A DNA stretch of 64,000 nt, from contig NZ_KN293976.1 in assembly GCF_000768555.3 (NCBI RefSeq), positions 1 through 64,000 of the forward strand, read 5' to 3'. A program made the translations under genes and the position numbers. Below the pieces are notes generated by a model. The model made no database searches. It had not been told where the DNA came from and saw only the letters and a list, made by a program, of their open reading frames with translations. Origin of the DNA: Roseovarius mucosus DSM 17069. GTDB lineage: Bacteria > Pseudomonadota > Alphaproteobacteria > Rhodobacterales > Rhodobacteraceae. The stretch's first letter is position 1. The number at the start of each line of letters is the position of its first letter. Positions 1-64,000 of the stretch are shown piece after piece.

Positions 1-83
1 GGGTGAAGATGACATCATCCGCTATGAAGACATTTACGCGCGTGGCTGACGGGCGCGCTGCACATAAACAGATGGAACCCGCC

Positions 84-1244
84 ATGTCCGAAGAATCCCG
101 CCTCATCATCTGGGTCAGGCCCGAGACAGAGGCCGCCCTGATCGCGGAGAGATTGCAACAGATCGCCGCCGGGCCGGACGAGCGCGTCAAGGTGGAGATC
201 TGCACGGACCCGGATACGGCACAGGCGATGCTGCGTTCGGATGGTGCCGCGATATTATGCCAGATATACACGTCACCGGAACGCTTTCTCTCGCGGGCTG
301 TTCGGGATGGTGACAATCTGAAAGCGGCGCTTGGGAAATGGATGGACGAGGCACACAAGATGCTTGCGCTCCATCGGCAAAACCGGGGGCGCAGCCTGCT
401 CTTCGAGGCACTCCACCTCTGCCGTTATTCCGATACCGGTCTGGCCCGGCTTGGCTTTTCATCGGGCAGCGTGATCCTGAACACCGCGCTCGAGGATGTG
501 CCACAAGGGGCCCCATTGCAGTGGTTGATCGCACAGGCCCATCTCCAATCCCGCCCCGATGTCGTAGACCTGCGCGAGGAGCTGGATGCCAGCGCGCAGC
601 TTCTGTCAAATGACGCAGCTCTGGTGCCGCCCTTGTCAGCCGAGTTGGCGCTACAGGATTACCGCGCCCAAGCCCTGCGCTTTGCGGAGGTCAAAGAGGA
701 ACGGGATTCGGCGAAAAACCAGACCCTGGCGAGCTTGGAGAGCCTGAAAGTCCTGAGGGCAGAAACCGCGTCAAAGGATCTGAGCCTGCAGGCGCGCGCG
801 GCAGAGATCGAGGCGCTGCGGGCGGAACGCGACAGTCTCAGTGCCCGGGTGGCAGAGCGGGATGCGAGCCTGCAGGCCCGCGCCGTGGAGATCGACGGGC
901 TGCGAGCGGAGCGCGACAGTCTCAGCGCCCGGCTGGCAGAGCGGGAGGCGAGCCTGAAGGCGCGCGCCATCGAGATCGACGGGCTGCGCACCGATCTCGT
1001 CGGGAAGGATGCGGCGCTTGGTGCGGTGCAGAAGGATATCAGCCGGGTCAGCAAGGAACGCGACCTCGGCTTCAAAACGCGCGACGGCCGGATCGCTGAT
1101 CTGAACGAGGCAGTGAAGAAAGAACAAGGTCAAGTTCAGGCGCTCGAAGCCGAGATCGAACGCATCATGAATTCCCGCTCAATTCGCATCACCGCACCGC
1201 TTCGCCGCCTATGGGCCCTGTTTGGCGGGAGGTCACATGACTAA
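84..1244 (+). CDS. Coiled-coil protein of a probable surface-glycan locus
   Basis: I do not recognise a catalytic domain. The first 200 or so residues are mixed alpha/beta, and roughly residues 205-365 form a long, charged coiled coil. Within it a 28-residue block (84 bp, successive starts near 783, 867 and 951) is repeated about three times with only small changes. The C-terminus ends in SRSIRITAPLRRL, a tail I associate with Rhodobacteraceae glycosyltransferase or sulfotransferase coiled-coil proteins. The frame is open back to the window edge (ATGs also at 3 and 72). ATG 84 is my choice because the conserved-looking protein begins there, but it is not proven. The stop overlaps the next start by 8 bases, so the two genes are probably co-transcribed and act together. 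Confidence 0.6.
   Translation: MSEESRLIIWVRPETEAALIAERLQQIAAGPDERVKVEICTDPDTAQAMLRSDGAAILCQIYTSPERFLSRAVRDGDNLKAALGKWMDEAHKMLALHRQNRGRSLLFEALHLCRYSDTGLARLGFSSGSVILNTALEDVPQGAPLQWLIAQAHLQSRPDVVDLREELDASAQLLSNDAALVPPLSAELALQDYRAQALRFAEVKEERDSAKNQTLASLESLKVLRAETASKDLSLQARAAEIEALRAERDSLSARVAERDASLQARAVEIDGLRAERDSLSARLAEREASLKARAIEIDGLRTDLVGKDAALGAVQKDISRVSKERDLGFKTRDGRIADLNEAVKKEQGQVQALEAEIERIMNSRSIRITAPLRRLWALFGGRSHD
783..1000 (+). repeat. Tandem 84-bp coiled-coil repeat
   Basis: Three consecutive 84-bp units start at 783, 867 and 951. Each encodes a 28-residue block of the type SLQARAVEIDGLRAERDSL, which is four heptads. They sit in the coiled coil of the first gene of the window. Confidence 0.8.
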
Positions 1245-3423
1245 GATCTGGCCCGAGATCGTGGCCATGGATCTGGCCGCCCGGCCCCTAGGGACCATTC
1301 TGATGCTCGGGTCCGGCGGCGAGACGCTGCTTGGGAGTTTGCCGCTTGCGGCCACGACGCGGGTGGTACGGGCGGAGCCCGATCCCCGGCGGGCGCGGAT
1401 TCTGCAGCGCCAGCACGTGTCGGACTCGTCCGTCACGATCCTGCCCGTCGCAGTTGCCGAGACGGCTGGCCCTGCGAGGCTGCGACGCTTCAATCTCTCG
1501 CATGCGACCTCGTTTCGCGCCCCGACCGGGCTTGCCTCCCTGTTCCCGGGGCTGTGCGAGACAGGGCAGGCCGAGGTCGAGACACAAACTGTCGCGGCGG
1601 TCGTTCAAGAGGTCGATCTCGACCGTGAGGCCGACAACGTGCTCATCCTCGGGTTGGCGGGCGAGGAACTGGCCGTGATTGAAAAGCTTGCGGATCTAGG
1701 CCTGTTGCAGCGGTTCGCGCATGTGATCGTCCCCTTGCCGAGCCTGCCCCTCTATGAGGGATCGGGCGACGGACGGGAGATCCGTACCCGTCTCGAAGAG
1801 GTCGGTTTCCGGGTAGAGAGCCGGGACATGTCCGACCCGGATCTCGCGTTTGCCCATCTCCGTATCGACCGGGTGCAGGTGGCGCTCACCACCGAGCGCG
1901 ATGGGCTGCGCGAGGAACTGGAGAGAACCCAATCCGAGATCGCCCGCCTGCAAGACGCGGTGAGCGCGGCCGAGACCGAGCGCGACCGGCTGCGCGAAGC
2001 GCAGGGCACGTCCAATGCCGAGATCGAGCGCCTCAAGTCCCTGCGCGCGCAGATTGCTGCGGCCCGCGATGCGGCACAAGAAGCGCGCACTGAGGCCGAG
2101 CAGAAAGCCGCGACGCAGGCAGAAGAGATCGCCCGCCTGCAAGACGCGGTGAGCGCCGCCGAGGCCGAGCGCGACCGGCTGCGCGAGGCGCAGGGCACGT
2201 CCAATGCCGAGATCGAGCGCCTCAAGTCCCTGCGTGCGCAGATTGCCGCGGCCCGCGATGCAGCACAAGAAGCGCGCACTGAGGCCGAGCAGAAAGCCGC
2301 GACGCAGGCAGAAGAGATCGCCCGCCTGCAAGACGCGGTGAGCGCCTCCGAGCAGAAACGCGAAGCCGCGCAGAAGATCGTCGTCGCGACGCAGGAAGAG
2401 AAGGACCGGATCGGAACCCTCAGCGATACCTATCGCCATGCGATCCGACTGGAGCTGATGCGCACCAGTGGACGCGCGTCCGAACGAGCGCGTCCATTGT
2501 CGCCCGCCGTCCTGCGGTGGCTCGAGGCGCTTGACAGCCCGACATCGGCGCTCACCTCACAATCTCTCGGCGCACGGACCTTCAATCTGGAGGTGTATCG
2601 GAAGGCAACCGAGAATGCCGCAGATCATGCTGATCGCCATATCGTTCTGGATGTGAAATCCATACCGCGCTCTGGTCTGCATTACATGAAGCGGCAATTC
2701 GCACATCTGTTTCAAGATCGGTTCAGTTTTTGCGAGTGGTACCAAGAGCCGGGTTGCTGCAAACGGATGCCCTGCGCGTTCTTCCCCCATTCGGCGGGCG
2801 ATGGCGCTGCGCTCCGAATGCTGAAGTCCCATGATTTCGACCTGAGCGATCCAGTCTACCCCGTCACGCCGGGCCTGCAACGCCTCATTCTGGTCCGTGA
2901 TCCGCTCTATGTTCTGACATCGCATTGGGTCTTGCATCTACTGGCCAAGAACAAGGAAATCCTGGCAGCCAACGATATCCGCTTCGAAAAGATCGTTTAC
3001 CTCCACGAACCTGCCGTGCTGTCCCGGGCCTATGCGCTTTTGGATGAGGCCGCGGTCATTCCCGACGCCGAGGCCGTTGCGATGTTCCTGTCGGAACAGC
3101 AGGAGTATTTGACCGGGTTCGCGCGCAAGTGGGCCGTAGCGGCAGAGATGCCCCGGACCTATGTTGTCCCCTATGACAAGACGCCGCTGGCGATAGAGGC
3201 CTGTCTTGCGCCGATCCGTGAGGCGATGTCCGCTGATCAGCGCGCTCGGCTGGACGACTATACCGCGGGCTGGAGAAAAAGCTTTCAGCCGCGTCAGGAT
3301 CCGTTCCGGGGGCCGACCCCGTATCTGAGTAGCCTGCTCGAACGCCATTCCGCGCTGTTCCGCGCGACGGCAGACGCGGTCCGCGATGCCGATAGCAGCG
3401 GGTTCTTTGACCTGTCGGGATAG
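1237..3423 (+). CDS. Large FkbM-like / coiled-coil / sulfotransferase fusion protein
   Basis: Predicted 728-residue protein. Residues about 15-130 look like an FkbM-type methyltransferase core (LGSGG glycine motif, acidic residue after the second strand). Residues about 230-395 are a coiled coil built from two near-identical 63-residue repeats plus the start of a third. Residues about 468-725 resemble a PAPS-dependent sulfotransferase: KSIPRSGLHY fits the 5'-phosphosulfate loop and RLILVRDPLYVLTSHW the 3'-phosphate-binding segment. The ATG at 1237 is preceded by GGGAGG at 1227-1232 and is preferred over the GTG-type start at 1222. The gene follows a coiled-coil gene by overlap. Likely role, by inference: sulfation or modification of a surface polysaccharide. 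The methyltransferase part is the least certain. Confidence 0.65.
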   Translation: MTKIWPEIVAMDLAARPLGTILMLGSGGETLLGSLPLAATTRVVRAEPDPRRARILQRQHVSDSSVTILPVAVAETAGPARLRRFNLSHATSFRAPTGLASLFPGLCETGQAEVETQTVAAVVQEVDLDREADNVLILGLAGEELAVIEKLADLGLLQRFAHVIVPLPSLPLYEGSGDGREIRTRLEEVGFRVESRDMSDPDLAFAHLRIDRVQVALTTERDGLREELERTQSEIARLQDAVSAAETERDRLREAQGTSNAEIERLKSLRAQIAAARDAAQEARTEAEQKAATQAEEIARLQDAVSAAEAERDRLREAQGTSNAEIERLKSLRAQIAAARDAAQEARTEAEQKAATQAEEIARLQDAVSASEQKREAAQKIVVATQEEKDRIGTLSDTYRHAIRLELMRTSGRASERARPLSPAVLRWLEALDSPTSALTSQSLGARTFNLEVYRKATENAADHADRHIVLDVKSIPRSGLHYMKRQFAHLFQDRFSFCEWYQEPGCCKRMPCAFFPHSAGDGAALRMLKSHDFDLSDPVYPVTPGLQRLILVRDPLYVLTSHWVLHLLAKNKEILAANDIRFEKIVYLHEPAVLSRAYALLDEAAVIPDAEAVAMFLSEQQEYLTGFARKWAVAAEMPRTYVVPYDKTPLAIEACLAPIREAMSADQRARLDDYTAGWRKSFQPRQDPFRGPTPYLSSLLERHSALFRATADAVRDADSSGFFDLSG
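1936..2345 (+). repeat. Tandem 189-bp repeat (two full copies plus partial third)
   Basis: Copies begin at 1936, 2125 and 2314, spaced exactly 189 bp (63 codons). The first two are nearly identical at the nucleotide level; the third stops after about 32 bp. The unit encodes heptad-rich sequence beginning EIARLQDAVSA. Near-identity including synonymous positions indicates recent duplication or gene conversion. Confidence 0.9.
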
Positions 3424-3889
3424 GCGGGCTGCCGCCCCCAGAGTGTGTTATGTGCATTTGCGGTCACGCAACACGCTCTAACCCATTGATTTTGCATGTT
3501 CTAGACACCCTCTGGCTCTAGCAGAAGCACGCCGGCGCTCCGCCGACGCTTGCGAGCGGACAGAGCGCTGTGAGTGACGGTCTTGGGCGTTGATTGCCAC
3601 TGAGATTTGACCCGGCAGAGCAAAGGCCAGTGCCCCCCTTTGGAAAGAAACCTGTGCGGTCATCTGCTCCCTTCTACGGCAGCAGTTTACAATCGCTAAG
3701 GGGGCCCTGAGCCAGAGGTGAATGCTCTAACCTTTTCATCCCGCTCAAAAAATGGACAGGCTTTCGCAATATTGGGCAAAATTGCATGCAAAATGCAATC
3801 TTGTGGTGATTTTGCGCTTTGGAATCTGGTTTCTGCCCTGTGGGACGACATGGTCTGCCCATCTGCCACCGATTAAAAAGGACAGGACA
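3424..3889. other. Intergenic region with an IS-end-like sequence
   Basis: No credible gene was found in these 466 bases. The only recognisable element is a 28-bp sequence at 3589-3616 that recurs with three mismatches at 22506-22533. The stretch just before 3890 holds the ribosome-binding site of the TRAP binding protein (AAGGAC around 3878). Confidence 0.6.
3589..3616. repeat. 28-bp dispersed repeat, copy 1 (probable IS terminal sequence)
   Basis: Begins GTTGATTGCCACTGAGA and ends TGACCCGGC. It matches 22506-22533 at 25 of 28 positions. The pattern resembles terminal repeats of IS21-type elements (a TGA-rich start and TGACCC core), recalled from general knowledge. No transposase accompanies it, so it would be a solo end left by a lost element. 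Confidence 0.45.
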
Positions 3890-4954
3890 ATGGATAGACG
3901 CAAGTTTCTGGCGGTCACCGCCGTCGCCCCTCTGGCCGCGCCGAGCATTGCGCGGGCTCAGACCAGTTTTGCTTGGAAAATGACCAACGCTTATGGCCCC
4001 GGTTCCCCGTTCTATGTCGAGGGCCCGGGGAGCCCCAAGGACTTCTGCGACAAGGTTGCGGCGATGTCTGGTGGCCGTATGACCATTCAGCATTTCGCCG
4101 CCGGTGAGCTGATCCCGGCACTAGAAGGCTTTGACGCCGTGCGTGGCGGCGCGGTCGAAATGAACGCCGCAAACGCCTATTTCTGGGCGGGTAAATTGCC
4201 TGCGGCGCAGTATTTCACGACTGTTCCCTTTGGCATGAACTTTCAGGGCATGACGGCGTGGCTCTATCACGGGGGCGGGATGGCGCTTTGGGATGAGCTT
4301 TATGAGCCGCTTGGCCTCAAGGCGCTGCCAATGGGCAATACCGGCGTGCAGATGACCGGCTGGTTCCGTGAGCCGATCGAGAGCATAGCCGATTTCAAAG
4401 ACCTCAAGATGCGTATTCCCGGTCTTGCCGGCAAGGTCTATGCGGCCTTGGGTGTCGATGTGAAACTCTTGCCGGGCGGCGAGATTTTCCCGGCGCTGGA
4501 ACGCGGCGTGATTGATGCGGCGGAATTTGTCGGACCCTATCAGGATCGTCGCCTCGGACTGCATGATGCGGCCAAATACTATTACACGACCGGCTGGCAC
4601 GAACCCTCGAACGTGACCGAACTCTTGATCAACAAGGCCGCGTGGGACACGCTGCCCGCCGATCTTCAGGCTATTGTGTCTACCGCTGCCATGGCCTGCA
4701 ACCTCGAAAGCCACACATGGTGCGAGGCGAATAACGCCGCAGCTCTCAAGGACCTGGTCGAGAATGAGGGCGTGATCGCCAATACCCTGCCCCAGGATGT
4801 GGTGGACGAGTTGAAGGCTGTGACGCAAAAAGTCCTCGAAGAAGGCGCTGCCGCCGATCCGGCGACCAAAAAAGTGCATGACGCCTTCATGGCGTTCAAG
4901 GCCGAGCATGACAGTTGGGCCGCCGTGTCCGAAAAGCCGCTCTACGCTCTGTGA
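3890..4954 (+). CDS. TRAP transporter substrate-binding protein, TakP-like
   Basis: Periplasmic solute-binding subunit (354 residues) of a TRAP uptake system driven by an ion gradient. The N-terminus MDRRKFLAVTAV...IARAQ is a Tat-type signal with twin arginine and an ARAQ cleavage region. The body matches the DctP family branch that includes Rhodobacter TakP, which binds pyruvate and other 2-oxo acids (for example NTGVQMTGWFREPI and LKMRIPGLAGKV, which carries the conserved substrate-binding Arg). ATG 3890 was chosen because the signal peptide starts there; a longer open frame from 3752 lacks one. The next gene overlaps the stop by one base (TGATG), so dctPQM is one operon. The solute is not determinable by eye; the downstream amidohydrolase suggests an oxamate-like compound. 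Confidence 0.85.
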   Translation: MDRRKFLAVTAVAPLAAPSIARAQTSFAWKMTNAYGPGSPFYVEGPGSPKDFCDKVAAMSGGRMTIQHFAAGELIPALEGFDAVRGGAVEMNAANAYFWAGKLPAAQYFTTVPFGMNFQGMTAWLYHGGGMALWDELYEPLGLKALPMGNTGVQMTGWFREPIESIADFKDLKMRIPGLAGKVYAALGVDVKLLPGGEIFPALERGVIDAAEFVGPYQDRRLGLHDAAKYYYTTGWHEPSNVTELLINKAAWDTLPADLQAIVSTAAMACNLESHTWCEANNAAALKDLVENEGVIANTLPQDVVDELKAVTQKVLEEGAAADPATKKVHDAFMAFKAEHDSWAAVSEKPLYAL

Positions 4955-5478
4955 TGCAGGCGTGGATCAAACGCGTTACGGACGGGGCTTCTGGCCTCGT
5001 CCGTGTCATCGGACATGTCGCAGCATGGAGCGCGCTGGCGCTTGTGCTTGTCGTCGCGTTCAATGTACTGGCGCGCTACCTCTTTTCCTATGGCACCGTC
5101 GGGTTGCAAGAGGCCGAGTGGCATATCATGGCGGTGAGCGCGCTTTTTGGGATGTCTTACGGTCTCAATCAGGGGGGCGAGGTGCGGGTCGACATTTTCT
5201 ATGGGTCGATGCGCCCCAAGTCGCAAGCACTGGTCGATTTCGTGTCCAACATCGCGCTTTTTTTGGTTGCGCTCCTCATTGCCTGGCTCTGCATTGCTTA
5301 TGTGCAGTCAAGCTACGCGATCAACGAAGGCTCTCCGGATCCCGGCGGCCTTGGCTACCGCTACCTGCTCAAGGCAGCGATGCCTGTGGCCTTTTTGCTC
5401 TTGGCTTTGCAGGCGGTCGCGATGATCGGCCACGCCGCGCTCAAGTTGATGACCCCTCTCCCAGAAAGACAGGAATAG
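4954..5478 (+). CDS. TRAP transporter small permease (DctQ)
   Basis: Membrane subunit of 174 residues, the usual size for DctQ, with four predicted hydrophobic segments. It carries the DctQ hallmark around LQEAEWHIMAVSALFGMSYGLNQGGEVRVDIFY (here given only as a landmark, roughly residues 50-80). It bridges the periplasmic binding protein and the large DctM channel. Translation is probably coupled to the binding-protein gene through a TGATG overlap. The end lies 9 bases before the DctM start. Confidence 0.88.
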   Translation: MQAWIKRVTDGASGLVRVIGHVAAWSALALVLVVAFNVLARYLFSYGTVGLQEAEWHIMAVSALFGMSYGLNQGGEVRVDIFYGSMRPKSQALVDFVSNIALFLVALLIAWLCIAYVQSSYAINEGSPDPGGLGYRYLLKAAMPVAFLLLALQAVAMIGHAALKLMTPLPERQE

Positions 5479-5487
5479 GCACGTCCA

Positions 5488-6813
5488 ATGCCCTACACTG
5501 AAATTCTCGCGCTCTGCATGATCGGCGCGTTCTTTGTCCTGTTGCTGATCGGCATGCCGGTTGCCGTGTGCCTTGGCGCGACGGGGTTTGTATTTGGCTA
5601 CATGGGCTTTGGCTCCATGCTCTTCACGCTGATGCCCGCGCGCATCTTCGGGGTGGTCACCAATTATACACTTCTGGCACTGCCCCTCTTCATCTTCATG
5701 GGGATCATGCTCGAAAAATCCCGAATAGCCGAAGACCTGCTGGAGGTCATAGGCTTTGCCATGGGCGGGCTGCGCGGGGGCATGGCTCTGGCCATTATCC
5801 TTGTTGGGGTGTTGATGGGCGCGGCATCTGGCGTGGTTGGCGCGACAGTGGTCACGATGGGGCTGATCGCCCTTGGCCCGGTGATCAAGCGCGGCTACAG
5901 CGCCAGCGTAGCCGCAGGCGTCATCTGTGCATCGGGCACTCTGGGGCAGATCATTCCGCCTAGTCTGGTTTTGATCCTGCTGGCCGACATCATGGGGCAA
6001 TCCGTGGGCACGCTCTTTGCCGCAGCGCTCTTTCCGGGGCTGATGCTGGCGGGGCTTTTTGTGGGCTACGTCCTCATTCTTGGATTTCTTTCGCCCAAGA
6101 CCCTGCCGGCGATCCCTCTCGAAGAGCGGGCCGCGATGCTGCGCGGTGAACTGGCCGGCAAGCTTCTCAAGGTTGTCTTTCCGCCCATTGCCCTGATCGT
6201 TTTGGTGCTGGGGTCGATCATCGGCGGTGTTGCCGCACCGACCGAAGCGGCCTCGATGGGTGCCTTTGGCTCTATCGTGCTGGCGGCACTGGCCGGGCGG
6301 CTTAATCTCTCGATCCTGCGTGACGCGGTGCGCGCCGCCTTTGTGACTTCAGCCATGGTTTTCCTGATCCTGATTTTCGCGCAGCCGTTCGGGTTGGCCT
6401 TTCGCGGACTTGGAGGCGAACATCTGGTGCAATCGGCGTTCTCCAGCGTGCCGGGCGGGATGGATGGTCAGATCTTTTTCCTGATGCTCTTGCTCTTTGT
6501 GCTGGGCTTCTTTCTGGAATGGATCGAGATTTCCTATATCGCCTTGCCGCTCTTTTTGCCGATTTTCATGCAGTCTGGTGCGGATTTGACATGGATCGCT
6601 ATTCTGGTGGCTATGAACCTGCAAACCTCGTTTCTCACGCCTCCCTTTGGCTGGGCGCTGTTCTTTCTCAAAGGGGTCGCCCCGCCCGAAGTCACGACCG
6701 CTGACATCTACAAGGGGGTTTTGCCCTTTATCGGCCTTCAGCTTGCTGCGCTCAGCCTTGTCTATTTTTCACCGGGGCTGGCCACATGGCTGCCCCAAGC
6801 AATCGGATGGTGA
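5488..6813 (+). CDS. TRAP transporter large permease (DctM)
   Basis: Ion-transporter-superfamily membrane protein of 441 residues, with about 12 hydrophobic segments, typical of the DctM subunit that forms the transport path. Landmarks include the LPLFIFMGIMLEKS segment in the first third, GAASGVVGATVVTMGL, a re-entrant-type SGTLGQIIPPS motif and FLTPPFGWALFF near the C-terminus, the last two being classic DctM signatures. It ends 3 bases before the HpxW-like gene, so importer and enzyme form one operon. Confidence 0.9.
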   Translation: MPYTEILALCMIGAFFVLLLIGMPVAVCLGATGFVFGYMGFGSMLFTLMPARIFGVVTNYTLLALPLFIFMGIMLEKSRIAEDLLEVIGFAMGGLRGGMALAIILVGVLMGAASGVVGATVVTMGLIALGPVIKRGYSASVAAGVICASGTLGQIIPPSLVLILLADIMGQSVGTLFAAALFPGLMLAGLFVGYVLILGFLSPKTLPAIPLEERAAMLRGELAGKLLKVVFPPIALIVLVLGSIIGGVAAPTEAASMGAFGSIVLAALAGRLNLSILRDAVRAAFVTSAMVFLILIFAQPFGLAFRGLGGEHLVQSAFSSVPGGMDGQIFFLMLLLFVLGFFLEWIEISYIALPLFLPIFMQSGADLTWIAILVAMNLQTSFLTPPFGWALFFLKGVAPPEVTTADIYKGVLPFIGLQLAALSLVYFSPGLATWLPQAIGW

Positions 6814-6816
6814 ACC

Positions 6817-8397
6817 ATGCTTCATTCTGCCTTGGGATATAACGGCGCGGTGTCCGCGCCCCATCGGGCCGCCGCATTGGCGGGACGGGATGTGCTGCGC
6901 GACGGAGGCACAGCAATAGAGGCGATGGTCGCCGCTGCGGCGACGATTGCAGTGGTCTATCCGCATATGAACGGCATTGGTGGGGATGGGTTCTGGCTGA
7001 TCAAGCAACCGGGAAAGCCACCTGTCGGCATCTTTGCAGGCGGGCAGGCGGCGGGGCTGGCGACGCCAGAGTGGTATGCGGCGCGAGGGCATCATCAGGC
7101 AATTCCCACGAGGGGCGGTCTGGCTGCGCTGACGGTTCCCGGCACAATCGGCGGCTGGGAGGCGGCGCTTGACGTGCAGGGCACAAAGTTGCCGCTCTCG
7201 CGTCTCTTGGCCCCTGCGATTGCCTATGCGGAACGCGGCATCGCCGTGACCGGCAATCAATCGCGCACCACGGCCGAAAAGTTGGACGGCTTGCGCGACG
7301 TTCCGGGCTTTGCCGAGACCTTTTTGATCGGTGGCAATGTGCCAGAGGCGGGCGCACATCTGCGCCAATCGGCCCTTGCCCGCACCCTGCGCCATCTTTC
7401 TGACGAGGGGCTGCGCGCCTATTATGACGGCCCGCTGGCGCGCACCCATGCCGCCTATCTTGAGGCCAACGGCAGCCCGCTGCGCGCCGAAGACTTTAAG
7501 GGTTATGCCGCAGAGCAGGTGACGCCGCTGAGTTTGGAGACTTCTCAGGGGCGGCTCTACAACATGATCCCACCCACGCAGGGGGTCTCATCCCTAATGA
7601 TCCTTGGTCTCTTTGACCGACTGGGTGTGACGACGGGTGACGGCTTTGATCACATCCACGGGCTGATCGAGGCCACCAAACAGGCGTTTTTACGGCGCAA
7701 TGCCGAATTGGGTGATCACACCCACATGGCGACACCGGCGCAGGAATGGCTAACGGATGCGGCGCTGGATATGCTGGCAGCGCGGATCGACAGAAGCAAG
7801 GCGCTGCCCTGGCCCTATGAGCCGAAAGAGGGCGATACGATCTGGATGGGCGCCTGCGACGCCGACGGCACGGTCGTCAGTTTCATTCAGTCCGTGTTTT
7901 GGGAATTCGGCTCTGGCCTCACATGCCCGGATACGGGCGTCTTCTTTCAGAACCGGGGGGCGGGATTTTCACTGACTTCGGGGCCGAACCAGCTTGCCCC
8001 CGGCAAGCGCCCGTTCCACACGCTTAATCCCGCCATGGCCGAATTGCTTGATGGGCGCGTGATGGCTTATGGCACGATGGGTGGCGAGGGCCAGCCCCAG
8101 ACGCAATCCGCCGTTTTCACCCGCTATGTTCAGTTCGGCATGGGCTTGCAAGAGGCGGTGACAGCTCCTCGCTGGCTATTGGGCAAGACCTGGGGGCAGG
8201 AGACTACGTCACTGAAGCTTGAGGATCGGTTTGATCCGGACCTGATTGCGGCGTTGCGAGGGGCCGGGCATGAGGTTGAGATGATCCCCGCTTATTCGGA
8301 TCTTGCGGGCCATGCCGGGGCTGTGGTGCGCCATCCGACTGGATTGATAGAGGCCGCTGCCGATCCGCGTTCGGATGGGGCCGCGATCACTGATTGA
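6817..8397 (+). CDS. hpxW: Gamma-glutamyltransferase-family Ntn hydrolase, HpxW-like (probable oxamate amidohydrolase), copy 1
   Basis: Autoprocessing Ntn hydrolase of 526 residues. The predicted nucleophile is Thr341 in GDTIWMG, followed by the strand D-x-DGTVVSFIQSVFWEFGSG; cleavage before this Thr would give about 340- and 186-residue chains. Ordinary gamma-glutamyltransferases have TTH at this point, whereas the D-T-x-W-M-G form and the FIQS..EFGSG segment recall the HpxW branch, which hydrolyses oxamate to oxalate and ammonia in Klebsiella purine breakdown. There is no signal peptide, consistent with a cytoplasmic enzyme. It follows the DctM gene by 3 bases. A paralogue (19579-21165) is clearly similar throughout. 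Substrate assignment is inference from family memory. Confidence 0.75.
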   Translation: MLHSALGYNGAVSAPHRAAALAGRDVLRDGGTAIEAMVAAAATIAVVYPHMNGIGGDGFWLIKQPGKPPVGIFAGGQAAGLATPEWYAARGHHQAIPTRGGLAALTVPGTIGGWEAALDVQGTKLPLSRLLAPAIAYAERGIAVTGNQSRTTAEKLDGLRDVPGFAETFLIGGNVPEAGAHLRQSALARTLRHLSDEGLRAYYDGPLARTHAAYLEANGSPLRAEDFKGYAAEQVTPLSLETSQGRLYNMIPPTQGVSSLMILGLFDRLGVTTGDGFDHIHGLIEATKQAFLRRNAELGDHTHMATPAQEWLTDAALDMLAARIDRSKALPWPYEPKEGDTIWMGACDADGTVVSFIQSVFWEFGSGLTCPDTGVFFQNRGAGFSLTSGPNQLAPGKRPFHTLNPAMAELLDGRVMAYGTMGGEGQPQTQSAVFTRYVQFGMGLQEAVTAPRWLLGKTWGQETTSLKLEDRFDPDLIAALRGAGHEVEMIPAYSDLAGHAGAVVRHPTGLIEAAADPRSDGAAITD

Positions 8398-8404
8398 GGT
8401 CTAG

Positions 8405-8447
8405 GGGCAGGGCCGGCCTGAGCAGGTGGGCTCAATCTGCCCTGCCC
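8405..8447 (+). terminator. Possible terminator of the TRAP-hpxW1 operon
   Basis: Just after the hpxW1 stop, GGGCAGGG (8405-8412) pairs with CCCTGCCC (8440-8447) around a 27-base loop, followed by TTG. The stem is perfect but the loop is long and the T run is poor, so this may be a weak or Rho-assisted end. Confidence 0.35.
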
Positions 8448-8455
8448 TTGTGCGT

Positions 8456-8948
8456 GAGAACAGCAGTGCAAAAGTTGGCCATGGAAATGGCGTGATAATC
8501 TCGCTGCGGGCCACGTAGTTGCCGCAGGCGCGTCGCGAGTTTAAGACCGCATGAAGCCCAGCGTTTCGCCGCGCTTGTCGATCGCTCGATACAGACAGCA
8601 CCAGCGTCCCTACACTTTCTTATATGTTGCATCCATCCGCCAGGAGCGTGCAGCCCCGGTCATCCGTTTCTGTGCCTCTTGCGCGATCAGAGGTGCATAT
8701 TTCTCGACCCAACGGTTTAGCGTGGCGTGATCGACAAAAACGCCACGGTCCTTGATGATTTCCTCAAGATCACGATAGGAAACCAGGAAACGCACGTAGA
8801 ACCAGACGGCAAACACGATGACGTGTTTCGGAAACTGAGCGCCCTTGAAATCGATCACACTATTCTCCACCCTGCGACGTTCAGAAGCGCCAGATGTAGA
8901 TTTCGTGCCCAAGCACCTCAACTCGAGAAAACTTTGCGAGAGAACCGC
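8456..8948 (-). mobile_element. Remnant of an IS6-family insertion sequence
   Basis: The end at about 8927-8948, read on the minus strand, begins GGTTCTCTCGCAAAGTTTTC, very close to the terminal repeat of IS6/IS240-type elements. The other end, near 8456-8478 (AGAACAGCAGTGCAAAAGTT), resembles it less well. At about 490 bp it is shorter than the usual 0.8 kb, so an internal deletion is likely. It carries a broken transposase and abuts a decayed hpxZ piece. Confidence 0.65.
8500..8858 (-). pseudogene. Broken IS6-family transposase
   Basis: From a GTG at 8858 the minus-strand frame reads VIDFKGAQFPKHVIVFAVWF, then RDLEEIIKDRGVFVDHATLNRW and SWRMDATYKKV, the standard IS6 transposase N-terminus with the first DDE-type Asp in WRMD. 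A TAG at 8610-8612 interrupts it. The same frame continues GRWCCLYRAIDKRGETLGFM, hits a TAA, then TRDAPAAT, after which similarity fades. Two in-frame stops and a missing catalytic C-terminal half make it non-functional. The lower boundary is approximate. Confidence 0.8.
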
Positions 8949-9092
8949 AGGGGGCAGGTCACTGGAAATTCGACGAGCCTCTGAGGCTTATGCGGACCGC
9001 ACGCCAACCAACGCACGCGAATCTCGCGCTTGTTTTTGCGAAGTCGTCTTCGAAGTTGGTGATGACCGCCTGTAAAAGTCTCCGCGCCAGCC
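8949..9092 (-). pseudogene. Decayed fragment of an hpxZ/AtzH-like gene
   Basis: Read on the minus strand, this stretch gives GLARRLLQAVITNFEDDFAK followed by frame-drifted sequence ending in SLRGSSNF. The intact gene at 14854-15279 has GLARSLLQVVITTFGDDFAT and QSLVKF at matching places, and nucleotide similarity is visible across about 130 bp (for example TGGTGATGACC[AG]CCTGTAA and CTCCGCGCCAGCCC). The ends of the gene are missing; one side is cut by the IS6 remnant. It shows that a second hpxZ copy once lay beside hpxW1. Confidence 0.8.
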
Positions 9093-9153
9093 CCTATGCC
9101 CCCTGAATAAATGAGTTACAGATCAACTCGCACTGGGACGCGTATAACGCGCG

Positions 9154-10008
9154 CTACTCGTCAAGATAAGCGCCGCTTGAGCGTCGGATCTCATCCAGTT
9201 GCCTAAGTCGATGGCGCGAAGCGTCACCGCTGGCTGCGGCACAAGCCGCCAAAAGAATTTCGGCGACAAGTTGCACGGCGATGGCTGATGGAAAGTAATG
9301 TGGGCTGGCTGTTGGGGCCAGAAAGATGCCATTTGCATAGGGGGCCAATGGCGAGCTGGGTCTGTCGGTGATGGCATAGACCGATGCACCGGCGCGACGG
9401 GCATATTGCATTGCATCAATCGTCTGCACGCAATAGGGCGCAATGCCGAGCGCCAGCACGGTATCACGCTCGGAGATTGTCGAAATCCGCTCACTGGCAG
9501 CCACGGTCCCGGCTGGCAGTGTGACAAGATCGGGCAGAGCAAGCCTCCCGGTTGCTTCGATCATACCGGCAGCCCAGTACATCGAGCCTGCGCCGATCAC
9601 ATAGGTGCGCCCGGTCCGATGCACAGCGGCAACAAAGGCCGCAACCTCCTTTGGCTCAAGATGCGCGGCAACCTCTGCGATATTATTCTGGGCGGCCTCT
9701 GTCATATGAGTGATCAGCTTCGACAGCGAGTCGCTCTGAAAGGTGCTGCGCAGCGCATCAACCCGCGCCCCAAAGCCGCGCCCCATCAACAGTTTCTGAA
9801 AGTCCTGTCGAAGTCCATCATAACCCTCATATCCCATATTTTGCGCCAGTCTCTGCATTGTCGGCGCGGCCACACCGCAGGCCTGTGCCACAGAGCGCAT
9901 GGATTCCATCGCGATCCGGTCTGGATTGTCCAGCGCAAAGCGGGCCGCAACGGCCAACTTGCGCGGCAGGGATGGCAACGCTTGGGTTAACTTTTCGTCG
10001 ATTTTCAT
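9154..10008 (-). CDS. RpiR-family transcriptional regulator
   Basis: Predicted 284-residue regulator. Residues about 1-75 form the RpiR helix-turn-helix (MRSVAQACGVAAPTMQRLAQNMGYEGYDGLR), and the second half is a sugar-isomerase (SIS) fold with YVIGAGSMYWAAG and RISTISERDTVLALGIAPY, which senses a phosphorylated or small effector. The ATG at 10008 (MKIDEKL) is preferred over 10059 because the family usually begins just before the HTH. It is divergent from the amino-acid ABC transporter genes, so it most likely controls them. The effector is unknown. Confidence 0.85.
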   Translation of the reverse strand: MKIDEKLTQALPSLPRKLAVAARFALDNPDRIAMESMRSVAQACGVAAPTMQRLAQNMGYEGYDGLRQDFQKLLMGRGFGARVDALRSTFQSDSLSKLITHMTEAAQNNIAEVAAHLEPKEVAAFVAAVHRTGRTYVIGAGSMYWAAGMIEATGRLALPDLVTLPAGTVAASERISTISERDTVLALGIAPYCVQTIDAMQYARRAGASVYAITDRPSSPLAPYANGIFLAPTASPHYFPSAIAVQLVAEILLAACAAASGDASRHRLRQLDEIRRSSGAYLDE

Positions 10009-10084
10009 ATCCGCGACACCTCTCGCTTCAGCATCGTCAGTGTCATGTGGAGATCGCATTGGGGCAAGTGTAATTTTTTAACGC

Positions 10085-10108
10085 AAAAAATGACAAATGA
10101 TATTTTTT
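10085..10108. promoter_or_regulatory. A/T inverted repeat between rpiR and the ABC operon
   Basis: In the divergent intergenic region AAAAAAT (10085-10091) faces ATTTTTT (10102-10108) across 10 bases. Its location and symmetry fit an operator or an A-tract promoter region for the RpiR regulator, but the low complexity makes chance plausible. Confidence 0.3.
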
Positions 10109-10189
10109 TCTGGACTCGTGAGAGTCAAAACCTCATCAAATCCGAAGCAGCACGGAAGACGTGTTGGCACCAGACAACAGGAGAGTGGA

Positions 10190-10999
10190 ATGAGGACGTA
10201 TATCAAAGCTGCACTGACCGCCGTCGTGGCCACCTTGACCAGCACCGCCGCCATGGCCGATGCGCTGCAAGATATCAAGGATGCTGGCAAGATCGTCGTT
10301 GGCGTCAAGCAGGACTACAAGCCATGGGGGTATCTGACCTCGGACGGTCAGCTTCAGGGCCTTGAGATCGACTTGGCCAAAGACGTCGCAGAGCGGCTGG
10401 GGGTCGAGGTGGAACTGGTTCCGGTGGTCGCGTCCAACCGTATGGAATTCCTGCAGCAAGGGCGGATCGACCTGATCATCGCGACGATGGGGGACAACCC
10501 ACAGCGGCGTGAGGTGATCGGCATGATCGAGCCCAACTACTATGCCGGCGGCACCAATGTTTTGGCGCCCAAGGCTGCGGGCCTCGAAAATTGGGAAGAC
10601 CTGAAGGGCGCAGACGTCTGCGCGCTGCAAGGTTCCTACTACAACAAGCGCGTCACGCAACTCTACGGTCCCAATCTGGTCGCTTTTGCGGGCATCCCAG
10701 AGGCGACTGCGGCGCTCTTGAACGGAAGCTGTGTCGCCTTTCTCTACGACAACACCTGGATCGAATCGCAACTGGCCTCGGACGCACAATGGGCTGAATT
10801 TGAAATGCCCTTCCCGACTGAAGACCCGCAAGCATGGTCCATCGCCGTGCCACTTGAGGAACTCGACCAACCCTATGGTAAATTGATGAGCGAGATCGTC
10901 ACCGATTGGCACAAATCCGGCTATCTGATCGAACGAAACGCAGCAAACGGCATCGCGCCCAGCCCGTTCCTGCAGGCAGAGCACGACCGTTTGAAGTAA
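10190..10999 (+). CDS. Polar amino-acid ABC transporter, periplasmic binding protein
   Basis: Family-3 (SBP_bac_3) solute-binding protein of 269 residues with a Sec signal peptide, MRTYIKAALTAVVATLTSTAAMA. Family landmarks are GKIVVGVKQDYKPWGY, LQGLEIDLAKDVAERLGV and RIDLIIATMGDNPQRREVI. ATG 10190 has ACAGGAGAG directly upstream; the open frame starting at 10097 would precede the signal peptide. It is the first gene of an operon with two permeases, an ATPase and a lyase. Specificity cannot be read directly; the adjacent aspartase-type lyase suggests an acidic amino acid or related C4 compound. Confidence 0.88.
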   Translation: MRTYIKAALTAVVATLTSTAAMADALQDIKDAGKIVVGVKQDYKPWGYLTSDGQLQGLEIDLAKDVAERLGVEVELVPVVASNRMEFLQQGRIDLIIATMGDNPQRREVIGMIEPNYYAGGTNVLAPKAAGLENWEDLKGADVCALQGSYYNKRVTQLYGPNLVAFAGIPEATAALLNGSCVAFLYDNTWIESQLASDAQWAEFEMPFPTEDPQAWSIAVPLEELDQPYGKLMSEIVTDWHKSGYLIERNAANGIAPSPFLQAEHDRLK

Positions 11000-11015
11000 C
11001 CTTTCCTTGCTGAAC

Positions 11016-11044
11016 TGCCCGGCAGCACATGTCTCTGCCGGGCA
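11016..11044 (+). terminator. Intercistronic hairpin after the binding-protein gene
   Basis: Perfect 10-bp stem TGCCCGGCAG / CTGCCGGGCA around a 9-base loop, with no T run. Placed between binding protein and first permease, it probably stabilises the upstream message or attenuates downstream expression, as is common for binding-protein-dependent systems. Confidence 0.6.
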
Positions 11045-11078
11045 TCTCTTTGCGCTGCGACAGAGGTGATCCGAGCCG

Positions 11079-11822
11079 ATGGACCTTGCTAACACATTTA
11101 TCGACTGGCTGCGCCCCGACTGGTTTTTGAACCTTGCCGTGGTCAGCGACGATTACAATCGCGGTCGCTATGTCGCGGGTCTCTGGATGACGATCAAACT
11201 GTCGGTCGTGTCGATCTTTTTGTCGCTCCTTGTCGGCGTGTTGGGGGCCGCTGTCCAAGGTGCGCCGTCCCGCACATTACGCGTTGCTGTCGGGCTCTTT
11301 GTTGCGTTCTTTCGCAACACACCGCCATTGGTCCAGCTCTACTTCTTTTATTTCGCCATCGGCACGGTGCTGCGGATCACCGGCGAGAATGGTCTTCCGC
11401 AGCCTTTGATCAGCAATTTCGGCTGGGCTATCATTTCCCTATCGCTGTTTGCCGGCGCGTTGAATGTGGAAATCTTTCGCGCAGGGGTCGAGGCTGTGCC
11501 GCGCTCGACGGTAGAAGCGGCCGAGGCGCTCGGGTATACACGCCTGCAAATCTACACCGATATCGTGCTACCGCTGGCGGTGCGCGTCTCATTACCGGCG
11601 CTCGGGACAAATCTGGTGAACTTGGTAAAGACCACAACACTCGCCTATGCGATTGCCGTGCCGGAACTGCTCTATATCTCGGCGCAAATCTGGTCCGAGG
11701 ATCTGAACGTACGCGAGATGATGAACGTTCTGCTGGTGTCCTACGTGGGTCTGGTCGCCGTTCTGGTCTGGGTATTGCATCGTTGGGAAAAGGCGCTGCG
11801 CATTCCAGGATATGGGGAATGA
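11079..11822 (+). CDS. Amino-acid ABC transporter permease (HisM/GlnP type), subunit 1
   Basis: Inner-membrane permease of 247 residues with five or so hydrophobic segments and the HisM-family FFRNTPPLVQLYFFYF segment near residue 75. The EAA loop is VEAAEALGYTRLQIYTDIVLP, the docking site for the ATPase. The stop overlaps the next start by four bases (ATGA), coupling the two permeases, which should form a heterodimer. Confidence 0.88.
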   Translation: MDLANTFIDWLRPDWFLNLAVVSDDYNRGRYVAGLWMTIKLSVVSIFLSLLVGVLGAAVQGAPSRTLRVAVGLFVAFFRNTPPLVQLYFFYFAIGTVLRITGENGLPQPLISNFGWAIISLSLFAGALNVEIFRAGVEAVPRSTVEAAEALGYTRLQIYTDIVLPLAVRVSLPALGTNLVNLVKTTTLAYAIAVPELLYISAQIWSEDLNVREMMNVLLVSYVGLVAVLVWVLHRWEKALRIPGYGE

Positions 11823-12694
11823 CCATGTACTGTCTCCACCAGAAACCCAAGGTTCGCGGCCACATGCCGGTGATGCTGCCCATGCGCCTGCGCGCCGATG
11901 GTTTGCCGCTTGCGGATAGGCTCTTCAATCTCTGGACGCTCACAGCGCTGGTGCTGGCCTTGGCCGCCGTGCTGATTGGTCCCGCCTTTGCCCAGCTTGC
12001 AACGCCAGACGAACGCACGATCCTCACGATCCTGCTGGAATGGACCCCCACCTTGGCCAAAGGGTTTGGTTTTAATGTCCTGATTTCCGTTCTGTCGATG
12101 CTGATCGGGACGATTATGGGGGTGTTTCTGGGTGTTCTGCAGGTGTCGCAGATCCGTCCGATACGGCAGTCTGCATGGCTTGTCACACAGTTCTTCCGAA
12201 ACTCACCTTGGCTTGTCCTTCTGTTCTATTGCATCCTGCTGATCCCATTCCAGTTCGAGGTATTCGGCGTGAAGGTCCCCTTCCCCGGCTGGATCAAGGC
12301 CGTGATCGGCCTGTCGTTGCCCGTCATGGCCTACACGTCGGAATTCATGCGGGGTGCGATCCTGTCCATCCCGACGGGCCAGTGGGAATCTGCTGAATCC
12401 TTGGGGTTCAGCCGCCGGATGACCCTGACGAACATCATTCTTCCACAAACCGTCAAGCGCGTGCTGCCGTCTTGGATGAATCTCTACGCGGTTCTGACGA
12501 TGGCGACGCCGCTGGTGTCCATCATTGGGGTCGATGATGTCATGGCCCTGACGCGCGCTGCGCTGAGTGCTGAAGGGCGCGCTGATCTCCTGATCCCGAT
12601 GTACCTTTATATTCTGTCCTGGTTCTTTCTCTATTGCTACCCGATCAGCTCTTTGACGCGCGTTCTGGAACGAAAATACTCGGTGAAACTATGA
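11819..12694 (+). CDS. Amino-acid ABC transporter permease, subunit 2
   Basis: Second HisM-type permease, 291 residues, slightly longer than subunit 1 because of an N-terminal cytoplasmic extension of about 40 residues. The conserved FFRNSPWLVLLFYCILLIPF and the EAA loop AESLGFSRRMTLTNIILPQ are present. The start at 11819 forms an ATGA overlap with the upstream gene, and the stop makes another ATGA overlap with the ATPase gene, so translation is tightly coupled. Confidence 0.88.
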   Translation: MTMYCLHQKPKVRGHMPVMLPMRLRADGLPLADRLFNLWTLTALVLALAAVLIGPAFAQLATPDERTILTILLEWTPTLAKGFGFNVLISVLSMLIGTIMGVFLGVLQVSQIRPIRQSAWLVTQFFRNSPWLVLLFYCILLIPFQFEVFGVKVPFPGWIKAVIGLSLPVMAYTSEFMRGAILSIPTGQWESAESLGFSRRMTLTNIILPQTVKRVLPSWMNLYAVLTMATPLVSIIGVDDVMALTRAALSAEGRADLLIPMYLYILSWFFLYCYPISSLTRVLERKYSVKL

Positions 12695-13452
12695 GCGAGG
12701 CTTCCATGACCTGGACCCCCCAACAGCCAATCGTGTCGTTGAAAGACGTGCACAAGTCCTTTGGCTCTGTCGAAGTGCTCAGAGGCATCTCGCTCGATGT
12801 GATGAAAGGGGAGGTGATCTGTATCATCGGGCCGTCGGGCTCGGGCAAATCGACCCTGATCCGCTGCATCAATGCGCTAAACGACATTCAGGCAGGTTCG
12901 ATCACCGTGGAGGGATTGGAGGTCAACGACCCAAAGCTGGACAAACTCGCGCTGCGACGAAAGGTCGGGATGGTGTTCCAGCAATACAATCTTTTCCCAC
13001 ACAAGACCGCCTTGCAAAACGTGATGATGGCACCCATCAAGGTGCTCGGCCAGGACCGCGCAGAGGTGGAAAACCGCGCGCGCGCGCTGATTGCCAAGGT
13101 TCGTCTGAACGGCAAGGAAGACGCCTACCCCGGCGAGTTGTCCGGGGGCCAACAACAGCGTGTCGCAATCGCACGATCTCTGGCCATGAACCCCGACGTG
13201 ATGCTGTTTGACGAGGTTACCGCCGCGCTTGACCCTGAGACCGTGAAAGAGGTTCTGATGACGATCAAGGACCTCGCGGCGGACGGCATGACCTGCATCC
13301 TCGTCACGCATGAAATGGGCTTTGCCCGCGAGATCGCAGATTGCATCTACTTCACGGATCGCGGGGTGATCGTCGAGTCAGGTCCACCAGCGACCTTTTT
13401 TGACAACGCGCAAGACCCCCGCACCCAGCAATTCCTTGCTCAAATCCTGTAG
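12691..13452 (+). CDS. Amino-acid ABC transporter ATPase
   Basis: Polar-amino-acid type ATPase (GlnQ-like), 253 residues. Walker A is GPSGSGKST, the Q-loop is in VFQQYNLFPHKTALQNV, the ABC signature is LSGGQQQR, Walker B is VMLFDEVTAALDPE and the switch His is in LVTHEMGFAREI. All catalytic residues are in place. ATG 12691 overlaps the permease stop by four bases. The lyase gene follows directly. Confidence 0.92.
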   Translation: MSEASMTWTPQQPIVSLKDVHKSFGSVEVLRGISLDVMKGEVICIIGPSGSGKSTLIRCINALNDIQAGSITVEGLEVNDPKLDKLALRRKVGMVFQQYNLFPHKTALQNVMMAPIKVLGQDRAEVENRARALIAKVRLNGKEDAYPGELSGGQQQRVAIARSLAMNPDVMLFDEVTAALDPETVKEVLMTIKDLAADGMTCILVTHEMGFAREIADCIYFTDRGVIVESGPPATFFDNAQDPRTQQFLAQIL

Positions 13453-13458
13453 GTGCCC

Positions 13459-14847
13459 ATGACGTATCGCACTGAATCCGACAGCCTTGGCACCGTCCAA
13501 TTACCCGATGGCGCGCTCTATGGGTCCAATACCGCACGCGCATTGGAAAACTTTGCCGGCATGGGCCTGCCTCTCTCGGCCTATCCCGATTTCATGCGCG
13601 CCATGGCGCTGGTCAAACGCGCGGCCGCGATGGCCAATCGCGAGGTGGGGGCTTTGGCCTCAGATGTGGCTGACGCCATCATCACCGCCTGTGACGAGAT
13701 CGCGGCTGGCGGTCACGTCGAGCATTTTCCCACGCCCCTTTTGGAAGGGTCTGGTGGCACATCCACCAACATGAATTTCAACGAGGTGATCGCAAACCGT
13801 GCGGGCCAGATCCTCGGCGATACGCCGGGATGCTATGCGCGCGTCAATCCCAACGATCATGTGAATTGTAGCCAGTCCACCAATGACGCCCTGCCGACAG
13901 CGGTCAAGCTGGCCTGTGTTCTGACCGAACCGTCCCTGACCGCAGCAATAGAGACCTTGATGTCAGCGCTGCGCGTCAAGGCCGACGAAACGCGGGATAT
14001 GCTGCGCGCGGGGCGGACCTGCATGCAGGCGGCGCAGCCGATGACATGGGGGCAGTATTTCACGGGTCACGCCAGCGCCCTCTCGCGCGCGTTGAGCGCG
14101 GTACGGGCGGCGGTTGATGCCTTGCGCACGGTTCCGATGGGCGGGACCGCAATCGGGACCGGTCTTGGGGCATTTCCAGGCTATCGCCTTGCCATTGCCC
14201 CCGCTCTTTCAGAGGTGTTCGGCATGGAAATCCGTTTGGCGGAGGACTCATTCGATGCCATGCATGCCGCCGACGGGTTTGTGCGCTTGTCGGCAGAACT
14301 TCGTAATCTTTCTGCTGTTATGGCCAAGCTTGCCGCGGATCTGGTGATCCTTGGCAGCGACGGCGCGTCGGGTTTGGGCGAATTGCGTTTGCCGCCTGTG
14401 CAACCCGGCTCATCCATCATGGCAGGCAAGGTCAATCCGGTGATCCCCATGACCGTCCAACAGGTCTGGATGCGCGTGCATGGCCATGATGCCGCCATCG
14501 CCATCGCCGCGCAGTCTGGCCAGATGGAGATCAACCATTTCGAACCGCTGATCGCCCTGTCTCTCTTCGAGCAGATGGCGTTGATCACCGCCGCCGCCAA
14601 GAGCTTTGCTGCGCGCTGCATCGCCGGACTGGAGGTGGATGAGGACCGCAGTTACCTCAACCTCGCGCAATCGTTTGGCGTCTCGACCGTTTTCCTGAAA
14701 AAGCTGGGGTATGCACGTGTTTCGGCCATGGCCAAACGTGCGCTCTCCGAGGGCAAGCCGCTGGCAGATATTGCCGTTGAAGAGGGTCTTCTGTCCGACT
14801 CTGATATTCGCGATGTTCTGCGCCATGCGGCGGTTCCGGCTGAATGA
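13459..14847 (+). CDS. Aspartase/fumarase-superfamily lyase
   Basis: Homotetrameric lyase of about 462 residues that would eliminate ammonia or a related group from an amino-acid-like substrate to give fumarate or an analogue. The superfamily signature loop GSSIMAGKVNPVIPM is intact, as are GGTSTNMNFNEVIANRA and PNDHVNCSQSTNDALPTA, which place it nearest to aspartate ammonia-lyase. I chose ATG 13459 because AGGTG lies just upstream; GTG 13453, directly after the ATPase stop, is the alternative. Fusion to the transporter operon implies that it degrades the imported substrate. True substrate unknown; aspartate or an N-substituted aspartate are possibilities. Confidence 0.8.
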   Translation: MTYRTESDSLGTVQLPDGALYGSNTARALENFAGMGLPLSAYPDFMRAMALVKRAAAMANREVGALASDVADAIITACDEIAAGGHVEHFPTPLLEGSGGTSTNMNFNEVIANRAGQILGDTPGCYARVNPNDHVNCSQSTNDALPTAVKLACVLTEPSLTAAIETLMSALRVKADETRDMLRAGRTCMQAAQPMTWGQYFTGHASALSRALSAVRAAVDALRTVPMGGTAIGTGLGAFPGYRLAIAPALSEVFGMEIRLAEDSFDAMHAADGFVRLSAELRNLSAVMAKLAADLVILGSDGASGLGELRLPPVQPGSSIMAGKVNPVIPMTVQQVWMRVHGHDAAIAIAAQSGQMEINHFEPLIALSLFEQMALITAAAKSFAARCIAGLEVDEDRSYLNLAQSFGVSTVFLKKLGYARVSAMAKRALSEGKPLADIAVEEGLLSDSDIRDVLRHAAVPAE

Positions 14848-14853
14848 CGGCGG

Positions 14854-15279
14854 CTAGAGGCGCTCGCGTATTTGCCGTTGCTCAAGATCGACAATCGAGA
14901 CATGCGCCGAGACGATTTGCCAACCTGTGGCTGGAAACTTTACGAGGCTCTGACTCTGCCTGCCGGTGCGGGTCGCAGGCCAGTCAGCGCGCGTGAAAAT
15001 CGCATTCGTTGTGGCAAAGTCATCGCCAAAGGTGGTGATGACCACCTGTAAGAGGCTCCGCGCCAGCCCTACACTTGGACGCGCCTTGCGGAACGCGAGG
15101 ATCTCATCCTGACCGAACAGGTTTTCAGAGGCCCCCAATCTGACCGTGTGGTCACTGGACCAAAACAACGCATCGAGGGTCGCGACATCGTTTGTCACGA
15201 GGGCCGTTTCGTAGCGATAAAACACCTCTGTTACTTCGGCGTGGGTCTTGGGGCGGTTTATGTCCATAACGCCGCTCAC
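14854..15279 (-). CDS. hpxZ: AtzH/HpxZ-like protein (DUF3225, NTF2-like fold)
   Basis: Predicted 141-residue protein with an SnoaL/NTF2-like pattern: AEVTEVFYRYETALVTNDVA, LDALFWSSDHTVRLGASENL and FGDDFATTNAIFTRADWPATRTGRQSQ. These match the AtzH/HpxZ family, found beside AtzE/HpxY-type amidases in s-triazine and oxalurate breakdown; its biochemical role is not settled. The GTG at 15279 overlaps the amidase stop (GTGA), favouring coupling; ATG 15267 is an alternative start. It is last in the minus-strand operon and ends 6 bases from the convergent lyase. A decayed homologue lies at 8949-9092. Confidence 0.78.
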   Translation of the reverse strand: MSGVMDINRPKTHAEVTEVFYRYETALVTNDVATLDALFWSSDHTVRLGASENLFGQDEILAFRKARPSVGLARSLLQVVITTFGDDFATTNAIFTRADWPATRTGRQSQSLVKFPATGWQIVSAHVSIVDLEQRQIRERL

Positions 15280-16451
15280 GTGTGAGCCAGTGACACTGGC
15301 GCAAAGGTCTGCGCCGCAGCGATCAGGCGCAGATCCGTTCCTCGGGCACCGAGAAGCGAAAGACCAATCGGTGCGCCGTCATGGATTGCAAGCGGCACGC
15401 TGATCTGTGGCAACCCGGCGTGCCCGGCAACGCAGAGCAGTGTCAATGCAGCGTTGCGGAACACATCTAGATCCTCTTGGGGCGTTGTGCGAAGGGGGGC
15501 CACGCCCGGAGATGTTGGGAAAACGAGGATAGTTGTGGGCGCAATCGACGTTTCGAGATGAGAGCGAATGGCGGACCGGCGCTCGACTGCGCTGTCGAAC
15601 TCCTGCTTTGAAATCTTGCTGGCAGTGTCAAACCTCTCTCGGATACCCGGCCCAAAATCAGGTTGGTGCTCCTCTATCCAAGCGCCGAGCGCTTGCCAGA
15701 TCTCATAGCCTTGATGGATGCGGAACACATGCAGCCAGTCTGTCAGATCACCACCCGGCAAAAGAGGGTCCAAACGACATTCACCGGCAGGACGTGAGGC
15801 GCGCAAAGCCCCTGCAACGCCGTCGTCTACAAGTGACCAAAGGTCAGAAGGCAGCCAGAACGTGACTGGCCCCTCCGGCGTCTGATCCTTCTGGAACACC
15901 GAAGCGATGGCCGCCATAGTGGTGAGGTCGCGCGTGAAAAATCCGGGTGTATCGTAGCTCGGCGCAAGGGGGACCAGATTTTCGCCTGACATGAGCCCAT
16001 GTGTTGGCCGCCAGCCATAAACGCCGCAAAAGGATGCCGGCAAGCGGACCGAGCCACCGGTGTCGCTGCCCAGACCAATGTCCACCAACCCGGCCGCCAC
16101 ACTGGCCGCCGAGCCAGAGGATGATCCCCCCGGAACCCGGTCAGGAGCGGCGGGATTGAGGGGGGTGCCATAGCGCGCGTTGACCCCCATGAGGCTATAG
16201 GCAAGCTCATCCATCTGCGTCTTGCCAATGATCTCTGCGCCCACGTCAAGCAAAGCCTGCACAACAGGAGAGGTCTTGGTCGCGGGACCGTGAAAATCGG
16301 CCCATTCCGGGCATCCAGCCCCGGTCACATGCCCCGCGATGTCAAAGCCGTCTTTCACGCCAACGCGCAACCCGGCGAGCGCGCCAGAGGGGCTGGACCC
16401 CCTCAAAGGCGTGTCAAATTTACGTATGAATGGATCGCATGTCGGCAGCAT
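15276..16451 (-). CDS. Amidase-signature hydrolase, AtzE/HpxY-like
   Basis: Amidase-signature enzyme of 391 residues, shorter than the usual 450-480. The catalytic triad is recognisable: Lys in GLRVGVKDGFDIAG, the cis-Ser in PGGSSSGSAASVA, and the nucleophilic Ser in GSDTGGSVRLPASF. It resembles short amidases of the AMI1/AtzE type. ATG 16451 has GGAG seven bases upstream. Its neighbours (hpxZ, hpxW2, a TRAP transporter) suggest action on an oxalurate-, ureido- or amide-type acid. The AtzG/HpxX-like small partner found with AtzE-type amidases is not present next to it, so it may act alone or on another substrate. Confidence 0.8.
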   Translation of the reverse strand: MLPTCDPFIRKFDTPLRGSSPSGALAGLRVGVKDGFDIAGHVTGAGCPEWADFHGPATKTSPVVQALLDVGAEIIGKTQMDELAYSLMGVNARYGTPLNPAAPDRVPGGSSSGSAASVAAGLVDIGLGSDTGGSVRLPASFCGVYGWRPTHGLMSGENLVPLAPSYDTPGFFTRDLTTMAAIASVFQKDQTPEGPVTFWLPSDLWSLVDDGVAGALRASRPAGECRLDPLLPGGDLTDWLHVFRIHQGYEIWQALGAWIEEHQPDFGPGIRERFDTASKISKQEFDSAVERRSAIRSHLETSIAPTTILVFPTSPGVAPLRTTPQEDLDVFRNAALTLLCVAGHAGLPQISVPLAIHDGAPIGLSLLGARGTDLRLIAAAQTFAPVSLAHT

Positions 16452-16462
16452 CCGGCATCTCC

Positions 16463-17755
16463 TCAGAAAGACGTTGAAATATTCGGATAGAATTGCGCTG
16501 GCAGCCAGAGCGACGTGATCGGAACATAGGTAATCACCGCCAGCGCAATCAAACCGACCAGAATAAATGGCAGCGCGCCCTTGATCGCGTCGCTGAAGGT
16601 GATGCCGAGCGCACCGGAGACAAAGAGGTTCAGGCCGAATGGCGGGGTAAACATTCCAATGGCGGCATTCACCGCAAGCACAATGCCTAGATGGATGGGG
16701 TCAATACCCGCCGCCATCGCGACCGGCACGATAAACGGCACGAGGATGATGATGATGGAATTCGGATCAAGGACCATGCCCGCCAAGAGAATGATGCAGT
16801 TGATCGCCAACAGGACGTAAATCGGATCATTGCCAATTCCGGCCAAGAGCCCGGTCAGTCCGTTCGCGACGCCGGAAGTGGTGAGATACCACGCAAATGC
16901 CGAGGCCGCCGCGATGATGATCATCACTTGCGCCGTCGTGATCGCACTGTCGACCGCAGAATCGAGAATGTCGGTGAGGGTCATTTCCCGGTAGATCAGG
17001 GCCGATACGAAGACAGCATAGATGACCGCAACCGCCGCTGCCTCGGTTGGGGTAAAGATGCCCCCATAAATGCCCCCAAGGATGATGAAAGGCGTGGCCA
17101 AGCCCCAGAAACATCCGCGCGCCGCGGTCATTATTTCGGCCCGGTCCCACCGCGCCTCACGGGCCATGCCTGTGACCCTTGCATAGACAACGCAGACGGC
17201 GATGAAGGCCAGACCATAGACCAACCCAGCACCGACACCCGCCAAGAACAGCGCGCCGATCGACACACCTGTGACTGCGCCATAGACGATCATGAAAATC
17301 GACGGAGGAATAATGATGCCCATGGAACCGGAACTCATCAACAGGCCAATGGAAAACCAGCGCTTGTATCCTTCCTTTTCCATGGCAGGCAGCATGATCT
17401 TGCCAACAGCTATGACGGTTGCCGGGCTGGAGCCAGAGATCGCGGAAAAGAACATCGAACTTGTAACCGTTGTGATGCCCAGCCCACCAAGCAACGGGCG
17501 CACAAGTGCATTTGCTAATCTTATCAGCCGCTTGGATATTCCACCCTGCGCCATGATATTGCCTGCGAAGATGAAGAACGGGATCGCCATCAGCGGAAAC
17601 TTGTCAATACCGGAGAACAATCGCTGGATCACGAGGACAGGTGGCGTCGCGGTCGTGGTCTCTAGAATGACCATTACGGGCAGCAGCAAGACGACAAAAA
17701 CAGGCACCCCCACAAGAAGCAGGACAACCAATGATCCAAAGAAAGCGACGTGCAT
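16463..17755 (-). CDS. TRAP transporter large permease (DctM), second system
   Basis: DctM-family membrane protein, 430 residues, with about 12 hydrophobic segments. Landmarks: FPLMAIPFFIFAGNIMAQGG, ISGSSPATVIAVGKIMLPAM, SSGSMGIIIPPSIFMI and MFTPPFGLNLFVS near the C-terminus. These are closer to the classical C4-dicarboxylate branch than the DctM at 5488. It sits between the DctQ gene (10 bases upstream on its strand) and the amidase gene (11 bases downstream), consistent with one operon. Confidence 0.9.
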   Translation of the reverse strand: MHVAFFGSLVVLLLVGVPVFVVLLLPVMVILETTTATPPVLVIQRLFSGIDKFPLMAIPFFIFAGNIMAQGGISKRLIRLANALVRPLLGGLGITTVTSSMFFSAISGSSPATVIAVGKIMLPAMEKEGYKRWFSIGLLMSSGSMGIIIPPSIFMIVYGAVTGVSIGALFLAGVGAGLVYGLAFIAVCVVYARVTGMAREARWDRAEIMTAARGCFWGLATPFIILGGIYGGIFTPTEAAAVAVIYAVFVSALIYREMTLTDILDSAVDSAITTAQVMIIIAAASAFAWYLTTSGVANGLTGLLAGIGNDPIYVLLAINCIILLAGMVLDPNSIIIILVPFIVPVAMAAGIDPIHLGIVLAVNAAIGMFTPPFGLNLFVSGALGITFSDAIKGALPFILVGLIALAVITYVPITSLWLPAQFYPNISTSF

Positions 17756-17765
17756 CCGGGTATCC

Positions 17766-18284
17766 TCAGGCTGTGCTTTGAGCGGCGGTCAGACGGCGGG
17801 CATCCTTTGACAGGAAAAAGGCGTTCTGGATGAACCGCACCGACATGAGCGTGCACCCTGTCGGGATGGCGAGGTAGACAACCCACATGGGCCATTCGAG
17901 CGACGCGGATGTTTGCCCGAATTGCTTCATCTGGCTAACCAGGGTCCAGCCGTACCATGCCAGCATCGCGGTGGTGCCGGCGGCTATCAGGGCCGCAAAC
18001 TGTGCCAAGCGGTGCGCCATTCTGGGGGGCAGGACCGCCCCAAGAACATCAATCGAGATATGAGCCCCCGAGCGTGCCCCGATGCCCCCCCCGATGAAGA
18101 CAAGCCAGACGATGGCATAGCGCGTCAACTCGGCCGCCCAAGCCAGCGCTAAACCAAAGAATGCCCGCAACGCCACATCTGCGACGAGGATTACAACCGC
18201 GACCAGCAAGAGGAGTGCGACCGTGGTCCGTTCCAGAAATGTCAGGGCCGCATCTATCAGTTCAAGCCATTTCCGCATCGGCAA
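17766..18284 (-). CDS. TRAP transporter small permease (DctQ), second system
   Basis: Four-helix DctQ subunit of 172 residues. The hallmark region contains ELTRYAIVWLVFIGGGIGARSGAHISIDVLG, roughly residues 55-85. It pairs with the DctM encoded immediately downstream. The gap to the upstream binding-protein gene is 125 bases and contains a strong hairpin, which may set different levels of binding protein and membrane subunits. Confidence 0.87.
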   Translation of the reverse strand: MPMRKWLELIDAALTFLERTTVALLLLVAVVILVADVALRAFFGLALAWAAELTRYAIVWLVFIGGGIGARSGAHISIDVLGAVLPPRMAHRLAQFAALIAAGTTAMLAWYGWTLVSQMKQFGQTSASLEWPMWVVYLAIPTGCTLMSVRFIQNAFFLSKDARRLTAAQSTA

Positions 18285-18308
18285 AGTCCTTGTTGAAGAG
18301 GCAAAGAT

Positions 18309-18329
18309 CGGTCGGGGTACACCCGACCG
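18309..18329 (-). terminator. Intercistronic hairpin between dctP2 and dctQ2
   Basis: Perfect 8-bp inverted repeat CGGTCGGG / CCCGACCG with a five-base loop. No T tract follows on the minus strand, so processing, mRNA protection or partial attenuation is more likely than full termination. Confidence 0.55.
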
Positions 18330-18409
18330 AGAGGATCGGCCTTCCGGGCAAAGGGCGCAGACGGCCGACCTTTGGGCCCCGCCATGACGACAGGGCCTGT
18401 GTTCTCAGC

Positions 18410-19411
18410 TCACTTTGAGAAGGACTCAATCTCGGCATAAGCCGCCTCGAGCAAGTCGCTGCCGATACGGTCCGCGAATTTCTCATGCACCGGCTGCATT
18501 GCATCGGCGAAAAGGGTCAATTGTTCCGGTGTCATTTCGACCACTTCGGTGGTTCCGGCATCAATGATTTCCCGAAGCAGGCGGCCATTGTCCTCAGCGG
18601 ATACCTGGCGTTGGTAATCGCCGGCTTCGCGCGCCGCAGACATCAGTATGTCTTGCATTTCCGGTGACTGAGCATCGAACCACACTTTTGAGAAGATGAA
18701 AGCCGTGCCGATGTACCCATGGTTCGAGAGCATCATATAATCCTGCACCTCGTAGAACTTCATCGAGTTGATGGATACGATCGGGTTCTCCTGACACTCC
18801 ACGACCCCTTGCTGAAGAGCCGTGTAGGTTTCGGAGAATGCCACGGGAATTGCCGTCGCTCCCAATGCCTCAAACTGAGCGATCAAGAGCGGGCTCTCCA
18901 TCACGCGGACATTGCGCCCAACATAGTCCTCGGGTTTGCTGATAAGATGGTTGCAGGTCAGTTGTTTGAATCCCGACTCCCAAAACTTTGCCCCAACGAA
19001 ACCGGAGGCTTCGAGCGACTTCAGCATTGTACCGCCGACCTCTTCTGAATCGAGTAGGGCATAGGTCGCCTCGACCGACGGAAAGAGGAAAGGCAGGTCA
19101 ATCAACTGTAATGACGGGCTAAAGTTCGCGAGCTTGGCGGTCGGGATAGGGGCGGCCTGTACCGCACCAAATTGCATTTGCTGCGCAACCTCGACATCGT
19201 CGCCAAGTGCGTTGTTGGCATAGATTTCGACCTCATAGGCCCCGTTCGATGCGGCCTCGACAAGCTCTTTGAACTTAACGGCGCCTTTGTGCTGGGCCGA
19301 GGTGTCCGGCAAGTCATGGTGAAACTTGATGACCTCTCCGAGAGCGACCGTCGATGTCACACTCAGCGCGAACGCAGTTAGGCAACCGATTGTAATCTTT
19401 CTCTTATTCAT
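18410..19411 (-). CDS. TRAP transporter substrate-binding protein (DctP), second system
   Basis: DctP-type periplasmic binding protein, 333 residues, with a Sec signal peptide (MNKRKITIGCLTAFALSVTS...ALG). Family features include FHHDLPDTSAQHKGAVKF, the conserved Arg in GRNVRVMESPLLI and the GVVECQENPI segment, where most relatives have GVVDGQENP. ATG 19411 is preferred because AGGAG sits eight bases upstream; ATG 19417 is too close to it. This protein differs strongly from the TakP-like protein at 3890, so the two TRAP systems are not recent duplicates of each other even though both sit beside hpxW copies. Confidence 0.88.
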   Translation of the reverse strand: MNKRKITIGCLTAFALSVTSTVALGEVIKFHHDLPDTSAQHKGAVKFKELVEAASNGAYEVEIYANNALGDDVEVAQQMQFGAVQAAPIPTAKLANFSPSLQLIDLPFLFPSVEATYALLDSEEVGGTMLKSLEASGFVGAKFWESGFKQLTCNHLISKPEDYVGRNVRVMESPLLIAQFEALGATAIPVAFSETYTALQQGVVECQENPIVSINSMKFYEVQDYMMLSNHGYIGTAFIFSKVWFDAQSPEMQDILMSAAREAGDYQRQVSAEDNGRLLREIIDAGTTEVVEMTPEQLTLFADAMQPVHEKFADRIGSDLLEAAYAEIESFSK

Positions 19412-19578
19412 TTCCATTCTCCTGTAGGACAAGTTTCCGTCTGACGCGTGAATGTGTGAGCGACGCTCAGTAAGTGCACAATTACTTTGCAACTCGGGTG
19501 TCCGTTTGATTGGACGTCGAAATCTCAAGTGCCTGTCCAAGTGGCGACAAGCCTGCGTTTTGGGCAGGTATCAAATCA

Positions 19579-21165
19579 TCAGAACGCAAGTGCTGCACCA
19601 TCCGCACGCGGGTCACTCGCGGCTTCCATCAGCCCAGTGGGATGCTGCACGACGGCCCCCGCATGTCCGGCTAGATCGGACCACGGCGCTATTATTTCGA
19701 TGTCGTGGCCAAGCGAGTGCAACCCCGCCATGAGGGAGGGATCAAAGCGATCCTCAAGCTTGAGAGTCGTGGTTGTTTCGCCCCAGGTCTTGCCCAACAG
19801 CCAACGTGGTGCCGTGACTGCCTGCTGCAAATCCTGACCGAAAAGCGCATAGCGCGTGAATACTGCTGCTTGCGTTTGCGGCTGCCCTTCTCCCCCCATC
19901 GTGCCATAGGCCATTATGCGGCCATCGTTCAGTTCGGCGAGCGCGGGATTGAGGGTATGAAAGGGGCGCGCGCCCGGACGCAGTTGATTTGGGCCTAGGG
20001 CCAGAGAAAAGCCCGCGCCACGGTTCTGGAAAAAGACGCCTGTATCGGTGCAGGTCAATCCGGAGCCAAACTCCCAGAACACCGATTGAATGAAACTGAC
20101 AACCGTTCCCTCCGCATCTGCCGCCCCCATCCAGATTGTGTCACCCGGTTTGGCCGGATGCGGCCAAGCCAAGGCCCGCGCCGGATCAATGCGCCCGGCA
20201 AGGGTGGCAATATGATCTGGTTCCAACCAGTCTTGGGCCGGCTGAGACATGAAATCAGGGTCGCCCAGTTCGGCGTTGCGCTGAATGAACGCCTGTTTTG
20301 TGGCCTCAATCAATCCGTGCAGATGTGCGGTCCCCTCAGCTTGGGTAACGCCAAGCTGGTCAAAGATCGCGAGGATCATCAGTGATGAAATCCCCTGCGT
20401 GGGTGGTGTCATGTTCCAGAGTCGGCCTGCACCAATCTGAACCGTGAGCGGTGTCACAAGGTCCGCTGAAAATGTGTTGAAATCCTCAAATCGCAGCGGG
20501 CTTCCTGCTTCCTCAAGAAAGCGGGCATGGGTTTGTGCGATGTCGCCACGGTAATAGTCGTCCAGCCCGGTCTCTGCCAGCCGTGCCAGCGTGTTGCCAA
20601 GCGCCGATTGCCGCAGCCTGTGCCCTGGCGCAGGAGGCATGCCCCCCACCAGATAGGTTTCAGAAAAGCCCGGCACATCCTTGAGCCCAACCAGTTTTTC
20701 CAACGTCGTGCGAGATTGATTGCCGGTGACTGCGATTCCGTCACGAGCCTGCGAAATCGCGGCACCAAGCAGATCCCTGAGCGGCATCCGGCGACGGTCC
20801 GGCACCAGTGCCAGTGCCTTGGCCCATCCAGCAATCGTGCCCGGCACAGTCAGAGTTGCCAAGGCACCCCGCGCAGGAATTGCATCCAATACACCCTGCG
20901 CGGCATACCAGCCAGGGGTAGCCAAAGAGGCAGCCCGACCGCAGGCCGATATTCCGACAGGCGCCATTCCTGGTCGATGAATGAGCCAGAACCCGTCACC
21001 TCCGATGCCGTTCATATGGGGGTATGTGACCGCAATACTTGCAGCCGCCGCAACCATTGCCTCAATCGCAGTGCCGCCTGCATTCAGCACATCCCGCCCC
21101 GCCAAGGCTGCCGCTCGGTGGGGGGCACTGAATGCGCCGTTAAATCCCAATGCTGTGCTTAGCAA
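19579..21165 (-). CDS. hpxW: Gamma-glutamyltransferase-family Ntn hydrolase, HpxW-like (probable oxamate amidohydrolase), copy 2
   Basis: Paralogue of the gene at 6817, 528 residues, highly similar along its whole length by eye. The predicted nucleophile is Thr343 in GDTIWMG, followed by the FIQSVFWEFGSGLTC segment identical to copy 1. I chose a TTG start at 21165: it aligns exactly with the ATG of copy 1 (MLHSALGYNG versus MLSTALGFNG) and has GGGAG upstream. The open frame to 21204 would add 13 residues with no counterpart. It is the first gene of the minus-strand operon with the second TRAP system, amidase and hpxZ, and is divergent from a TetR gene. The oxamate substrate is inferred. Confidence 0.78.
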   Translation of the reverse strand: MLSTALGFNGAFSAPHRAAALAGRDVLNAGGTAIEAMVAAAASIAVTYPHMNGIGGDGFWLIHRPGMAPVGISACGRAASLATPGWYAAQGVLDAIPARGALATLTVPGTIAGWAKALALVPDRRRMPLRDLLGAAISQARDGIAVTGNQSRTTLEKLVGLKDVPGFSETYLVGGMPPAPGHRLRQSALGNTLARLAETGLDDYYRGDIAQTHARFLEEAGSPLRFEDFNTFSADLVTPLTVQIGAGRLWNMTPPTQGISSLMILAIFDQLGVTQAEGTAHLHGLIEATKQAFIQRNAELGDPDFMSQPAQDWLEPDHIATLAGRIDPARALAWPHPAKPGDTIWMGAADAEGTVVSFIQSVFWEFGSGLTCTDTGVFFQNRGAGFSLALGPNQLRPGARPFHTLNPALAELNDGRIMAYGTMGGEGQPQTQAAVFTRYALFGQDLQQAVTAPRWLLGKTWGETTTTLKLEDRFDPSLMAGLHSLGHDIEIIAPWSDLAGHAGAVVQHPTGLMEAASDPRADGAALAF

Positions 21166-21210
21166 TTTTTCACTCCCACGTGAGCACCTGAAAGTATGAG
21201 GCATTGGTTA

Positions 21211-21236
21211 AAATAGTAAGTCAACTATTACTTACA
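21211..21236. promoter_or_regulatory. Candidate TetR operator / promoter between hpxW2 and tetR
   Basis: The divergent gap contains nested inverted repeats: TAAGT (from 21217) with ACTTA (to 21234), and TAGT with ACTA inside. TTGACT on the minus strand (21226-21221) resembles a -35 box facing hpxW2, though no good -10 follows at ideal spacing. The position fits autoregulation by the TetR protein. Confidence 0.45.
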
Positions 21237-21293
21237 GTTCCTTGCAAACCAAATCTGTTTATGATGGGCTGGGCCAAACACCGAGGAACGCTT

Positions 21294-21989
21294 ATGAGTA
21301 ATAGAATTTCAGCAGTCCCAGAGGTCGCGCCCAAGAGTGAAGGTCGGAGCGCATCGCAAACCAAAGAGAAGATATTGCTCGCAGCGATCGAAGAGTTCTG
21401 CGAGCATGGGTATGCTGGTGCAAGCACAACGAGTATTGTCAGCGCAGCCGGCTGCAATATCAGGATGCTCTACCATTATTTCGAAAGCAAAGATGGCCTC
21501 TACCTTGCCGCTCTGACGCGCGTCTACCAACATCTACGCAGCAGTGAAGCCTCTGCGGATTTCTGGAATCTGCCCCCGAGACAAGCAATCATCGCCCTCA
21601 CACATTTCACCTTTGACTACATGGTAAAAAACCAGAGTTTCCCACGCATGATTATCAACGAGAACCTCAACAAGGGGCGCGCAGCGGTCAGTATTGCCGA
21701 CTCAATCAGAACAGCATCATCACCATTCATCGCCAAGATAGATAAGTTGATTTCGCAGGGTCATACATCGGGCGAGTTTTCCCACCGGCCAGATGCGCTT
21801 AATCTCTACCTCACAATTCTGGGCCTCAGCTTCATTCACATCACCAACAGGTTCACTCTTACAGCGACTTTTGGCGTCGATATGTCCTCAGAGGTGTTTC
21901 TCTCAGAGCGCAGGGAACACATCACGCATACCATTTTGGCCCTGCTGTCTTGCGGCATCAATAGTGAACGCAAAGGGTTGAAAGTTTAA
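21294..21989 (+). CDS. TetR-family transcriptional regulator
   Basis: Predicted 231-residue regulator. The N-terminal helix-turn-helix is classical: KEKILLAAIEEFCEHGYAGA, TTSIVSAAGCNIRMLYHYFESKDGLY. The C-terminal part resembles the TetR_C domain seen in pyrimidine/catabolic regulators (NFPRMI-like segment SFPRMIINENLNKG). ATG 21294 has GAGGA about eight bases upstream; the open frame back to 21204 would include the intergenic operator. It lies divergent to hpxW2 and most likely represses that operon. It looks less GC-rich than its neighbours. Confidence 0.82.
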   Translation: MSNRISAVPEVAPKSEGRSASQTKEKILLAAIEEFCEHGYAGASTTSIVSAAGCNIRMLYHYFESKDGLYLAALTRVYQHLRSSEASADFWNLPPRQAIIALTHFTFDYMVKNQSFPRMIINENLNKGRAAVSIADSIRTASSPFIAKIDKLISQGHTSGEFSHRPDALNLYLTILGLSFIHITNRFTLTATFGVDMSSEVFLSERREHITHTILALLSCGINSERKGLKV

Positions 21990-22302
21990 GAGAACTGTCC
22001 AAAAGGCCCATCTTTCAGGCATCTAAGGCTGTTTCTACCGTTCTGGCGGAGCTTACCGTTTTGCGCAACTTTGCCAATTGGCACAGCCGGAAATTAACTA
22101 CAGCCTTCAGTGCCCTGATAATAGTTTGAGACGAGCATCTGTTTCATTGGCCATACTAAGCGTGTGCTTTGTGACCAGCTGATCGGAAGCCGGGAAACCC
22201 TGCCATCGGGCGGCGCAACGTTGGGGGCGGATCAAGTTGGAGCAGACTCTACATTACAGTGAGGGATTTCGCGGGAGGCAGGTCAGCGTGCGCGGCCAAA
22301 CC
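21990..22302. other. Gene-free region
   Basis: I see no credible coding frame, RNA gene or strong hairpin in these 313 bases between tetR and the LuxR remnant. Confidence 0.5.
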
Positions 22303-22581
22303 TCAGATTATTCCACGATCTCGCGCTTTAGATGCCGGTTGGACCTGAGTGGAGACACCATGTTTTCGATATAGGATTCGAACATGCGTCTGAACCGGGG
22401 AGAGTGAAATCCTCATGACACGTGCTGTTTGCTCGTAGGTAAGTCCCTTTGCGATAAAGCGAATTGTTTCAGTTTCGCACTCTGAAAACGGAGATGCCTT
22501 AGGCTGTTGATTGTCACTGAGAACTGACCCGGCGGGAGTGCGGCAATGAAGATCAGCAAATCGCGCGGAAGATCGCGACAT
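22303..22581 (-). pseudogene. C-terminal LuxR-type HTH fragment
   Basis: The minus-strand frame ends with a LuxR-family helix-turn-helix: FSECETETIRFIAKGLTYEQ, TARVMRISLSPVQTHVR and ILYRKHGVST, closing with KARDRGII, a usual end for these regulators. The sequence before the HTH (minus strand, from 22505 upward) is replaced by the 28-bp IS-end-like repeat at 22506-22533, so the N-terminal part appears lost. An overlapping frame up to 22751 is not recognisable. A short HTH-only protein from the start at 22581 cannot be excluded. Confidence 0.55.
22506..22533. repeat. 28-bp dispersed repeat, copy 2 (probable IS terminal sequence)
   Basis: Begins GTTGATTGTCACTGAGA and ends TGACCCGGC; 25 of 28 positions match 3589-3616. 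It lies exactly where the LuxR HTH coding sequence loses its upstream part, suggesting an insertion followed by deletion. Confidence 0.5.
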
Positions 22582-22779
22582 TGAAGCAGTGACGCCATTG
22601 CTGCGATACGCCGATCCTCACATAGATCGATTAGTGTCCCTATGTCATGCCCTGCTGCATCGCAGATCAACGGCGGTCGCCATTGCACGAGCAGACTGCA
22701 TTCAGCCTCGACATGCGCGGTTGGAAAAGCGCGCGGGGTCTTGCCTTGCATTTCATGCGAGAGCCCGAGTCCGGGGAGC

Positions 22780-22809
22780 GCGTGGGGCTCTCTCGCAAGA
22801 GTCCCACGC
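22780..22809 (-). terminator. Hairpin after the giant RTX gene
   Basis: On the minus strand, just after the stop, GCGTGGG (complement of 22803-22809) pairs with CCCACGC (complement of 22780-22786), with an inner CTCT/AGAG stem on a TGCG loop. The T run is absent, so it is only a possible terminator. Confidence 0.4.
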
Positions 22810-22818
22810 CGTCTTTAG

Positions 22819-25800
22819 TTACGAGAAGAGATCGAGCTCGCTGGTTCCCAAGCTGGTGACATCCTCGAACAGGATCCGAAGCGTGCCGGTCGCGTTGAAG
22901 CTCAGTTCGAGGGCATCGGCACTCACCGAGACATTGCTTGTCAGCGCCGCGTCGTTGGCGTCGATCACGCCGTCCCCGGTTACGTCGAAATCCGAGAAGC
23001 TGTTGAACCCAGCCTGCAGCCCGAACACCCGTGCCACATCACCGCCGCCAAAATCGGTGATCACGTCCTCGCCGAAATTGTCGCGGAACACGAAGAGGTC
23101 CGCACCCGCCCCGCCGGTCAGCTGGTCAAATCCGTCGCCACCGTCGATCGTATCCTGACCCGTGCCACCATCGATCACGTCTTCGCCAGCAATCCCGAGG
23201 ATTCTGTCGTCCCCACCGAGCCCACGCAGGACGTTCGATCCCACGTTACCGACCAGCAAGTCATTGCCCGACCCGCCCACGACATTCTCGAAGCCCGAAA
23301 TCACATCGCCCGTCGCAAACCCGCCAGACGCGGTGTTGTTGAACAGACGCACCGCCACCCCGCTCGTGTCGAGAGAGTAGCTTAGGGTGTCGGTGCCCGC
23401 CCCGCCGATCAGCGTATCCGCACCGGTCGCAGAGCGTATGAGGTCATCCCCCGTCCCACCGTCCAGCCGATCGCCGCCGCCGAGGCCACTTAGCGTATCG
23501 TTACCACCCAAGCCGCGCAGGTCGTTCGACTGACCGTCGCCGAGCAGCACGTCACTGCCTGCCCCGCCCACGACATTCTCGAAACCCGAGATCACGTCGC
23601 CCGTCGCAAACCCGCCAGACGCGGTGTTGTTGAACAGACGCACCGCCACCCCACTGATGTCGAGAGAGTAGCTCAGTGTGTCGGTATCCGCTCCGCCGAT
23701 CAGCGTATCCGCACCCGCCGCTGAGCGGATCAGGTCATCCCCTGTCCCGCCGTCGAGTGTATCCCCGCCACCTAGGCCGCTCAACGTATCGTTACCACCC
23801 AGGCCGCGCAGGTCGTTCGACAGACCGTCGCCGAGCAACACGTCATTACCCGACCCGCCCACGACATTCTCGAAGCCCGAGATCACGTCACCTGTCGCAA
23901 AGCCACCCGAGGCGGTGTTGTTGAACAGACGCACCGTCACCCCGCTCGTGTCGAGCGCGTAGCTCAGCGTGTCGGTATCCGCCCCGCCCGCAAGGCTGTC
24001 AGCCCCGCCGCTGCCTTCGATCGTGTCGTTTCCGCCTCCACCGGTCAGGGTATCATTCCCGAGACCGCCAGTGAACTGATCCGCAAACACACCGCCGACA
24101 AGCTGGCGGCCAAGATCGTCTGCCGTGACGACTTCCGCCGCGCCGTTATCCTGCACGGCGATCGAGATCGTGCGCTGCAACGTCTCAATCCCGTCACTCA
24201 CGGTGAAGATGACATCGTGGCTGCCCTGCTGCTCGAAGTCGAGGGCGAGGCCGTCATTGACGATGATCTGCCCGCTCGAAGTATCCGCGAAGGCGAACCG
24301 CCCCCCGGCATCGTCGAGCATCGTGAAGATCAGCGTGTCCTCGTCCTCGTCCGTCGCCGCAATCGTGGTGACCACGCTGCCCGTTGCCGCAAACTCTGCC
24401 ACCGCCGCATCCGACGGCACCACAAGCTCTGGCGCATCGTTGACGTTCGCCACCGCATCGGTCGCCGCCGAGGCCACGCTCTCAGGCGTGCCCTGAGCAT
24501 CGGTATAGGAGGCCACCACGGTGATCGCCGCGCCGACATCGGCCTGACCCAGCGTGTAGGTCTCGCCCGTCGCCCCGTCGATATCCGCACCATCGCGCTG
24601 CCACTGGTAGCTGATCGTGCCCAGACCATCCTCATCCGTCAGGTCGTTCGACGCCGTCAGGGTCTGATCCTCTTCCGCCAGACCGCTGATCGTCACCGTG
24701 CCAACCGGCAGGTCGTTGACTGGAAGCAGATCGAGACCTGCGGACGCCGTCGCCGTCAACCCGCCATCCGAGACGGTATAGGAGAAGGTCACCGCGCTGT
24801 CGTCATTGGCCCCGGGCGTGAAGGTCCAGGTGCCATCGCCATTGTCAACCAGAGATCCGGCACCGCTGCTCAGGGTCAGATCGGTGATCGTGAGCGTATC
24901 GCCCACATCCACATCGCTCGCACCGACCAGCAGTTCGGCCTCGGTGATCACGCGCACCTCATCCTCGTTCGAGGCGGTGAGGGTCACATCAACGGCCCCG
25001 GGCGCATCATTGTCGCCTGTGACATTGACCGTCACCGTGGTCGAGGACTGAGCCGAGCCGCTGTCCTGCACCGTGTACTGGAAGCTCGCCGTCGTGGACT
25101 GACCACCGGCCAGGCTCTCGGGCGCGGTGAGCGTGTAGTCCCCGTTCGCGTTCAGGTCGATGACAACGCCATCTACAGTGGTGATCCGGAACCCGCCCAG
25201 CGTCGCAATGGCGGTGGCTGTGACCGAGCTGCCGACGTTCACGATGGTGGGTGTATCGTTCACATCCGCATCGATGTCATTGGCCAGCAGGTTGCCGGTC
25301 ACGCTTGCGGCGGCGTCCTCGGTTGTCGTGATGGTATCGGCCTGCGCCTGGATCGCATCATTGGCCCCGGTGATGGTCACCTGGACCGTCGCCGTCGTGG
25401 ACAGATTGCCGTCGGAGACAGTGTAGGTGAAGCTGTCAACCGCCGTCTCACCCGCCGCAAGCTGGTTGAAGCGCGCGGTGGAGGAGGTGAGGTTGTAGAA
25501 GAGCTGGCCATTCTGCTGAAGCGTGACCTCGGCGCCCCAATCGGTGGTGATGACGCCCGCCGAGGCGCCAACCACAGCGGTGCCGCCGACAGGCTCTGTG
25601 CCATCGGCCACATCTGCCACTTGCGTGACGGTCAGCGCATCGCCATCGGGATCGCTGTCCGCCGTGCCAAAGGTCAGCACGTTGAACGCCGAGGCAAAGG
25701 CCCCTTCTGAGACGCCGAAGGCATCGTCAACAGGTGTCGGGCTGTCATTCGAGGCGGTGATGGTGACCGAGACAGTCTGTTGCGCAGCCGAAGCCCCGTC

Positions 25801-28800
25801 ACCGTCGGTGAGGTCGAGCGTGATGTCGCGCGACGCCACGGGGGTGTCATCGGTGGTGGCATAGGTCAGCGCGTTGATCACGGCCTGCACGTCAGATGCA
25901 AAGGCTGCGGCCAGGAAGCTGACCGAGAGCGTGGCGGTGCCCTGCCCGGTCACGCTGCCGACCTCGGTGCCACCCACGGAAACGGTGCCGCTTGCGACAC
26001 TGACCACGCCGGAGGTGTCGAGATCCAGCAGGTCGGTCGCATCGCCGCCCGTGACGGCGGCGGTGAAGGTGCCGCCCGCGTAATCGAGCCCATCCACGTC
26101 GATCAGCGCGGCGGCGTCAGCCACCAAAACCGGTACGGGGGCAGCATCGTCGACGGCCTCGACATGGGTTGGGGTCACCTGGCCCGCGACGTCGATCTCG
26201 GTTGCGTCGTTGACCGCATCGACCGTGACATTGACCGTAACGGTATCGGTGCCGCCATTGCCGTCCGAGACTTCGACGGTGAAGCTGTCGGTGCCGTTGA
26301 AGTCTTGCGCGCCCTGATAGCTGTAGGTGCCGTCGGGGTTGACCGTGACCGTGCCATTGGCAGGCTCACCCTCCGCAGCCAGCGTGAAGGTTAGATCGTC
26401 CTCCTCGACATCCGACGCCAGAACGGACCCGGTGATCGCCGTGTCCTCGTCGCCCGAAACCGCGAGATCCGAATTGACCTCGTCAATCACCGGCGCGTCG
26501 TTGACCGCATCGACCGTGACGTTGACCGTAACCGTGTCGGTCAATTCGCCGCTGTCGGTGACCACCACGGTGAAGCTGTCGGCGCCGTTGAAATCGGCGT
26601 TCGGCGTATACTCGTAGGTGCCATTGGAGTTGACGATGACCGACCCGTTCGTGGGCGCGCCGCCGTCGGCAAGGGCGAAGGTGAGAGTGTCACCCGCATC
26701 CACATCCGTCGCCGTGACCGAACCGTTGAGGACCGTGTCCTCGTCGGTGGTCACATTGGCATCCTCCTGTGCGACCGGAGCCTCGTTCACATCCGTCACC
26801 GTCAGGGTGAAGGCCCGTGTCGCATTCGGACCGCTGCCAAACTCGGCGTCGTTCACGTTGACGGTTACGTTATACGTGTTATCGGCCCCGGTATCCGCCG
26901 GCATCTCGAAATCCGGCGAGGAACCGATGTAGTGCAATTCCAGCCCCGAGGTGCCATTGACCACAATGAAGGCGCTTGCATCATCACCGCTCAGCGTCAC
27001 GTCATTGATGCCGAGCGCATCGTCGGTGATCGTGATATCCGCGACCTTGATCCCGGTCCCGATGGCGGTGTTCTCGGCCACGGTCGTCTGAGCATTGTCG
27101 AGGGTCACCGCCGTGGGCGCCTCGTTCACATCCGTGACCGTGACGGTCAGGGTCTGCGTTGTGGGCGTGGTAGAGCCATCGTCGGCCTGAACCTCAACGG
27201 TATAGACATTGCTGCCCGCGACACTGCCCGGAGCCTCGAAATCTGGCGCGCTAACGAAGCGAAGCTGATTGCCAACGAGTTCAAACGCCCCGGCATCCGC
27301 GCCACCCGTAATCGTGAAGCTGATGTTTTCAGGTGCCGTATCCACATCCGTGGCCGCCAGTGTCACCACATCGGTGCTGTTCTCGGCGACGCTCTGCGAT
27401 GCATCGATAGTGAAGACCGGCGCGTTGTCATCCGCATCTAGGATATTGATGGTGAAATCTTCCGTCGCGGTCGAACCGTCCTCGCTGGTCGCCTGCACGG
27501 TAATGGTGTGGCTGATCTCGGTCTCGAAATCGGGGCGTACCGCCCCCGGAGCGGTCGAGAGACGCACTTCTCCCGTAGTCGCATTGATTTCAAAGATGCC
27601 ACCGGCATCATTGGTCAGGCTGTAGGTGACACCGTTCGTGGTCGCGTCCGCATCGCTGGCAAGCGCGGTAATGCCCACCGCCGTACCGGGGGCCGCATTC
27701 TCGGAGACTTCGTTGTCACCGGTATTGACATCGACCGGAACGGTTACGTCGAACTCGTCCACATCGTTGATCGTGATGGTGAAGGTCGAGGTGGTGCTCG
27801 CCGCGCCGTTTGTCGGCGTTGCCTGCACCTCGATGGTCAATGTCTCGTTTGCTTCACGGTCGATCGTGGCCCCCGAGGCGACCGACACGACGCCTGTGTT
27901 GGCGTCGATTTCGAAGGCGCTCTCCCCCGTGCCGCCCGTGATGGCATAGCTGATCGCACCAGAGGTGACATCCGCATCGGTCGAACTGGCGGTGATGCCC
28001 ACGGTGCCCGAGGTGGCATTTTCATCCACAGTGCCGCCTACGTCACCGTCTGCATCCACCGGCGCGGTCGTCAGGTTGTCGTCCACATCCGTGACGTTGA
28101 TGGTGATCTCCTGCGTATCGGTGCCGCCATTGCCATCGTCCGCCGTCACGGTGAGGGTATGGGTCAGCGCCGTCTCGGCATCGAGCGTCTGGCCCGCCAC
28201 GAGAGAGAGATCTCCTGTGGAGGCGTTGATCTCGAACAGTCCCGCTTCGTTACCGCCGGTGATGCTGTAGGACAGAACATCGCTCAGGTCCGCATCCGTG
28301 GCAGAGGCCGTCGCGATGACGGTCACGTCGTCGAGGTCTTCGGCGACCGTCGCCGAGGCCGCCGCCGAGGCCACCGGGCTGTCATTGGTGCCAGTGATCG
28401 TGATGGTGACGGTCTGCGTGTCGGTCGCGTTGGCCTCGCCCGACTGGTCATCGGCGGTCAGCGTGTATGTGACCTGCAGCGTCTCGCCCACCGCGAGGAA
28501 GTCGAAGGACGCATCGCCCGCCGCACCCGAGGTGAAGATCCAGCTGAAATCGCTGCCCGCGCCATCCGCGCCGAGCGTGACGCTGGACGTGCCCGCCGTC
28601 GTGACCCCGGCCCCTGCGGCCAGCGTCATCATGGATTGCAAGTTCACAGTCTCGGGCACCAGCCCACTGAACGTGCCACCGGTGACGGCCGCCTCGCTGA
28701 CCGAGATGGTCACGTCATCGCTTGTATCCACATCCGCAACCGACAACGTTCCTGCGGTCGTGATCGTGGCGTCCACGGCCCCGTCGGCCGCTTCGGTTAC

Positions 28801-31800
28801 CGCGCCGCTGTCGGCCAAACCGCCGCCAAGCGCCCCGGAAATCACTGGCGCATCATTGGTGCCAATGATCGCGATCGAGACCTGCTGCGTCACCGATCCG
28901 CCATCGCCATCGCTGATCGAGATGTTGTAGAGCTGCGGGCTGGCCGAGAGCGCCTCGCCCTCAGCGAGGGACTCGAGTTCCGCATCGGGGATGACGAAGC
29001 TCCAGGTAAAGGTGCCTGCATCCACCGTCTCGCCCGAGGGCGAGAAAGAGATGGTACCGGCAAAGCCGGGCGCGGCCGCCACAAACCCGAAGGAGGGCGT
29101 GCCGGTGCTGTCCACATCCGCGAAGGAGATCGTGCCGGACACGGTGACGGTGCCACCCTCGTCGGCCTCGGCCTTTTCTTTGGCGGTGACGTTGACCACA
29201 CCTTCGGTCGCCCCCGGCACAGTGCCGGTGACGGTGGGGTCGTCATTCACCCCGTCGATGTTGATGGTGATATTGGTCTCGTCGAACGCGCCCTGCGGAT
29301 CGGTCGCCCGAAGGGTGGTGGTGATGGTCGGGTCCTCATCCGCCCGCAGGCTGTTGATGCCTGCATCGTCGGGCTCAAAGCTATAGGTGCCATTCGTCTG
29401 CACCGTCAGCGTGCCGAGCGCGACACCATTGGTGGGAACGGTGGTGACAACGGTGCCGCTGTCACGATCCAGGTAGAAGGTCTGCGACGTGGCGCCCTCG
29501 CTCACCGTCTGGCCCGCGATGGAGTATTCCATCCCGTCCTCGTGGCCGGTATCGCGGTCTGCGGCGGACAGAGTCCCACCTTGGGCGGCAAAATCATCGG
29601 CCGCGTCGGTATCGGTAATGCTGATTGCATCCACCGGTGCCAATTCGGGCGTATCGTTGGCCGGGTCGATCGTCACGCTGATCGTCGCGGTATCGGTTCC
29701 TCCCTTGGAATCCGTCACCTCGACGGTGAAGTCCTCGTCGATGTTCTCGCCTTCCGGCAGGGCGTTGATCGCCTCCGCATCGGGGGTGAAGGTGTAAGAG
29801 CCGTCCGAGAGAACGCGCAAGGTACCGTATGTGCCCGCGATTTCGGTGTAATCGCTCAATCCGTCATTACCGCTCGTCACCCCGGTGCCGGTCACGACAT
29901 AGGTGAAGCCAGCATTGTCGGCATCGACATCCGTCGCGATCAAAGTTCCGTCGAGCGTGGCGGTCAGGGCGTCATCGGCGGCGGTCTCCGCCACCGTGCC
30001 GATATTGACATCGGCCAGAACCGGCGCGTCATTGATGCCTTCAACCGTGAGCGTGAGTTGACCGTTCGTATCGGCCAGCGACCCGCTGTCGATTACGGTA
30101 AATGCCACCACAACGGAAACGGTGTCCGTCGCATCGAGCGGTTGGTAGAGCGCCGCATCGGTATCCAGCGTGAAGACGCCGTCCACGTAGCTGATGCCAG
30201 CCTCCGCCAGCGTCTGCGGCACGCCGTTTACGGTCACGGCGGTAAAGCTCAGCGAGGAGGGGCTGATATCGCCATCCACATCGCTGGCAAAATCCGACAG
30301 GGACAGCTCGTCCGTGTCCGGCAGGCCCGATACGATGGTAAAGCTGAGAGGCGTGTTTTCCAGCACGTTCCGCAGGATCGTCGGCATCTGCGCCACCGGC
30401 GCATCATTCATCGGGGTAACGGTGATGGTGACCGTATCGGTATCGTTCAGCGCGCCACCCGCGCCGGTGTTGCCACCGTCATCGGTGGTCATGGTCAGCG
30501 TGACATCGCCGTTGAGATCCTGCGCCGGGGTAAAGACCGGTGCAGTCATGCCAGCGAGATAGGCGTTGATATCCGCGAGGGTGCCCGAAAGCTGGACGGA
30601 CTCCCCCCCTGAACCCAGAACAGTGACACCGCCCGCTTCGCTTGCCGCGATGGTCCCGTCACCCTCACCCACCGACAGCGTCACGGTGATCGCGCCCGTG
30701 GCCGCATCCACATCCGCGACCGACAGGCCGGTCAGTGTGACCGAAGTATCCTCGTCCGTGGTGTAGCCTGTCGGCACGGTGTTCACCGGCGCGTCGTTCA
30801 CCGGGGTGACCGTGATGTCGAACGAATCCGAGATCGTGTCCTCGCCGTCCGAGGCAATAACGGTAACGGATGCTATTCCCACGTCGCCGTTCTCGGGCGT
30901 GCCGCTCAACTCTCCTGTCGTCTCGTTGATGCTCAGCCATGTTGGCGCACCATCGCCGAGGCTATAGGTCAGCACATCACCATGGATCGTGTCGTCATCG
31001 GCAAAGTTGCCCGAGACATCGAGGCTGAACGCCGCATCCTCAGCGACGCTTGTATCAGAGATCGGGCTTGCCACGACAGGCGCATCGTTGGTGTTGTTGA
31101 CGGTCAGGTTGAAGGTATCGGAGACCGTCACAGAGGAGTCGTCGGTTGCGATCACGGTCACCTCGACCGTTCCCACATCGCCGTTTTCGGGCGTACCGGT
31201 CAGAATTCCGGTATTCGCGTCGATGCTCAGCCATGCCGGCGCACCCTCGCCAAGGCTGTAGCTGAGGCTGTCGCCATGGATCGTATCATCGTCGGCGAAG
31301 TTGCCGGACACATCGAGGCTGAAGGCTGCGTCCTCGTCGGTGCTGGTGTCGCTGATCGCGACCGATACGACCGGCGCGTCGTTGACGTTTGTCACGGTCA
31401 GTTCGAACGTGTCGGACACGGTGTCGTTACCGTCATCGGTGGCGATGATGGTTACGCTGTTGACACCGACATCGCCATTTTCAGGCGTCCAGCTGATCAC
31501 GCCGGTGGTTGGATCAATCGTCAAACCCTCCGGAGCCCCTGCCCCCAACGAGAAAGTCAGCGTGTCGGTCACATCCAGATCGGCGAAATTACCCGAAACA
31601 TCGAGGCTGAAGGCCGCGTCTTCAGCCGTAGTCTGATCAAGGATCTCGGTTCCAACCGTCGGTGCATCATTCGCGCCCATGACGGTGACACGCACAACCT
31701 GCGTGTCGGTCGCCATGCTGCTGTCGGTGGCCGTCAGCGTATAATCCAGCACAAGGCTTTCGCCTTGGTTGAGATAATCGAACACACCCGGTGCGGCGGT

Positions 31801-34800
31801 GAAGCTCCAATTCACGACATCGGTCGTTTCGGTGGCGTTCAGATCGCCGCTCACGCCCATCAGCGCGAGCAAAGTTGAGTTTTCGATGCCGTTGTCACTG
31901 CCCTCGAAGACCGCGACACCGGTAACGACAACACCCACCGTATTGCTCAGGTCCACGTCCGAAAGTGTCAGCGTTCCCGTTGCCGAAACTGAATCCTCGC
32001 CCGTGCTGCCGAAGGCGGTGTCCATACCACCAGAGGCATCGAGAACCGGTGCATCGTTGGTGCCGTTGATCGTCACCTCGATCAGTTGCGTATCGGTGCC
32101 GTCGACCGAGGACACCGTGATCGTGTCGGTCAGGCTCTCACCGACGCCAAGCGCCTGAACCGCCGCCACGCCATTGTCGAGCGTGTAGGTCCAGTTGCCA
32201 TTGGCATCCATCGCGAAAGTGCCATAGGCATTGCCGCCCGGGGTTCCAGCCTCGACCGGCGTGAACACCGCCTGACCGTCATCGGCATCGGTAACGGTAA
32301 GTGCGCCGGAAACCGTCTGGAAGGTGGTCTCGCCATCGCCATCTTCGGTCACCGCACCCGTCGCGACACCCGCGATGGTGGCGGCATCATTCGTGCCGGT
32401 GACGGTGAAGGTCAGCGTTTCGGTATCTGTGCCGCCATTGTCATCCTCCACCGTCACGGTGAAGGTGATCGCCAGTTCTTCACCCGCATTCAGGAAGTCG
32501 AAAGCACCATCGGTGATGGCATAGGTCCAGCCAACGGTATTGCCGAGGGCGTTGGAGGCATTGGCCGCATCCGCGTCAAAGGTCAACGTGCCGGTCGGGC
32601 CAGCATATTCGGCAACAGCTTCGCCGCCGCGGGCCACGCCCGTCACTTCCGCCGTCACCGTATGGGTATCCGCCGTGCCGCTGCCATTGAGCGCGGCCAT
32701 GTCGGAGATGTCGACATCGTCAAACGTGATCGTGCCGGTCAGGGATTGGCTGTCGACCGAGCCGGTCTCGACCGTGCCCGCATCCTCGGTCAGCGTGGTG
32801 GCACCCGTGGTCCCGGTGATCACCGGCGCGTCATTGGTGCCGGTGAAGGTCAGCACGATGTTGCGGCTCGTGGTCGCCGTGCCGTCCGAGATCGAGACCT
32901 GATATTCCTGGGTGAACGTCTCGCCCGCGGCCAGATTGTCGAGCACGGTGTCGTTGAGGTTGAAGTTGTAGAAAACCGACCCGGCATTTGCGACATCGGT
33001 GCCTGTGGGCGCAAGGAAGCCCGCCGAGAAGGTGCCGACATAGGCCGAGAGCGGTGCTGCCCCCGCGCCCTCGCCCTGCACCGCCTGCGTGATGACCTGC
33101 AAGTTGGCGATATCGCCCGGATCGACGTCATTGAAGGTGATCGAGCCTGGGACGGTGTCGCGCGGGGCGTTATGGCCTGCGTCGGCCGCTGTCAGTTCGG
33201 TCACGTCCGCCGCGAAATCCGCGCCCTCGATGATATAGGGCGCGTCATTCGCGCCATTCACGCGGATGGTGGTGGTCACCGTGTCAGTGGTCGTGGTGAT
33301 GCCGTCCGGCGAGGTGGTGGTGACGGTATAAGTCAGCGCCACGTCAATGAATTGGCCATCGTCCAGCGCGTCAAATACGGCTGCGTTGCGGTCGAAGGTG
33401 ACGGATTCCGCCCCGGGCGCGCCCAGAGTAAAGGCTGCCTCGGCATCCGCTGCGGTGAAGCCGGCGGGAATGTTGCCCGAGGCCAACACGCTCGTGGTGC
33501 CGGTGATCGTGCGGACATCGTTGGTGTCGGGTTCGGTGACGTTGGTCACCCAGATTTCATCGGCGGTATCGGTGCCCTCGCCCAGCAGGTTGATGGTGAC
33601 ATTTGCCGTCGGCGTGGTCGCCTCTTGATCGAGAACGCGGGTCACCGGGTCGATCACAAGTGAGTCGCCTTCGACAAAGGCGTTCACTTCGTCCGCCACA
33701 ACCGTCGGCGCATCATTGGTGCCGGTGATCGTGATCGTCACCTGCTGCACGGTGGAGACAGAGTTCTCGTCCGCGCCGGTGCCGTCAGACCCTTCGCCAT
33801 CATTCACCGTCACGTCGTAGACAACGGTCAGCGTCTCGCCCGCGCCGAGGAAATCGGCAAGGGTGTCGGCAAGAGCGAAGCTCCAGTCGACCTGCCGCGC
33901 GTCGCCCGTGTTGATCGTCGCCGCGAAGGCCGCGTCGAGCGCTGCCTCGAGCCCGGCGGGCAGCGGCGTGACGGAAGACGGAGTCCCCCCGTTGTCGGCC
34001 CCGTTCTCGTCGGTCCAGGTCACCGAGGCGCGGGTTGCGGAAACCGAGTGCACATCCGAGGCGTCGGCATCGGCGATGCTGAGCGTGCCGGAGGTTTCAA
34101 GATTGCCGCCCATAAGGTCGGTTGACTCGGTCAGGCTTCCAGTGGCGCTGTCGGTGCCTTCCACAACGATTTCCGGCCGGTCATTGGTACCATTGACCGT
34201 GACGGTCACGGTCTCGGTATCTGTGGCGTCGCCGTCATCGGCGGTGACCGTGTATTCGAGGGTGATGCTCTCGCCCGCGCCGAGATAGTCGAAGGTCTCT
34301 GTGCCGCTGTCGAACGTCCACGTCGCCTGACCCGAGGCATTGCCCGTGCCAGTGGTCAGTGGGCTGCCGGCGGTGATGCTCAGCATGGTCTGCAACGCAA
34401 GGTCATTCGCATCGAAGTCGCCCAGCGTGCCGGTCGCCGCCACGCCCGTCACTGTCAGGCGCACCGAGTCATCCGCATCCACATCGGACAGAGTCAGCGT
34501 GCCGGTCGTGGTGAGGTTCGCCGCGTCAGATTCCTGGACGGACTCCGCCTGGGAATCGCCGGTCTCGACCGTGATCACGGGCGCGTCGTTGGTGCCGGTG
34601 ACGTTGACGGTGACGTCGAGTTCCGAGTAGCCGCCCAACCCGTCGGCCACACGAACGGTGAAGACGTCTGTGACGCCTGCCCCTGCGGCGAGCGCCTGCG
34701 TGTCCGGGTCGGCGTCATTGAGAAGGTAGGACCAAGTGCCGTCATTGTTGAGCGTCAGGCTGCCATAGGTGCCCACCGCCTCGGCGGCCGCGCCATTGGC

Positions 34801-37800
34801 GACGGAATGGGTGATCGCCCCCCCATTCACGGCTGTGATCGACCAGATCGCCGCATCATCGGCTGTCGTTGTCGTGTCGTTGCCGTCGACATCCGAGACC
34901 GTGAAAGCACCCGAAGCCGCGTTGTCACCCACAACGCCTTCGCCTGCTTCTACCACGGCATTGTCCGCAACGGCGCTGCCGTCCACCGCGATCACCGGCG
35001 CGTCATTGGTGCCGTTGATGGTGATCGTGACATCCTGTGTCGTGACAGCGTTTCGGCTGTCGGTCACCGTCACGGTGAAGGTTTCCTCGACGGATTCCGA
35101 GTCGTGCAGCGCCTGCACGTCCGGATCGGTGTTATCCAGCGTGAAGGTCCAGTTACCGGAGGCATCGACGGCAAAGATGCCGTAGGTGCCTGCGATCGTC
35201 AGGGCATCGGTCTGCGACTGGCCGGCAGCGGTGTCGGCACCGGCACCCCATGTCAGGGCCGTGCCGCTGATGCCATCCTCGGCATCCACATCGTCGGCGC
35301 TGAGCGTGCCGGTGGCGGTGGTCGGAGGGGTGTTGATCGCGGCATTGCTGCCATCGACGCCCTCTTCCTCGACGGTGCCCGCATCCTGACCTTCGCCAAC
35401 GGTGATCACGGGCGTATCATTGGCCCCGGTGATGTTGACGGTGAGGGTGGAGGTGGCGGTGTCGTCCGCATCCACACCATTCGAGATCGTATAGTTGAAG
35501 GTTTCGGAGGCGGCCTCGCCCGCGTTCAGCGCCTGCGTTGCCGCGCGTGTGTCATCGAGGACGTAGCGATAGCTCCCATCGGCGCTGACAAAGAGCGTGC
35601 CATAGGTGCCGTCGATCTCGGCTTCGCTGCCGGTGCCACCATCGAATGTCAGTTCCGCCTGCGCATCGGCCCCATGCGATCCGGAGACGACCGCCAGATT
35701 GGCCGCCTCGCCATCATCGGCATCGGTCCAGTTGCTGTCAGCGGAAAGATTGCCGGTCACCTCACCGGTGCCAGCCGTGCCGTTGTCCACGCCGCCGGCC
35801 TCGGCCACGCCGTTTGCCGTGCTGCTGGCCACAATCTCTGGCACGTCATTGCTGCCGGTGATGGTGATGGTCACGACCTGCGTGTCGGTCTCGTCCACGC
35901 CCGCGCCGGAATCATCCGTCGCCGTGAGAGTGTATTCCAGAACCAGCGTTTCGCCGTCGGGCAGGAAGTCGAAGGGCGAGCTTGTCTCATCGCCCGCGCT
36001 GAACTGCCAGGTGAAATCCGAGCCGCTCAATTCGGGATCCGGCGACGCATTCGCCGCCAGCGCTTCGCCAGCCACGACCTGCATCATCGCCAGAAGAGTG
36101 GCGTTGTCCGGGGGAGTACCGGTAAATGTGCTGGCACCCGCAACAGCCACCGACGTCACATCCACCGTCACCGTGTCGCTGGTGTCGGTATCCACCACGT
36201 TCAACGTGCCCGAGGCGCTCAGCGACTGGTCGCTGGTGCCGTCGTCGACAACCTCGGTCAGCTCCGCCGCGACCGCCGCGCCGGAAATCACCGGGGCGTC
36301 GTTCGTGCCCTCGATGGTGACCGTCACCCTCTGGGTAAAGCTCAGGCCGCCGCCGGTCTCGGCCACGGTGACGTCATATTCCTGCACGATGCTTTCGCCA
36401 GCGGCCAGCGCGTCGATGATCGCCATCTGGGTCGTCTGCGTGCCTGCGGGCAGCGGCGCGCCGATGGTGAAGCTCCAGCCCACCGTGCCATCGCCATCGC
36501 CCTGAATCGGATCGGAAAAACCAGCCTGGAAGAAACCGAGGAAACTGCCATTGGTGCTGGAGATGTTATTGACGGTGACGGAATGGCTGTTGGCCACGTC
36601 GTCGTCATGCACGGTAAAGCTGCCGCTGGTCCCGAGGGGTGGGGTGTTTTCACCGACGACATTGTCGTCGCGCTCCATCACCTTGCCCGTGACCTCGTTG
36701 AGGCCACCGCCCAGTTCCGGCGCGTCGTTGAGATCGCTCAGATTGACGGTGATGGTCGACGGGGTGGTGTTGCCCGCATTGTCGGTGCCGATCACGTCGA
36801 TGGTGATGGTGGGGTTTTCCTCGAAGTCGAAAAAGCCGCGCGCGGCCTCGGTGTCGATGATCCGGAGGGCCCAGTCGCCGCCGTCTGCGACGATCTCGAC
36901 CGCGTCATAGACCCCACCGGTGCCGTTCAGCGCATAGGTGGTGCCATCCGCGCCCGAGAGCGAGGCCAGCACGATGGGGGTGCCGCCGGTGTCGCCCGCG
37001 TTCTGATCAGAGATCTCGGCGAGGGGGACGGCTTCGGTCTCGCTCGCAGTCGCCTCGGTGTCGATTGCGGTGCCGGTGGAGGCACCCGTTACGGCGCTGA
37101 GCACGTTGCCCGCCGCATCCTGCGCACCCGAGATGTCGACGGTGATGTCGGACAGATCGACGTCCTGGTCACTGACGGTGTAGGTGATCGAGAGCGTCAG
37201 CCCGTCCATGGACCACAACCGGCCCGTCTCCGTCAGGCTGCTGGCGGCATTCGCGATGGTGACGGCCGGATCGACGGTGGTATCCATCGCCTCGGTGAAT
37301 GTGATCGCGAGCGTGACGGTGTTGCCCACGTCGCCCTCGTTGATCTGCCCGTCACTGGTCTCGCCGGTGATCGTCACCGTGTCGATCAGCGGCGCGGTGG
37401 TGTCGAGATCGAAGCTGTTGGCCAAGACCTGAGCGGTATTGCCCGCCGTATCGGTCACATCAAGCGCAACGGACAGCGTACCGTCCGACAGTTGACCCAT
37501 CTGCGTCTCGTTCAGCGTGATGGGGCTGGTGGTGGTCGAGTCCACATTGATAACAACCGGCGTGCTGCCCTCTCCGGTCGAAGTGATCGTCAACGTCCCC
37601 GCCGCATCCGCGTCGATCCCGCCGAAGGTGACCTGAATCGGCTCGGCCGCGTTGAACGTGCTGTCGCCGCCCGCGCCCGCAAAAGCAACCGAAAGCGCAG
37701 GGTCGGCATCCGCCGTGGTGTCGATGGTCACTTCGAGAGCCGCCGAAAGCGTGCTCACATTGCCCGCCACGTCGACGCTGCGCGCGGCAATGGTGTGGGT

Positions 37801-39291
37801 GCCCGCACTCAGCCCGGAGGCTTCGATCAGAACGGTGCTGGCCCCTGCTTCGAGCAGGAAGCTGCCGACAACCGCATTGCCGTTGCTTGTGTCGATCAAC
37901 TGGATCGTATCGGTCAGGTTCAGACCGGCAACGCTGACCTCAAAGGTGGGCGTCGTGTCATTCGTCAGGTTGTCGGTCTGGCTGCTGCCGCTGTCAGAGG
38001 CCGAGACCAGATCTGGCGTGCCCGGGGTGGTCGGGTTGGTCGTGTCCACGGTGATGAGCAGGGTATCAGAGAGGGCACTGACATTGCCCGCAACATCCGT
38101 CGCCCGCGCCGCGATGGTATGCGCGCCCGGGATCAACGCGCTTGTCGTGATCTCGGCAATGCCGCCCGTCTCGGCGCCTGTCACGGTGTAGGTGGCAACC
38201 ACGGTCACCGCGCCGAATGTATCGACCAGTTCCACCGTATCGCCTGCGGCGAGGCCTGAAACATCCACGTTAAAGCTGGGCGTCGTGTCGTTGGTCACGT
38301 TGTCGGTATCGCTGCTGCCGGTGTCGGAGGCGGCCAGAAGATCCGGCGTGCCAAGCGCGTCCGGCGCGGTGGTGTCCAGCGTGAAGGTGAACGCATCGCT
38401 CGCAGGGCCGGCGTTGCCAGCCGTGTCGACCTCGCGCACGAAGATCGTGTTCTCACCCTCGGTCGGGGTCGGCGCGATTGCCGACCACGTGTTGCCGTCG
38501 GTCGAAAATTCCACAGTGTTGGCATTGTCGGCGGGCGTCGCTGTGAACGCACCAACGCTGGTAATCAGGTCATTGCCATCGGTGCCGGTATCATTGTTGA
38601 GCGTAATCGTCGGCGTGCCGGCAGGGGCCGTCGTGTCCAGGACGATGGTCAGGGCACCGGAGAATGTACTGACATTGCCCGCAGCATCGATGCTGACTGC
38701 CCGGATATTGTTCGTGCCGTTGAAAACCGACGCTGTGATCTCGGCAATCCCGCCCGCCTCGTCGCCCGTGACAGTATAGGTGCCGAGCACATTCGGATCG
38801 AAGGCGTCATCCAAAAGTCGCACAGTATCGCCTACGGCGAGGCCCGAAACATCTACGTTAAAGGTGGGCGTCTCGTCGTTTGTCAAGTTGTCGGTCTGGC
38901 TGATGCCGCTGTCGGAGGTCGAGGCCAGATCCGGCGTACCGGGGGCGGAAGGCGCGGTGGTGTCGAGGACAATGTCGAGATCGCTGGTAGCAAATGGGGG
39001 AACCGAAAAGGGCTCGTCAGAATCTTCGATGAAACCTGTGTATCCCGTGATCTCGAGGTCGGAGACATTGTCCCCCGGTAGCACAGTGTAGCTGAACACC
39101 AGTGTGTTGGTGCTATCCCCCGACACATAGCTTGCGGTCCGCCCTCCTGTCAGGCTCAGCGCGGCTTCTAGACCGGGTAGTCCCACGGCCGTGACAACCG
39201 GTTCCGAAAACAGCACCGTGAAGGTGATGACATCCCCGGCGTTGAAGGGCGAGGCGGGGGTGAAGGTGGCGGATTGGAAGGTTGCGGGCAT
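22819..39291 (-). CDS. Giant modular RTX / VCBS / cadherin-type exoprotein (5490 residues)
   Basis: Probable type I-secreted adhesin-like protein. Approximate layout by residue: 1-100, beta-rich start without signal peptide; 105-525, Ig-like repeats of the form DTTAP.TPDL...TNDTTPTF; 845-2530, about a dozen VCBS repeats with GTNDAPVI linkers; 2550-2830, three Ig-like units (EDAAFSLDVSGNFAD); 3630-4170, cadherin-like repeats; 4180-4360, two EDT-type domains; 5065-5400, RTX calcium-binding nonapeptides (GGLGNDTLTGGGGNDTI); the last 90 residues fit a type I secretion signal (LELSFNATGTLRILFEDV). Very acidic. ATG 39291 has GGAG upstream. I see no N-terminal retention module of LapA type, and no secretion genes are adjacent. 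Likely roles are attachment or cell-cell contact, by family analogy. Confidence 0.88.
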   Translation of the reverse strand: MPATFQSATFTPASPFNAGDVITFTVLFSEPVVTAVGLPGLEAALSLTGGRTASYVSGDSTNTLVFSYTVLPGDNVSDLEITGYTGFIEDSDEPFSVPPFATSDLDIVLDTTAPSAPGTPDLASTSDSGISQTDNLTNDETPTFNVDVSGLAVGDTVRLLDDAFDPNVLGTYTVTGDEAGGIAEITASVFNGTNNIRAVSIDAAGNVSTFSGALTIVLDTTAPAGTPTITLNNDTGTDGNDLITSVGAFTATPADNANTVEFSTDGNTWSAIAPTPTEGENTIFVREVDTAGNAGPASDAFTFTLDTTAPDALGTPDLLAASDTGSSDTDNVTNDTTPSFNVDVSGLAAGDTVELVDTFGAVTVVATYTVTGAETGGIAEITTSALIPGAHTIAARATDVAGNVSALSDTLLITVDTTNPTTPGTPDLVSASDSGSSQTDNLTNDTTPTFEVSVAGLNLTDTIQLIDTSNGNAVVGSFLLEAGASTVLIEASGLSAGTHTIAARSVDVAGNVSTLSAALEVTIDTTADADPALSVAFAGAGGDSTFNAAEPIQVTFGGIDADAAGTLTITSTGEGSTPVVINVDSTTTSPITLNETQMGQLSDGTLSVALDVTDTAGNTAQVLANSFDLDTTAPLIDTVTITGETSDGQINEGDVGNTVTLAITFTEAMDTTVDPAVTIANAASSLTETGRLWSMDGLTLSITYTVSDQDVDLSDITVDISGAQDAAGNVLSAVTGASTGTAIDTEATASETEAVPLAEISDQNAGDTGGTPIVLASLSGADGTTYALNGTGGVYDAVEIVADGGDWALRIIDTEAARGFFDFEENPTITIDVIGTDNAGNTTPSTITVNLSDLNDAPELGGGLNEVTGKVMERDDNVVGENTPPLGTSGSFTVHDDDVANSHSVTVNNISSTNGSFLGFFQAGFSDPIQGDGDGTVGWSFTIGAPLPAGTQTTQMAIIDALAAGESIVQEYDVTVAETGGGLSFTQRVTVTIEGTNDAPVISGAAVAAELTEVVDDGTSDQSLSASGTLNVVDTDTSDTVTVDVTSVAVAGASTFTGTPPDNATLLAMMQVVAGEALAANASPDPELSGSDFTWQFSAGDETSSPFDFLPDGETLVLEYTLTATDDSGAGVDETDTQVVTITITGSNDVPEIVASSTANGVAEAGGVDNGTAGTGEVTGNLSADSNWTDADDGEAANLAVVSGSHGADAQAELTFDGGTGSEAEIDGTYGTLFVSADGSYRYVLDDTRAATQALNAGEAASETFNYTISNGVDADDTATSTLTVNITGANDTPVITVGEGQDAGTVEEEGVDGSNAAINTPPTTATGTLSADDVDAEDGISGTALTWGAGADTAAGQSQTDALTIAGTYGIFAVDASGNWTFTLDNTDPDVQALHDSESVEETFTVTVTDSRNAVTTQDVTITINGTNDAPVIAVDGSAVADNAVVEAGEGVVGDNAASGAFTVSDVDGNDTTTTADDAAIWSITAVNGGAITHSVANGAAAEAVGTYGSLTLNNDGTWSYLLNDADPDTQALAAGAGVTDVFTVRVADGLGGYSELDVTVNVTGTNDAPVITVETGDSQAESVQESDAANLTTTGTLTLSDVDADDSVRLTVTGVAATGTLGDFDANDLALQTMLSITAGSPLTTGTGNASGQATWTFDSGTETFDYLGAGESITLEYTVTADDGDATDTETVTVTVNGTNDRPEIVVEGTDSATGSLTESTDLMGGNLETSGTLSIADADASDVHSVSATRASVTWTDENGADNGGTPSSVTPLPAGLEAALDAAFAATINTGDARQVDWSFALADTLADFLGAGETLTVVYDVTVNDGEGSDGTGADENSVSTVQQVTITITGTNDAPTVVADEVNAFVEGDSLVIDPVTRVLDQEATTPTANVTINLLGEGTDTADEIWVTNVTEPDTNDVRTITGTTSVLASGNIPAGFTAADAEAAFTLGAPGAESVTFDRNAAVFDALDDGQFIDVALTYTVTTTSPDGITTTTDTVTTTIRVNGANDAPYIIEGADFAADVTELTAADAGHNAPRDTVPGSITFNDVDPGDIANLQVITQAVQGEGAGAAPLSAYVGTFSAGFLAPTGTDVANAGSVFYNFNLNDTVLDNLAAGETFTQEYQVSISDGTATTSRNIVLTFTGTNDAPVITGTTGATTLTEDAGTVETGSVDSQSLTGTITFDDVDISDMAALNGSGTADTHTVTAEVTGVARGGEAVAEYAGPTGTLTFDADAANASNALGNTVGWTYAITDGAFDFLNAGEELAITFTVTVEDDNGGTDTETLTFTVTGTNDAATIAGVATGAVTEDGDGETTFQTVSGALTVTDADDGQAVFTPVEAGTPGGNAYGTFAMDANGNWTYTLDNGVAAVQALGVGESLTDTITVSSVDGTDTQLIEVTINGTNDAPVLDASGGMDTAFGSTGEDSVSATGTLTLSDVDLSNTVGVVVTGVAVFEGSDNGIENSTLLALMGVSGDLNATETTDVVNWSFTAAPGVFDYLNQGESLVLDYTLTATDSSMATDTQVVRVTVMGANDAPTVGTEILDQTTAEDAAFSLDVSGNFADLDVTDTLTFSLGAGAPEGLTIDPTTGVISWTPENGDVGVNSVTIIATDDGNDTVSDTFELTVTNVNDAPVVSVAISDTSTDEDAAFSLDVSGNFADDDTIHGDSLSYSLGEGAPAWLSIDANTGILTGTPENGDVGTVEVTVIATDDSSVTVSDTFNLTVNNTNDAPVVASPISDTSVAEDAAFSLDVSGNFADDDTIHGDVLTYSLGDGAPTWLSINETTGELSGTPENGDVGIASVTVIASDGEDTISDSFDITVTPVNDAPVNTVPTGYTTDEDTSVTLTGLSVADVDAATGAITVTLSVGEGDGTIAASEAGGVTVLGSGGESVQLSGTLADINAYLAGMTAPVFTPAQDLNGDVTLTMTTDDGGNTGAGGALNDTDTVTITVTPMNDAPVAQMPTILRNVLENTPLSFTIVSGLPDTDELSLSDFASDVDGDISPSSLSFTAVTVNGVPQTLAEAGISYVDGVFTLDTDAALYQPLDATDTVSVVVAFTVIDSGSLADTNGQLTLTVEGINDAPVLADVNIGTVAETAADDALTATLDGTLIATDVDADNAGFTYVVTGTGVTSGNDGLSDYTEIAGTYGTLRVLSDGSYTFTPDAEAINALPEGENIDEDFTVEVTDSKGGTDTATISVTIDPANDTPELAPVDAISITDTDAADDFAAQGGTLSAADRDTGHEDGMEYSIAGQTVSEGATSQTFYLDRDSGTVVTTVPTNGVALGTLTVQTNGTYSFEPDDAGINSLRADEDPTITTTLRATDPQGAFDETNITINIDGVNDDPTVTGTVPGATEGVVNVTAKEKAEADEGGTVTVSGTISFADVDSTGTPSFGFVAAAPGFAGTISFSPSGETVDAGTFTWSFVIPDAELESLAEGEALSASPQLYNISISDGDGGSVTQQVSIAIIGTNDAPVISGALGGGLADSGAVTEAADGAVDATITTAGTLSVADVDTSDDVTISVSEAAVTGGTFSGLVPETVNLQSMMTLAAGAGVTTAGTSSVTLGADGAGSDFSWIFTSGAAGDASFDFLAVGETLQVTYTLTADDQSGEANATDTQTVTITITGTNDSPVASAAASATVAEDLDDVTVIATASATDADLSDVLSYSITGGNEAGLFEINASTGDLSLVAGQTLDAETALTHTLTVTADDGNGGTDTQEITINVTDVDDNLTTAPVDADGDVGGTVDENATSGTVGITASSTDADVTSGAISYAITGGTGESAFEIDANTGVVSVASGATIDREANETLTIEVQATPTNGAASTTSTFTITINDVDEFDVTVPVDVNTGDNEVSENAAPGTAVGITALASDADATTNGVTYSLTNDAGGIFEINATTGEVRLSTAPGAVRPDFETEISHTITVQATSEDGSTATEDFTINILDADDNAPVFTIDASQSVAENSTDVVTLAATDVDTAPENISFTITGGADAGAFELVGNQLRFVSAPDFEAPGSVAGSNVYTVEVQADDGSTTPTTQTLTVTVTDVNEAPTAVTLDNAQTTVAENTAIGTGIKVADITITDDALGINDVTLSGDDASAFIVVNGTSGLELHYIGSSPDFEMPADTGADNTYNVTVNVNDAEFGSGPNATRAFTLTVTDVNEAPVAQEDANVTTDEDTVLNGSVTATDVDAGDTLTFALADGGAPTNGSVIVNSNGTYEYTPNADFNGADSFTVVVTDSGELTDTVTVNVTVDAVNDAPVIDEVNSDLAVSGDEDTAITGSVLASDVEEDDLTFTLAAEGEPANGTVTVNPDGTYSYQGAQDFNGTDSFTVEVSDGNGGTDTVTVNVTVDAVNDATEIDVAGQVTPTHVEAVDDAAPVPVLVADAAALIDVDGLDYAGGTFTAAVTGGDATDLLDLDTSGVVSVASGTVSVGGTEVGSVTGQGTATLSVSFLAAAFASDVQAVINALTYATTDDTPVASRDITLDLTDGDGASAAQQTVSVTITASNDSPTPVDDAFGVSEGAFASAFNVLTFGTADSDPDGDALTVTQVADVADGTEPVGGTAVVGASAGVITTDWGAEVTLQQNGQLFYNLTSSTARFNQLAAGETAVDSFTYTVSDGNLSTTATVQVTITGANDAIQAQADTITTTEDAAASVTGNLLANDIDADVNDTPTIVNVGSSVTATAIATLGGFRITTVDGVVIDLNANGDYTLTAPESLAGGQSTTASFQYTVQDSGSAQSSTTVTVNVTGDNDAPGAVDVTLTASNEDEVRVITEAELLVGASDVDVGDTLTITDLTLSSGAGSLVDNGDGTWTFTPGANDDSAVTFSYTVSDGGLTATASAGLDLLPVNDLPVGTVTISGLAEEDQTLTASNDLTDEDGLGTISYQWQRDGADIDGATGETYTLGQADVGAAITVVASYTDAQGTPESVASAATDAVANVNDAPELVVPSDAAVAEFAATGSVVTTIAATDEDEDTLIFTMLDDAGGRFAFADTSSGQIIVNDGLALDFEQQGSHDVIFTVSDGIETLQRTISIAVQDNGAAEVVTADDLGRQLVGGVFADQFTGGLGNDTLTGGGGNDTIEGSGGADSLAGGADTDTLSYALDTSGVTVRLFNNTASGGFATGDVISGFENVVGGSGNDVLLGDGLSNDLRGLGGNDTLSGLGGGDTLDGGTGDDLIRSAAGADTLIGGADTDTLSYSLDISGVAVRLFNNTASGGFATGDVISGFENVVGGAGSDVLLGDGQSNDLRGLGGNDTLSGLGGGDRLDGGTGDDLIRSATGADTLIGGAGTDTLSYSLDTSGVAVRLFNNTASGGFATGDVISGFENVVGGSGNDLLVGNVGSNVLRGLGGDDRILGIAGEDVIDGGTGQDTIDGGDGFDQLTGGAGADLFVFRDNFGEDVITDFGGGDVARVFGLQAGFNSFSDFDVTGDGVIDANDAALTSNVSVSADALELSFNATGTLRILFEDVTSLGTSELDLFS
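23109..23983 (-). repeat. Three 291-bp RTX repeats
   Basis: A 97-codon unit recurs with exact 291-bp spacing (the shared GACATTCTCGAA sequence lies at 23281, 23572 and 23863). Each unit encodes LFNNTASGGFATGDVISGFE followed by GG.GNDVLLGDG and RTX nonapeptides. The nucleotide near-identity indicates recent duplication or ongoing conversion. Outer limits are approximate. Confidence 0.85.
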
Positions 39292-39997
39292 GGTGGTCTC
39301 CTGTGACGGGGCGGTCCGGGCTGGCGGACACTTTCAAGGGGATTAAAACGGGGAGGGCGCAAGCGGGACCGGGTCCCGCGTGCGCCGTGCGATCAGGATT
39401 TAAGGAGAGCGCAGCAGCGCGGAACGACCGGCCTCGCCGGTCGGGCGACCCTGACGGGCAAGCCAGGGTGAAACGGTTGAGTAATGGTCATGCTGTGGGT
39501 CCTCGACTGATCAATCGTCATTCTTTGCCATCTGAGGCAGTGAAGTCTTGCTGGCGGTATGGAAAATCAGGCCTGATGCATCGGCGGGTGTAGGGCGGTC
39601 AAGCCACCGGGAAAATTGAAGGTGCGGCGTGAAAATTTGTAAACTTAATTGGACACTCGATGCTTTTGAATAACTTTTGCAGCATTGGTAATGGGCCCTT
39701 CCTAAAGAGTAACGTTGCAAAGATAGAAGGAACGATCGTTTTAAAACAAGGTATTATCTTTCGATTTTCCCATCATTATCAACGAAATATTGCTTGCATT
39801 CTGAAATTGACCGAGGATTCTGCAACCCTGAGTTTTGTTAAAAATTAGCGTGCATCCTAAGGTGTAAATAGTTTGCAACCATAGGTATAAGCTTCTGTAA
39901 ATCAAAGTTGTCAGGCTTGTATCTGAGAGAGAAAGTCGGCGCATCTCCCCTGACTCGCTTGGTGCCGTGGCGCGTTTCTGAGGCTGGGGATATACCG

Positions 39998-40246
39998 TCA
40001 GCGCAGCGTTCGCCCCATGGCAATGGCGTGGCACCAAGAGCCGACCTGGCCCACGGCCAACCCCTGGATTGCCAGACGCTTTGCCAGGTAATTCTGGAAC
40101 CCCGGGTCGACGAAATCTCCGCAGGCAATTTCACGGACGAGGCCACGCGCGCGCCAGTCGCTCAGGCGGTTGATACGGTAGACCCGAAGCCATGGTCGCG
40201 GTGAGATGGTCTCGCTGTGGGCGGAACGAGATTCTGCCGCTTTCCC
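39998..40246 (-). pseudogene. Unrecognised coding remnant
   Basis: An 82-codon minus-strand frame, bounded by TAG (40247-40249) and TGA (39998-40000), reads like real protein: RPWLRVYRINRLSDWRARG, then LVREIACGDFVDPGFQNYLA and GQVGSWCHAIAMGRTLR. It has no ATG, GTG or TTG before its last third, so it is probably the C-terminal remnant of a lost gene. I do not recognise the family. Confidence 0.35.
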
Positions 40247-40358
40247 CTACTCAAGGCTGCTGGCGTTGGACCATGGTCTTTGACGCGATCACCGTCCTGC
40301 GGGAACGCATTGATGAAGACGGGCAGTTGTGCGTGCGTCACGGGGATCAAACGAGAAA

Positions 40359-40389
40359 CGCCGCCCTGTTGAGGCGGCGCTCTCTTTTT
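40359..40389 (-). terminator. Terminator of nrdJ (symmetrical)
   Basis: Stem CGCCGCC / GGCGGCG (40359-40365 with 40373-40379) and a 7-base loop. On the minus strand it is followed by TTTCTCGTTT, fitting nrdJ, whose stop is about 75 bases upstream. On the plus strand CTCTCTTTTT follows, so it could also stop plus-strand transcription. Confidence 0.75.
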
Positions 40390-40462
40390 GCGCGTTTTTC
40401 GCGGCTCAGCCGCCAGTGGAGGACAGTTTCACCAAATTGCCTCTCCTATGCCTGTCATATCA

Positions 40463-42751
40463 TCAGGCACATTTGCTGTGACCACAGCTTGCACAGGTCA
40501 TGCAGCCTTCGATCATGCGCATGTCGTATTGGCCGCAGGCGGGGCAGGCGGGGGTTCTGCGGGGGCTGTCCAGACCCGCGACCTGTGTCTGCGGGTCTTC
40601 CTTGAGGCCCATGCCCTCTCCTTCAAGAAAACCGATCTGCACCATATGCTGTTCCAGCACGCCGCCAATGGCCGCCAGAATACTGGGAACGTATTTTCCC
40701 TGCATCCATGCCCCGCCGCGCGGGTCGAACACCGCTTTCAGCTCTTCCACCACAAAGGATACATCCCCGCCGCGCCGGAACACCGCCGAGATCATCCGGG
40801 TCAGCGCCACGGTCCAGGCATAATGCTCCATGTTCTTGGAGTTGATGAACACCTCGAAGGGCCGGCGATGCCCACCCAGCACGATATCATTGACGGTGAC
40901 ATAGATCGCATGGTTGCTGTCGGGCCATTTGAGCTTGTAGGTGGCCCCTTCCAGCTCCTTGGGCCGGTCGAGCGGCTCGGACATATAGACCACCTCGCCG
41001 CCGGTGGCGGGAACATCGCCGCGCGTCTCGCCGGGGGCCTTGTCCGTGGTCTCGGACACGCTGAGAACCGATCCCGTCACATCATTGGGCCGGTAAGTTG
41101 TGCACCCCTTGCAGCCCAGATCCCAAGCCTGAAGATACACATCCTTGAACGCCTCAAAAGAAATATCCTCGGGGCAATTGATGGTTTTCGAAATGCTGCT
41201 GTCCACCCATTTCTGGGCCGCGGCCTGCATCTTGACGTGATCCTCGGGCGGCAGGGTCTGGGCGTTGACGAAATGCGCGGGCAGAGGCGCATCGCCCATC
41301 TTGTCGCGCCACATCTGCACGGCATAATCGACCACCTCTTCCTCGGTGCGGCTGCCGTCCTTTTGCAGCACCTTGCGGGTGTAGCTATAGGCAAAGACCG
41401 GCTCGATCCCCGACGACACGTTCCCGGCATAGAGGCTGATCGTGCCGGTGGGCGCGATACTGGTCAGGAGTGCGTTGCGAATACCATGTTCGGCCACGGC
41501 GGCGCGCACATCCTCGTCCATCGCCTGCATCGTGCCAGAGGCGAGATAGGCGTCACGATCAAAAAGCGGAAAGGCACCCTTTTCCCGCGCCAGATCGACC
41601 GAGGCCAGATAGGCCGCCCGCGCGATGGCACGAAGCCACGCCTCGGTCTGTTGCACCGCCTCGTCCGAACCATAGCGCAGCCCGACCATCAGGAGCGCAT
41701 CGGCAAGCCCCGTCACACCCAGGCCGATCCGCCGCTTGGCCTGCGCCTCAGCGGCCTGGGCGGGCAAGGGAAAGCCGCTGACGTCGACGACATTATCCAT
41801 CATCCGCACAGCCACGCGCACCAGATCGCTCAGCGCCGCCTCATCCAGACGCGCATCCGTGGCAAAGGGCTCTGCCACCAGCCGCGCAAGGTTGATCGAC
41901 CCCAAGAGGCACGCACCATAGGGTGGCAAGGGCTGTTCGCCGCAAGGGTTGGTCGCCGCGATCGTTTCGCAATAGTTCAGGTTGTTGGCGGCGTTGATCC
42001 GGTCGATAAAGATCACCCCCGGTTCGGCGTAATCATAGGTGGCCTGCATGATCCGGTTCCACAGATCGCGCGCCTGAACGGTATGATAGACCTTGCCGTC
42101 AAACTGCAACTCCCACGGGCCATCGGCCTTGACTGCCTCCATGAAGGAATCGGTGATCAGTACCGACAGGTTGAACATGCGCAGCCGTGCCGGATCGGAT
42201 TTCGCGGCGATGAACGCCTCGATGTCGGGGTGGTCACAGCGCATGGTCGCCATCATCGCACCGCGCCTGCTGCCCGCCGACATGATGGTGCGGCACATCG
42301 CATCCCACACATCCATGAAGCTGAGCGGCCCGCTTGCATCCGCAGACACGCCCTTGACCTCGGCCCCCTTGGGCCGGATCGTGCTGAAATCATAGCCGAT
42401 GCCGCCGCCCTGCTGCATGGTCAGCGCCGCCTCGCGCAGATTGTCGAAAATGCCGCCCATATCGTCGGGGACCGTGCCCATCACGAAACAGTTGAACAGC
42501 GTCACCTTGCGCGCCGTGCCGGCACCCGCAGTAATGCGGCCAGCGGGCAGAAATTTGAAATCCTCAAGGGCCTGATAGAACCGCTCTTCCCAGACCTGCG
42601 GTTCATTTTCGACCACAGCCAAAGCACGGGCGATGCGCCGCCAAGTGTCTTCGACACTGGCGTCACCGCCATCGCCGTTTTTGAACCGGTATTTCATGTT
42701 CCAGATCTGTTCGGAAATAGGGGCAGCAAATCGGGTCACGGCGGTCTCCAT
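40463..42751 (-). CDS. nrdJ: Class II (adenosylcobalamin-dependent) ribonucleotide reductase
   Basis: Reduces ribonucleotides to deoxyribonucleotides using a B12-derived thiyl radical, independent of oxygen. About 762 residues. Conserved features: NCFVMG with the redox Cys; NPCGEQPLPPYGACLLGSIN with the radical Cys and Glu; APTGTISLYAGNVSSGIEP for the phosphate region. A C-terminal cysteine-rich tail (CPACGQYDMRMIEGC, then CASCGHSKCA) is typical of this NrdJ subclass and shuttles disulfides or binds zinc. ATG 42751 is chosen over a GTG at 42769; neither has a strong ribosome-binding site. It is divergent from the DUF1489 gene with about 80 bases between; no cobalamin riboswitch is visible there. 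Confidence 0.93.
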   Translation of the reverse strand: METAVTRFAAPISEQIWNMKYRFKNGDGGDASVEDTWRRIARALAVVENEPQVWEERFYQALEDFKFLPAGRITAGAGTARKVTLFNCFVMGTVPDDMGGIFDNLREAALTMQQGGGIGYDFSTIRPKGAEVKGVSADASGPLSFMDVWDAMCRTIMSAGSRRGAMMATMRCDHPDIEAFIAAKSDPARLRMFNLSVLITDSFMEAVKADGPWELQFDGKVYHTVQARDLWNRIMQATYDYAEPGVIFIDRINAANNLNYCETIAATNPCGEQPLPPYGACLLGSINLARLVAEPFATDARLDEAALSDLVRVAVRMMDNVVDVSGFPLPAQAAEAQAKRRIGLGVTGLADALLMVGLRYGSDEAVQQTEAWLRAIARAAYLASVDLAREKGAFPLFDRDAYLASGTMQAMDEDVRAAVAEHGIRNALLTSIAPTGTISLYAGNVSSGIEPVFAYSYTRKVLQKDGSRTEEEVVDYAVQMWRDKMGDAPLPAHFVNAQTLPPEDHVKMQAAAQKWVDSSISKTINCPEDISFEAFKDVYLQAWDLGCKGCTTYRPNDVTGSVLSVSETTDKAPGETRGDVPATGGEVVYMSEPLDRPKELEGATYKLKWPDSNHAIYVTVNDIVLGGHRRPFEVFINSKNMEHYAWTVALTRMISAVFRRGGDVSFVVEELKAVFDPRGGAWMQGKYVPSILAAIGGVLEQHMVQIGFLEGEGMGLKEDPQTQVAGLDSPRRTPACPACGQYDMRMIEGCMTCASCGHSKCA

Positions 42752-42830
42752 TGGCGGGCAGAGAACCACAATAGCTTGAAGCTGCCCGTATTTCCACTAC
42801 CCTATCTGCCCATACTGGAGATTCTTTGAC

Positions 42831-43256
42831 GTGACCCTGCACCTGATCAAACTGAGCGTCGGCACCACCTCGGTCGAGGACCTGGAGGACTGGCACAAAG
42901 ACCCCCGCGCCCAAGGGCCGGACGGGCTGCCGCGCCATGTCACCCGCATGTGGCCCAAGCGCGAAGCGGAATTGCTGGATGGCGGCTCGATCTACTGGGT
43001 GATCCAAGGGGTTGTGCAATGCCGTCAGCGCATCTTGCGACTGGACGAGGTGACGGGCAGCGACGGCATCCGCCGCTGCGCGATCGTGCTGGAGCCCGGG
43101 CTGGTCCGCACGGCCACAGCCCAAAAGCGCCCCTTTCAGGGCTGGCGCTATCTGCCCGGATCGGATGCGCCCCCCGATCTTGGCACGGCGCGCGTCAAGG
43201 ATGATAAACTGCCCCCCGCCCTCTCGGCGGCACTGGCAGACATCGGCGTCTTGTAA
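42831..43256 (+). CDS. DUF1489 family protein
   Basis: Alphaproteobacterial protein of unknown function, 141 residues, with a GTG start. Recognisable family features are LHLIKLSVGTTSVEDLEDW near the start, TRMWPKREAELLDGGSIYWVI in the middle and RPFQGWRYLPGSDAPPDL near the end. It is soluble with no signal peptide. In this window it is divergent from nrdJ; this gives no clear functional hint. Confidence 0.85.
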   Translation: MTLHLIKLSVGTTSVEDLEDWHKDPRAQGPDGLPRHVTRMWPKREAELLDGGSIYWVIQGVVQCRQRILRLDEVTGSDGIRRCAIVLEPGLVRTATAQKRPFQGWRYLPGSDAPPDLGTARVKDDKLPPALSAALADIGVL

Positions 43257-43804
43257 CCGCACGCCTTTGACGCTCTTTCTCGGGCAATCTGCATGTAAGC
43301 CCCACCCTCTGAACATGCCGGTGTCACCCGCTCTTGTACCGGCGGGCTGACCCCAAGATCGGCGCTCGCTAAGGTTACCTGATTTTCAGTCCATTTTCCG
43401 TGGGCGCAGAGATACTCTATCACGAAATCGACACCTTCAACGCGACCGCCACAGGCATCGGAGCCACCACCACTCAGGCCCGCGCCACGTTACGATCTAA
43501 AGGCGGAGTGCGACAAATAGGGCGGGTGCGTCCTTCAGTGTGCCCGACCGCTTGGGAACAAGGGATGCGCCGAACTTTTCCCCAATGGGTTGCGCAAGAC
43601 CCACATATTTTTGCAAAAACCCGCCGAATGGCTTTATTATTCAGCATATCCTTGCCACTCAAGCGAGTGTGATGCCCCCGCGCGTGACGCGCCCTTGTCG
43701 CCATAGGAGTGTGACCCGATATGAGTTGGGACGGAACCAACCGTGTGCCTTCGGAGTTCTCCTCCCTGACCCGAGTGGCAAGACCAGAGTGAAAGGAAAA
43801 CACG
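43257..43804. other. Gap with a beta-barrel relic and the porin leader
   Basis: The gap holds an inverted repeat GCCGGT/ACCGGC (43317-43343), a decayed piece of an outer-membrane protein gene (43400-43501), then about 300 bases with no feature I can name. AAAGGA at 43792-43797 is the ribosome-binding site of the next gene. Confidence 0.6.
43400..43501 (+). pseudogene. Remnant of an outer-membrane beta-barrel gene C-terminus
   Basis: The plus-strand frame reads GAEILYHEIDTFNATATGIG then ATTTQARATLRS. The intact gene 900 bp downstream ends GGEVLYHKFDNFGTAGVDVD then ATTVQARAAFRF, matching in register over 34 codons, including the last membrane strand. The terminal aromatic residue needed for barrel assembly is lost and the frame runs on. 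It is the tail of a second copy. Confidence 0.8.
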
Positions 43805-44398
43805 ATGTTGAAAACAACCACAGCGCTGATGACCGCAACTGCCCTGATGACCGCCCCGGCCTTTGCTGGCAACGTGCAAGAGCCGACGCCTGAGCCTGTG
43901 ATCGCCGCCCCGGTCGCACCCCCGGCCCCGGTTGGCCCGAATTGGACCGGCTTTTACGCGGGTGGTCAGCTTGGCTATGGCGACGTTGACACGCAGGCCG
44001 CAGGTGTCGACGGCGATGGTCTGATCGGCGGTCTGATCGCCGGGTACGATTATGACTACGGCAACAACTGGGTCGTTGGCGTGGGCCTCGATTACGATCT
44101 CGCAGACATCGACCTTGGCGCGGCCGCGTCGCTGGAAGACGTTTTCCGGATCAAATCGCGCCTCGGCTACAAGATCGGCAATGGCCTGCTCTACGGCACC
44201 GGCGGCTATGCCTGGGCCGACACCGACAACCTTGGCGATGACAACGGCTATTTCTTTGGCGCGGGCTATGAACACATGATCACCCAGAACGTGTCTCTGG
44301 GCGGTGAGGTGCTCTATCACAAGTTTGACAATTTCGGCACGGCCGGGGTTGATGTGGATGCCACCACGGTTCAGGCGCGGGCGGCGTTCCGCTTCTGA
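43805..44398 (+). CDS. Small outer-membrane beta-barrel protein
   Basis: Predicted 197-residue barrel of the Omp25/opacity-like type. A Sec signal peptide (MLKTTTALMTATALMTAPAFAG) is followed by a Pro-rich linker, then PNWTGFYAGGQLGYGDVD and alternating amphipathic strands, ending in the assembly signal RAAFRF with C-terminal Phe. The size fits an eight-stranded barrel. Function is unknown; relatives contribute to envelope stability. A strong ribosome-binding site AAAGGA lies at 43792. The gene stands alone and ends at a bidirectional terminator shared with hisG. Confidence 0.85.
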   Translation: MLKTTTALMTATALMTAPAFAGNVQEPTPEPVIAAPVAPPAPVGPNWTGFYAGGQLGYGDVDTQAAGVDGDGLIGGLIAGYDYDYGNNWVVGVGLDYDLADIDLGAAASLEDVFRIKSRLGYKIGNGLLYGTGGYAWADTDNLGDDNGYFFGAGYEHMITQNVSLGGEVLYHKFDNFGTAGVDVDATTVQARAAFRF

Positions 44399-44409
44399 TC
44401 CTCAGAACA

Positions 44410-44445
44410 AAACGGGGCGGTCGTGATGGACCGCCCCGTTTTCAT
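44410..44445. terminator. Bidirectional terminator between the barrel gene and hisG
   Basis: A perfect 13-bp stem AAACGGGGCGGTC / GACCGCCCCGTTT with a six-base loop (44410-44441), flanked by A- and T-rich tails on each side. It lies between convergent genes and can serve both. Confidence 0.92.
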
Positions 44446-45137
44446 TCCAGATCCAGCCTTTGCTTGAGCACGCGCAGCGTGTCCCGATCCTCAGGCTCCA
44501 TCGGGGCCACCCGCGACTTGAAGAGCGTCGCCTGTGACTTGAGGATCAGCCCATCATCCAGAACCTTGAGGTGATTGGCCCGCAGCGTATCGCCGGTCGA
44601 AGTGATGTCGGCAATGGCCTCGGCGGTCTCGTTCTTGACGGTGCCTTCGGTCGCGCCCTGACTATCCACCAGTTGATAATCCGCCACGCCATTCTCGCGC
44701 AGGAAATCCCGCACCAGACGGTGATATTTCGTGGCGATGCGCAAGCGAAACCCATGCTTGAGCCGAAACGCGGCGGCGGTGGCGTCAAGATCGTCAAGAT
44801 AGCTCACATCCACCCAACAGCGCGGCACCGCCAGCACCAGATCGGCCTGACCAAAGCCCAGCTCCGCCAGCTCCGCCACCTGATTTTGCCACTGCCCCAG
44901 CTTTTCGCGGATTAGGTCGGTGCCCGTCACCCCCAGATGGATGCGCCCGGCGGCCAGTTCGCGCGGGATTTCCCCGGCAGAGAGCAGGACCAGTTCGACA
45001 TTCTCAATGCCCTGCACAAACCCCGCATACTCGCGCTCTGACCCCGAGCGCCCCAGCGTGATGCCGTGCTTGGCGAACCAGTCAAAGGTTTTCTCCATTA
45101 GCCGCCCCTTGGACGGCACCCCAAGTTTCAGGGTCAT
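44442..45137 (-). CDS. hisG: ATP phosphoribosyltransferase, short form
   Basis: Catalyses the first step of histidine synthesis, joining PRPP to ATP. At 231 residues it is the short form, which lacks the regulatory C-terminal domain and needs HisZ. Features: KLGVPSKGRLMEKTFDWF at the N-terminus, the GVTGTDLIRE segment, and the PRPP loop DITSTGDTLRANHLKVL. Its start overlaps the hisZ stop by four bases, so the two partners are made together. Feedback control by histidine is expected to act through HisZ. Confidence 0.94.
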   Translation of the reverse strand: MTLKLGVPSKGRLMEKTFDWFAKHGITLGRSGSEREYAGFVQGIENVELVLLSAGEIPRELAAGRIHLGVTGTDLIREKLGQWQNQVAELAELGFGQADLVLAVPRCWVDVSYLDDLDATAAAFRLKHGFRLRIATKYHRLVRDFLRENGVADYQLVDSQGATEGTVKNETAEAIADITSTGDTLRANHLKVLDDGLILKSQATLFKSRVAPMEPEDRDTLRVLKQRLDLE

Positions 45138-46219
45138 GTCGCACCCCCAAGGCCCAGCACCAGACCGGGCCGGATCACGCCGCCTACGGCCGGGATTTCG
45201 CGCCCGCGACCCAACTGTCGGGTGAGCGCATCATAGCGGCCGCCCGTGGCAATGGGCGGCAGGTCAGGGCGGCTCTCGGCATAAAAGCCAAAGACAAAGC
45301 CATCGTAATATTCCATCTGCGTGCGCCCATAGCTCGCCTCGAAATCCAGCTTGGTGATGTCCAGTCCGCGCTCTGACATCGCCGTCAGCCGCCGCGCCAG
45401 ACGGTCCACCGCACCATGAATGGCGGGCATGTCCACCGCAATATCGCGCAGCCGCTCCAGCGCGTTGTCGCTGGTTTCGCGCACCGCGAGGATGGCATCC
45501 AGCAGCTGCACCTCAGAGGCGGAAATCGGCCCGGCCGCCGCATCCTCGCGCAGCGCCGTGATCCGGCCTGCAATCTCGTCCGGGCCGCGCAGCCCGATCA
45601 TCGGCTCTGCCCCCGCCATCGGATCCGCCGACGCCAGAAGGGCCGCACGCGCCTCGGGCACCACGGCGCGCCCCGAGTACCGATCCATCAGCGCGCGAAA
45701 GCGCCGGGGCCGCCAGATATGCCGCCGGAGCGCCGCCTTGCGGCGCTCGGTGGTGCGCAGCCCCTCGACCGCTGCCATCAGGATGCCGATGTCGCCCGTC
45801 GCCGCACGCAGGCCAAGCGGTCGCAGGATGTCAAAGAACATCGCAAAGACCTCGGCGTCCGCGGCCTCAGGTGCCGCCCGCTCGAAGATCTCGAACCCTA
45901 CCTGCGTGTATTCATTGGCGCGGGCCGCGTCCTCTTCCTGACGGCGAAACACCTCGCCGGAATAGGTATAGCGCGCGGGCTCGGCGCCATGCTCCATATG
46001 CATCTGAACGACCGGCACGGTGAAATCGGGGCGCAGCATCTGTTCGCCGCGCAGCGCGTCCGAGGTCACATAGGCCCGCGCACGAATATCCTCGCCGTAA
46101 AGGTCCAAGAGCACCTCGGCGGGTTGCAAGACAGAGGTTTCCACCGGCAGCGCGCCCGCCCCCTCAAAGAGCGCGCGCAGCCGTGCGGCCTCAGCCCGGA
46201 TCGCGGCACGTTCCGGCAT
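45134..46219 (-). CDS. hisZ: ATP phosphoribosyltransferase regulatory subunit
   Basis: Catalytically inactive histidyl-tRNA-synthetase paralogue (361 residues) that assembles with short HisG and carries its histidine regulation. Class II synthetase motifs are recognisable: motif 2 region (RYTYSGEVFRRQEEDAARANEYTQVGFEIFE) and a degenerate motif 3 (ATGGRYDALTRQLGRGREIPAVGGVI). The dedicated anticodon-binding domain is absent. Its start overlaps the hisS stop by one base (TGATG), so synthetase and paralogue are adjacent in one operon. Confidence 0.92.
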   Translation of the reverse strand: MPERAAIRAEAARLRALFEGAGALPVETSVLQPAEVLLDLYGEDIRARAYVTSDALRGEQMLRPDFTVPVVQMHMEHGAEPARYTYSGEVFRRQEEDAARANEYTQVGFEIFERAAPEAADAEVFAMFFDILRPLGLRAATGDIGILMAAVEGLRTTERRKAALRRHIWRPRRFRALMDRYSGRAVVPEARAALLASADPMAGAEPMIGLRGPDEIAGRITALREDAAAGPISASEVQLLDAILAVRETSDNALERLRDIAVDMPAIHGAVDRLARRLTAMSERGLDITKLDFEASYGRTQMEYYDGFVFGFYAESRPDLPPIATGGRYDALTRQLGRGREIPAVGGVIRPGLVLGLGGAT

Positions 46220-47691
46220 CAGCTTTGCTCCGCGAGGATGTCGCGAACCTTGTCCACCAACCCGGCGCGCGGCACCTCATATTGGCTGGGGCGTTCCTTC
46301 CATTCCTCCACGGTCGCATTCTCGGCGATCTGCGCCCCAAGGATCAGGTCCTTGATCTGCACCACGCCCTTGGCGAACTCGTCACCCCCGGCGATGATCG
46401 CCACCGGAGACCCGCGCCGGTCGGCGTATTTCATCTGATTGCCAAAGTGCTTGGGGTTGCCAAGGTAGACTTCGGCGCGAATACCCGCTTGGCGCAACTC
46501 GCCAACCATCGCCTGATAATCCGCCATCCGGTCGCGGTCCATCACGGTCACAACCACCGGCCCACGCTCTGCGCCGCTGATCTTGCCCTTGGCATGAAGC
46601 GCGGCAAGCAGGCGATCCACGCCGATGCTGACCCCAACGGCAGGCACCTGCTGCCCGGTGAAGCGCGCGACAAGGTCGTCGTAACGTCCCCCGCCTGCCA
46701 CGCTGCCAAACTGGCGCGGGCGGCCTTTCTCGTCGAGAATTTCAAACGTCAGTTCGGCCTCGAAGACGGGGCCCGTGTAGTAGCCAAGGCCACGGACGAC
46801 GGAAGGGTCGATGACGATGCGGTCGGGGCCGTAACCTTGCGCGGCGAGGAGGCTGGCGATTTCTTCGAGTTCGTTGACGCCTTGCACGCCCATCTCAGAG
46901 GCTCCAACCGCGACGCGCAGGTTGGCCAGAGTTTCAGCAGTACTGCCACCCTTTGAAGTTAGAAACGCCAACACGGGAGCCGCCTGATCTTCGTTCAGCC
47001 CTACGCCGTCGATATACGCCCCCGACGCATCGAGCCGCCCCTTGCCCAGCAACTCACGCACGCCGCTCTCGCCCACCTTGTCGAATTTGTCGATGGTGCG
47101 CAGCACGGCGGCCTGTTGGTCTGGCTCAGTGACGCCCGTCGCCTCCAACACCCCATTCAGCACCTTCCGGTTATTCACCCGCACCACGTAATCGCCGCGC
47201 GGAATTCCCACCTCTTCCAGCGCATCCGCGAGCATCGCGCAAATCTCGGCATCGGCGGCCATGCTGGCCGTGCCGACCGTATCCGCATCGCATTGATAGA
47301 ACTGGCGAAACCGCCCCGGTCCCGGCTTTTCGTTGCGCCAGACCGGACCCATGGCATAGCGTCGGTATGGCGTCGGTAAATCGTTGCGGTGCTGCGCATA
47401 GACGCGGGCCAGGGGCGCCGTCAGATCATAGCGAAGCGCCAGCCATTTCTCGTCCTCGTCCTGCCAGGCAAAGACACCCTCGTTCGGCCGGTCCACGTCG
47501 GGCAGGAACTTGCCCAGCGCCTCGACCGTTTCGACCGCGCTCGATTCCAGCGCGTCAAAGCCATAGCGATGATAGACGCCGGCAATCGCGTTCAGCATCG
47601 CGGCGCGCGTCGTCACCTCTGCGCCGAAATAATCGCGGAACCCTTTGGGCGTTTCGGCCTTGGGGCGGGGCTCTTTCTTGGGCTTGGCCAT
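46219..47691 (-). CDS. hisS: Histidyl-tRNA synthetase
   Basis: Class II aminoacyl-tRNA synthetase charging tRNA-His, 490 residues. Present are motif 1 around [18 protein letters not shown], motif 2 with [23 protein letters not shown], the histidine A loop [11 protein letters not shown], motif 3 ([13 protein letters not shown]) and a C-terminal anticodon-binding domain. The ATG at 47691 ([11 protein letters not shown]) was preferred; the open frame to 47841 includes the region overlapping divergent slyX. First gene of hisS-hisZ-hisG. Confidence 0.93.
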
Positions 47692-47800
47692 GGAATGCGT
47701 CCTTGCGGCATCTGTCGTGGCGCGGTCTAGCCCAAGGGCCGCGTCGGGGCAAGGCGGCTGCGCGATTGACCAAAGGCGCTGTCGCGCGTAATCCGATACC

Positions 47801-47995
47801 ATGACCGAAATAGAAGAAAAACTGGCCCACCTGATCCGCACGGTTGATGACCTGTCGGATGTGATCGCGCGCCAGGACCGCGAGCTTGACCGCCTGCGCG
47901 TCCGGGTCGAGATGCTGCTCGCGCGCGAAGCTGCCCGGCAGGGCGAGAGCGATGGCGGCGTAATCCTTGGCGACGAGCGCCCGCCGCATTACTGA
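47801..47995 (+). CDS. slyX: SlyX family protein
   Basis: Short coiled-coil protein, 64 residues: [20 protein letters not shown] followed by [15 protein letters not shown]. It ends in PPHY, the conserved C-terminus of SlyX proteins. Function is unknown. It is divergent from hisS, with start codons about 110 bases apart. Confidence 0.85.
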
Positions 47996-48056
47996 CACGG
48001 GGTTATCTTACAACCGGAGGTCCCGGTTCAGGCCCGGGACAACTACGCAGAAGTCG

Positions 48057-51000
48057 TCAGATTTCTTCGACCATCACCACGCCGGTCAGGCTCTTGATCG
48101 CGCCCTTGATCTGCGGCGTCACGGGATATTCCGCGCCGCTGTCAATCTCGACCTCGCCGGGCAGGTCCGCGCCCATCAGGCAGAAATGGATCGGGCCAGG
48201 GCGCGCACCGCGCGCGGCTTGGCTGGCGCTTTGCAAGACCGTGGCGACCGATCCAATCGCCCCTGGCTGATCCACGAAAATCCGCAAGCCGACCGCGCCC
48301 GCCCCGGCCACCATCCCGTCAATCGGCTGCACCGCGCGGCAGAGCAATTTCAACTGATCCGCCTCAAGCGTGGCCTCGGCGGTGATCACCACCTGCGCGC
48401 CGGTTTCCAGAAACTCGCGGCATTTCTCGAGCGTGTCCGAGAATATCGTCACCTCATAACCGCCGGTCGTATCGCTCAGCTGCGCAAAGGCAAAGCGGTT
48501 GCCGCGCGCCGATTTCCGCTCTTGCCGCCCGGCCACGACCCCGGCCATCTTGACCAGCGCCGGACCGCGCTCGGCCTGTGCCGTCACCTCGTCCAGCGTT
48601 TTCACATCCTGCCGCCGCAACACGGTCATGTAATCGTCGAGCGGATGCCCCGAGAGGTAGAACCCAACGGCCTTGAATTCCTCGGTCAGCCGCTCGGCAG
48701 GCAGCCAATCATTGACCGGGGCCAATCGCGGTTCAGGCAGATCATCGCCCGCCTCGCCAAAGAGCGAGACCTGGCTCGAATTCTTCTGCTCATGGATCGC
48801 CGCCGAATAGCTCATCAGTGCCTCGATGCTCTCGAACACGCGGCGGCGATTGCGGTCGAGCGCATCAAACGCCCCGGCACGGGCCAGCATTTCGAGCGGG
48901 CGCTTGCCCACCCGTTTCAGATCGACCCGCTGCGCCACATCGTAGAGCGTGGCAAAGGGCCGGTCGCCACGCCCCGTCGTGATCAGCTTCATCGCCTCGA
49001 CACCCACGTTCTTGAGCGCACCCAGCGCGTAGTGCAACACGCCATCGCGCACGTCGAACGTGGCCTCGGAGCGGTTGACGCAGGGCGCAGCCCAAGGCAG
49101 GCCCAGCCCCTTTTTCACCTCTTGGAAATAAACCGCCAGTTTGTCGGTCAGGTGAATATCGCAGTTCATCACCCCAGCCATGAACTCGACCGGGTGATTG
49201 GCCTTGAGCCAGGCGGTCTGATAGCTGACCACCGCATAGGCCGCCGCGTGGGATTTGTTGAAGCCGTAATTGGCGAATTTCTCGAGCAGGTCAAAGACCT
49301 CGCTGGCCTTTTTCTTGTCGACGCCATTCTCCATCGCGCCCTTCTCGAATTTCGGGCGTTCCTTGGCCATCTCTTCGGCGATCTTCTTGCCCATGGCACG
49401 GCGCAAGAGGTCGGCACCGCCGAGGCTATAGCCCGCCATCACCTGCGCGATCTGCATCACCTGTTCCTGATAGACGATGATGCCCTGGGTTTCCTCTAGG
49501 ATATGGTCAATCGACGGATGGATGGACTCGAGCTCACGCAGACCGTTCTTTACCTCGCAATAGGTCGGGATATTCTCCATCGGACCGGGACGGTAGAGCG
49601 CCACAAGCGCCACGATGTCCTCGATGCAGGTCGGCTTCATCCGCTTGAGCGCATCCATCATGCCGCTGGATTCCACTTGGAACACGGCGACAGTCTTGGC
49701 ACTGGCATAGAGCCGATAGGATTTCTCGTCATCGAGCGGGATTGCCCCGATGTCATATTCGAACCCTGCAGGGGGATCATAGAGCACGGTGCCATCCGCC
49801 GCCACATTCAGCGGGCGGCCCGCCTTGCGGATCATGTCCACCGCGTTCTGGATCACCGTCAGCGTCTTGAGGCCGAGAAAGTCGAACTTGACCAGTCCCG
49901 CCTGTTCCACCCATTTCATGTTGAACTGCGTGGCCGGCATATCCGAACGCGGGTCCTGATAGACCGGCACCAGCTCATCCAAGGGCCGGTCGCCAATCAC
50001 CACACCCGCGGCATGGGTTGAGGCATTGCGCAACAGCCCTTCGACCTGCTGCGCATAGGTCAAGAGCCGGTCCACGACCTCTTCATTCTTGGCCTCTTCG
50101 CGCAGGCGCGGCTCGTCGGCCAGCGCCTTTTCGATGCTCACCGGCTTCACGCCCTCGACCGGGATCATCTTGGACAGCCGGTCCACCTGCCCATAGGGCA
50201 TTTGCAGCACGCGCCCGATGTCGCGCACGGCGGCCTTGGACAAGAGCGCGCCGAAGGTGATGATCTGGCCCACCCGGTCACGGCCATATTTCTCTTGCAC
50301 ATACTGGATCACCTCCTCGCGGCGATCCATGCAAAAGTCGATGTCAAAGTCGGGCATGCTGACCCGCTCCGGGTTCAGGAACCGCTCGAAGAGCAGGCTG
50401 TAGCGCAGCGGATCAAGGTCGGTGATGGTCAGTGCATAGGCCACCAGACTGCCCGCGCCAGACCCCCGCCCCGGCCCCACCGGGATCGCGTGATCCTTGG
50501 CCCATTTGATGAAATCGGCCACGATCAGGAAATACCCCGGAAAGCCCATCCCTTCGATGATGCCCAGTTCGAATTCCAGCCGCTTTTCATACTCTTCGAC
50601 CGGGGCGGCATGGGGGATGACGGCCAGCCGGGCCTTGAGCCCCTCCCGCGCCTGACGGCGCAGTTCCTCGACCTCGTCATCGGCGAATTTCGGCAGGATC
50701 GGATTGCGCTTGTAGGCCCCAAAGGCGCAGCGGCGCGCAATCTCGACCGTGTTTTCAAGCGCCTCCGGAAGATCGGCAAAGAGCGCCGCCATCTCGTCCT
50801 GGCTTTTGAAATAATGCTGCGGGGTCAAGCGGCGGCGCGGCGCACTCTGATCGACATAGGCGCCCTCGGCCACGCAGAGCATGGCATCATGCGCCTCATA
50901 CATGTCCGATTTCGGGAAATAGACATCGTTGGTCGCCACCAAGGGCAGATCCATGGCATAGGCCATCTCGATCAGCCCACGCTCGGTCAGACGTTCGACC

Positions 51001-51557
51001 TCGGGCGCACCGCCCTCGCCGGGATGACGCTGCAACTCGACATAGAGCCGGTCGCCAAACGCCTGTGCCAAGCGCTGCATCAGCGCCTCTGCCGCCGGGC
51101 GCTGCCCGCCTTGCAAAAGACGCCCCACCGGCCCATCCGGCCCACCCGTTAGGCAGATCACCTCCCCGGCATGCCGCTCCAGCTCGTCCAGCGCCACATG
51201 CGGCAGGCTGCCGTCGCCGCGCAAGTAGAGGCACGAGTTGAGCTTCATAAGGTTCTCATACCCCTGCTCGCTCTGCGCCAGAAGAACGATGGGCGCAGGC
51301 GGTTTGGCGCGTTCACCGGGGGCAGGGCTGAGATAGGCCAGATCAACCTGACAGCCCATTATGGGCTGCACACCCGCCCCCTGCGCGCTGACGGAAAATT
51401 CGAGGGCGGAGAACATGTTGTTGGTATCGGTCACGGCCACGGCGGGCATGCCTGCGGCCACACAGAGACCCGGCAGCTTCTTGAGCCGCATCGCCCCCTC
51501 CAGCAGGGAATATTCGGTATGCACCCGCAGGTGGATGAATCGGGGATCAGTGCTCAT
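48057..51557 (-). CDS. dnaE: DNA polymerase III alpha subunit
   Basis: Replicative polymerase, 1166 residues, the normal length of DnaE1. N-terminal PHP domain (FIHLRVHTEYSLLEGAM), palm with the catalytic acidic motif MPDFDIDFCMDRREEV and GPGRGSGAGSLVAYAL, then the tandem helix-hairpin-helix region and an OB fold (VKMAGVVAGRQERKSARGNRFAF) with a C-terminal tau-binding region. The ATG at 51557 (MSTDPRFIHL) is preferred because the PHP domain begins there; a longer frame to 51680 has no supporting features. Monocistronic and divergent from xdhA. Confidence 0.95.
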   Translation of the reverse strand: MSTDPRFIHLRVHTEYSLLEGAMRLKKLPGLCVAAGMPAVAVTDTNNMFSALEFSVSAQGAGVQPIMGCQVDLAYLSPAPGERAKPPAPIVLLAQSEQGYENLMKLNSCLYLRGDGSLPHVALDELERHAGEVICLTGGPDGPVGRLLQGGQRPAAEALMQRLAQAFGDRLYVELQRHPGEGGAPEVERLTERGLIEMAYAMDLPLVATNDVYFPKSDMYEAHDAMLCVAEGAYVDQSAPRRRLTPQHYFKSQDEMAALFADLPEALENTVEIARRCAFGAYKRNPILPKFADDEVEELRRQAREGLKARLAVIPHAAPVEEYEKRLEFELGIIEGMGFPGYFLIVADFIKWAKDHAIPVGPGRGSGAGSLVAYALTITDLDPLRYSLLFERFLNPERVSMPDFDIDFCMDRREEVIQYVQEKYGRDRVGQIITFGALLSKAAVRDIGRVLQMPYGQVDRLSKMIPVEGVKPVSIEKALADEPRLREEAKNEEVVDRLLTYAQQVEGLLRNASTHAAGVVIGDRPLDELVPVYQDPRSDMPATQFNMKWVEQAGLVKFDFLGLKTLTVIQNAVDMIRKAGRPLNVAADGTVLYDPPAGFEYDIGAIPLDDEKSYRLYASAKTVAVFQVESSGMMDALKRMKPTCIEDIVALVALYRPGPMENIPTYCEVKNGLRELESIHPSIDHILEETQGIIVYQEQVMQIAQVMAGYSLGGADLLRRAMGKKIAEEMAKERPKFEKGAMENGVDKKKASEVFDLLEKFANYGFNKSHAAAYAVVSYQTAWLKANHPVEFMAGVMNCDIHLTDKLAVYFQEVKKGLGLPWAAPCVNRSEATFDVRDGVLHYALGALKNVGVEAMKLITTGRGDRPFATLYDVAQRVDLKRVGKRPLEMLARAGAFDALDRNRRRVFESIEALMSYSAAIHEQKNSSQVSLFGEAGDDLPEPRLAPVNDWLPAERLTEEFKAVGFYLSGHPLDDYMTVLRRQDVKTLDEVTAQAERGPALVKMAGVVAGRQERKSARGNRFAFAQLSDTTGGYEVTIFSDTLEKCREFLETGAQVVITAEATLEADQLKLLCRAVQPIDGMVAGAGAVGLRIFVDQPGAIGSVATVLQSASQAARGARPGPIHFCLMGADLPGEVEIDSGAEYPVTPQIKGAIKSLTGVVMVEEI

Positions 51558-51718
51558 GCATGCCACCCTAGCCCCGGCTGCGGGGGAACAAAAGACTTGC
51601 CAAAACGCCCGCCCCCGGCTTTCATCAGTCCATGACAGGCAAAGCCCGCCGCCTTCTACGCCGCATCGAAGGTCAGGCAATCCGGGGCAGACATAGGTAA
51701 CGCGGCGGGCATCGGCTC

Positions 51719-53125
51719 ATGACCCTCACGTTTCTTCTGAATGGAGAGAGCGTGGCGCTTCGGGATGTGACCCCGACGACAACCCTGCTCGACTGGCTGC
51801 GCGAGACGCGCGGTCTCACAGGCACCAAGGAAGGCTGCAACGAAGGCGATTGCGGCGCCTGCACGGTGATCGTCAGTGACGAGACCGGCGCGCGCCCGCT
51901 CAACGCCTGCATCCTGCTCCTGCCGCAACTCGCCGGGCGCGCGGTGCGCACGGTCGAAGGGGTCAGCGGCCCCGAGGGCCAGTTGCACCCGGTCCAGGAG
52001 GCGATGATCGCGCATCACGGCTCGCAATGCGGCTTCTGCACGCCGGGGTTCATCACCTCGATGGCCTGTGCGCATCTCAATGGCGAGCGGGATCACGATC
52101 GGGTTCTGGCGGGAAACCTTTGCCGCTGCACGGGCTATGCCCCGATCCTGCGCGCCGCCCGCGCCGCCGAAACCGCCCCCATTCCCGCATGGATAACCGA
52201 GGACCGCGCCGTCATCTGGCCGGAAATACCTTCGGGGGGGCCCGCAGGGCGGGGGGCAGACAGCCCCCCTTCCTCGCTGCACCCCCGATGCGCCGATGAG
52301 GCTGCGCGCCTCTATGCCGCCCACCCGCAGGCCACGCTGATCGCGGGGGCGACCGACGTGGGCCTCTGGATTACCAAGCAATTGCGCGATCTCGACCTTC
52401 CGATCTTTCTCGGGGGCTGCGCCGATCTGCGCAAGATCGACATCTCGGATACGGAGATCCGCCTTGGCGCCGGGGTTACCATCGCGGCGCTGATGCAGGC
52501 GATTGCCCCCTTTCACCCCTCCTATGCCGCGATGCTGCGGCGCTATGGCTCGGAACAGGTGCGCGCGGCGGCCACGCTTGGGGGCAATATCGCCAATGGC
52601 TCGCCCATCGGCGACAACGCCCCCGCGCTCATTGCCCTCGGGGCCACTCTGCACTTGCGCCATGGCGAGACCCGCCGCGAGATACCGCTCGAGGCATTCT
52701 TTCTCGACTACGGCCAGCAGGGCCGTGCGCCGGGTGAGATGGTCGAGGCCATCACCCTGCCCCGCCAACCCGACCGCCTGCGCTGCTACAAGATCTCGAA
52801 ACGCTTTGATCAGGATATCTCGGCTCTTCTGGGCTGCTTCAACATCACCGTGAACGAAGGCAGGATTACCGCCGCGCGGATCGCCTTTGGCGGTATGGCG
52901 GGCATCCCGAAACGCGCACAGGCGGTCGAAGCGGCACTGATTGGCCAACCTTGGACCGAGGAGACGATCACCGCCAGCCACGTGGCTTGGGCGCAGGATT
53001 TCGCGCCGCTCTCGGATATGCGCGCCTCTGCCGACTATCGCCTCGACGTGGCCCGCAACCTCTTGATGCGCTACTTTCTCGAGGATCAGGGCATCGCCAC
53101 TTCGGTTCTCGAGGTGCAACCATGA
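51719..53125 (+). CDS. xdhA: Xanthine dehydrogenase small subunit (2Fe-2S and FAD)
   Basis: Electron-transfer subunit of NAD-dependent xanthine dehydrogenase (hypoxanthine to xanthine to urate), 468 residues. First 2Fe-2S cluster: [12 protein letters not shown]; second: CGFCTPGF and CRCTGY. The FAD-binding domain begins at about residue 200 and carries [20 protein letters not shown]. Residues about 169-184, in the linker between the two domains, are encoded by a 48-bp palindromic element also found in xdhB. The order xdhA-xdhB-xdhC with overlapping stops and starts matches Rhodobacter capsulatus. Cytoplasmic. Confidence 0.94.
52223..52270 (+). repeat. 48-bp palindromic element inside xdhA
   Basis: Begins GAAATACCTTCGGGGGGG and ends GACAGCCCCCCT. 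It forms two hairpins: GCCC-GCA-GGGC, and GGGGGGC-AGACA-GCCCCCC. The reverse complement of 54270-54317 in xdhB is the same except at two positions. It is in frame and adds a Pro/Gly/Ser-rich linker segment. Confidence 0.88.
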
Positions 53126-55473
53126 CCGTCGCCCGCTCTCTGCCCCATGATGCCGCGCGTCTGCATGTGACGGGGACAGCGCGTTATGTCCACGATATTC
53201 CCAGCCCGCGCGGCACGCTGCATCTGGCCTTTGGCCTAAGCACCATTGCGGCCGGTCGCATGACCGAAATGGACCTTGCATCGGTGCGCCAGAGCGCGGG
53301 GGTCGTTGCCGTGCTGACCGCTGCCGATCTGCCACAGGGGGCCGATTGCTCGCCCTCGGCGCATGACGAGCCGCTCTTGTGCACCGGCGACGTGCATTAC
53401 CATGGCCAGCCGCTCTTTCTGGTGATCGCGACCAGTCACCTTGCCGCGCGCCGCGCCGCACGCCAAGGGCAGGTCAGTTACGAAGAAACGCCCCCCCTCC
53501 TGAGCATCGACGCGGCCCTTGCCGCCAATAGCCGCTTCGAGGAGGGGCCGCGCATCTGGCAAAGGGGCGACGCCGCCCGCGCCATCGCCGAGGCGGCCCA
53601 CACGATTGACGGCGTGATCGAGATGGGCGGGCAAGAGCATTTCTATCTGGAAGGTCAGGCCGCGCTCGCCCTGCCCCAAGAGGGGGGCGACATGGTGATC
53701 CACGCCTCGACCCAGCACCCCAGCGAGGTGCAGCACAAGGTGGCCGATGCGCTCAGTCGCCCCATGCATGCGGTGCGGGTGGAAACCCGACGCATGGGCG
53801 GCGGCTTTGGCGGCAAGGAAAGTCAGGCCAACGCCCCCGCCATCGCCTGCGCCGTCGCGGCGCGGCACACGGGCCAACCCTGCAAACTGCGCTATGACCG
53901 CGACGATGACATGGTGATCACCGGCAAGCGCCATGATTTCCGCATCACCTATCGAGCCGGTTTTGACGACACCGGCCGACTGTCCGGGGTGGAGTTCGTG
54001 CATTACGCGCGCTGTGGCTGGTCGCAAGACCTGTCGCTGCCGGTGGCCGACCGCGCCATGCTGCATGCCGACAACGCCTATCACCTGCCCGCCGTGCGGA
54101 TCGAGAGCCATCGGTTGCGCACCAACACCGCCTCGGCCACCGCCTTTCGCGGCTTTGGCGGGCCGCAGGGCATGCTGGGCATAGAGCGGGTGATGGATCA
54201 CGTGGCCCACACCCTCGGGCTGGACCCGCTCGCCGTGCGTCGCCGCAACTACTATGCGGCAAGCGCCGGAGGGGGGCTGTCTGCCCCCCGCGCTGCGCGC
54301 CCCCCCGAAGGTATTTCGGGCCAGATGAAGCCGCAGGTCACGCCCTATGGGCAGGAGGTCGAGGATTTCATCCTGCACGAGATGACCGAGCGGCTGATGG
54401 ACACCTCGGACTATGCCGCGCGGCGGGTTGCGGTGGCGGCGTGGAACGCCCGTAACCCCGTGCTCAAGAAGGGGCTCGCGCTGACGCCGGTCAAGTTCGG
54501 CATCTCCTTTACGCTGAGCCACCTCAATCAGGCCGGGGCCTTGGTCCATGTCTATCAGGATGGCTCGGTGCATCTCAATCATGGCGGCACCGAGATGGGG
54601 CAAGGCCTGTTTCAAAAGGTGGCGCAGGTGGCCGCCGCGCGCTTTGGCCTGCCGCTGGAGGCGATCAAGATCACCGCGACCGATACCGCCAAGGTGCCCA
54701 ACACCTCGGCCACGGCGGCAAGTTCCGGCAGCGATCTCAATGGCATGGCGGTCAAGGCGGCCTGTGACACGATCCGGGACCGGATGGCCGCCTGTCTGGC
54801 AGAGCGTTATGGTGGTGCGCCAGACGCGGTGCAGTTCAGCGCGGGCCATGTGCAGATCGGCACTCGGTGCCTGAGTTTTGCCGCAGCCGCCAAACTCTGC
54901 TACGAGCAGCGCATCAGCCTGTCCGCGACCGGGTTTTACAAGACGCCCGATCTGGCATGGGATCGGATCAAGGGGGAGGGTCGCCCCTTTTACTATTTCG
55001 CCTATGGTGCCGCCGTGACCGAGGTGGTGGTGGACGGGCTGAGCGGCGAGTACCGCATCCTGCGCGCCGATATCCTGCATGATTGCGGGGCCTCTCTCAA
55101 TCCCGCGCTCGACATCGGGCAGATCGAGGGCGGCTATGTGCAGGGGGCAGGCTGGCTTACGGTCGAGGAACTGGTCTGGGATGCCGCCGGGCGGCTCCGC
55201 ACCCACGCGCCCTCCACCTACAAGATCCCCGCCTGCTCGGATCGGCCCTCAGTGTTCAACGTGGCGCTGTGGGAGGGAGAGAACCCGCGCCCGACGATCT
55301 ACCGCTCCAAGGCCGTGGGCGAGCCACCCTTCATGCTTGGGATTTCGGCCCTGATGGCGCTCAGTGCTGCGGTGGCGGCGTTTGGTCCGGGCTATCCGTC
55401 GCTCGATGCCCCGGCCACACCAGAACGCGTGCTGAGCGCCATCGCACGCCAGAGGGCGCGCGCCGATGCGTGA
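53122..55473 (+). CDS. xdhB: Xanthine dehydrogenase molybdenum subunit
   Basis: Molybdopterin subunit that hydroxylates the purine, 783 residues. Landmarks: [23 protein letters not shown], the Moco-binding [13 protein letters not shown], the substrate-channel region [38 protein letters not shown], and near the C-terminus [17 protein letters not shown], where the family's catalytic Glu is expected. ATG 53122 overlaps the xdhA stop (ATGA); an upstream open frame to 52951 is spurious. Residues about 383-399 derive from an inverted copy of the 48-bp palindrome found in xdhA and interrupt the R-R-N-Y-Y...Q-x-T-P-Y-G-Q-x-V segment. Confidence 0.94.
54270..54317 (-). repeat. 48-bp palindromic element inside xdhB (inverted copy)
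   Basis: The reverse complement matches 52223-52270 at 46 of 48 positions. The two differences are partners in one stem: GCGC-GCA-GCGC here against GCCC-GCA-GGGC in xdhA, so pairing is kept. It is in frame and encodes a Gly/Ala/Arg/Pro-rich insert. Confidence 0.88.
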
Positions 55474-56392
55474 CCTTGATGATCTGCGCGCGGCCGTCGC
55501 ACGCGAGGACGTGATTGCGCGGGTTGTCATTACCTCGACCCGAGGCTCGACCCCGCGCGCCGCCGGGGCCGCCATGCTGGTCTGGCCCGGCGGGCAATCA
55601 GGTACCATCGGAGGTGGGCGGCTGGAACATGCGGCAGCAGGCGCCGCGCGCGCGCTTTTGGCCGAAGGCGCGCACGCCCGCGTGCTGCGCCAGGCGCTCG
55701 GCCCTGCCCTTGGGCAATGCTGTGGCGGGGCGGTGGTTCTGGTGATCGAGCGGTTTGACGATCACCGGGTGGAAGAGGCAGCAGAGGCGCTCACACACTC
55801 GGGTGTCTGGGCGCGGCGGATCGAACCCGGCGCAGACCGCGCCCCCCGCATGCCGTGGCAAGGGGCAGATGCCGCGATCTCATGGTCGGAGGGTTGGCTG
55901 ATCGAGCGCCTGCCGCCCCGGTATCCGGTTGTAATCCATGGCGCGGGCCATGTCGGCCGCGCCTTGGCAGACATGCTCGCCCCCTTGCCCGATCTGGCGG
56001 TGACGCTGGCGGATTCACGACCAGAGATGTTGAGCCACCTGCCCGCGTCGATAACAGCTTCGGATCATCCCCTGCGCGCGCTCGGCGATGCCCAGGACAG
56101 TGCCGCGCATATCATCGTGACCCACGATCATGCGCTGGATCTGGAGCTGTGCCACCGGCTCTTGCAACGGCCTTTCGCAGGCGCGGGATTGATCGGCTCT
56201 GCCACCAAATGGGCGCGGTTTCGGCAGCGATTGGCGGCTCTCGGGCATTCCGACGCGCAGATTTCACGCATTTCCTGCCCTATTGGCGATCCGAACCTTG
56301 GCAAACACCCGCAAGCCATTGCGCTTGGCGTGGCGGCTGCGCTACTGAAAGAACCGGGCATCAGGGCCGCAGACCGAAGGAGAACCGCGTGA
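55466..56392 (+). CDS. xdhC: XdhC, molybdenum-cofactor insertion chaperone
   Basis: Binds and matures the molybdenum cofactor for insertion into XdhB, 308 residues. The N-terminal CoxI-type part has VVITSTRGSTPRAAGAAMLV, GTIGGGRLEHAA and LGQCCGGAVVLV, with the paired cysteines conserved in XdhC. The C-terminal Rossmann part has VIHGAGHVGRALADML and IVTHDHALDLELCHRLL. The start overlaps the xdhB stop by eight bases and the stop overlaps the GTG of the transporter ATPase (GTGA), linking xanthine dehydrogenase and purine import in one transcript. Confidence 0.93.
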   Translation: MRDLDDLRAAVAREDVIARVVITSTRGSTPRAAGAAMLVWPGGQSGTIGGGRLEHAAAGAARALLAEGAHARVLRQALGPALGQCCGGAVVLVIERFDDHRVEEAAEALTHSGVWARRIEPGADRAPRMPWQGADAAISWSEGWLIERLPPRYPVVIHGAGHVGRALADMLAPLPDLAVTLADSRPEMLSHLPASITASDHPLRALGDAQDSAAHIIVTHDHALDLELCHRLLQRPFAGAGLIGSATKWARFRQRLAALGHSDAQISRISCPIGDPNLGKHPQAIALGVAAALLKEPGIRAADRRRTA

Positions 56393-57906
56393 CAGGCGAT
56401 TTGCTGACCGTCTCGGGTCTGACCAAGGCCTATCCCGGGGTTGTCGCCAATGACGCCGTATCCTTTGCTATCCGCGAGGGCGAGGTGCATGCTCTTCTGG
56501 GCGAGAATGGCGCCGGGAAATCCACCCTCGTCAAGATGATCTATGGTCTGGTCAAGCCCGACAGCGGCACCATGACGCTGCGCGGTGCGCCCTATGCTCC
56601 ACATGACCCCCATGCCGCGCGCTTGGCCGGGGTGGCGATGGTGTTTCAACATTTCTCGCTCTTTGATGCGATGAGCGTGGCAGAGAACGTGGCCCTCGGG
56701 ATGGAGAACCCACCGCCAATGCGCGATCTGGCTACCCGCATTCGCGAGGTCTCGGAGACCTATGGCCTGCCGCTTGACCCCGACCGCACGGTTGGCGACC
56801 TCTCGGCAGGCGAACGCCAGCGGGTCGAGATCATCCGCTGCCTCTTGCAGGAGCCGCGCCTCTTGATCATGGACGAGCCAACGAGCGTGCTGACGCCGCA
56901 AGAGGTGGAAATCCTCTTTCAGACCCTGCGCAAGCTGACCGGCGAAGGCGTGGCGATCCTCTATATCTCGCACAAGCTCGAGGAAATCCGGGCGCTCTGC
57001 GATCATGCCACCATTCTGCGGCAGGGCCGCAACGTGGGCACCTGCACCCCCCGCGAGACCTCGGCCCGCGCGATGGCCGAGTTGATGGTGGGTTCCAGCT
57101 TTGCCGCGCCGGAACGGGCCCGGGGTGGCAAAGGCGATGTTCTGCTGGAGGTGTCCGGCCTGTCGGTCGCGGCACAGGGACAGTTCGGCACCGCGCTGCA
57201 CGCGATTTCCTTTGCCGTGCAGGCCGGAGAGGTACTGGGCATCGGCGGGGTGGCGGGGAACGGACAGGATGAGCTTTTGGCCGTGCTCTCGGGGGAAATG
57301 CCGGTGCCGGCAGAGACCCTGCGCCTGAAGGGTGCGACCATCGGCCAGCACGGCCCCAGCCAGCGCCGCGCCATGGGTCTGCTCACCGCGCCCGAGGAAC
57401 GGCTGGGACATGCCGCAGCCCCGGACATGAGCCTGACGGAAAATGCGATCCTGACCGGCGCGGCGCGGGAAAACCTGGTCAATCGCGGCTTTCTCAAATG
57501 GGACGCAGCCGAGGCCTTTGCCCGCCGGATCATCACCGGCTTTGACGTGCGCACACCGGGCCCCGGCACCGCCGCGCGGGCGCTCTCGGGCGGCAATCTG
57601 CAAAAGTTCGTCATTGGCCGCGAAGTCCTGCAACGACCCGAGGTTCTGGTGGTCAATCAGCCCACCTGGGGCGTCGATGCCGCCGCTGCCGCAGCAATCC
57701 GGCAAGCCTTGCTCGATCTCGCCGCCGGTGGCGCGGCGGTCATCTGCATCAGTCAGGATCTGGATGAGTTGATCGAGATTTCCGACCGCTTCGGTGCGCT
57801 CAGCGAGGGGCGGCTCTCGGAGATACGGCCCACCCAAGGCCTGAGCGTCGAAGAGATCGGTTTGATGATGGGCGGCGCGCATGGCATGGAGGTGGCGCAT
57901 GTCTGA
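56389..57906 (+). CDS. Nucleoside/purine-type ABC transporter ATPase (fused double NBD)
   Basis: Two-domain ATPase of the RbsA/NupA group, 505 residues. NBD1 is complete: Walker A GENGAGKST, signature LSAGERQR, Walker B LLIMDEPTSVLTP and switch His in ISHKLEE. NBD2 has LSGGNLQK and a Walker-B region VVNQPTWGVDAA, but its Walker A is degenerate (GVAGNGQDEL), as is normal for this family. GTG 56389 is preceded by GAAGGAGAA and overlaps the xdhC stop by four bases. With two permeases and a BmpA-type binding protein it should import nucleosides or purine bases for xanthine dehydrogenase; specificity is inferred from context. Confidence 0.9.
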   Translation: MTGDLLTVSGLTKAYPGVVANDAVSFAIREGEVHALLGENGAGKSTLVKMIYGLVKPDSGTMTLRGAPYAPHDPHAARLAGVAMVFQHFSLFDAMSVAENVALGMENPPPMRDLATRIREVSETYGLPLDPDRTVGDLSAGERQRVEIIRCLLQEPRLLIMDEPTSVLTPQEVEILFQTLRKLTGEGVAILYISHKLEEIRALCDHATILRQGRNVGTCTPRETSARAMAELMVGSSFAAPERARGGKGDVLLEVSGLSVAAQGQFGTALHAISFAVQAGEVLGIGGVAGNGQDELLAVLSGEMPVPAETLRLKGATIGQHGPSQRRAMGLLTAPEERLGHAAAPDMSLTENAILTGAARENLVNRGFLKWDAAEAFARRIITGFDVRTPGPGTAARALSGGNLQKFVIGREVLQRPEVLVVNQPTWGVDAAAAAAIRQALLDLAAGGAAVICISQDLDELIEISDRFGALSEGRLSEIRPTQGLSVEEIGLMMGGAHGMEVAHV

Positions 57907-57913
57907 CCCGTTG

Positions 57914-57936
57914 TTTTTGAGTATTTTTACCAAAAA
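57914..57936 (+). other. Intercistronic A/T inverted repeat
   Basis: TTTTTG (57914-57919) faces CAAAAA (57931-57936) between the ATPase and permease genes, an otherwise tight operon. This kind of sequence looks like a common short intergenic motif of Rhodobacteraceae; the role is unknown. Confidence 0.5.
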
Positions 57937-57954
57937 GAAGCCTGGGCGCGTGCC

Positions 57955-59037
57955 ATGCTGAAACTGGAAAAGCGCCCCCAACCCTCGCAATTCTGGACAT
58001 GGGCCACGCCGGTTCTGGCGGTGCTGATCACCATGGTGGCGGGGGGTGCGCTCTTTGCCGCCCTGGGCCAGGACCCGGTCGCGGCGATCTCGACGATCTT
58101 CTGGCAGCCGCTTTTTGGCGAGTTCGCGTTTTATTACCGGCCCCAACTTCTGATCAAGGGCGCGCCTCTGGTGCTGATTGCCACTGGCCTCAGCCTCGGG
58201 TTTCGCGCCGGCATCTGGAACATCGGGGCCGAAGGACAATATATCGTCGGCGCGCTTGCGGGTGCGGGTGTGGCGCTTGCCTTTTATCCAGCGGAAAGCG
58301 CGCTGATCTTTCCGCTGATGGTGCTGGCGGGCGCGTTGGGGGGCTGGGCATGGGGCATGATCCCGGCCGTGCTCAAGCTGCGGTTCGGCACCAATGAAAT
58401 CCTCGTGTCGCTCATGCTCGTCTATGTCGCCGAGCAATTGCTGGCGGCCATGGCGCTTGGCCTGATGAAGAACCCCGAGGGGCGCGGTTTTCCCGGCTCG
58501 CGCAACCTGCGCCAATATGACAGCGCCCATAACGCAGAGCTGATCACCGGCACGGGCATGCATTGGGGGGTGGTGGCCGCGCTGATTGCGGTCATTTTCG
58601 CCTATGTGCTGCTCAGTCGACACCTTCTTGGGTATCACATCCGGCTGGCCGGTCAGGCCCCACGCGCGGCGCGGTTCGCCGGGGTGCGCCCGGCGCGGCT
58701 CGTGCTCTTTTGTCTTGGCACCTCGGGGGCCTTGGCCGGTCTGGCTGGCCTCTTCGAGGTGGCGGGGCCCGCGGGGCAGGTCAGCATTGATTTCAACGTG
58801 GGCTATGGGTTTACCGCGATCATCGTGGCCTTTCTGGGCCGGTTGCACCCGTTCGGTATCCTGCTTGCGGGGCTCTTGATGGCGCTCACCTATATCGGGG
58901 GCGAACTGGCGCAATCCAACATGGGCCTGCCCGCCGCCGCGATCCAGCTCTTTCAGGGGATGTTGTTGTTCTTCCTGCTGGCCGTTGACCTGCTGACCAA
59001 TTACCGCATCCGGTTGGCGACAAAGGAGGTGGCGTGA
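57955..59037 (+). CDS. Nucleoside-type ABC transporter permease 1
   Basis: BPD_transp_2-family inner-membrane permease, 360 residues, about ten hydrophobic segments. Family landmarks: GLSLGFRAGIWNIGAEGQYI, the RFGTNEILVSLMLVYVAEQ segment and GYGFTAIIVAFLGRLHPFG near the C-terminus. It is the larger of the two permeases, equivalent to NupB-type subunits. Ribosome-binding site is weak. The stop overlaps the next start. Confidence 0.9.
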   Translation: MLKLEKRPQPSQFWTWATPVLAVLITMVAGGALFAALGQDPVAAISTIFWQPLFGEFAFYYRPQLLIKGAPLVLIATGLSLGFRAGIWNIGAEGQYIVGALAGAGVALAFYPAESALIFPLMVLAGALGGWAWGMIPAVLKLRFGTNEILVSLMLVYVAEQLLAAMALGLMKNPEGRGFPGSRNLRQYDSAHNAELITGTGMHWGVVAALIAVIFAYVLLSRHLLGYHIRLAGQAPRAARFAGVRPARLVLFCLGTSGALAGLAGLFEVAGPAGQVSIDFNVGYGFTAIIVAFLGRLHPFGILLAGLLMALTYIGGELAQSNMGLPAAAIQLFQGMLLFFLLAVDLLTNYRIRLATKEVA

Positions 59038-59957
59038 TGGTCCTCTCGTCGATTGATCCGGCGCTGCTTTTGGCCTCGCTCATCGTGGCCTCGACCCCCA
59101 TCCTGCTGGCAGCCCTTGGCGAGCTGGTCGTCGAGCGGGCGGGGGTGCTCAACCTCGGGGTTGAGGGCATGATGATCACCGGCGCAATCTGCGGCTTTGC
59201 GATGGCCGTCAATACCGGATCGCCGTTCGTGGGCTTTGTCGCCGCCGCCGTCGGGGGGGCCATTCTGGCGCTCCTTTTCGCGCTCTTGACGCAACTGGCC
59301 CTTGCCAATCAGGTGGCCAGCGGTCTGGCGCTCACGCTCTTTGGTCTTGGCCTGTCGTCCCTGCTGGGGCAGGGCTATGTCGGGATCAAGCCGCCGCCGA
59401 CCACCCGGCTCGACCTGCCTGTCCTGAGCGATCTGCCCTTTGTCGGGCGGGTGCTCTTTTCCCATGATCTGATGGTCTATGTCGCCCTTGCGCTTGTGGC
59501 TCTGGTCTGGGGGCTGTTGAAATATACCCGCGCCGGGCTGATCCTGCGCGCGGTGGGCGAAAACCACGAGGCCGCACATGCGCTTGGCTACAAGGTGGTG
59601 CGCATCCGTATTCTGGCGATCCTCTTTGGCGGGGCCTGCGCGGGTCTGGGCGGGGCCTATCTCAGCCTCGTGCGCGTGCCGCAATGGACCGAAGGCATGA
59701 CCTCGGGTGCGGGATGGATCGCGCTGGCGCTCGTGGTCTTTGCCTCATGGAAGGTGGGGCGCGTGCTGCTTGGCGCGTGGCTCTTTGGCGGGGTGTCCGT
59801 GTTGCAGCTCAACCTTCAGGCAGCAGGTGTCGCCATACCGGTGGAATATCTTTCCATGTCGCCCTACTTGATCACCATCCTCGTGCTGGTCATCATGTCG
59901 GCGGACAAATCCCGCGCGCCCGGCTCGCTTGGCCGCATCTTTCACGCCTCGCAATAA
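59037..59957 (+). CDS. Nucleoside-type ABC transporter permease 2
   Basis: Second BPD_transp_2 permease, 306 residues. It carries GELVVERAGVLNLGVEGMM, the NQVASGLALTLFGLGLSSL segment and RAVGENHEAAHALGYKVVRI. ATG 59037 is preferred over GTG 59034 because AGGAGGT (59024-59030) is then six bases away. It overlaps the stop of permease 1 by one base. The two permeases should form the heterodimeric channel. Confidence 0.9.
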   Translation: MVLSSIDPALLLASLIVASTPILLAALGELVVERAGVLNLGVEGMMITGAICGFAMAVNTGSPFVGFVAAAVGGAILALLFALLTQLALANQVASGLALTLFGLGLSSLLGQGYVGIKPPPTTRLDLPVLSDLPFVGRVLFSHDLMVYVALALVALVWGLLKYTRAGLILRAVGENHEAAHALGYKVVRIRILAILFGGACAGLGGAYLSLVRVPQWTEGMTSGAGWIALALVVFASWKVGRVLLGAWLFGGVSVLQLNLQAAGVAIPVEYLSMSPYLITILVLVIMSADKSRAPGSLGRIFHASQ

Positions 59958-59992
59958 GATCACATCAAAAGATCACAACAGGGAGACCCCGA

Positions 59993-61066
59993 ATGAAACT
60001 CACGCATCTACTGACCTCTGCCGCACTGGCCCTTGGTCTGGCAAGTGCCGCCGTCGCGCAGGACAAGACCAAGGTCGGCTTTATCTACGTGGGCCCCATC
60101 GGCGATGGTGGCTGGACCTATGAGCATGACAAGGGACGTCAGGCTGTCGAGGCGCAGTTTGGCGACGCTGTCGAAACCGTCTATCGAGAGAGCGTGCCAG
60201 AGGGCGCCGATGCCGAGCGCGCGATCACGCAGATGGCGCTCCAGGGCGCGGACTTGATCTTTACCACCTCCTTCGGCTTCATGGAGGCGACGCTGGCGGT
60301 GGCCGAGAAATTCCCGAACGTGAAATTCGAACACGCCACCGGCTACAAGACCCTGCCCAATGTTTCGACCTATTCCGCCCGCTTCTACGAGGGGCGCGCG
60401 GTTCAGGGCCATATCGCGGGCAAGATGACCAAATCGAACATCGTGGGCTATATCGCATCTTACCCCATCCCCGAGGTCATTCGCGGCATTAATTCGGCCT
60501 ATATCCACGCGAAAAAGGTCAACCCGGATGTCGAGTTCAAGATCATCTGGGCCTATACATGGTTTGACCCCGCAAAAGAGGCCGACGCCGCCACCGCATT
60601 GATCGAGCAAGGCGCCGACGTGATCCTGCAACACACCGATTCCACCGCGCCGCAGGCCGCCGCCGAAAAGGCCGGCAATATCGTGACCTTCGGACAAGCC
60701 TCGGACATGGGCGAATACGCCCCCTTCCCGCGCGTGTCGTCGATCATCGACAACTGGGCGCCCTATTACATCGCCCGCACGCAGGCGGTGATTGACGGGA
60801 CATGGGAGAGCACGCAGACATGGGATGGCATCGGGCCGGGCATGGTCGGCATTGGCGAAATTTCCGATGCGGTGCCTGCGGATGTAAAGGCCGAGGCACT
60901 GGCGCTCAAGGCGGCCATGGCCGAGGGCAGCTATCACCCCTTCACCGGCCCGCTGAAAAAGCAGGACGGGTCGGACTGGCTGGCCGAGGGCGAGGTCGCC
61001 GATGATGGCACGCTTTTGGGTATGGATTTCTATGTCGAGGGGCTGACAGGCGAGATTCCGAACTAA
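59993..61066 (+). CDS. BmpA/Med-family substrate-binding protein of the nucleoside-type ABC transporter
   Basis: BMP-family protein of 357 residues with a Sec signal peptide (MKLTHLLTSAALALGLASAAVAQ). Typical features: KVGFIYVGPIGDGGWTYEHD (Trp region that stacks on the base), ADLIFTTSFGFMEATLAVAEKFPNVKFEHATGY (landmark only) and the late segment VILQHTDSTAPQAAAEK. GGGAG at about 59981 is the ribosome-binding site; the longer frame back to 59684 lies over permease 2. It is last in the operon, ahead of a strong terminator. Adenine or guanine nucleosides, or free purines such as xanthine, are the likely ligands because xdhABC is co-transcribed. Confidence 0.9.
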   Translation: MKLTHLLTSAALALGLASAAVAQDKTKVGFIYVGPIGDGGWTYEHDKGRQAVEAQFGDAVETVYRESVPEGADAERAITQMALQGADLIFTTSFGFMEATLAVAEKFPNVKFEHATGYKTLPNVSTYSARFYEGRAVQGHIAGKMTKSNIVGYIASYPIPEVIRGINSAYIHAKKVNPDVEFKIIWAYTWFDPAKEADAATALIEQGADVILQHTDSTAPQAAAEKAGNIVTFGQASDMGEYAPFPRVSSIIDNWAPYYIARTQAVIDGTWESTQTWDGIGPGMVGIGEISDAVPADVKAEALALKAAMAEGSYHPFTGPLKKQDGSDWLAEGEVADDGTLLGMDFYVEGLTGEIPN

Positions 61067-61090
61067 GCCGCCAGGACAGGTCTGGATACG

Positions 61091-61122
61091 ACAGCCGCCG
61101 GTAACCCGGCGGCTGTTTGCGT
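61091..61122 (+). terminator. Terminator of the xdh-transporter operon
   Basis: Perfect 11-bp stem ACAGCCGCCGG / CCGGCGGCTGT with a four-base loop (61091-61116), followed by TTGCGTT. It closes the long operon that starts at xdhA. Confidence 0.8.
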
Positions 61123-61227
61123 TCATCGCGGGGGCTATTCTCGCGACATCCCCGCCGGTCGGTTTCAGAACAGACGCGCGCGATGCAGGCCATACTCTTT
61201 GGCATATCCACCGCCAGGAGACAGACC

Positions 61228-62068
61228 ATGGGCACCCCCGAATCCCTGATTGATCTTGACCGCTACCCGGTTCACCAAAGGGGGGCTGGCGCGCGACGCG
61301 GTCCTTGCCCGCGTCCGGGCCGATCTTGGCCGCGATGGCTGTGCGGTGCTCAAGGGGTTCCTCACCCCGGCAGGTGTGGACATCCTGCGCGCGCAGGCAG
61401 AGGGCGTTGCGGACAAGGCGTTTCGGTCCTTCAACCGCACCAACCCCTATTTCACCAAGGACGACCCGAGCCTGCCCGCCACCGATCCGCGCCGACGGTT
61501 CTTCGAGCGCTCCAACAGCTTTATCCCGGCGGACAACTTTCCATCCGCAAGCCCGCTGCGCGGGCTCTATGAATATCCCGCCTTGACCACGTTCATTCAG
61601 GACTGTCTCGAGGAAGAAAACTTCTATCCCTATGCCGATCCGCTGGCCGATGTGATCGTGAATGCCGCCGATGAAGGCAACGGATTCCCGTGGCATTTCG
61701 ACACCAACAATTTCACCGTCACCATCGCGCTTCAGAATGCCGATGAGGGAGGCGCGTTTGAATATGCGCCCAATATCCGCGCCGGGGGCGAGAATTTCGC
61801 CGAGGTCGAAAAGGTGCTGGATGGCACCTCGGACAAGGTCAGAACGCTTGTGCTGGAACCCGGCGATCTTCAGATCTTCCGGGGGCGCTATTCGCTTCAC
61901 CGGGTCGCACCATTGCGCGGCAAGACCCCGCGTTACGTTGCTATCCTGTCCTATGTCGAAGAGCCGGGAATGGTGGGCACGCCCGAACGCTGCCAACAGC
62001 TGTACGGCCGCACCCTGCCAATCCATCACGAGCGTGCGGGTCAGAGGGCCGACGCCTATCTCGATTAA
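61228..62068 (+). pseudogene. 2-oxoglutarate/Fe(II)-dependent oxygenase with an apparent frameshift
   Basis: The main frame (61250-62068, 272 residues from a TTG) has the Fe ligands HxD in PWHFDTNN (His149, Asp151) and distal His217 in RYSLHRVAP, with the 2-oxoglutarate Arg in TPRYVAIL. This resembles the ArpA/HalD-BesD-like group; because Asp is present, hydroxylation is expected, not halogenation. The true start seems to be ATG 61228 (MGTPESLIDLDRYPVHQ) behind CAGGAG at 61215, in a different frame. Deleting one G from the G6 run at 61280-61285 would join them (HQRGLARDAVL) as a 279-residue protein. Either a sequencing or assembly error, or a real mutation. Substrate unknown; it follows the purine operon. 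Confidence 0.7.
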
Positions 62069-62814
62069 CCCTCGTTGGGATACCAGAAGAGCGCAGCCCA
62101 GATCACCATGCCGACATAGGCCAGACACATCACGATCAGCGCCGCCCAGGTAAAGATCACCAGCGCCGCCGCGACACAGGCAAAGGCCAAGAGGAAAAAC
62201 TTGACGTTCTCGCGCGAGATGCGGGTTTTCTTGAACGACCAGATCGGCACCGGCGAAATCATCAGTAGGCCAACCCCGGCCATGTAGAGCCCGGTGAGGA
62301 ACGCAGGCGGCGGGGACATATCGGGCAGCGCAAAGGTCACGAACATCGGCAGCATCGCCAGAAGCGCGCCTGCGGGCGAGGGCAATCCCTGGAAATAGGC
62401 CCCCGATCCGCCCTTGCCGCCCTCTTCGCGCGCGCTGACGTTGAACCGCGCCAGACGCATGACGCAGCACACAGCAAAGAAGAGAACCGCGATCCAGCCA
62501 GCCTGTCGCGCATCCTGAAGGCCCCAGTAATAGATCACCAGCGGGGCCGCGACGCCGAAGTTGACAAAATCCGCCAGCGAATCAAGCTCGGCCCCCATGG
62601 CGCTCGAACTGCGCAAAAGCCGCGCCAGACGTCCATCGAGACCGTCCAGAACCCCGGCAATGAGCAAGAGCTGCACCGCGCGCACATAGTCCCCCTGCAC
62701 GCCGAGCCGGATTGCCGTTACCCCGGCACAGATCGCGGCCACGGTCAGCATGTTGGGCAAAAGCTGCGCCAGCGTTACCTCGCGGCGCGCGTGGGGCTCG
62801 GGGTCTGGCGTCAT
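62065..62814 (-). CDS. pssA: CDP-diacylglycerol-serine O-phosphatidyltransferase
   Basis: Makes phosphatidylserine from CDP-diacylglycerol and serine in the inner membrane. 249 residues, about seven hydrophobic segments. The CDP-alcohol phosphotransferase motif is intact: [12 protein letters not shown], then [14 protein letters not shown], giving D-G-x2-A-R-x8-G-x3-D-x3-D. Its start overlaps the psd stop by four bases, so the two consecutive steps of phosphatidylethanolamine synthesis are co-expressed. Ends 4 bases inside the convergent oxygenase gene. Confidence 0.93.
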
Positions 62815-63473
62815 TGATCCAACTCCGCGATCACGGTTTCCCCCGCCACCATGGTCTGACCCACGCGCACACTCGGGGCAACACCCTGGGGCAGATACAC
62901 ATCGAGACGAGAGCCAAAACGAATGAGACCAAACCGCTCTCCACGCCCAATGGCCGCGCCCGGTTTCACGAAACAGACAATCCGCCGCGCCACCAATCCG
63001 GCGATCTGCACCACCGGCAAGAGCCGCCCATCGGCCATTTCGATCACCACGCCATTGCGCTCGTTATCCTCGCTCGCCTTGTCGAGAGAGGCGTTGAGGA
63101 ATTTGCCGGGGCGATAGGCCACCGTCTTGATGGTGCCTGCGACCGGCGCGCGGTTCACATGGCAGTTGAACACGCTCATGAACACGCTGACGCGGGTGAG
63201 CGGCGTGTCCGGCAGGCCCAGTTCGGCAGGCGGCACCACCGGTTCGATCAACGACACGATGCCATCCGCGGGGCTGATGATCAGGCCGGGGCGCTCTGGC
63301 GTCACACGCGCGGGATCGCGAAAGAAATAGTAGCACCACACCGTGAGGCCCACACCGATCCAGCCCAGCACATCCCAGACCATGAAAAGCGCAAGCGTGA
63401 CGAGCGCAAAGATCGCCACGAACTTGCGCCCCTCGGGGTGCATCGGCTTGATGAAGGTTTCATGCATTTTCAT
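62811..63473 (-). CDS. psd: Phosphatidylserine decarboxylase (short, phosphatidylserine-decarboxylase-related form)
   Basis: Decarboxylates phosphatidylserine to phosphatidylethanolamine. 220 residues, the short alphaproteobacterial form. Autocatalytic cleavage to make the pyruvoyl group is expected at Gly-Ser in [13 protein letters not shown] near the C-terminus. The family segments [24 protein letters not shown] and [13 protein letters not shown] are present. ATG 63473 ([15 protein letters not shown]) has AAGGAG upstream; the frame to 63542 adds an Arg/Lys-rich stretch overlapping the ribosome-binding site. First gene of psd-pssA. Confidence 0.92.
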
Positions 63474-63594
63474 GCGCGCGCGCTCCTTGCGACGGGTCCG
63501 GGTTTGCTTCCGTTTCCCCCCGCCTAAGCCCATGGCTCTCAACTTTCAAGGTGACAGCTTTTCTTTGCAACATCCACATGGCAATCTCTGCGCC

Positions 63595-64000
63595 ATGACC
63601 ATGCAAATCACCTCCCCCGACGGAACCCCGGCCAGCCGCTTTGCCTTTGGCACCATGCAATTCGGCGATGCCGCAGACGAGGCCGCCTCGCGCGCCATGT
63701 TCGACGCCTGCCTCGGCGCGGGCATCACCCATTTCGACACCGCGCATCTCTATACCGATGGCGCTGCGGAAACGCTCTTGGGGCGGTTCGCGGCCCCACA
63801 TCGCGACCGGCTGACCATTGCCACCAAAGCCGGGTATTCCGGCGGGGCGGGGCGCGAGAACATCCTCGCGCAGTTCGACATCTCCCGCCAGCGTTTGGGC
63901 ATGGACAAGGTCGAGATTCTCTACCTCCACCGCTTTGATCCCGACACGCCGCTTGAGGAAACTCTGGAAACCTTCGCCGAGTTGCGCGCGCGCGGGCAGA
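63595..64000 (+). CDS. Aldo/keto reductase (truncated by window end)
   Basis: The first 135 codons are visible and run off the window. Aldo/keto reductase features: FAFGTMQFGDAADEAASRAM, the catalytic Asp-Tyr pair in THFDTAHLYTDGAAETLLG, the catalytic Lys in LTIATKAGYSGG, and the His in VEILYLHRFDPDTPLEETL. ATG 63595 is used; ATG 63601 is an alternative. Divergent from psd. Specific substrate cannot be assigned. Confidence 0.88.
   Translation, partial: MTMQITSPDGTPASRFAFGTMQFGDAADEAASRAMFDACLGAGITHFDTAHLYTDGAAETLLGRFAAPHRDRLTIATKAGYSGGAGRENILAQFDISRQRLGMDKVEILYLHRFDPDTPLEETLETFAELRARGQ

Follow-up and report, generated by a model that had tools for sequence, protein, structure and literature searches.

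A palindromic repeat of the Rhodobacteraceae, probably a non-autonomous mobile element, in frame between the protein domains of XdhA and XdhB

Two segments of the xanthine dehydrogenase genes xdhA and xdhB of Roseovarius mucosus DSM 17069 are, in our judgment and with moderate confidence, copies of a palindromic repeat that occurs throughout the Rhodobacteraceae, likely moves as a non-autonomous element, and in these genes keeps the reading frame within linkers between protein domains. Rickettsia is the best-known source of palindromic repeats that are translated, and the present element would place one in the Rhodobacteraceae, a large and mostly free-living family. It would add another example of a parasitic repeat that came to serve as a protein linker.

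Two inverted copies in one operon

The window, i.e., the whole stretch of 64,000 nucleotides that was analyzed, contains xdhA (51719..53125, + strand; small subunit, 468 residues), which hosts copy 1, and xdhB (53122..55473, + strand; large subunit, 783 residues), which hosts copy 2. A preliminary description had proposed an inverted pair of 48-bp repeats at these sites, both in frame, and both were indeed located in the XdhA and XdhB reading frames. The repeat as such exists, but the shared unit is longer, 59 nt: copy 1 spans 52212..52270 (+ strand; the 48 bp plus head, TCATCTGGCCG), and copy 2, which is inverted, spans 54270..54328 (− strand). The copies are identical at 56 of 59 nt, and their edges are abrupt, the flanking 16 nt on each side being without evident similarity between the two. 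Only two differences had been reported, which holds within the 48 bp, whereas a third lies beyond them at 52222. The remaining two, 52242 and 52248, pair with each other in the variable central stem-loop, which reads GCCC-GCA-GGGC in copy 1 (52240..52250, + strand) and GCGC-GCA-GCGC in copy 2 (54290..54300, − strand); hence, the change is truly compensatory. In copy 1, the conserved head, TCATCTGGCCGGAAATACCTTC (52212..52233, + strand), has the form common to dispersed copies, and the tail hairpin, GGGGGGCAGACAGCCCCCC, occupies 52251..52269 (+ strand). With up to three mismatches allowed, the tail GGGGGGCAGACAGCCCCC was expected 0.15 times per window and observed four times, corresponding to two sites on both strands.

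Copy 1 encodes XdhA residues 165–184, between the domains Fer2_2 (78–147) and FAD_binding_5 (187–349), and copy 2 encodes XdhB residues 383–403, between MoCoBD_1 (146–377) and MoCoBD_2 (425–709). Among the matches listed, 120 homologues have the same four Pfam domains as XdhA. Predicted models show pLDDT values below 50 at XdhA residues 169–173 and 175–182 and at XdhB residues 381–416; this hints only weakly at disordered linker segments, since the models were built on 17 and 19 sequences, respectively, and 271 of the 783 XdhB residues score below 50.

Dispersal, architecture, and placement of the repeat

A single pattern search of the 4.24-Mb genome yielded 31 copies with the conserved head, compared with no matches for the reversed pattern. 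Two exact-pattern genome searches confined the xdh subtype to xdhA and xdhB, the sole other match in the genome being a partial head (L001). Of the 295 Rhodobacteraceae genomes sampled, 223 had element matches, so the concern that the sequence might have no further copies in the genome or its relatives falls away. Outside the family, three of the 237 alphaproteobacterial genomes examined had a single match each, which did not exceed the control. Three IMG/VR contigs carry a copy. Mycobacteriophage records gave only short, weak matches (five records), and a phage origin was set aside on that basis. Within the literature searched, no description of this Rhodobacteraceae repeat was returned.

The dispersed noncoding copies refute the notion that the xdh segments are native protein linkers whose DNA likeness results incidentally from GC-rich codon use, and we give it next to no credence. 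Homologues do have the peptide EIx[10 protein letters not shown] in common, but the same sequence is intergenic elsewhere, and the codon phase of the xdh copies varies, with more than one phase in use. Moreover, the Ala of the tail peptide is encoded by the minority codon GCA in 17 of 17 cases (compared with 237/1910 across linker segments), and shuffled codons reach a head score of at most 12, below the threshold of 15 used for recognition.

The unit is composed of a conserved head (commonly TTCATCTKGCC-nn-AAATAYCY), a G-run, a variable hairpin or spacer, and a tail hairpin with a G5-6/C5-6 stem and a CAG-containing loop, in that order. The middle is either a hairpin of changing sequence but kept pairing or a spacer of mostly 2–4 nt. 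Across 75 distinct long middles, the stem averages 6.0 bp, compared with 2.9 bp after shuffling and 3.65 bp with halves swapped; for coding copies alone, the average is 5.06 bp (2.77 bp shuffled), and at least 4 bp are formed in 31 of 35. Among nine chosen copies, one stem position shows all four Watson–Crick pairs, and the covariation score was matched by none of 500 shuffles. Because the stem covaries in coding copies, amino acids change as reverse-complement codon pairs: 22 of 23 residue pairs are compatible with such codons, the pairs seen being Val/Asp, Ala/Gly, Gly/Ala, and Asp/Val. Protein-alignment covariation that arises from nucleic-acid pairing in this way could mislead contact prediction. 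The RNA folding energy of the element is ordinary (z between −0.5 and −1.5) and uninformative as evidence. Rfam covariance models applied to 51000–56000 (E ≤ 5) gave three matches, all under their gathering scores and none overlapping the element; no known RNA family was identified in this region.

Ordinary copies lie a few bases 3′ of stop codons, in both orientations, and most commonly between convergent genes. Divergent gaps account for 4 of 100 gaps with the element and 26 of 53 control gaps, and the element is nearer the facing stop than under uniform placement (KS p 1e-8; 80 testable). In a small sample of 132 copies, with genes called by a simple script, four were gene-internal, every one in xdhA or xdhB; one sampled locus (L320) was known beforehand to adjoin xdhA. 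That all four are xdh is odd and fits blind insertion poorly.

Adjacency to stop codons and the preference for convergent genes would also be expected of an immobile signal at gene 3′ ends, either a bidirectional terminator or an mRNA-protecting hairpin, whose copies are alike by selection and recombination and of which the xdh copies are fusion relics or chance recruitments. We consider this unlikely. The U-run of an intrinsic terminator was not found after the tail on the sense strand (T frequency 0.21 compared with 0.18 further along; at least five T in 8 nt in 1 of 112), and the T frequency of 0.46 on the opposite strand may reflect weak terminator use there. Spreading is favored by the many copies in genome G110 that have a common, identical 28-nt core but unrelated upstream flanks, as well as by a further in-frame copy in a photolyase-like protein, which is lacking in the Cereibacter sphaeroides homologue.

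The element in xdh linkers of relatives

Among the family genes that were examined, the inter-domain linker contains the element in 33 of 99 for xdhA and in 41 of 84 for xdhB, leaving 66/99 and 43/84 without a recognizable element, and it was absent from distant XDH genes (38/38 and 50/50). The element runs in the sense direction in xdhA, whereas in xdhB it is inverted, with wrong-strand head scores of 12 or less. The xdh copies are not exclusive to Roseovarius mucosus DSM 17069, as the same linkers are occupied in many genera. The clean insertion anticipated from comparison with the XdhA and XdhB of Rhodobacter capsulatus did not materialize, since degenerate forms of the element are already present at those linkers; the closest xanthine dehydrogenase of known structure likewise has degenerate forms of both segments. 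On an xdhA tree, presence is scattered, with 22 changes compared with a shuffled mean of 27.8 and a minimum of 21, so that vertical inheritance is scarcely visible and gain and loss are inseparable. A phylogenetic pairs test of xdhA/xdhB co-occurrence provided three supported pairs only.

These patterns bear on the idea that the xdh copies are functional mRNA hairpins at domain borders that would delay the ribosome so that cofactors can be inserted or the protein can fold, the RNA being selected and the peptide irrelevant. The location of both copies precisely between Pfam domains, the pairing kept while residues change, the sites and orientations common to several genera, and the fact that all four internal copies of the 132 are in xdh speak for it. 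Against it stand the many family genes without a recognizable element, its absence from distant XDH genes, and the ordinary folding energies; domain-border linkers are also where insertions are tolerated best. On balance, we regard this idea as improbable, although it is the strongest of the alternatives to a dispersed, likely mobile repeat.

At least one xdh copy occurs in 48 genomes, and 16 of these have both. In the 12 of these 16 that were kept for a similarity test with alignment-based bounds, same-genome copies are more alike than expected (p = 5e-5), similarity being 0.897 within and 0.761 between genomes. There are exceptions: L189 has both copies, yet these are dissimilar, and when xdh copies were compared with all other copies genome-wide in three genomes, G110 emerged as a counter-example, its xdhA and xdhB cores being closer to other copies than to one another. 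Near-identity alone is not unique to the xdh pair, since 8 of the 406 pairs among the 29 other copies in its own genome are as similar. The copies are probably homogenized by gene conversion, and the xdhAB pair offers a direct test case for conversion between short inverted repeats.

The within-genome similarity and the opposite orientations could also be read as the outcome of mutual pairing over 2 kb, in mRNA or DNA, that keeps the copies complementary. Such pairing seems very unlikely to us; gene conversion predicts the same pattern, the L189 copies are dissimilar, and the presence of both copies in so few carrying genomes argues against obligatory pairing.

Candidate mobilization and comparison with known repeats

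In the explanation we prefer, the element would insert or be copied by a trans-acting enzyme, probably not a RAYT. Copies would persist chiefly at gene 3′ ends, where they may act as mRNA 3′ hairpins, and would seldom survive within flexible protein linkers. The xdhA and xdhB copies, inverted and 2 kb apart, would be homogenized by short-tract gene conversion or by template switching between them. A bolder version, which we consider doubtful, is that an enzyme class new to REP-like repeats mobilized the element, which was domesticated in xdhAB as an in-frame inverted pair continually re-matched by conversion; pairing, not protein function, would dictate the linker residues, and the hairpins would act at domain borders during translation.

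The family raises the question of which enzyme moves the repeat. The RAYT-type transposase suggested at the outset was not found: Y1_Tnp (PF01797) is absent from the own genome and from all 10 high-copy genomes searched but present in 2 of 10 zero-copy genomes, and RAYT was rejected as the mobilizer on these results. On some plasmids, the element lies about 20 bp after a GIY-YIG gene; the GIY-YIG gene of the own genome sits amid a different palindrome. Two GIY-YIG matches, rather than one, occur in 4 of 10 genomes in the high-copy set and equally in 4 of 10 in the zero-copy set, and a GIY-YIG nuclease was rejected given this lack of association with copy number. Neither search, for Y1_Tnp or for GIY-YIG, revealed a mobilizing gene. 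Inspection by eye of 17 G110 copies and the xdh edges showed neither a target-site duplication nor a terminal inverted repeat spanning the unit.

REP and BIME sequences are short imperfect palindromes of high copy number, located between genes 3′ of coding regions in either orientation and forming composite hairpins; the foot of a REP hairpin carries a conserved tetranucleotide of the GTAG/GGAG type. The present element resembles them as a short palindrome with many intergenic copies 3′ of genes, in either orientation and with composite hairpins. It differs in its longer head, about 22 nt, beside the hairpins, in its coding copies, and in that its genomes (the own genome and 10 high-copy genomes) lack Y1_Tnp/RAYT. 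Hence, of the initial likening to RPE and REP/BIME units, the dispersal, the tolerance in coding DNA, and the kept pairing stand, whereas the RAYT link does not. MITEs such as QMITE2, ERIC, and CIR, compared here by description only, are likewise non-autonomous dispersed repeats; according to one review, QMITE2 of Coxiella is found mainly within 3′ untranslated regions, and CIR of Caulobacter is intergenic (PMC10969869). MITEs are characterized by terminal inverted repeats, a target-site duplication, and a parent IS; in the present element, inspection by eye showed no unit-spanning terminal inverted repeat or target-site duplication, and the searches for a parent covered Y1_Tnp and GIY-YIG.

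In the same review, Rickettsia palindromic elements (RPEs) are described as palindromic repeats of about 150 bp that are translated in frame within unrelated protein genes, nearly half of the copies being coding (PMC10969869). The in-frame insertions in XdhA, XdhB, and the photolyase-like protein, here known from open frames alone, resemble this situation. As far as that RPE description goes, the present element is set apart by its length (about 59 nt compared with about 150 bp) and its coding share (4/132, all xdh, compared with nearly half), and it further differs in its rhodobacteracean host, its stem covariation, and the likely gene conversion that links two copies within a single operon.

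The repeat pair in xdhA and xdhB and its relatives

The genes xdhA (51719–53125) and xdhB (53122–55473) each carry one copy of a palindromic repeat, at 52212–52270 on the forward strand and, inverted, at 54270–54328 on the reverse strand. The preliminary description had reported this repeat pair, which is real, as 48 bp long; the shared unit is longer, 59 nt, because the match takes in the head TCATCTGGCC, common to the dispersed copies. The two units are identical at 56 positions and differ at 52222 and at 52242/52248, the latter two being partners within the central stem; the next 16 nt on each side lack evident similarity. Among named homologs, those closest to XdhA and to XdhB come from Roseovarius.

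In the genome of the same strain, two exact patterns for the xdh subtype matched only xdhAB, except for a partial head at one locus (L001). A looser pattern gave 41 raw places, corresponding to 33 distinct ones (two without head), and a stricter core gave 31 distinct copies with the head TTCATCTGGCC-nn-AAATACCT or a variant. Among 295 Rhodobacteraceae genomes, 223 contained at least one match, with a maximum of 158 raw matches (69 + 89), and a reversed-pattern control gave 11 matches in total across the same genomes. Only 5 of 240 alphaproteobacterial genomes had a match (the R. mucosus genome, one further family member, and three others); outside the family, 3 of 237 genomes had one match each, which is not above the control (4 matches in 3 genomes). 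The strict element is also present on three IMG/VR contigs (L024–L026).

The xdhA segment, in which the element is sense, lies between Fer2_2 and FAD_binding_5, and the xdhB segment, in which it is antisense, between MoCoBD_1 and MoCoBD_2. Among the best 120 matches to each protein, XdhA homologs share the linker peptide EIxSGG...RGADSPP or relatives, and XdhB homologs share GGLSAPR...PPEDISGQKK, although some of these matches are without it. A family sample of 102 loci was composed of 12 named loci, the top 30 among 261 matching genomes, and 60 taken from the next 121 listed places. The element was scored as present at a head score of at least 15 or a tail score of at least 13 (control maxima: shuffled codons, head 12 and tail 13; wrong strand, head 12). 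By this measure, 33 carriers were counted among 99 linkers extracted from xdhA and 41 among 84 loops from xdhB. The xdhA share varies with closeness to the window (17/29 in the best set, 11/59 in the next, and 5/11 among the named loci, with one linker for L066 and L230), and the element was found in 0/38 and 0/50 at distant XDH loci (≤52% identity; four loci from Rhodobacterales organisms by title). Rhodobacter capsulatus DSM 1710 xdhA (L071) has a degenerate form, LAEISSGVRGQTAP; the nearest solved xanthine dehydrogenase structures, 2W3R and 1JRO (R. capsulatus), carry LAQLSSGVRGQTAP and GGLSAPPSPPEPI, respectively.

An in-frame element with complete head and tail DNA also occurs in a photolyase-like gene (PF00875, PF03441) on Cereibacter azotoformans plasmid pORIO5 (L374, 2001–2070). 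The C. johrii homolog (P0242) has the same peptide, as seen at the protein level; the peptide is missing from the C. sphaeroides homolog (P0245), which has 18 fewer residues.

Anatomy and placement of dispersed copies

The element consists of a head, a G-run, a variable-sequence hairpin or spacer (mostly 2–4 nt), and a G5–6/C5–6 hairpin with loops such as CAGCG, CAGAG, or CAGACAG. Long middles occur in 78 of 118 copies with head, 75 of them distinct, and form a mean perfect stem of 6.0 bp, compared with 2.9 when shuffled and 3.65 when halves of different copies are joined (70 of the 78). In genome G110, one 28-nt core is common to 25 of the matches listed; the 17 of these that were inspected (L325–L341) share AAATAC plus either of two head variants and otherwise differ in what lies upstream, and nearly all are followed by a second variable hairpin, whose stem varies too. 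RNA folding predictions for the two xdh copies plus a third copy give stable structures (−30.5 to −33.1 kcal/mol), yet GC-rich sequence after shuffling is no less stable (z −0.5 to −1.5); the case for element structure rests on covariation.

Placement was assessed with genes predicted from codon usage by a small program trained on the window, for the R. mucosus copies, 18 loci of the first family search, and 80 regions hand-picked in eight genomes from 150 matches listed, several of which represent one place; one region (L320) had been noticed beforehand to adjoin xdhA. Of the 31 R. mucosus copies, 28 are intergenic, two are the xdh pair, and one (L044) overlaps a gene end. Among 101 other copies, 14 of which have head variants missed by the strict head test, two are internal to a gene (L264 and L320; by translation, xdhB in both) and two overlap gene ends (L251 and L263). 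Hence, in this partly hand-picked sample with script-called genes, 4 of 132 copies are gene-internal, every one in xdhA/xdhB. At L044, L251, and L263 the copy extends over the 3′ end of a predicted gene, whose final codons it provides, so that C-terminal tails may be another product of the element.

Copies between genes lie close to stop codons: the closest stop facing the copy is at a median of 8 bp in R. mucosus (27 copies; one more without facing stop) and 13 bp for copies with head in other genomes (80 copies; four more without). Of 100 elements, 4 lie in divergent gaps (26/53 among control gaps) and 45 in convergent gaps (1/53 among control gaps); the control was limited to gaps of at least 65 bp and so contains too few empty convergent gaps, most of which are shorter. 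Of 53 annotated plasmid records that matched, 50 have no feature under the best place.

Conservation of the coding copies

In coding copies, the nucleic acid and not the peptide is kept. In the 33 xdhA copies, the head is in codon phase 1 in 27, 0 in one, and 2 in one (four unparsed), and the tail in phase 1 in 18, 0 in four, and 2 in four (seven unparsed); for xdhB (41 copies), phase 1 was read for 31 heads and phase 2 for one, and phase 1 for 21 tails and phase 0 for three. The tail-peptide Ala is encoded by GCA in 17/17 cases versus 237/1910 Ala codons across whole linker segments, a comparison given without a p-value because the rows are related. Of 42 coding copies with a parsed middle, the 35 long ones have a mean stem of 5.06 versus 2.77 when shuffled, and the stem reaches at least 4 bp in 31 of these 35. 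In nine hand-picked coding copies of one length, all four Watson–Crick pairs occur at one stem position; their covariation score was reached by 0/500 shuffles and their number of doubly changed pairs by 21/500. Among 23 XdhA sequences matching RG[EAQ]-x-n-y-RG[AV]E (20 distinct contexts), the (x, y) pairs are A/G (9), V/D (8), G/A (2), A/S (2), D/V (1), and T/G (1), and reverse-complement codons are compatible with 22 of the 23 (codons read for locus rows only).

Similarity between the two xdh copies could be compared in 12 of 16 genomes having both, where bounds could be set. It was 0.897 within a genome versus 0.761 against other genomes' copies, with p = 5e-5, the lowest value that 20,000 permutations can give; p was unchanged for the core only without the near-duplicate L191 (n = 11). 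In 7 of the 12 genomes the copy in the other gene was closer than any orthologous copy, and at L151 the two are identical over the unit. This likeness is not merely a genome dialect, because the pair members are more alike than they are to other copies: 0.93 versus ≤0.82 with 29 others in R. mucosus, 1.0 versus ≤0.72 with 17 others in genome G255, and 0.97 versus ≤0.90 with 8 others in genome G183. In R. mucosus, none of the 29 other copies has the CAGACAG tail, and 8 of 406 pairs among them match the xdh pair's similarity. Counter-examples are G110, where the xdhA-copy core equals one 27 kb away and the xdhB-copy core equals two elsewhere, and L189, where the xdh copies are not concerted. The likeness probably reflects conversion between the xdhA and xdhB copies.

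History, neighbors, and known systems

On a quick xdhA tree, element presence needs 22 changes in xdhA (shuffled mean 27.8, minimum 21) and 23 in xdhB (28.0 and 21). Numerous gains or losses of the element are therefore probable, and this tree carries little vertical signal.

In plasmids of Phaeobacter, Thioclava, and Roseovarius, a gene for a GIY-YIG nuclease is followed after some 20 bp by a copy (L027, 4001–4075; L028, 3885–3954; L029, 3479–3550); no association of GIY-YIG genes with element copy number was found. Elsewhere in R. mucosus (L030, 1380–1890; contig C1, ~222623–222841), a GIY-YIG ORF is surrounded by another palindrome, CCCGGGCTTGACCCGGG, matched five times; within the window this palindrome has no matches above chance. 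It may represent a second repeat family, equipped with a nuclease of its own.

The analysis establishes a dispersed structured repeat, along with where it lies, its occurrence in frame, and its covariation in coding DNA. The element likely moves through an enzyme acting in trans, and the dispersed copies may function as 3′-end hairpins. Between genes the element behaves like REP, from which it differs in a negative RAYT (REP-associated transposase) test. In coding DNA it behaves like the Rickettsia palindromic element, although its size and its share of coding copies set it apart.
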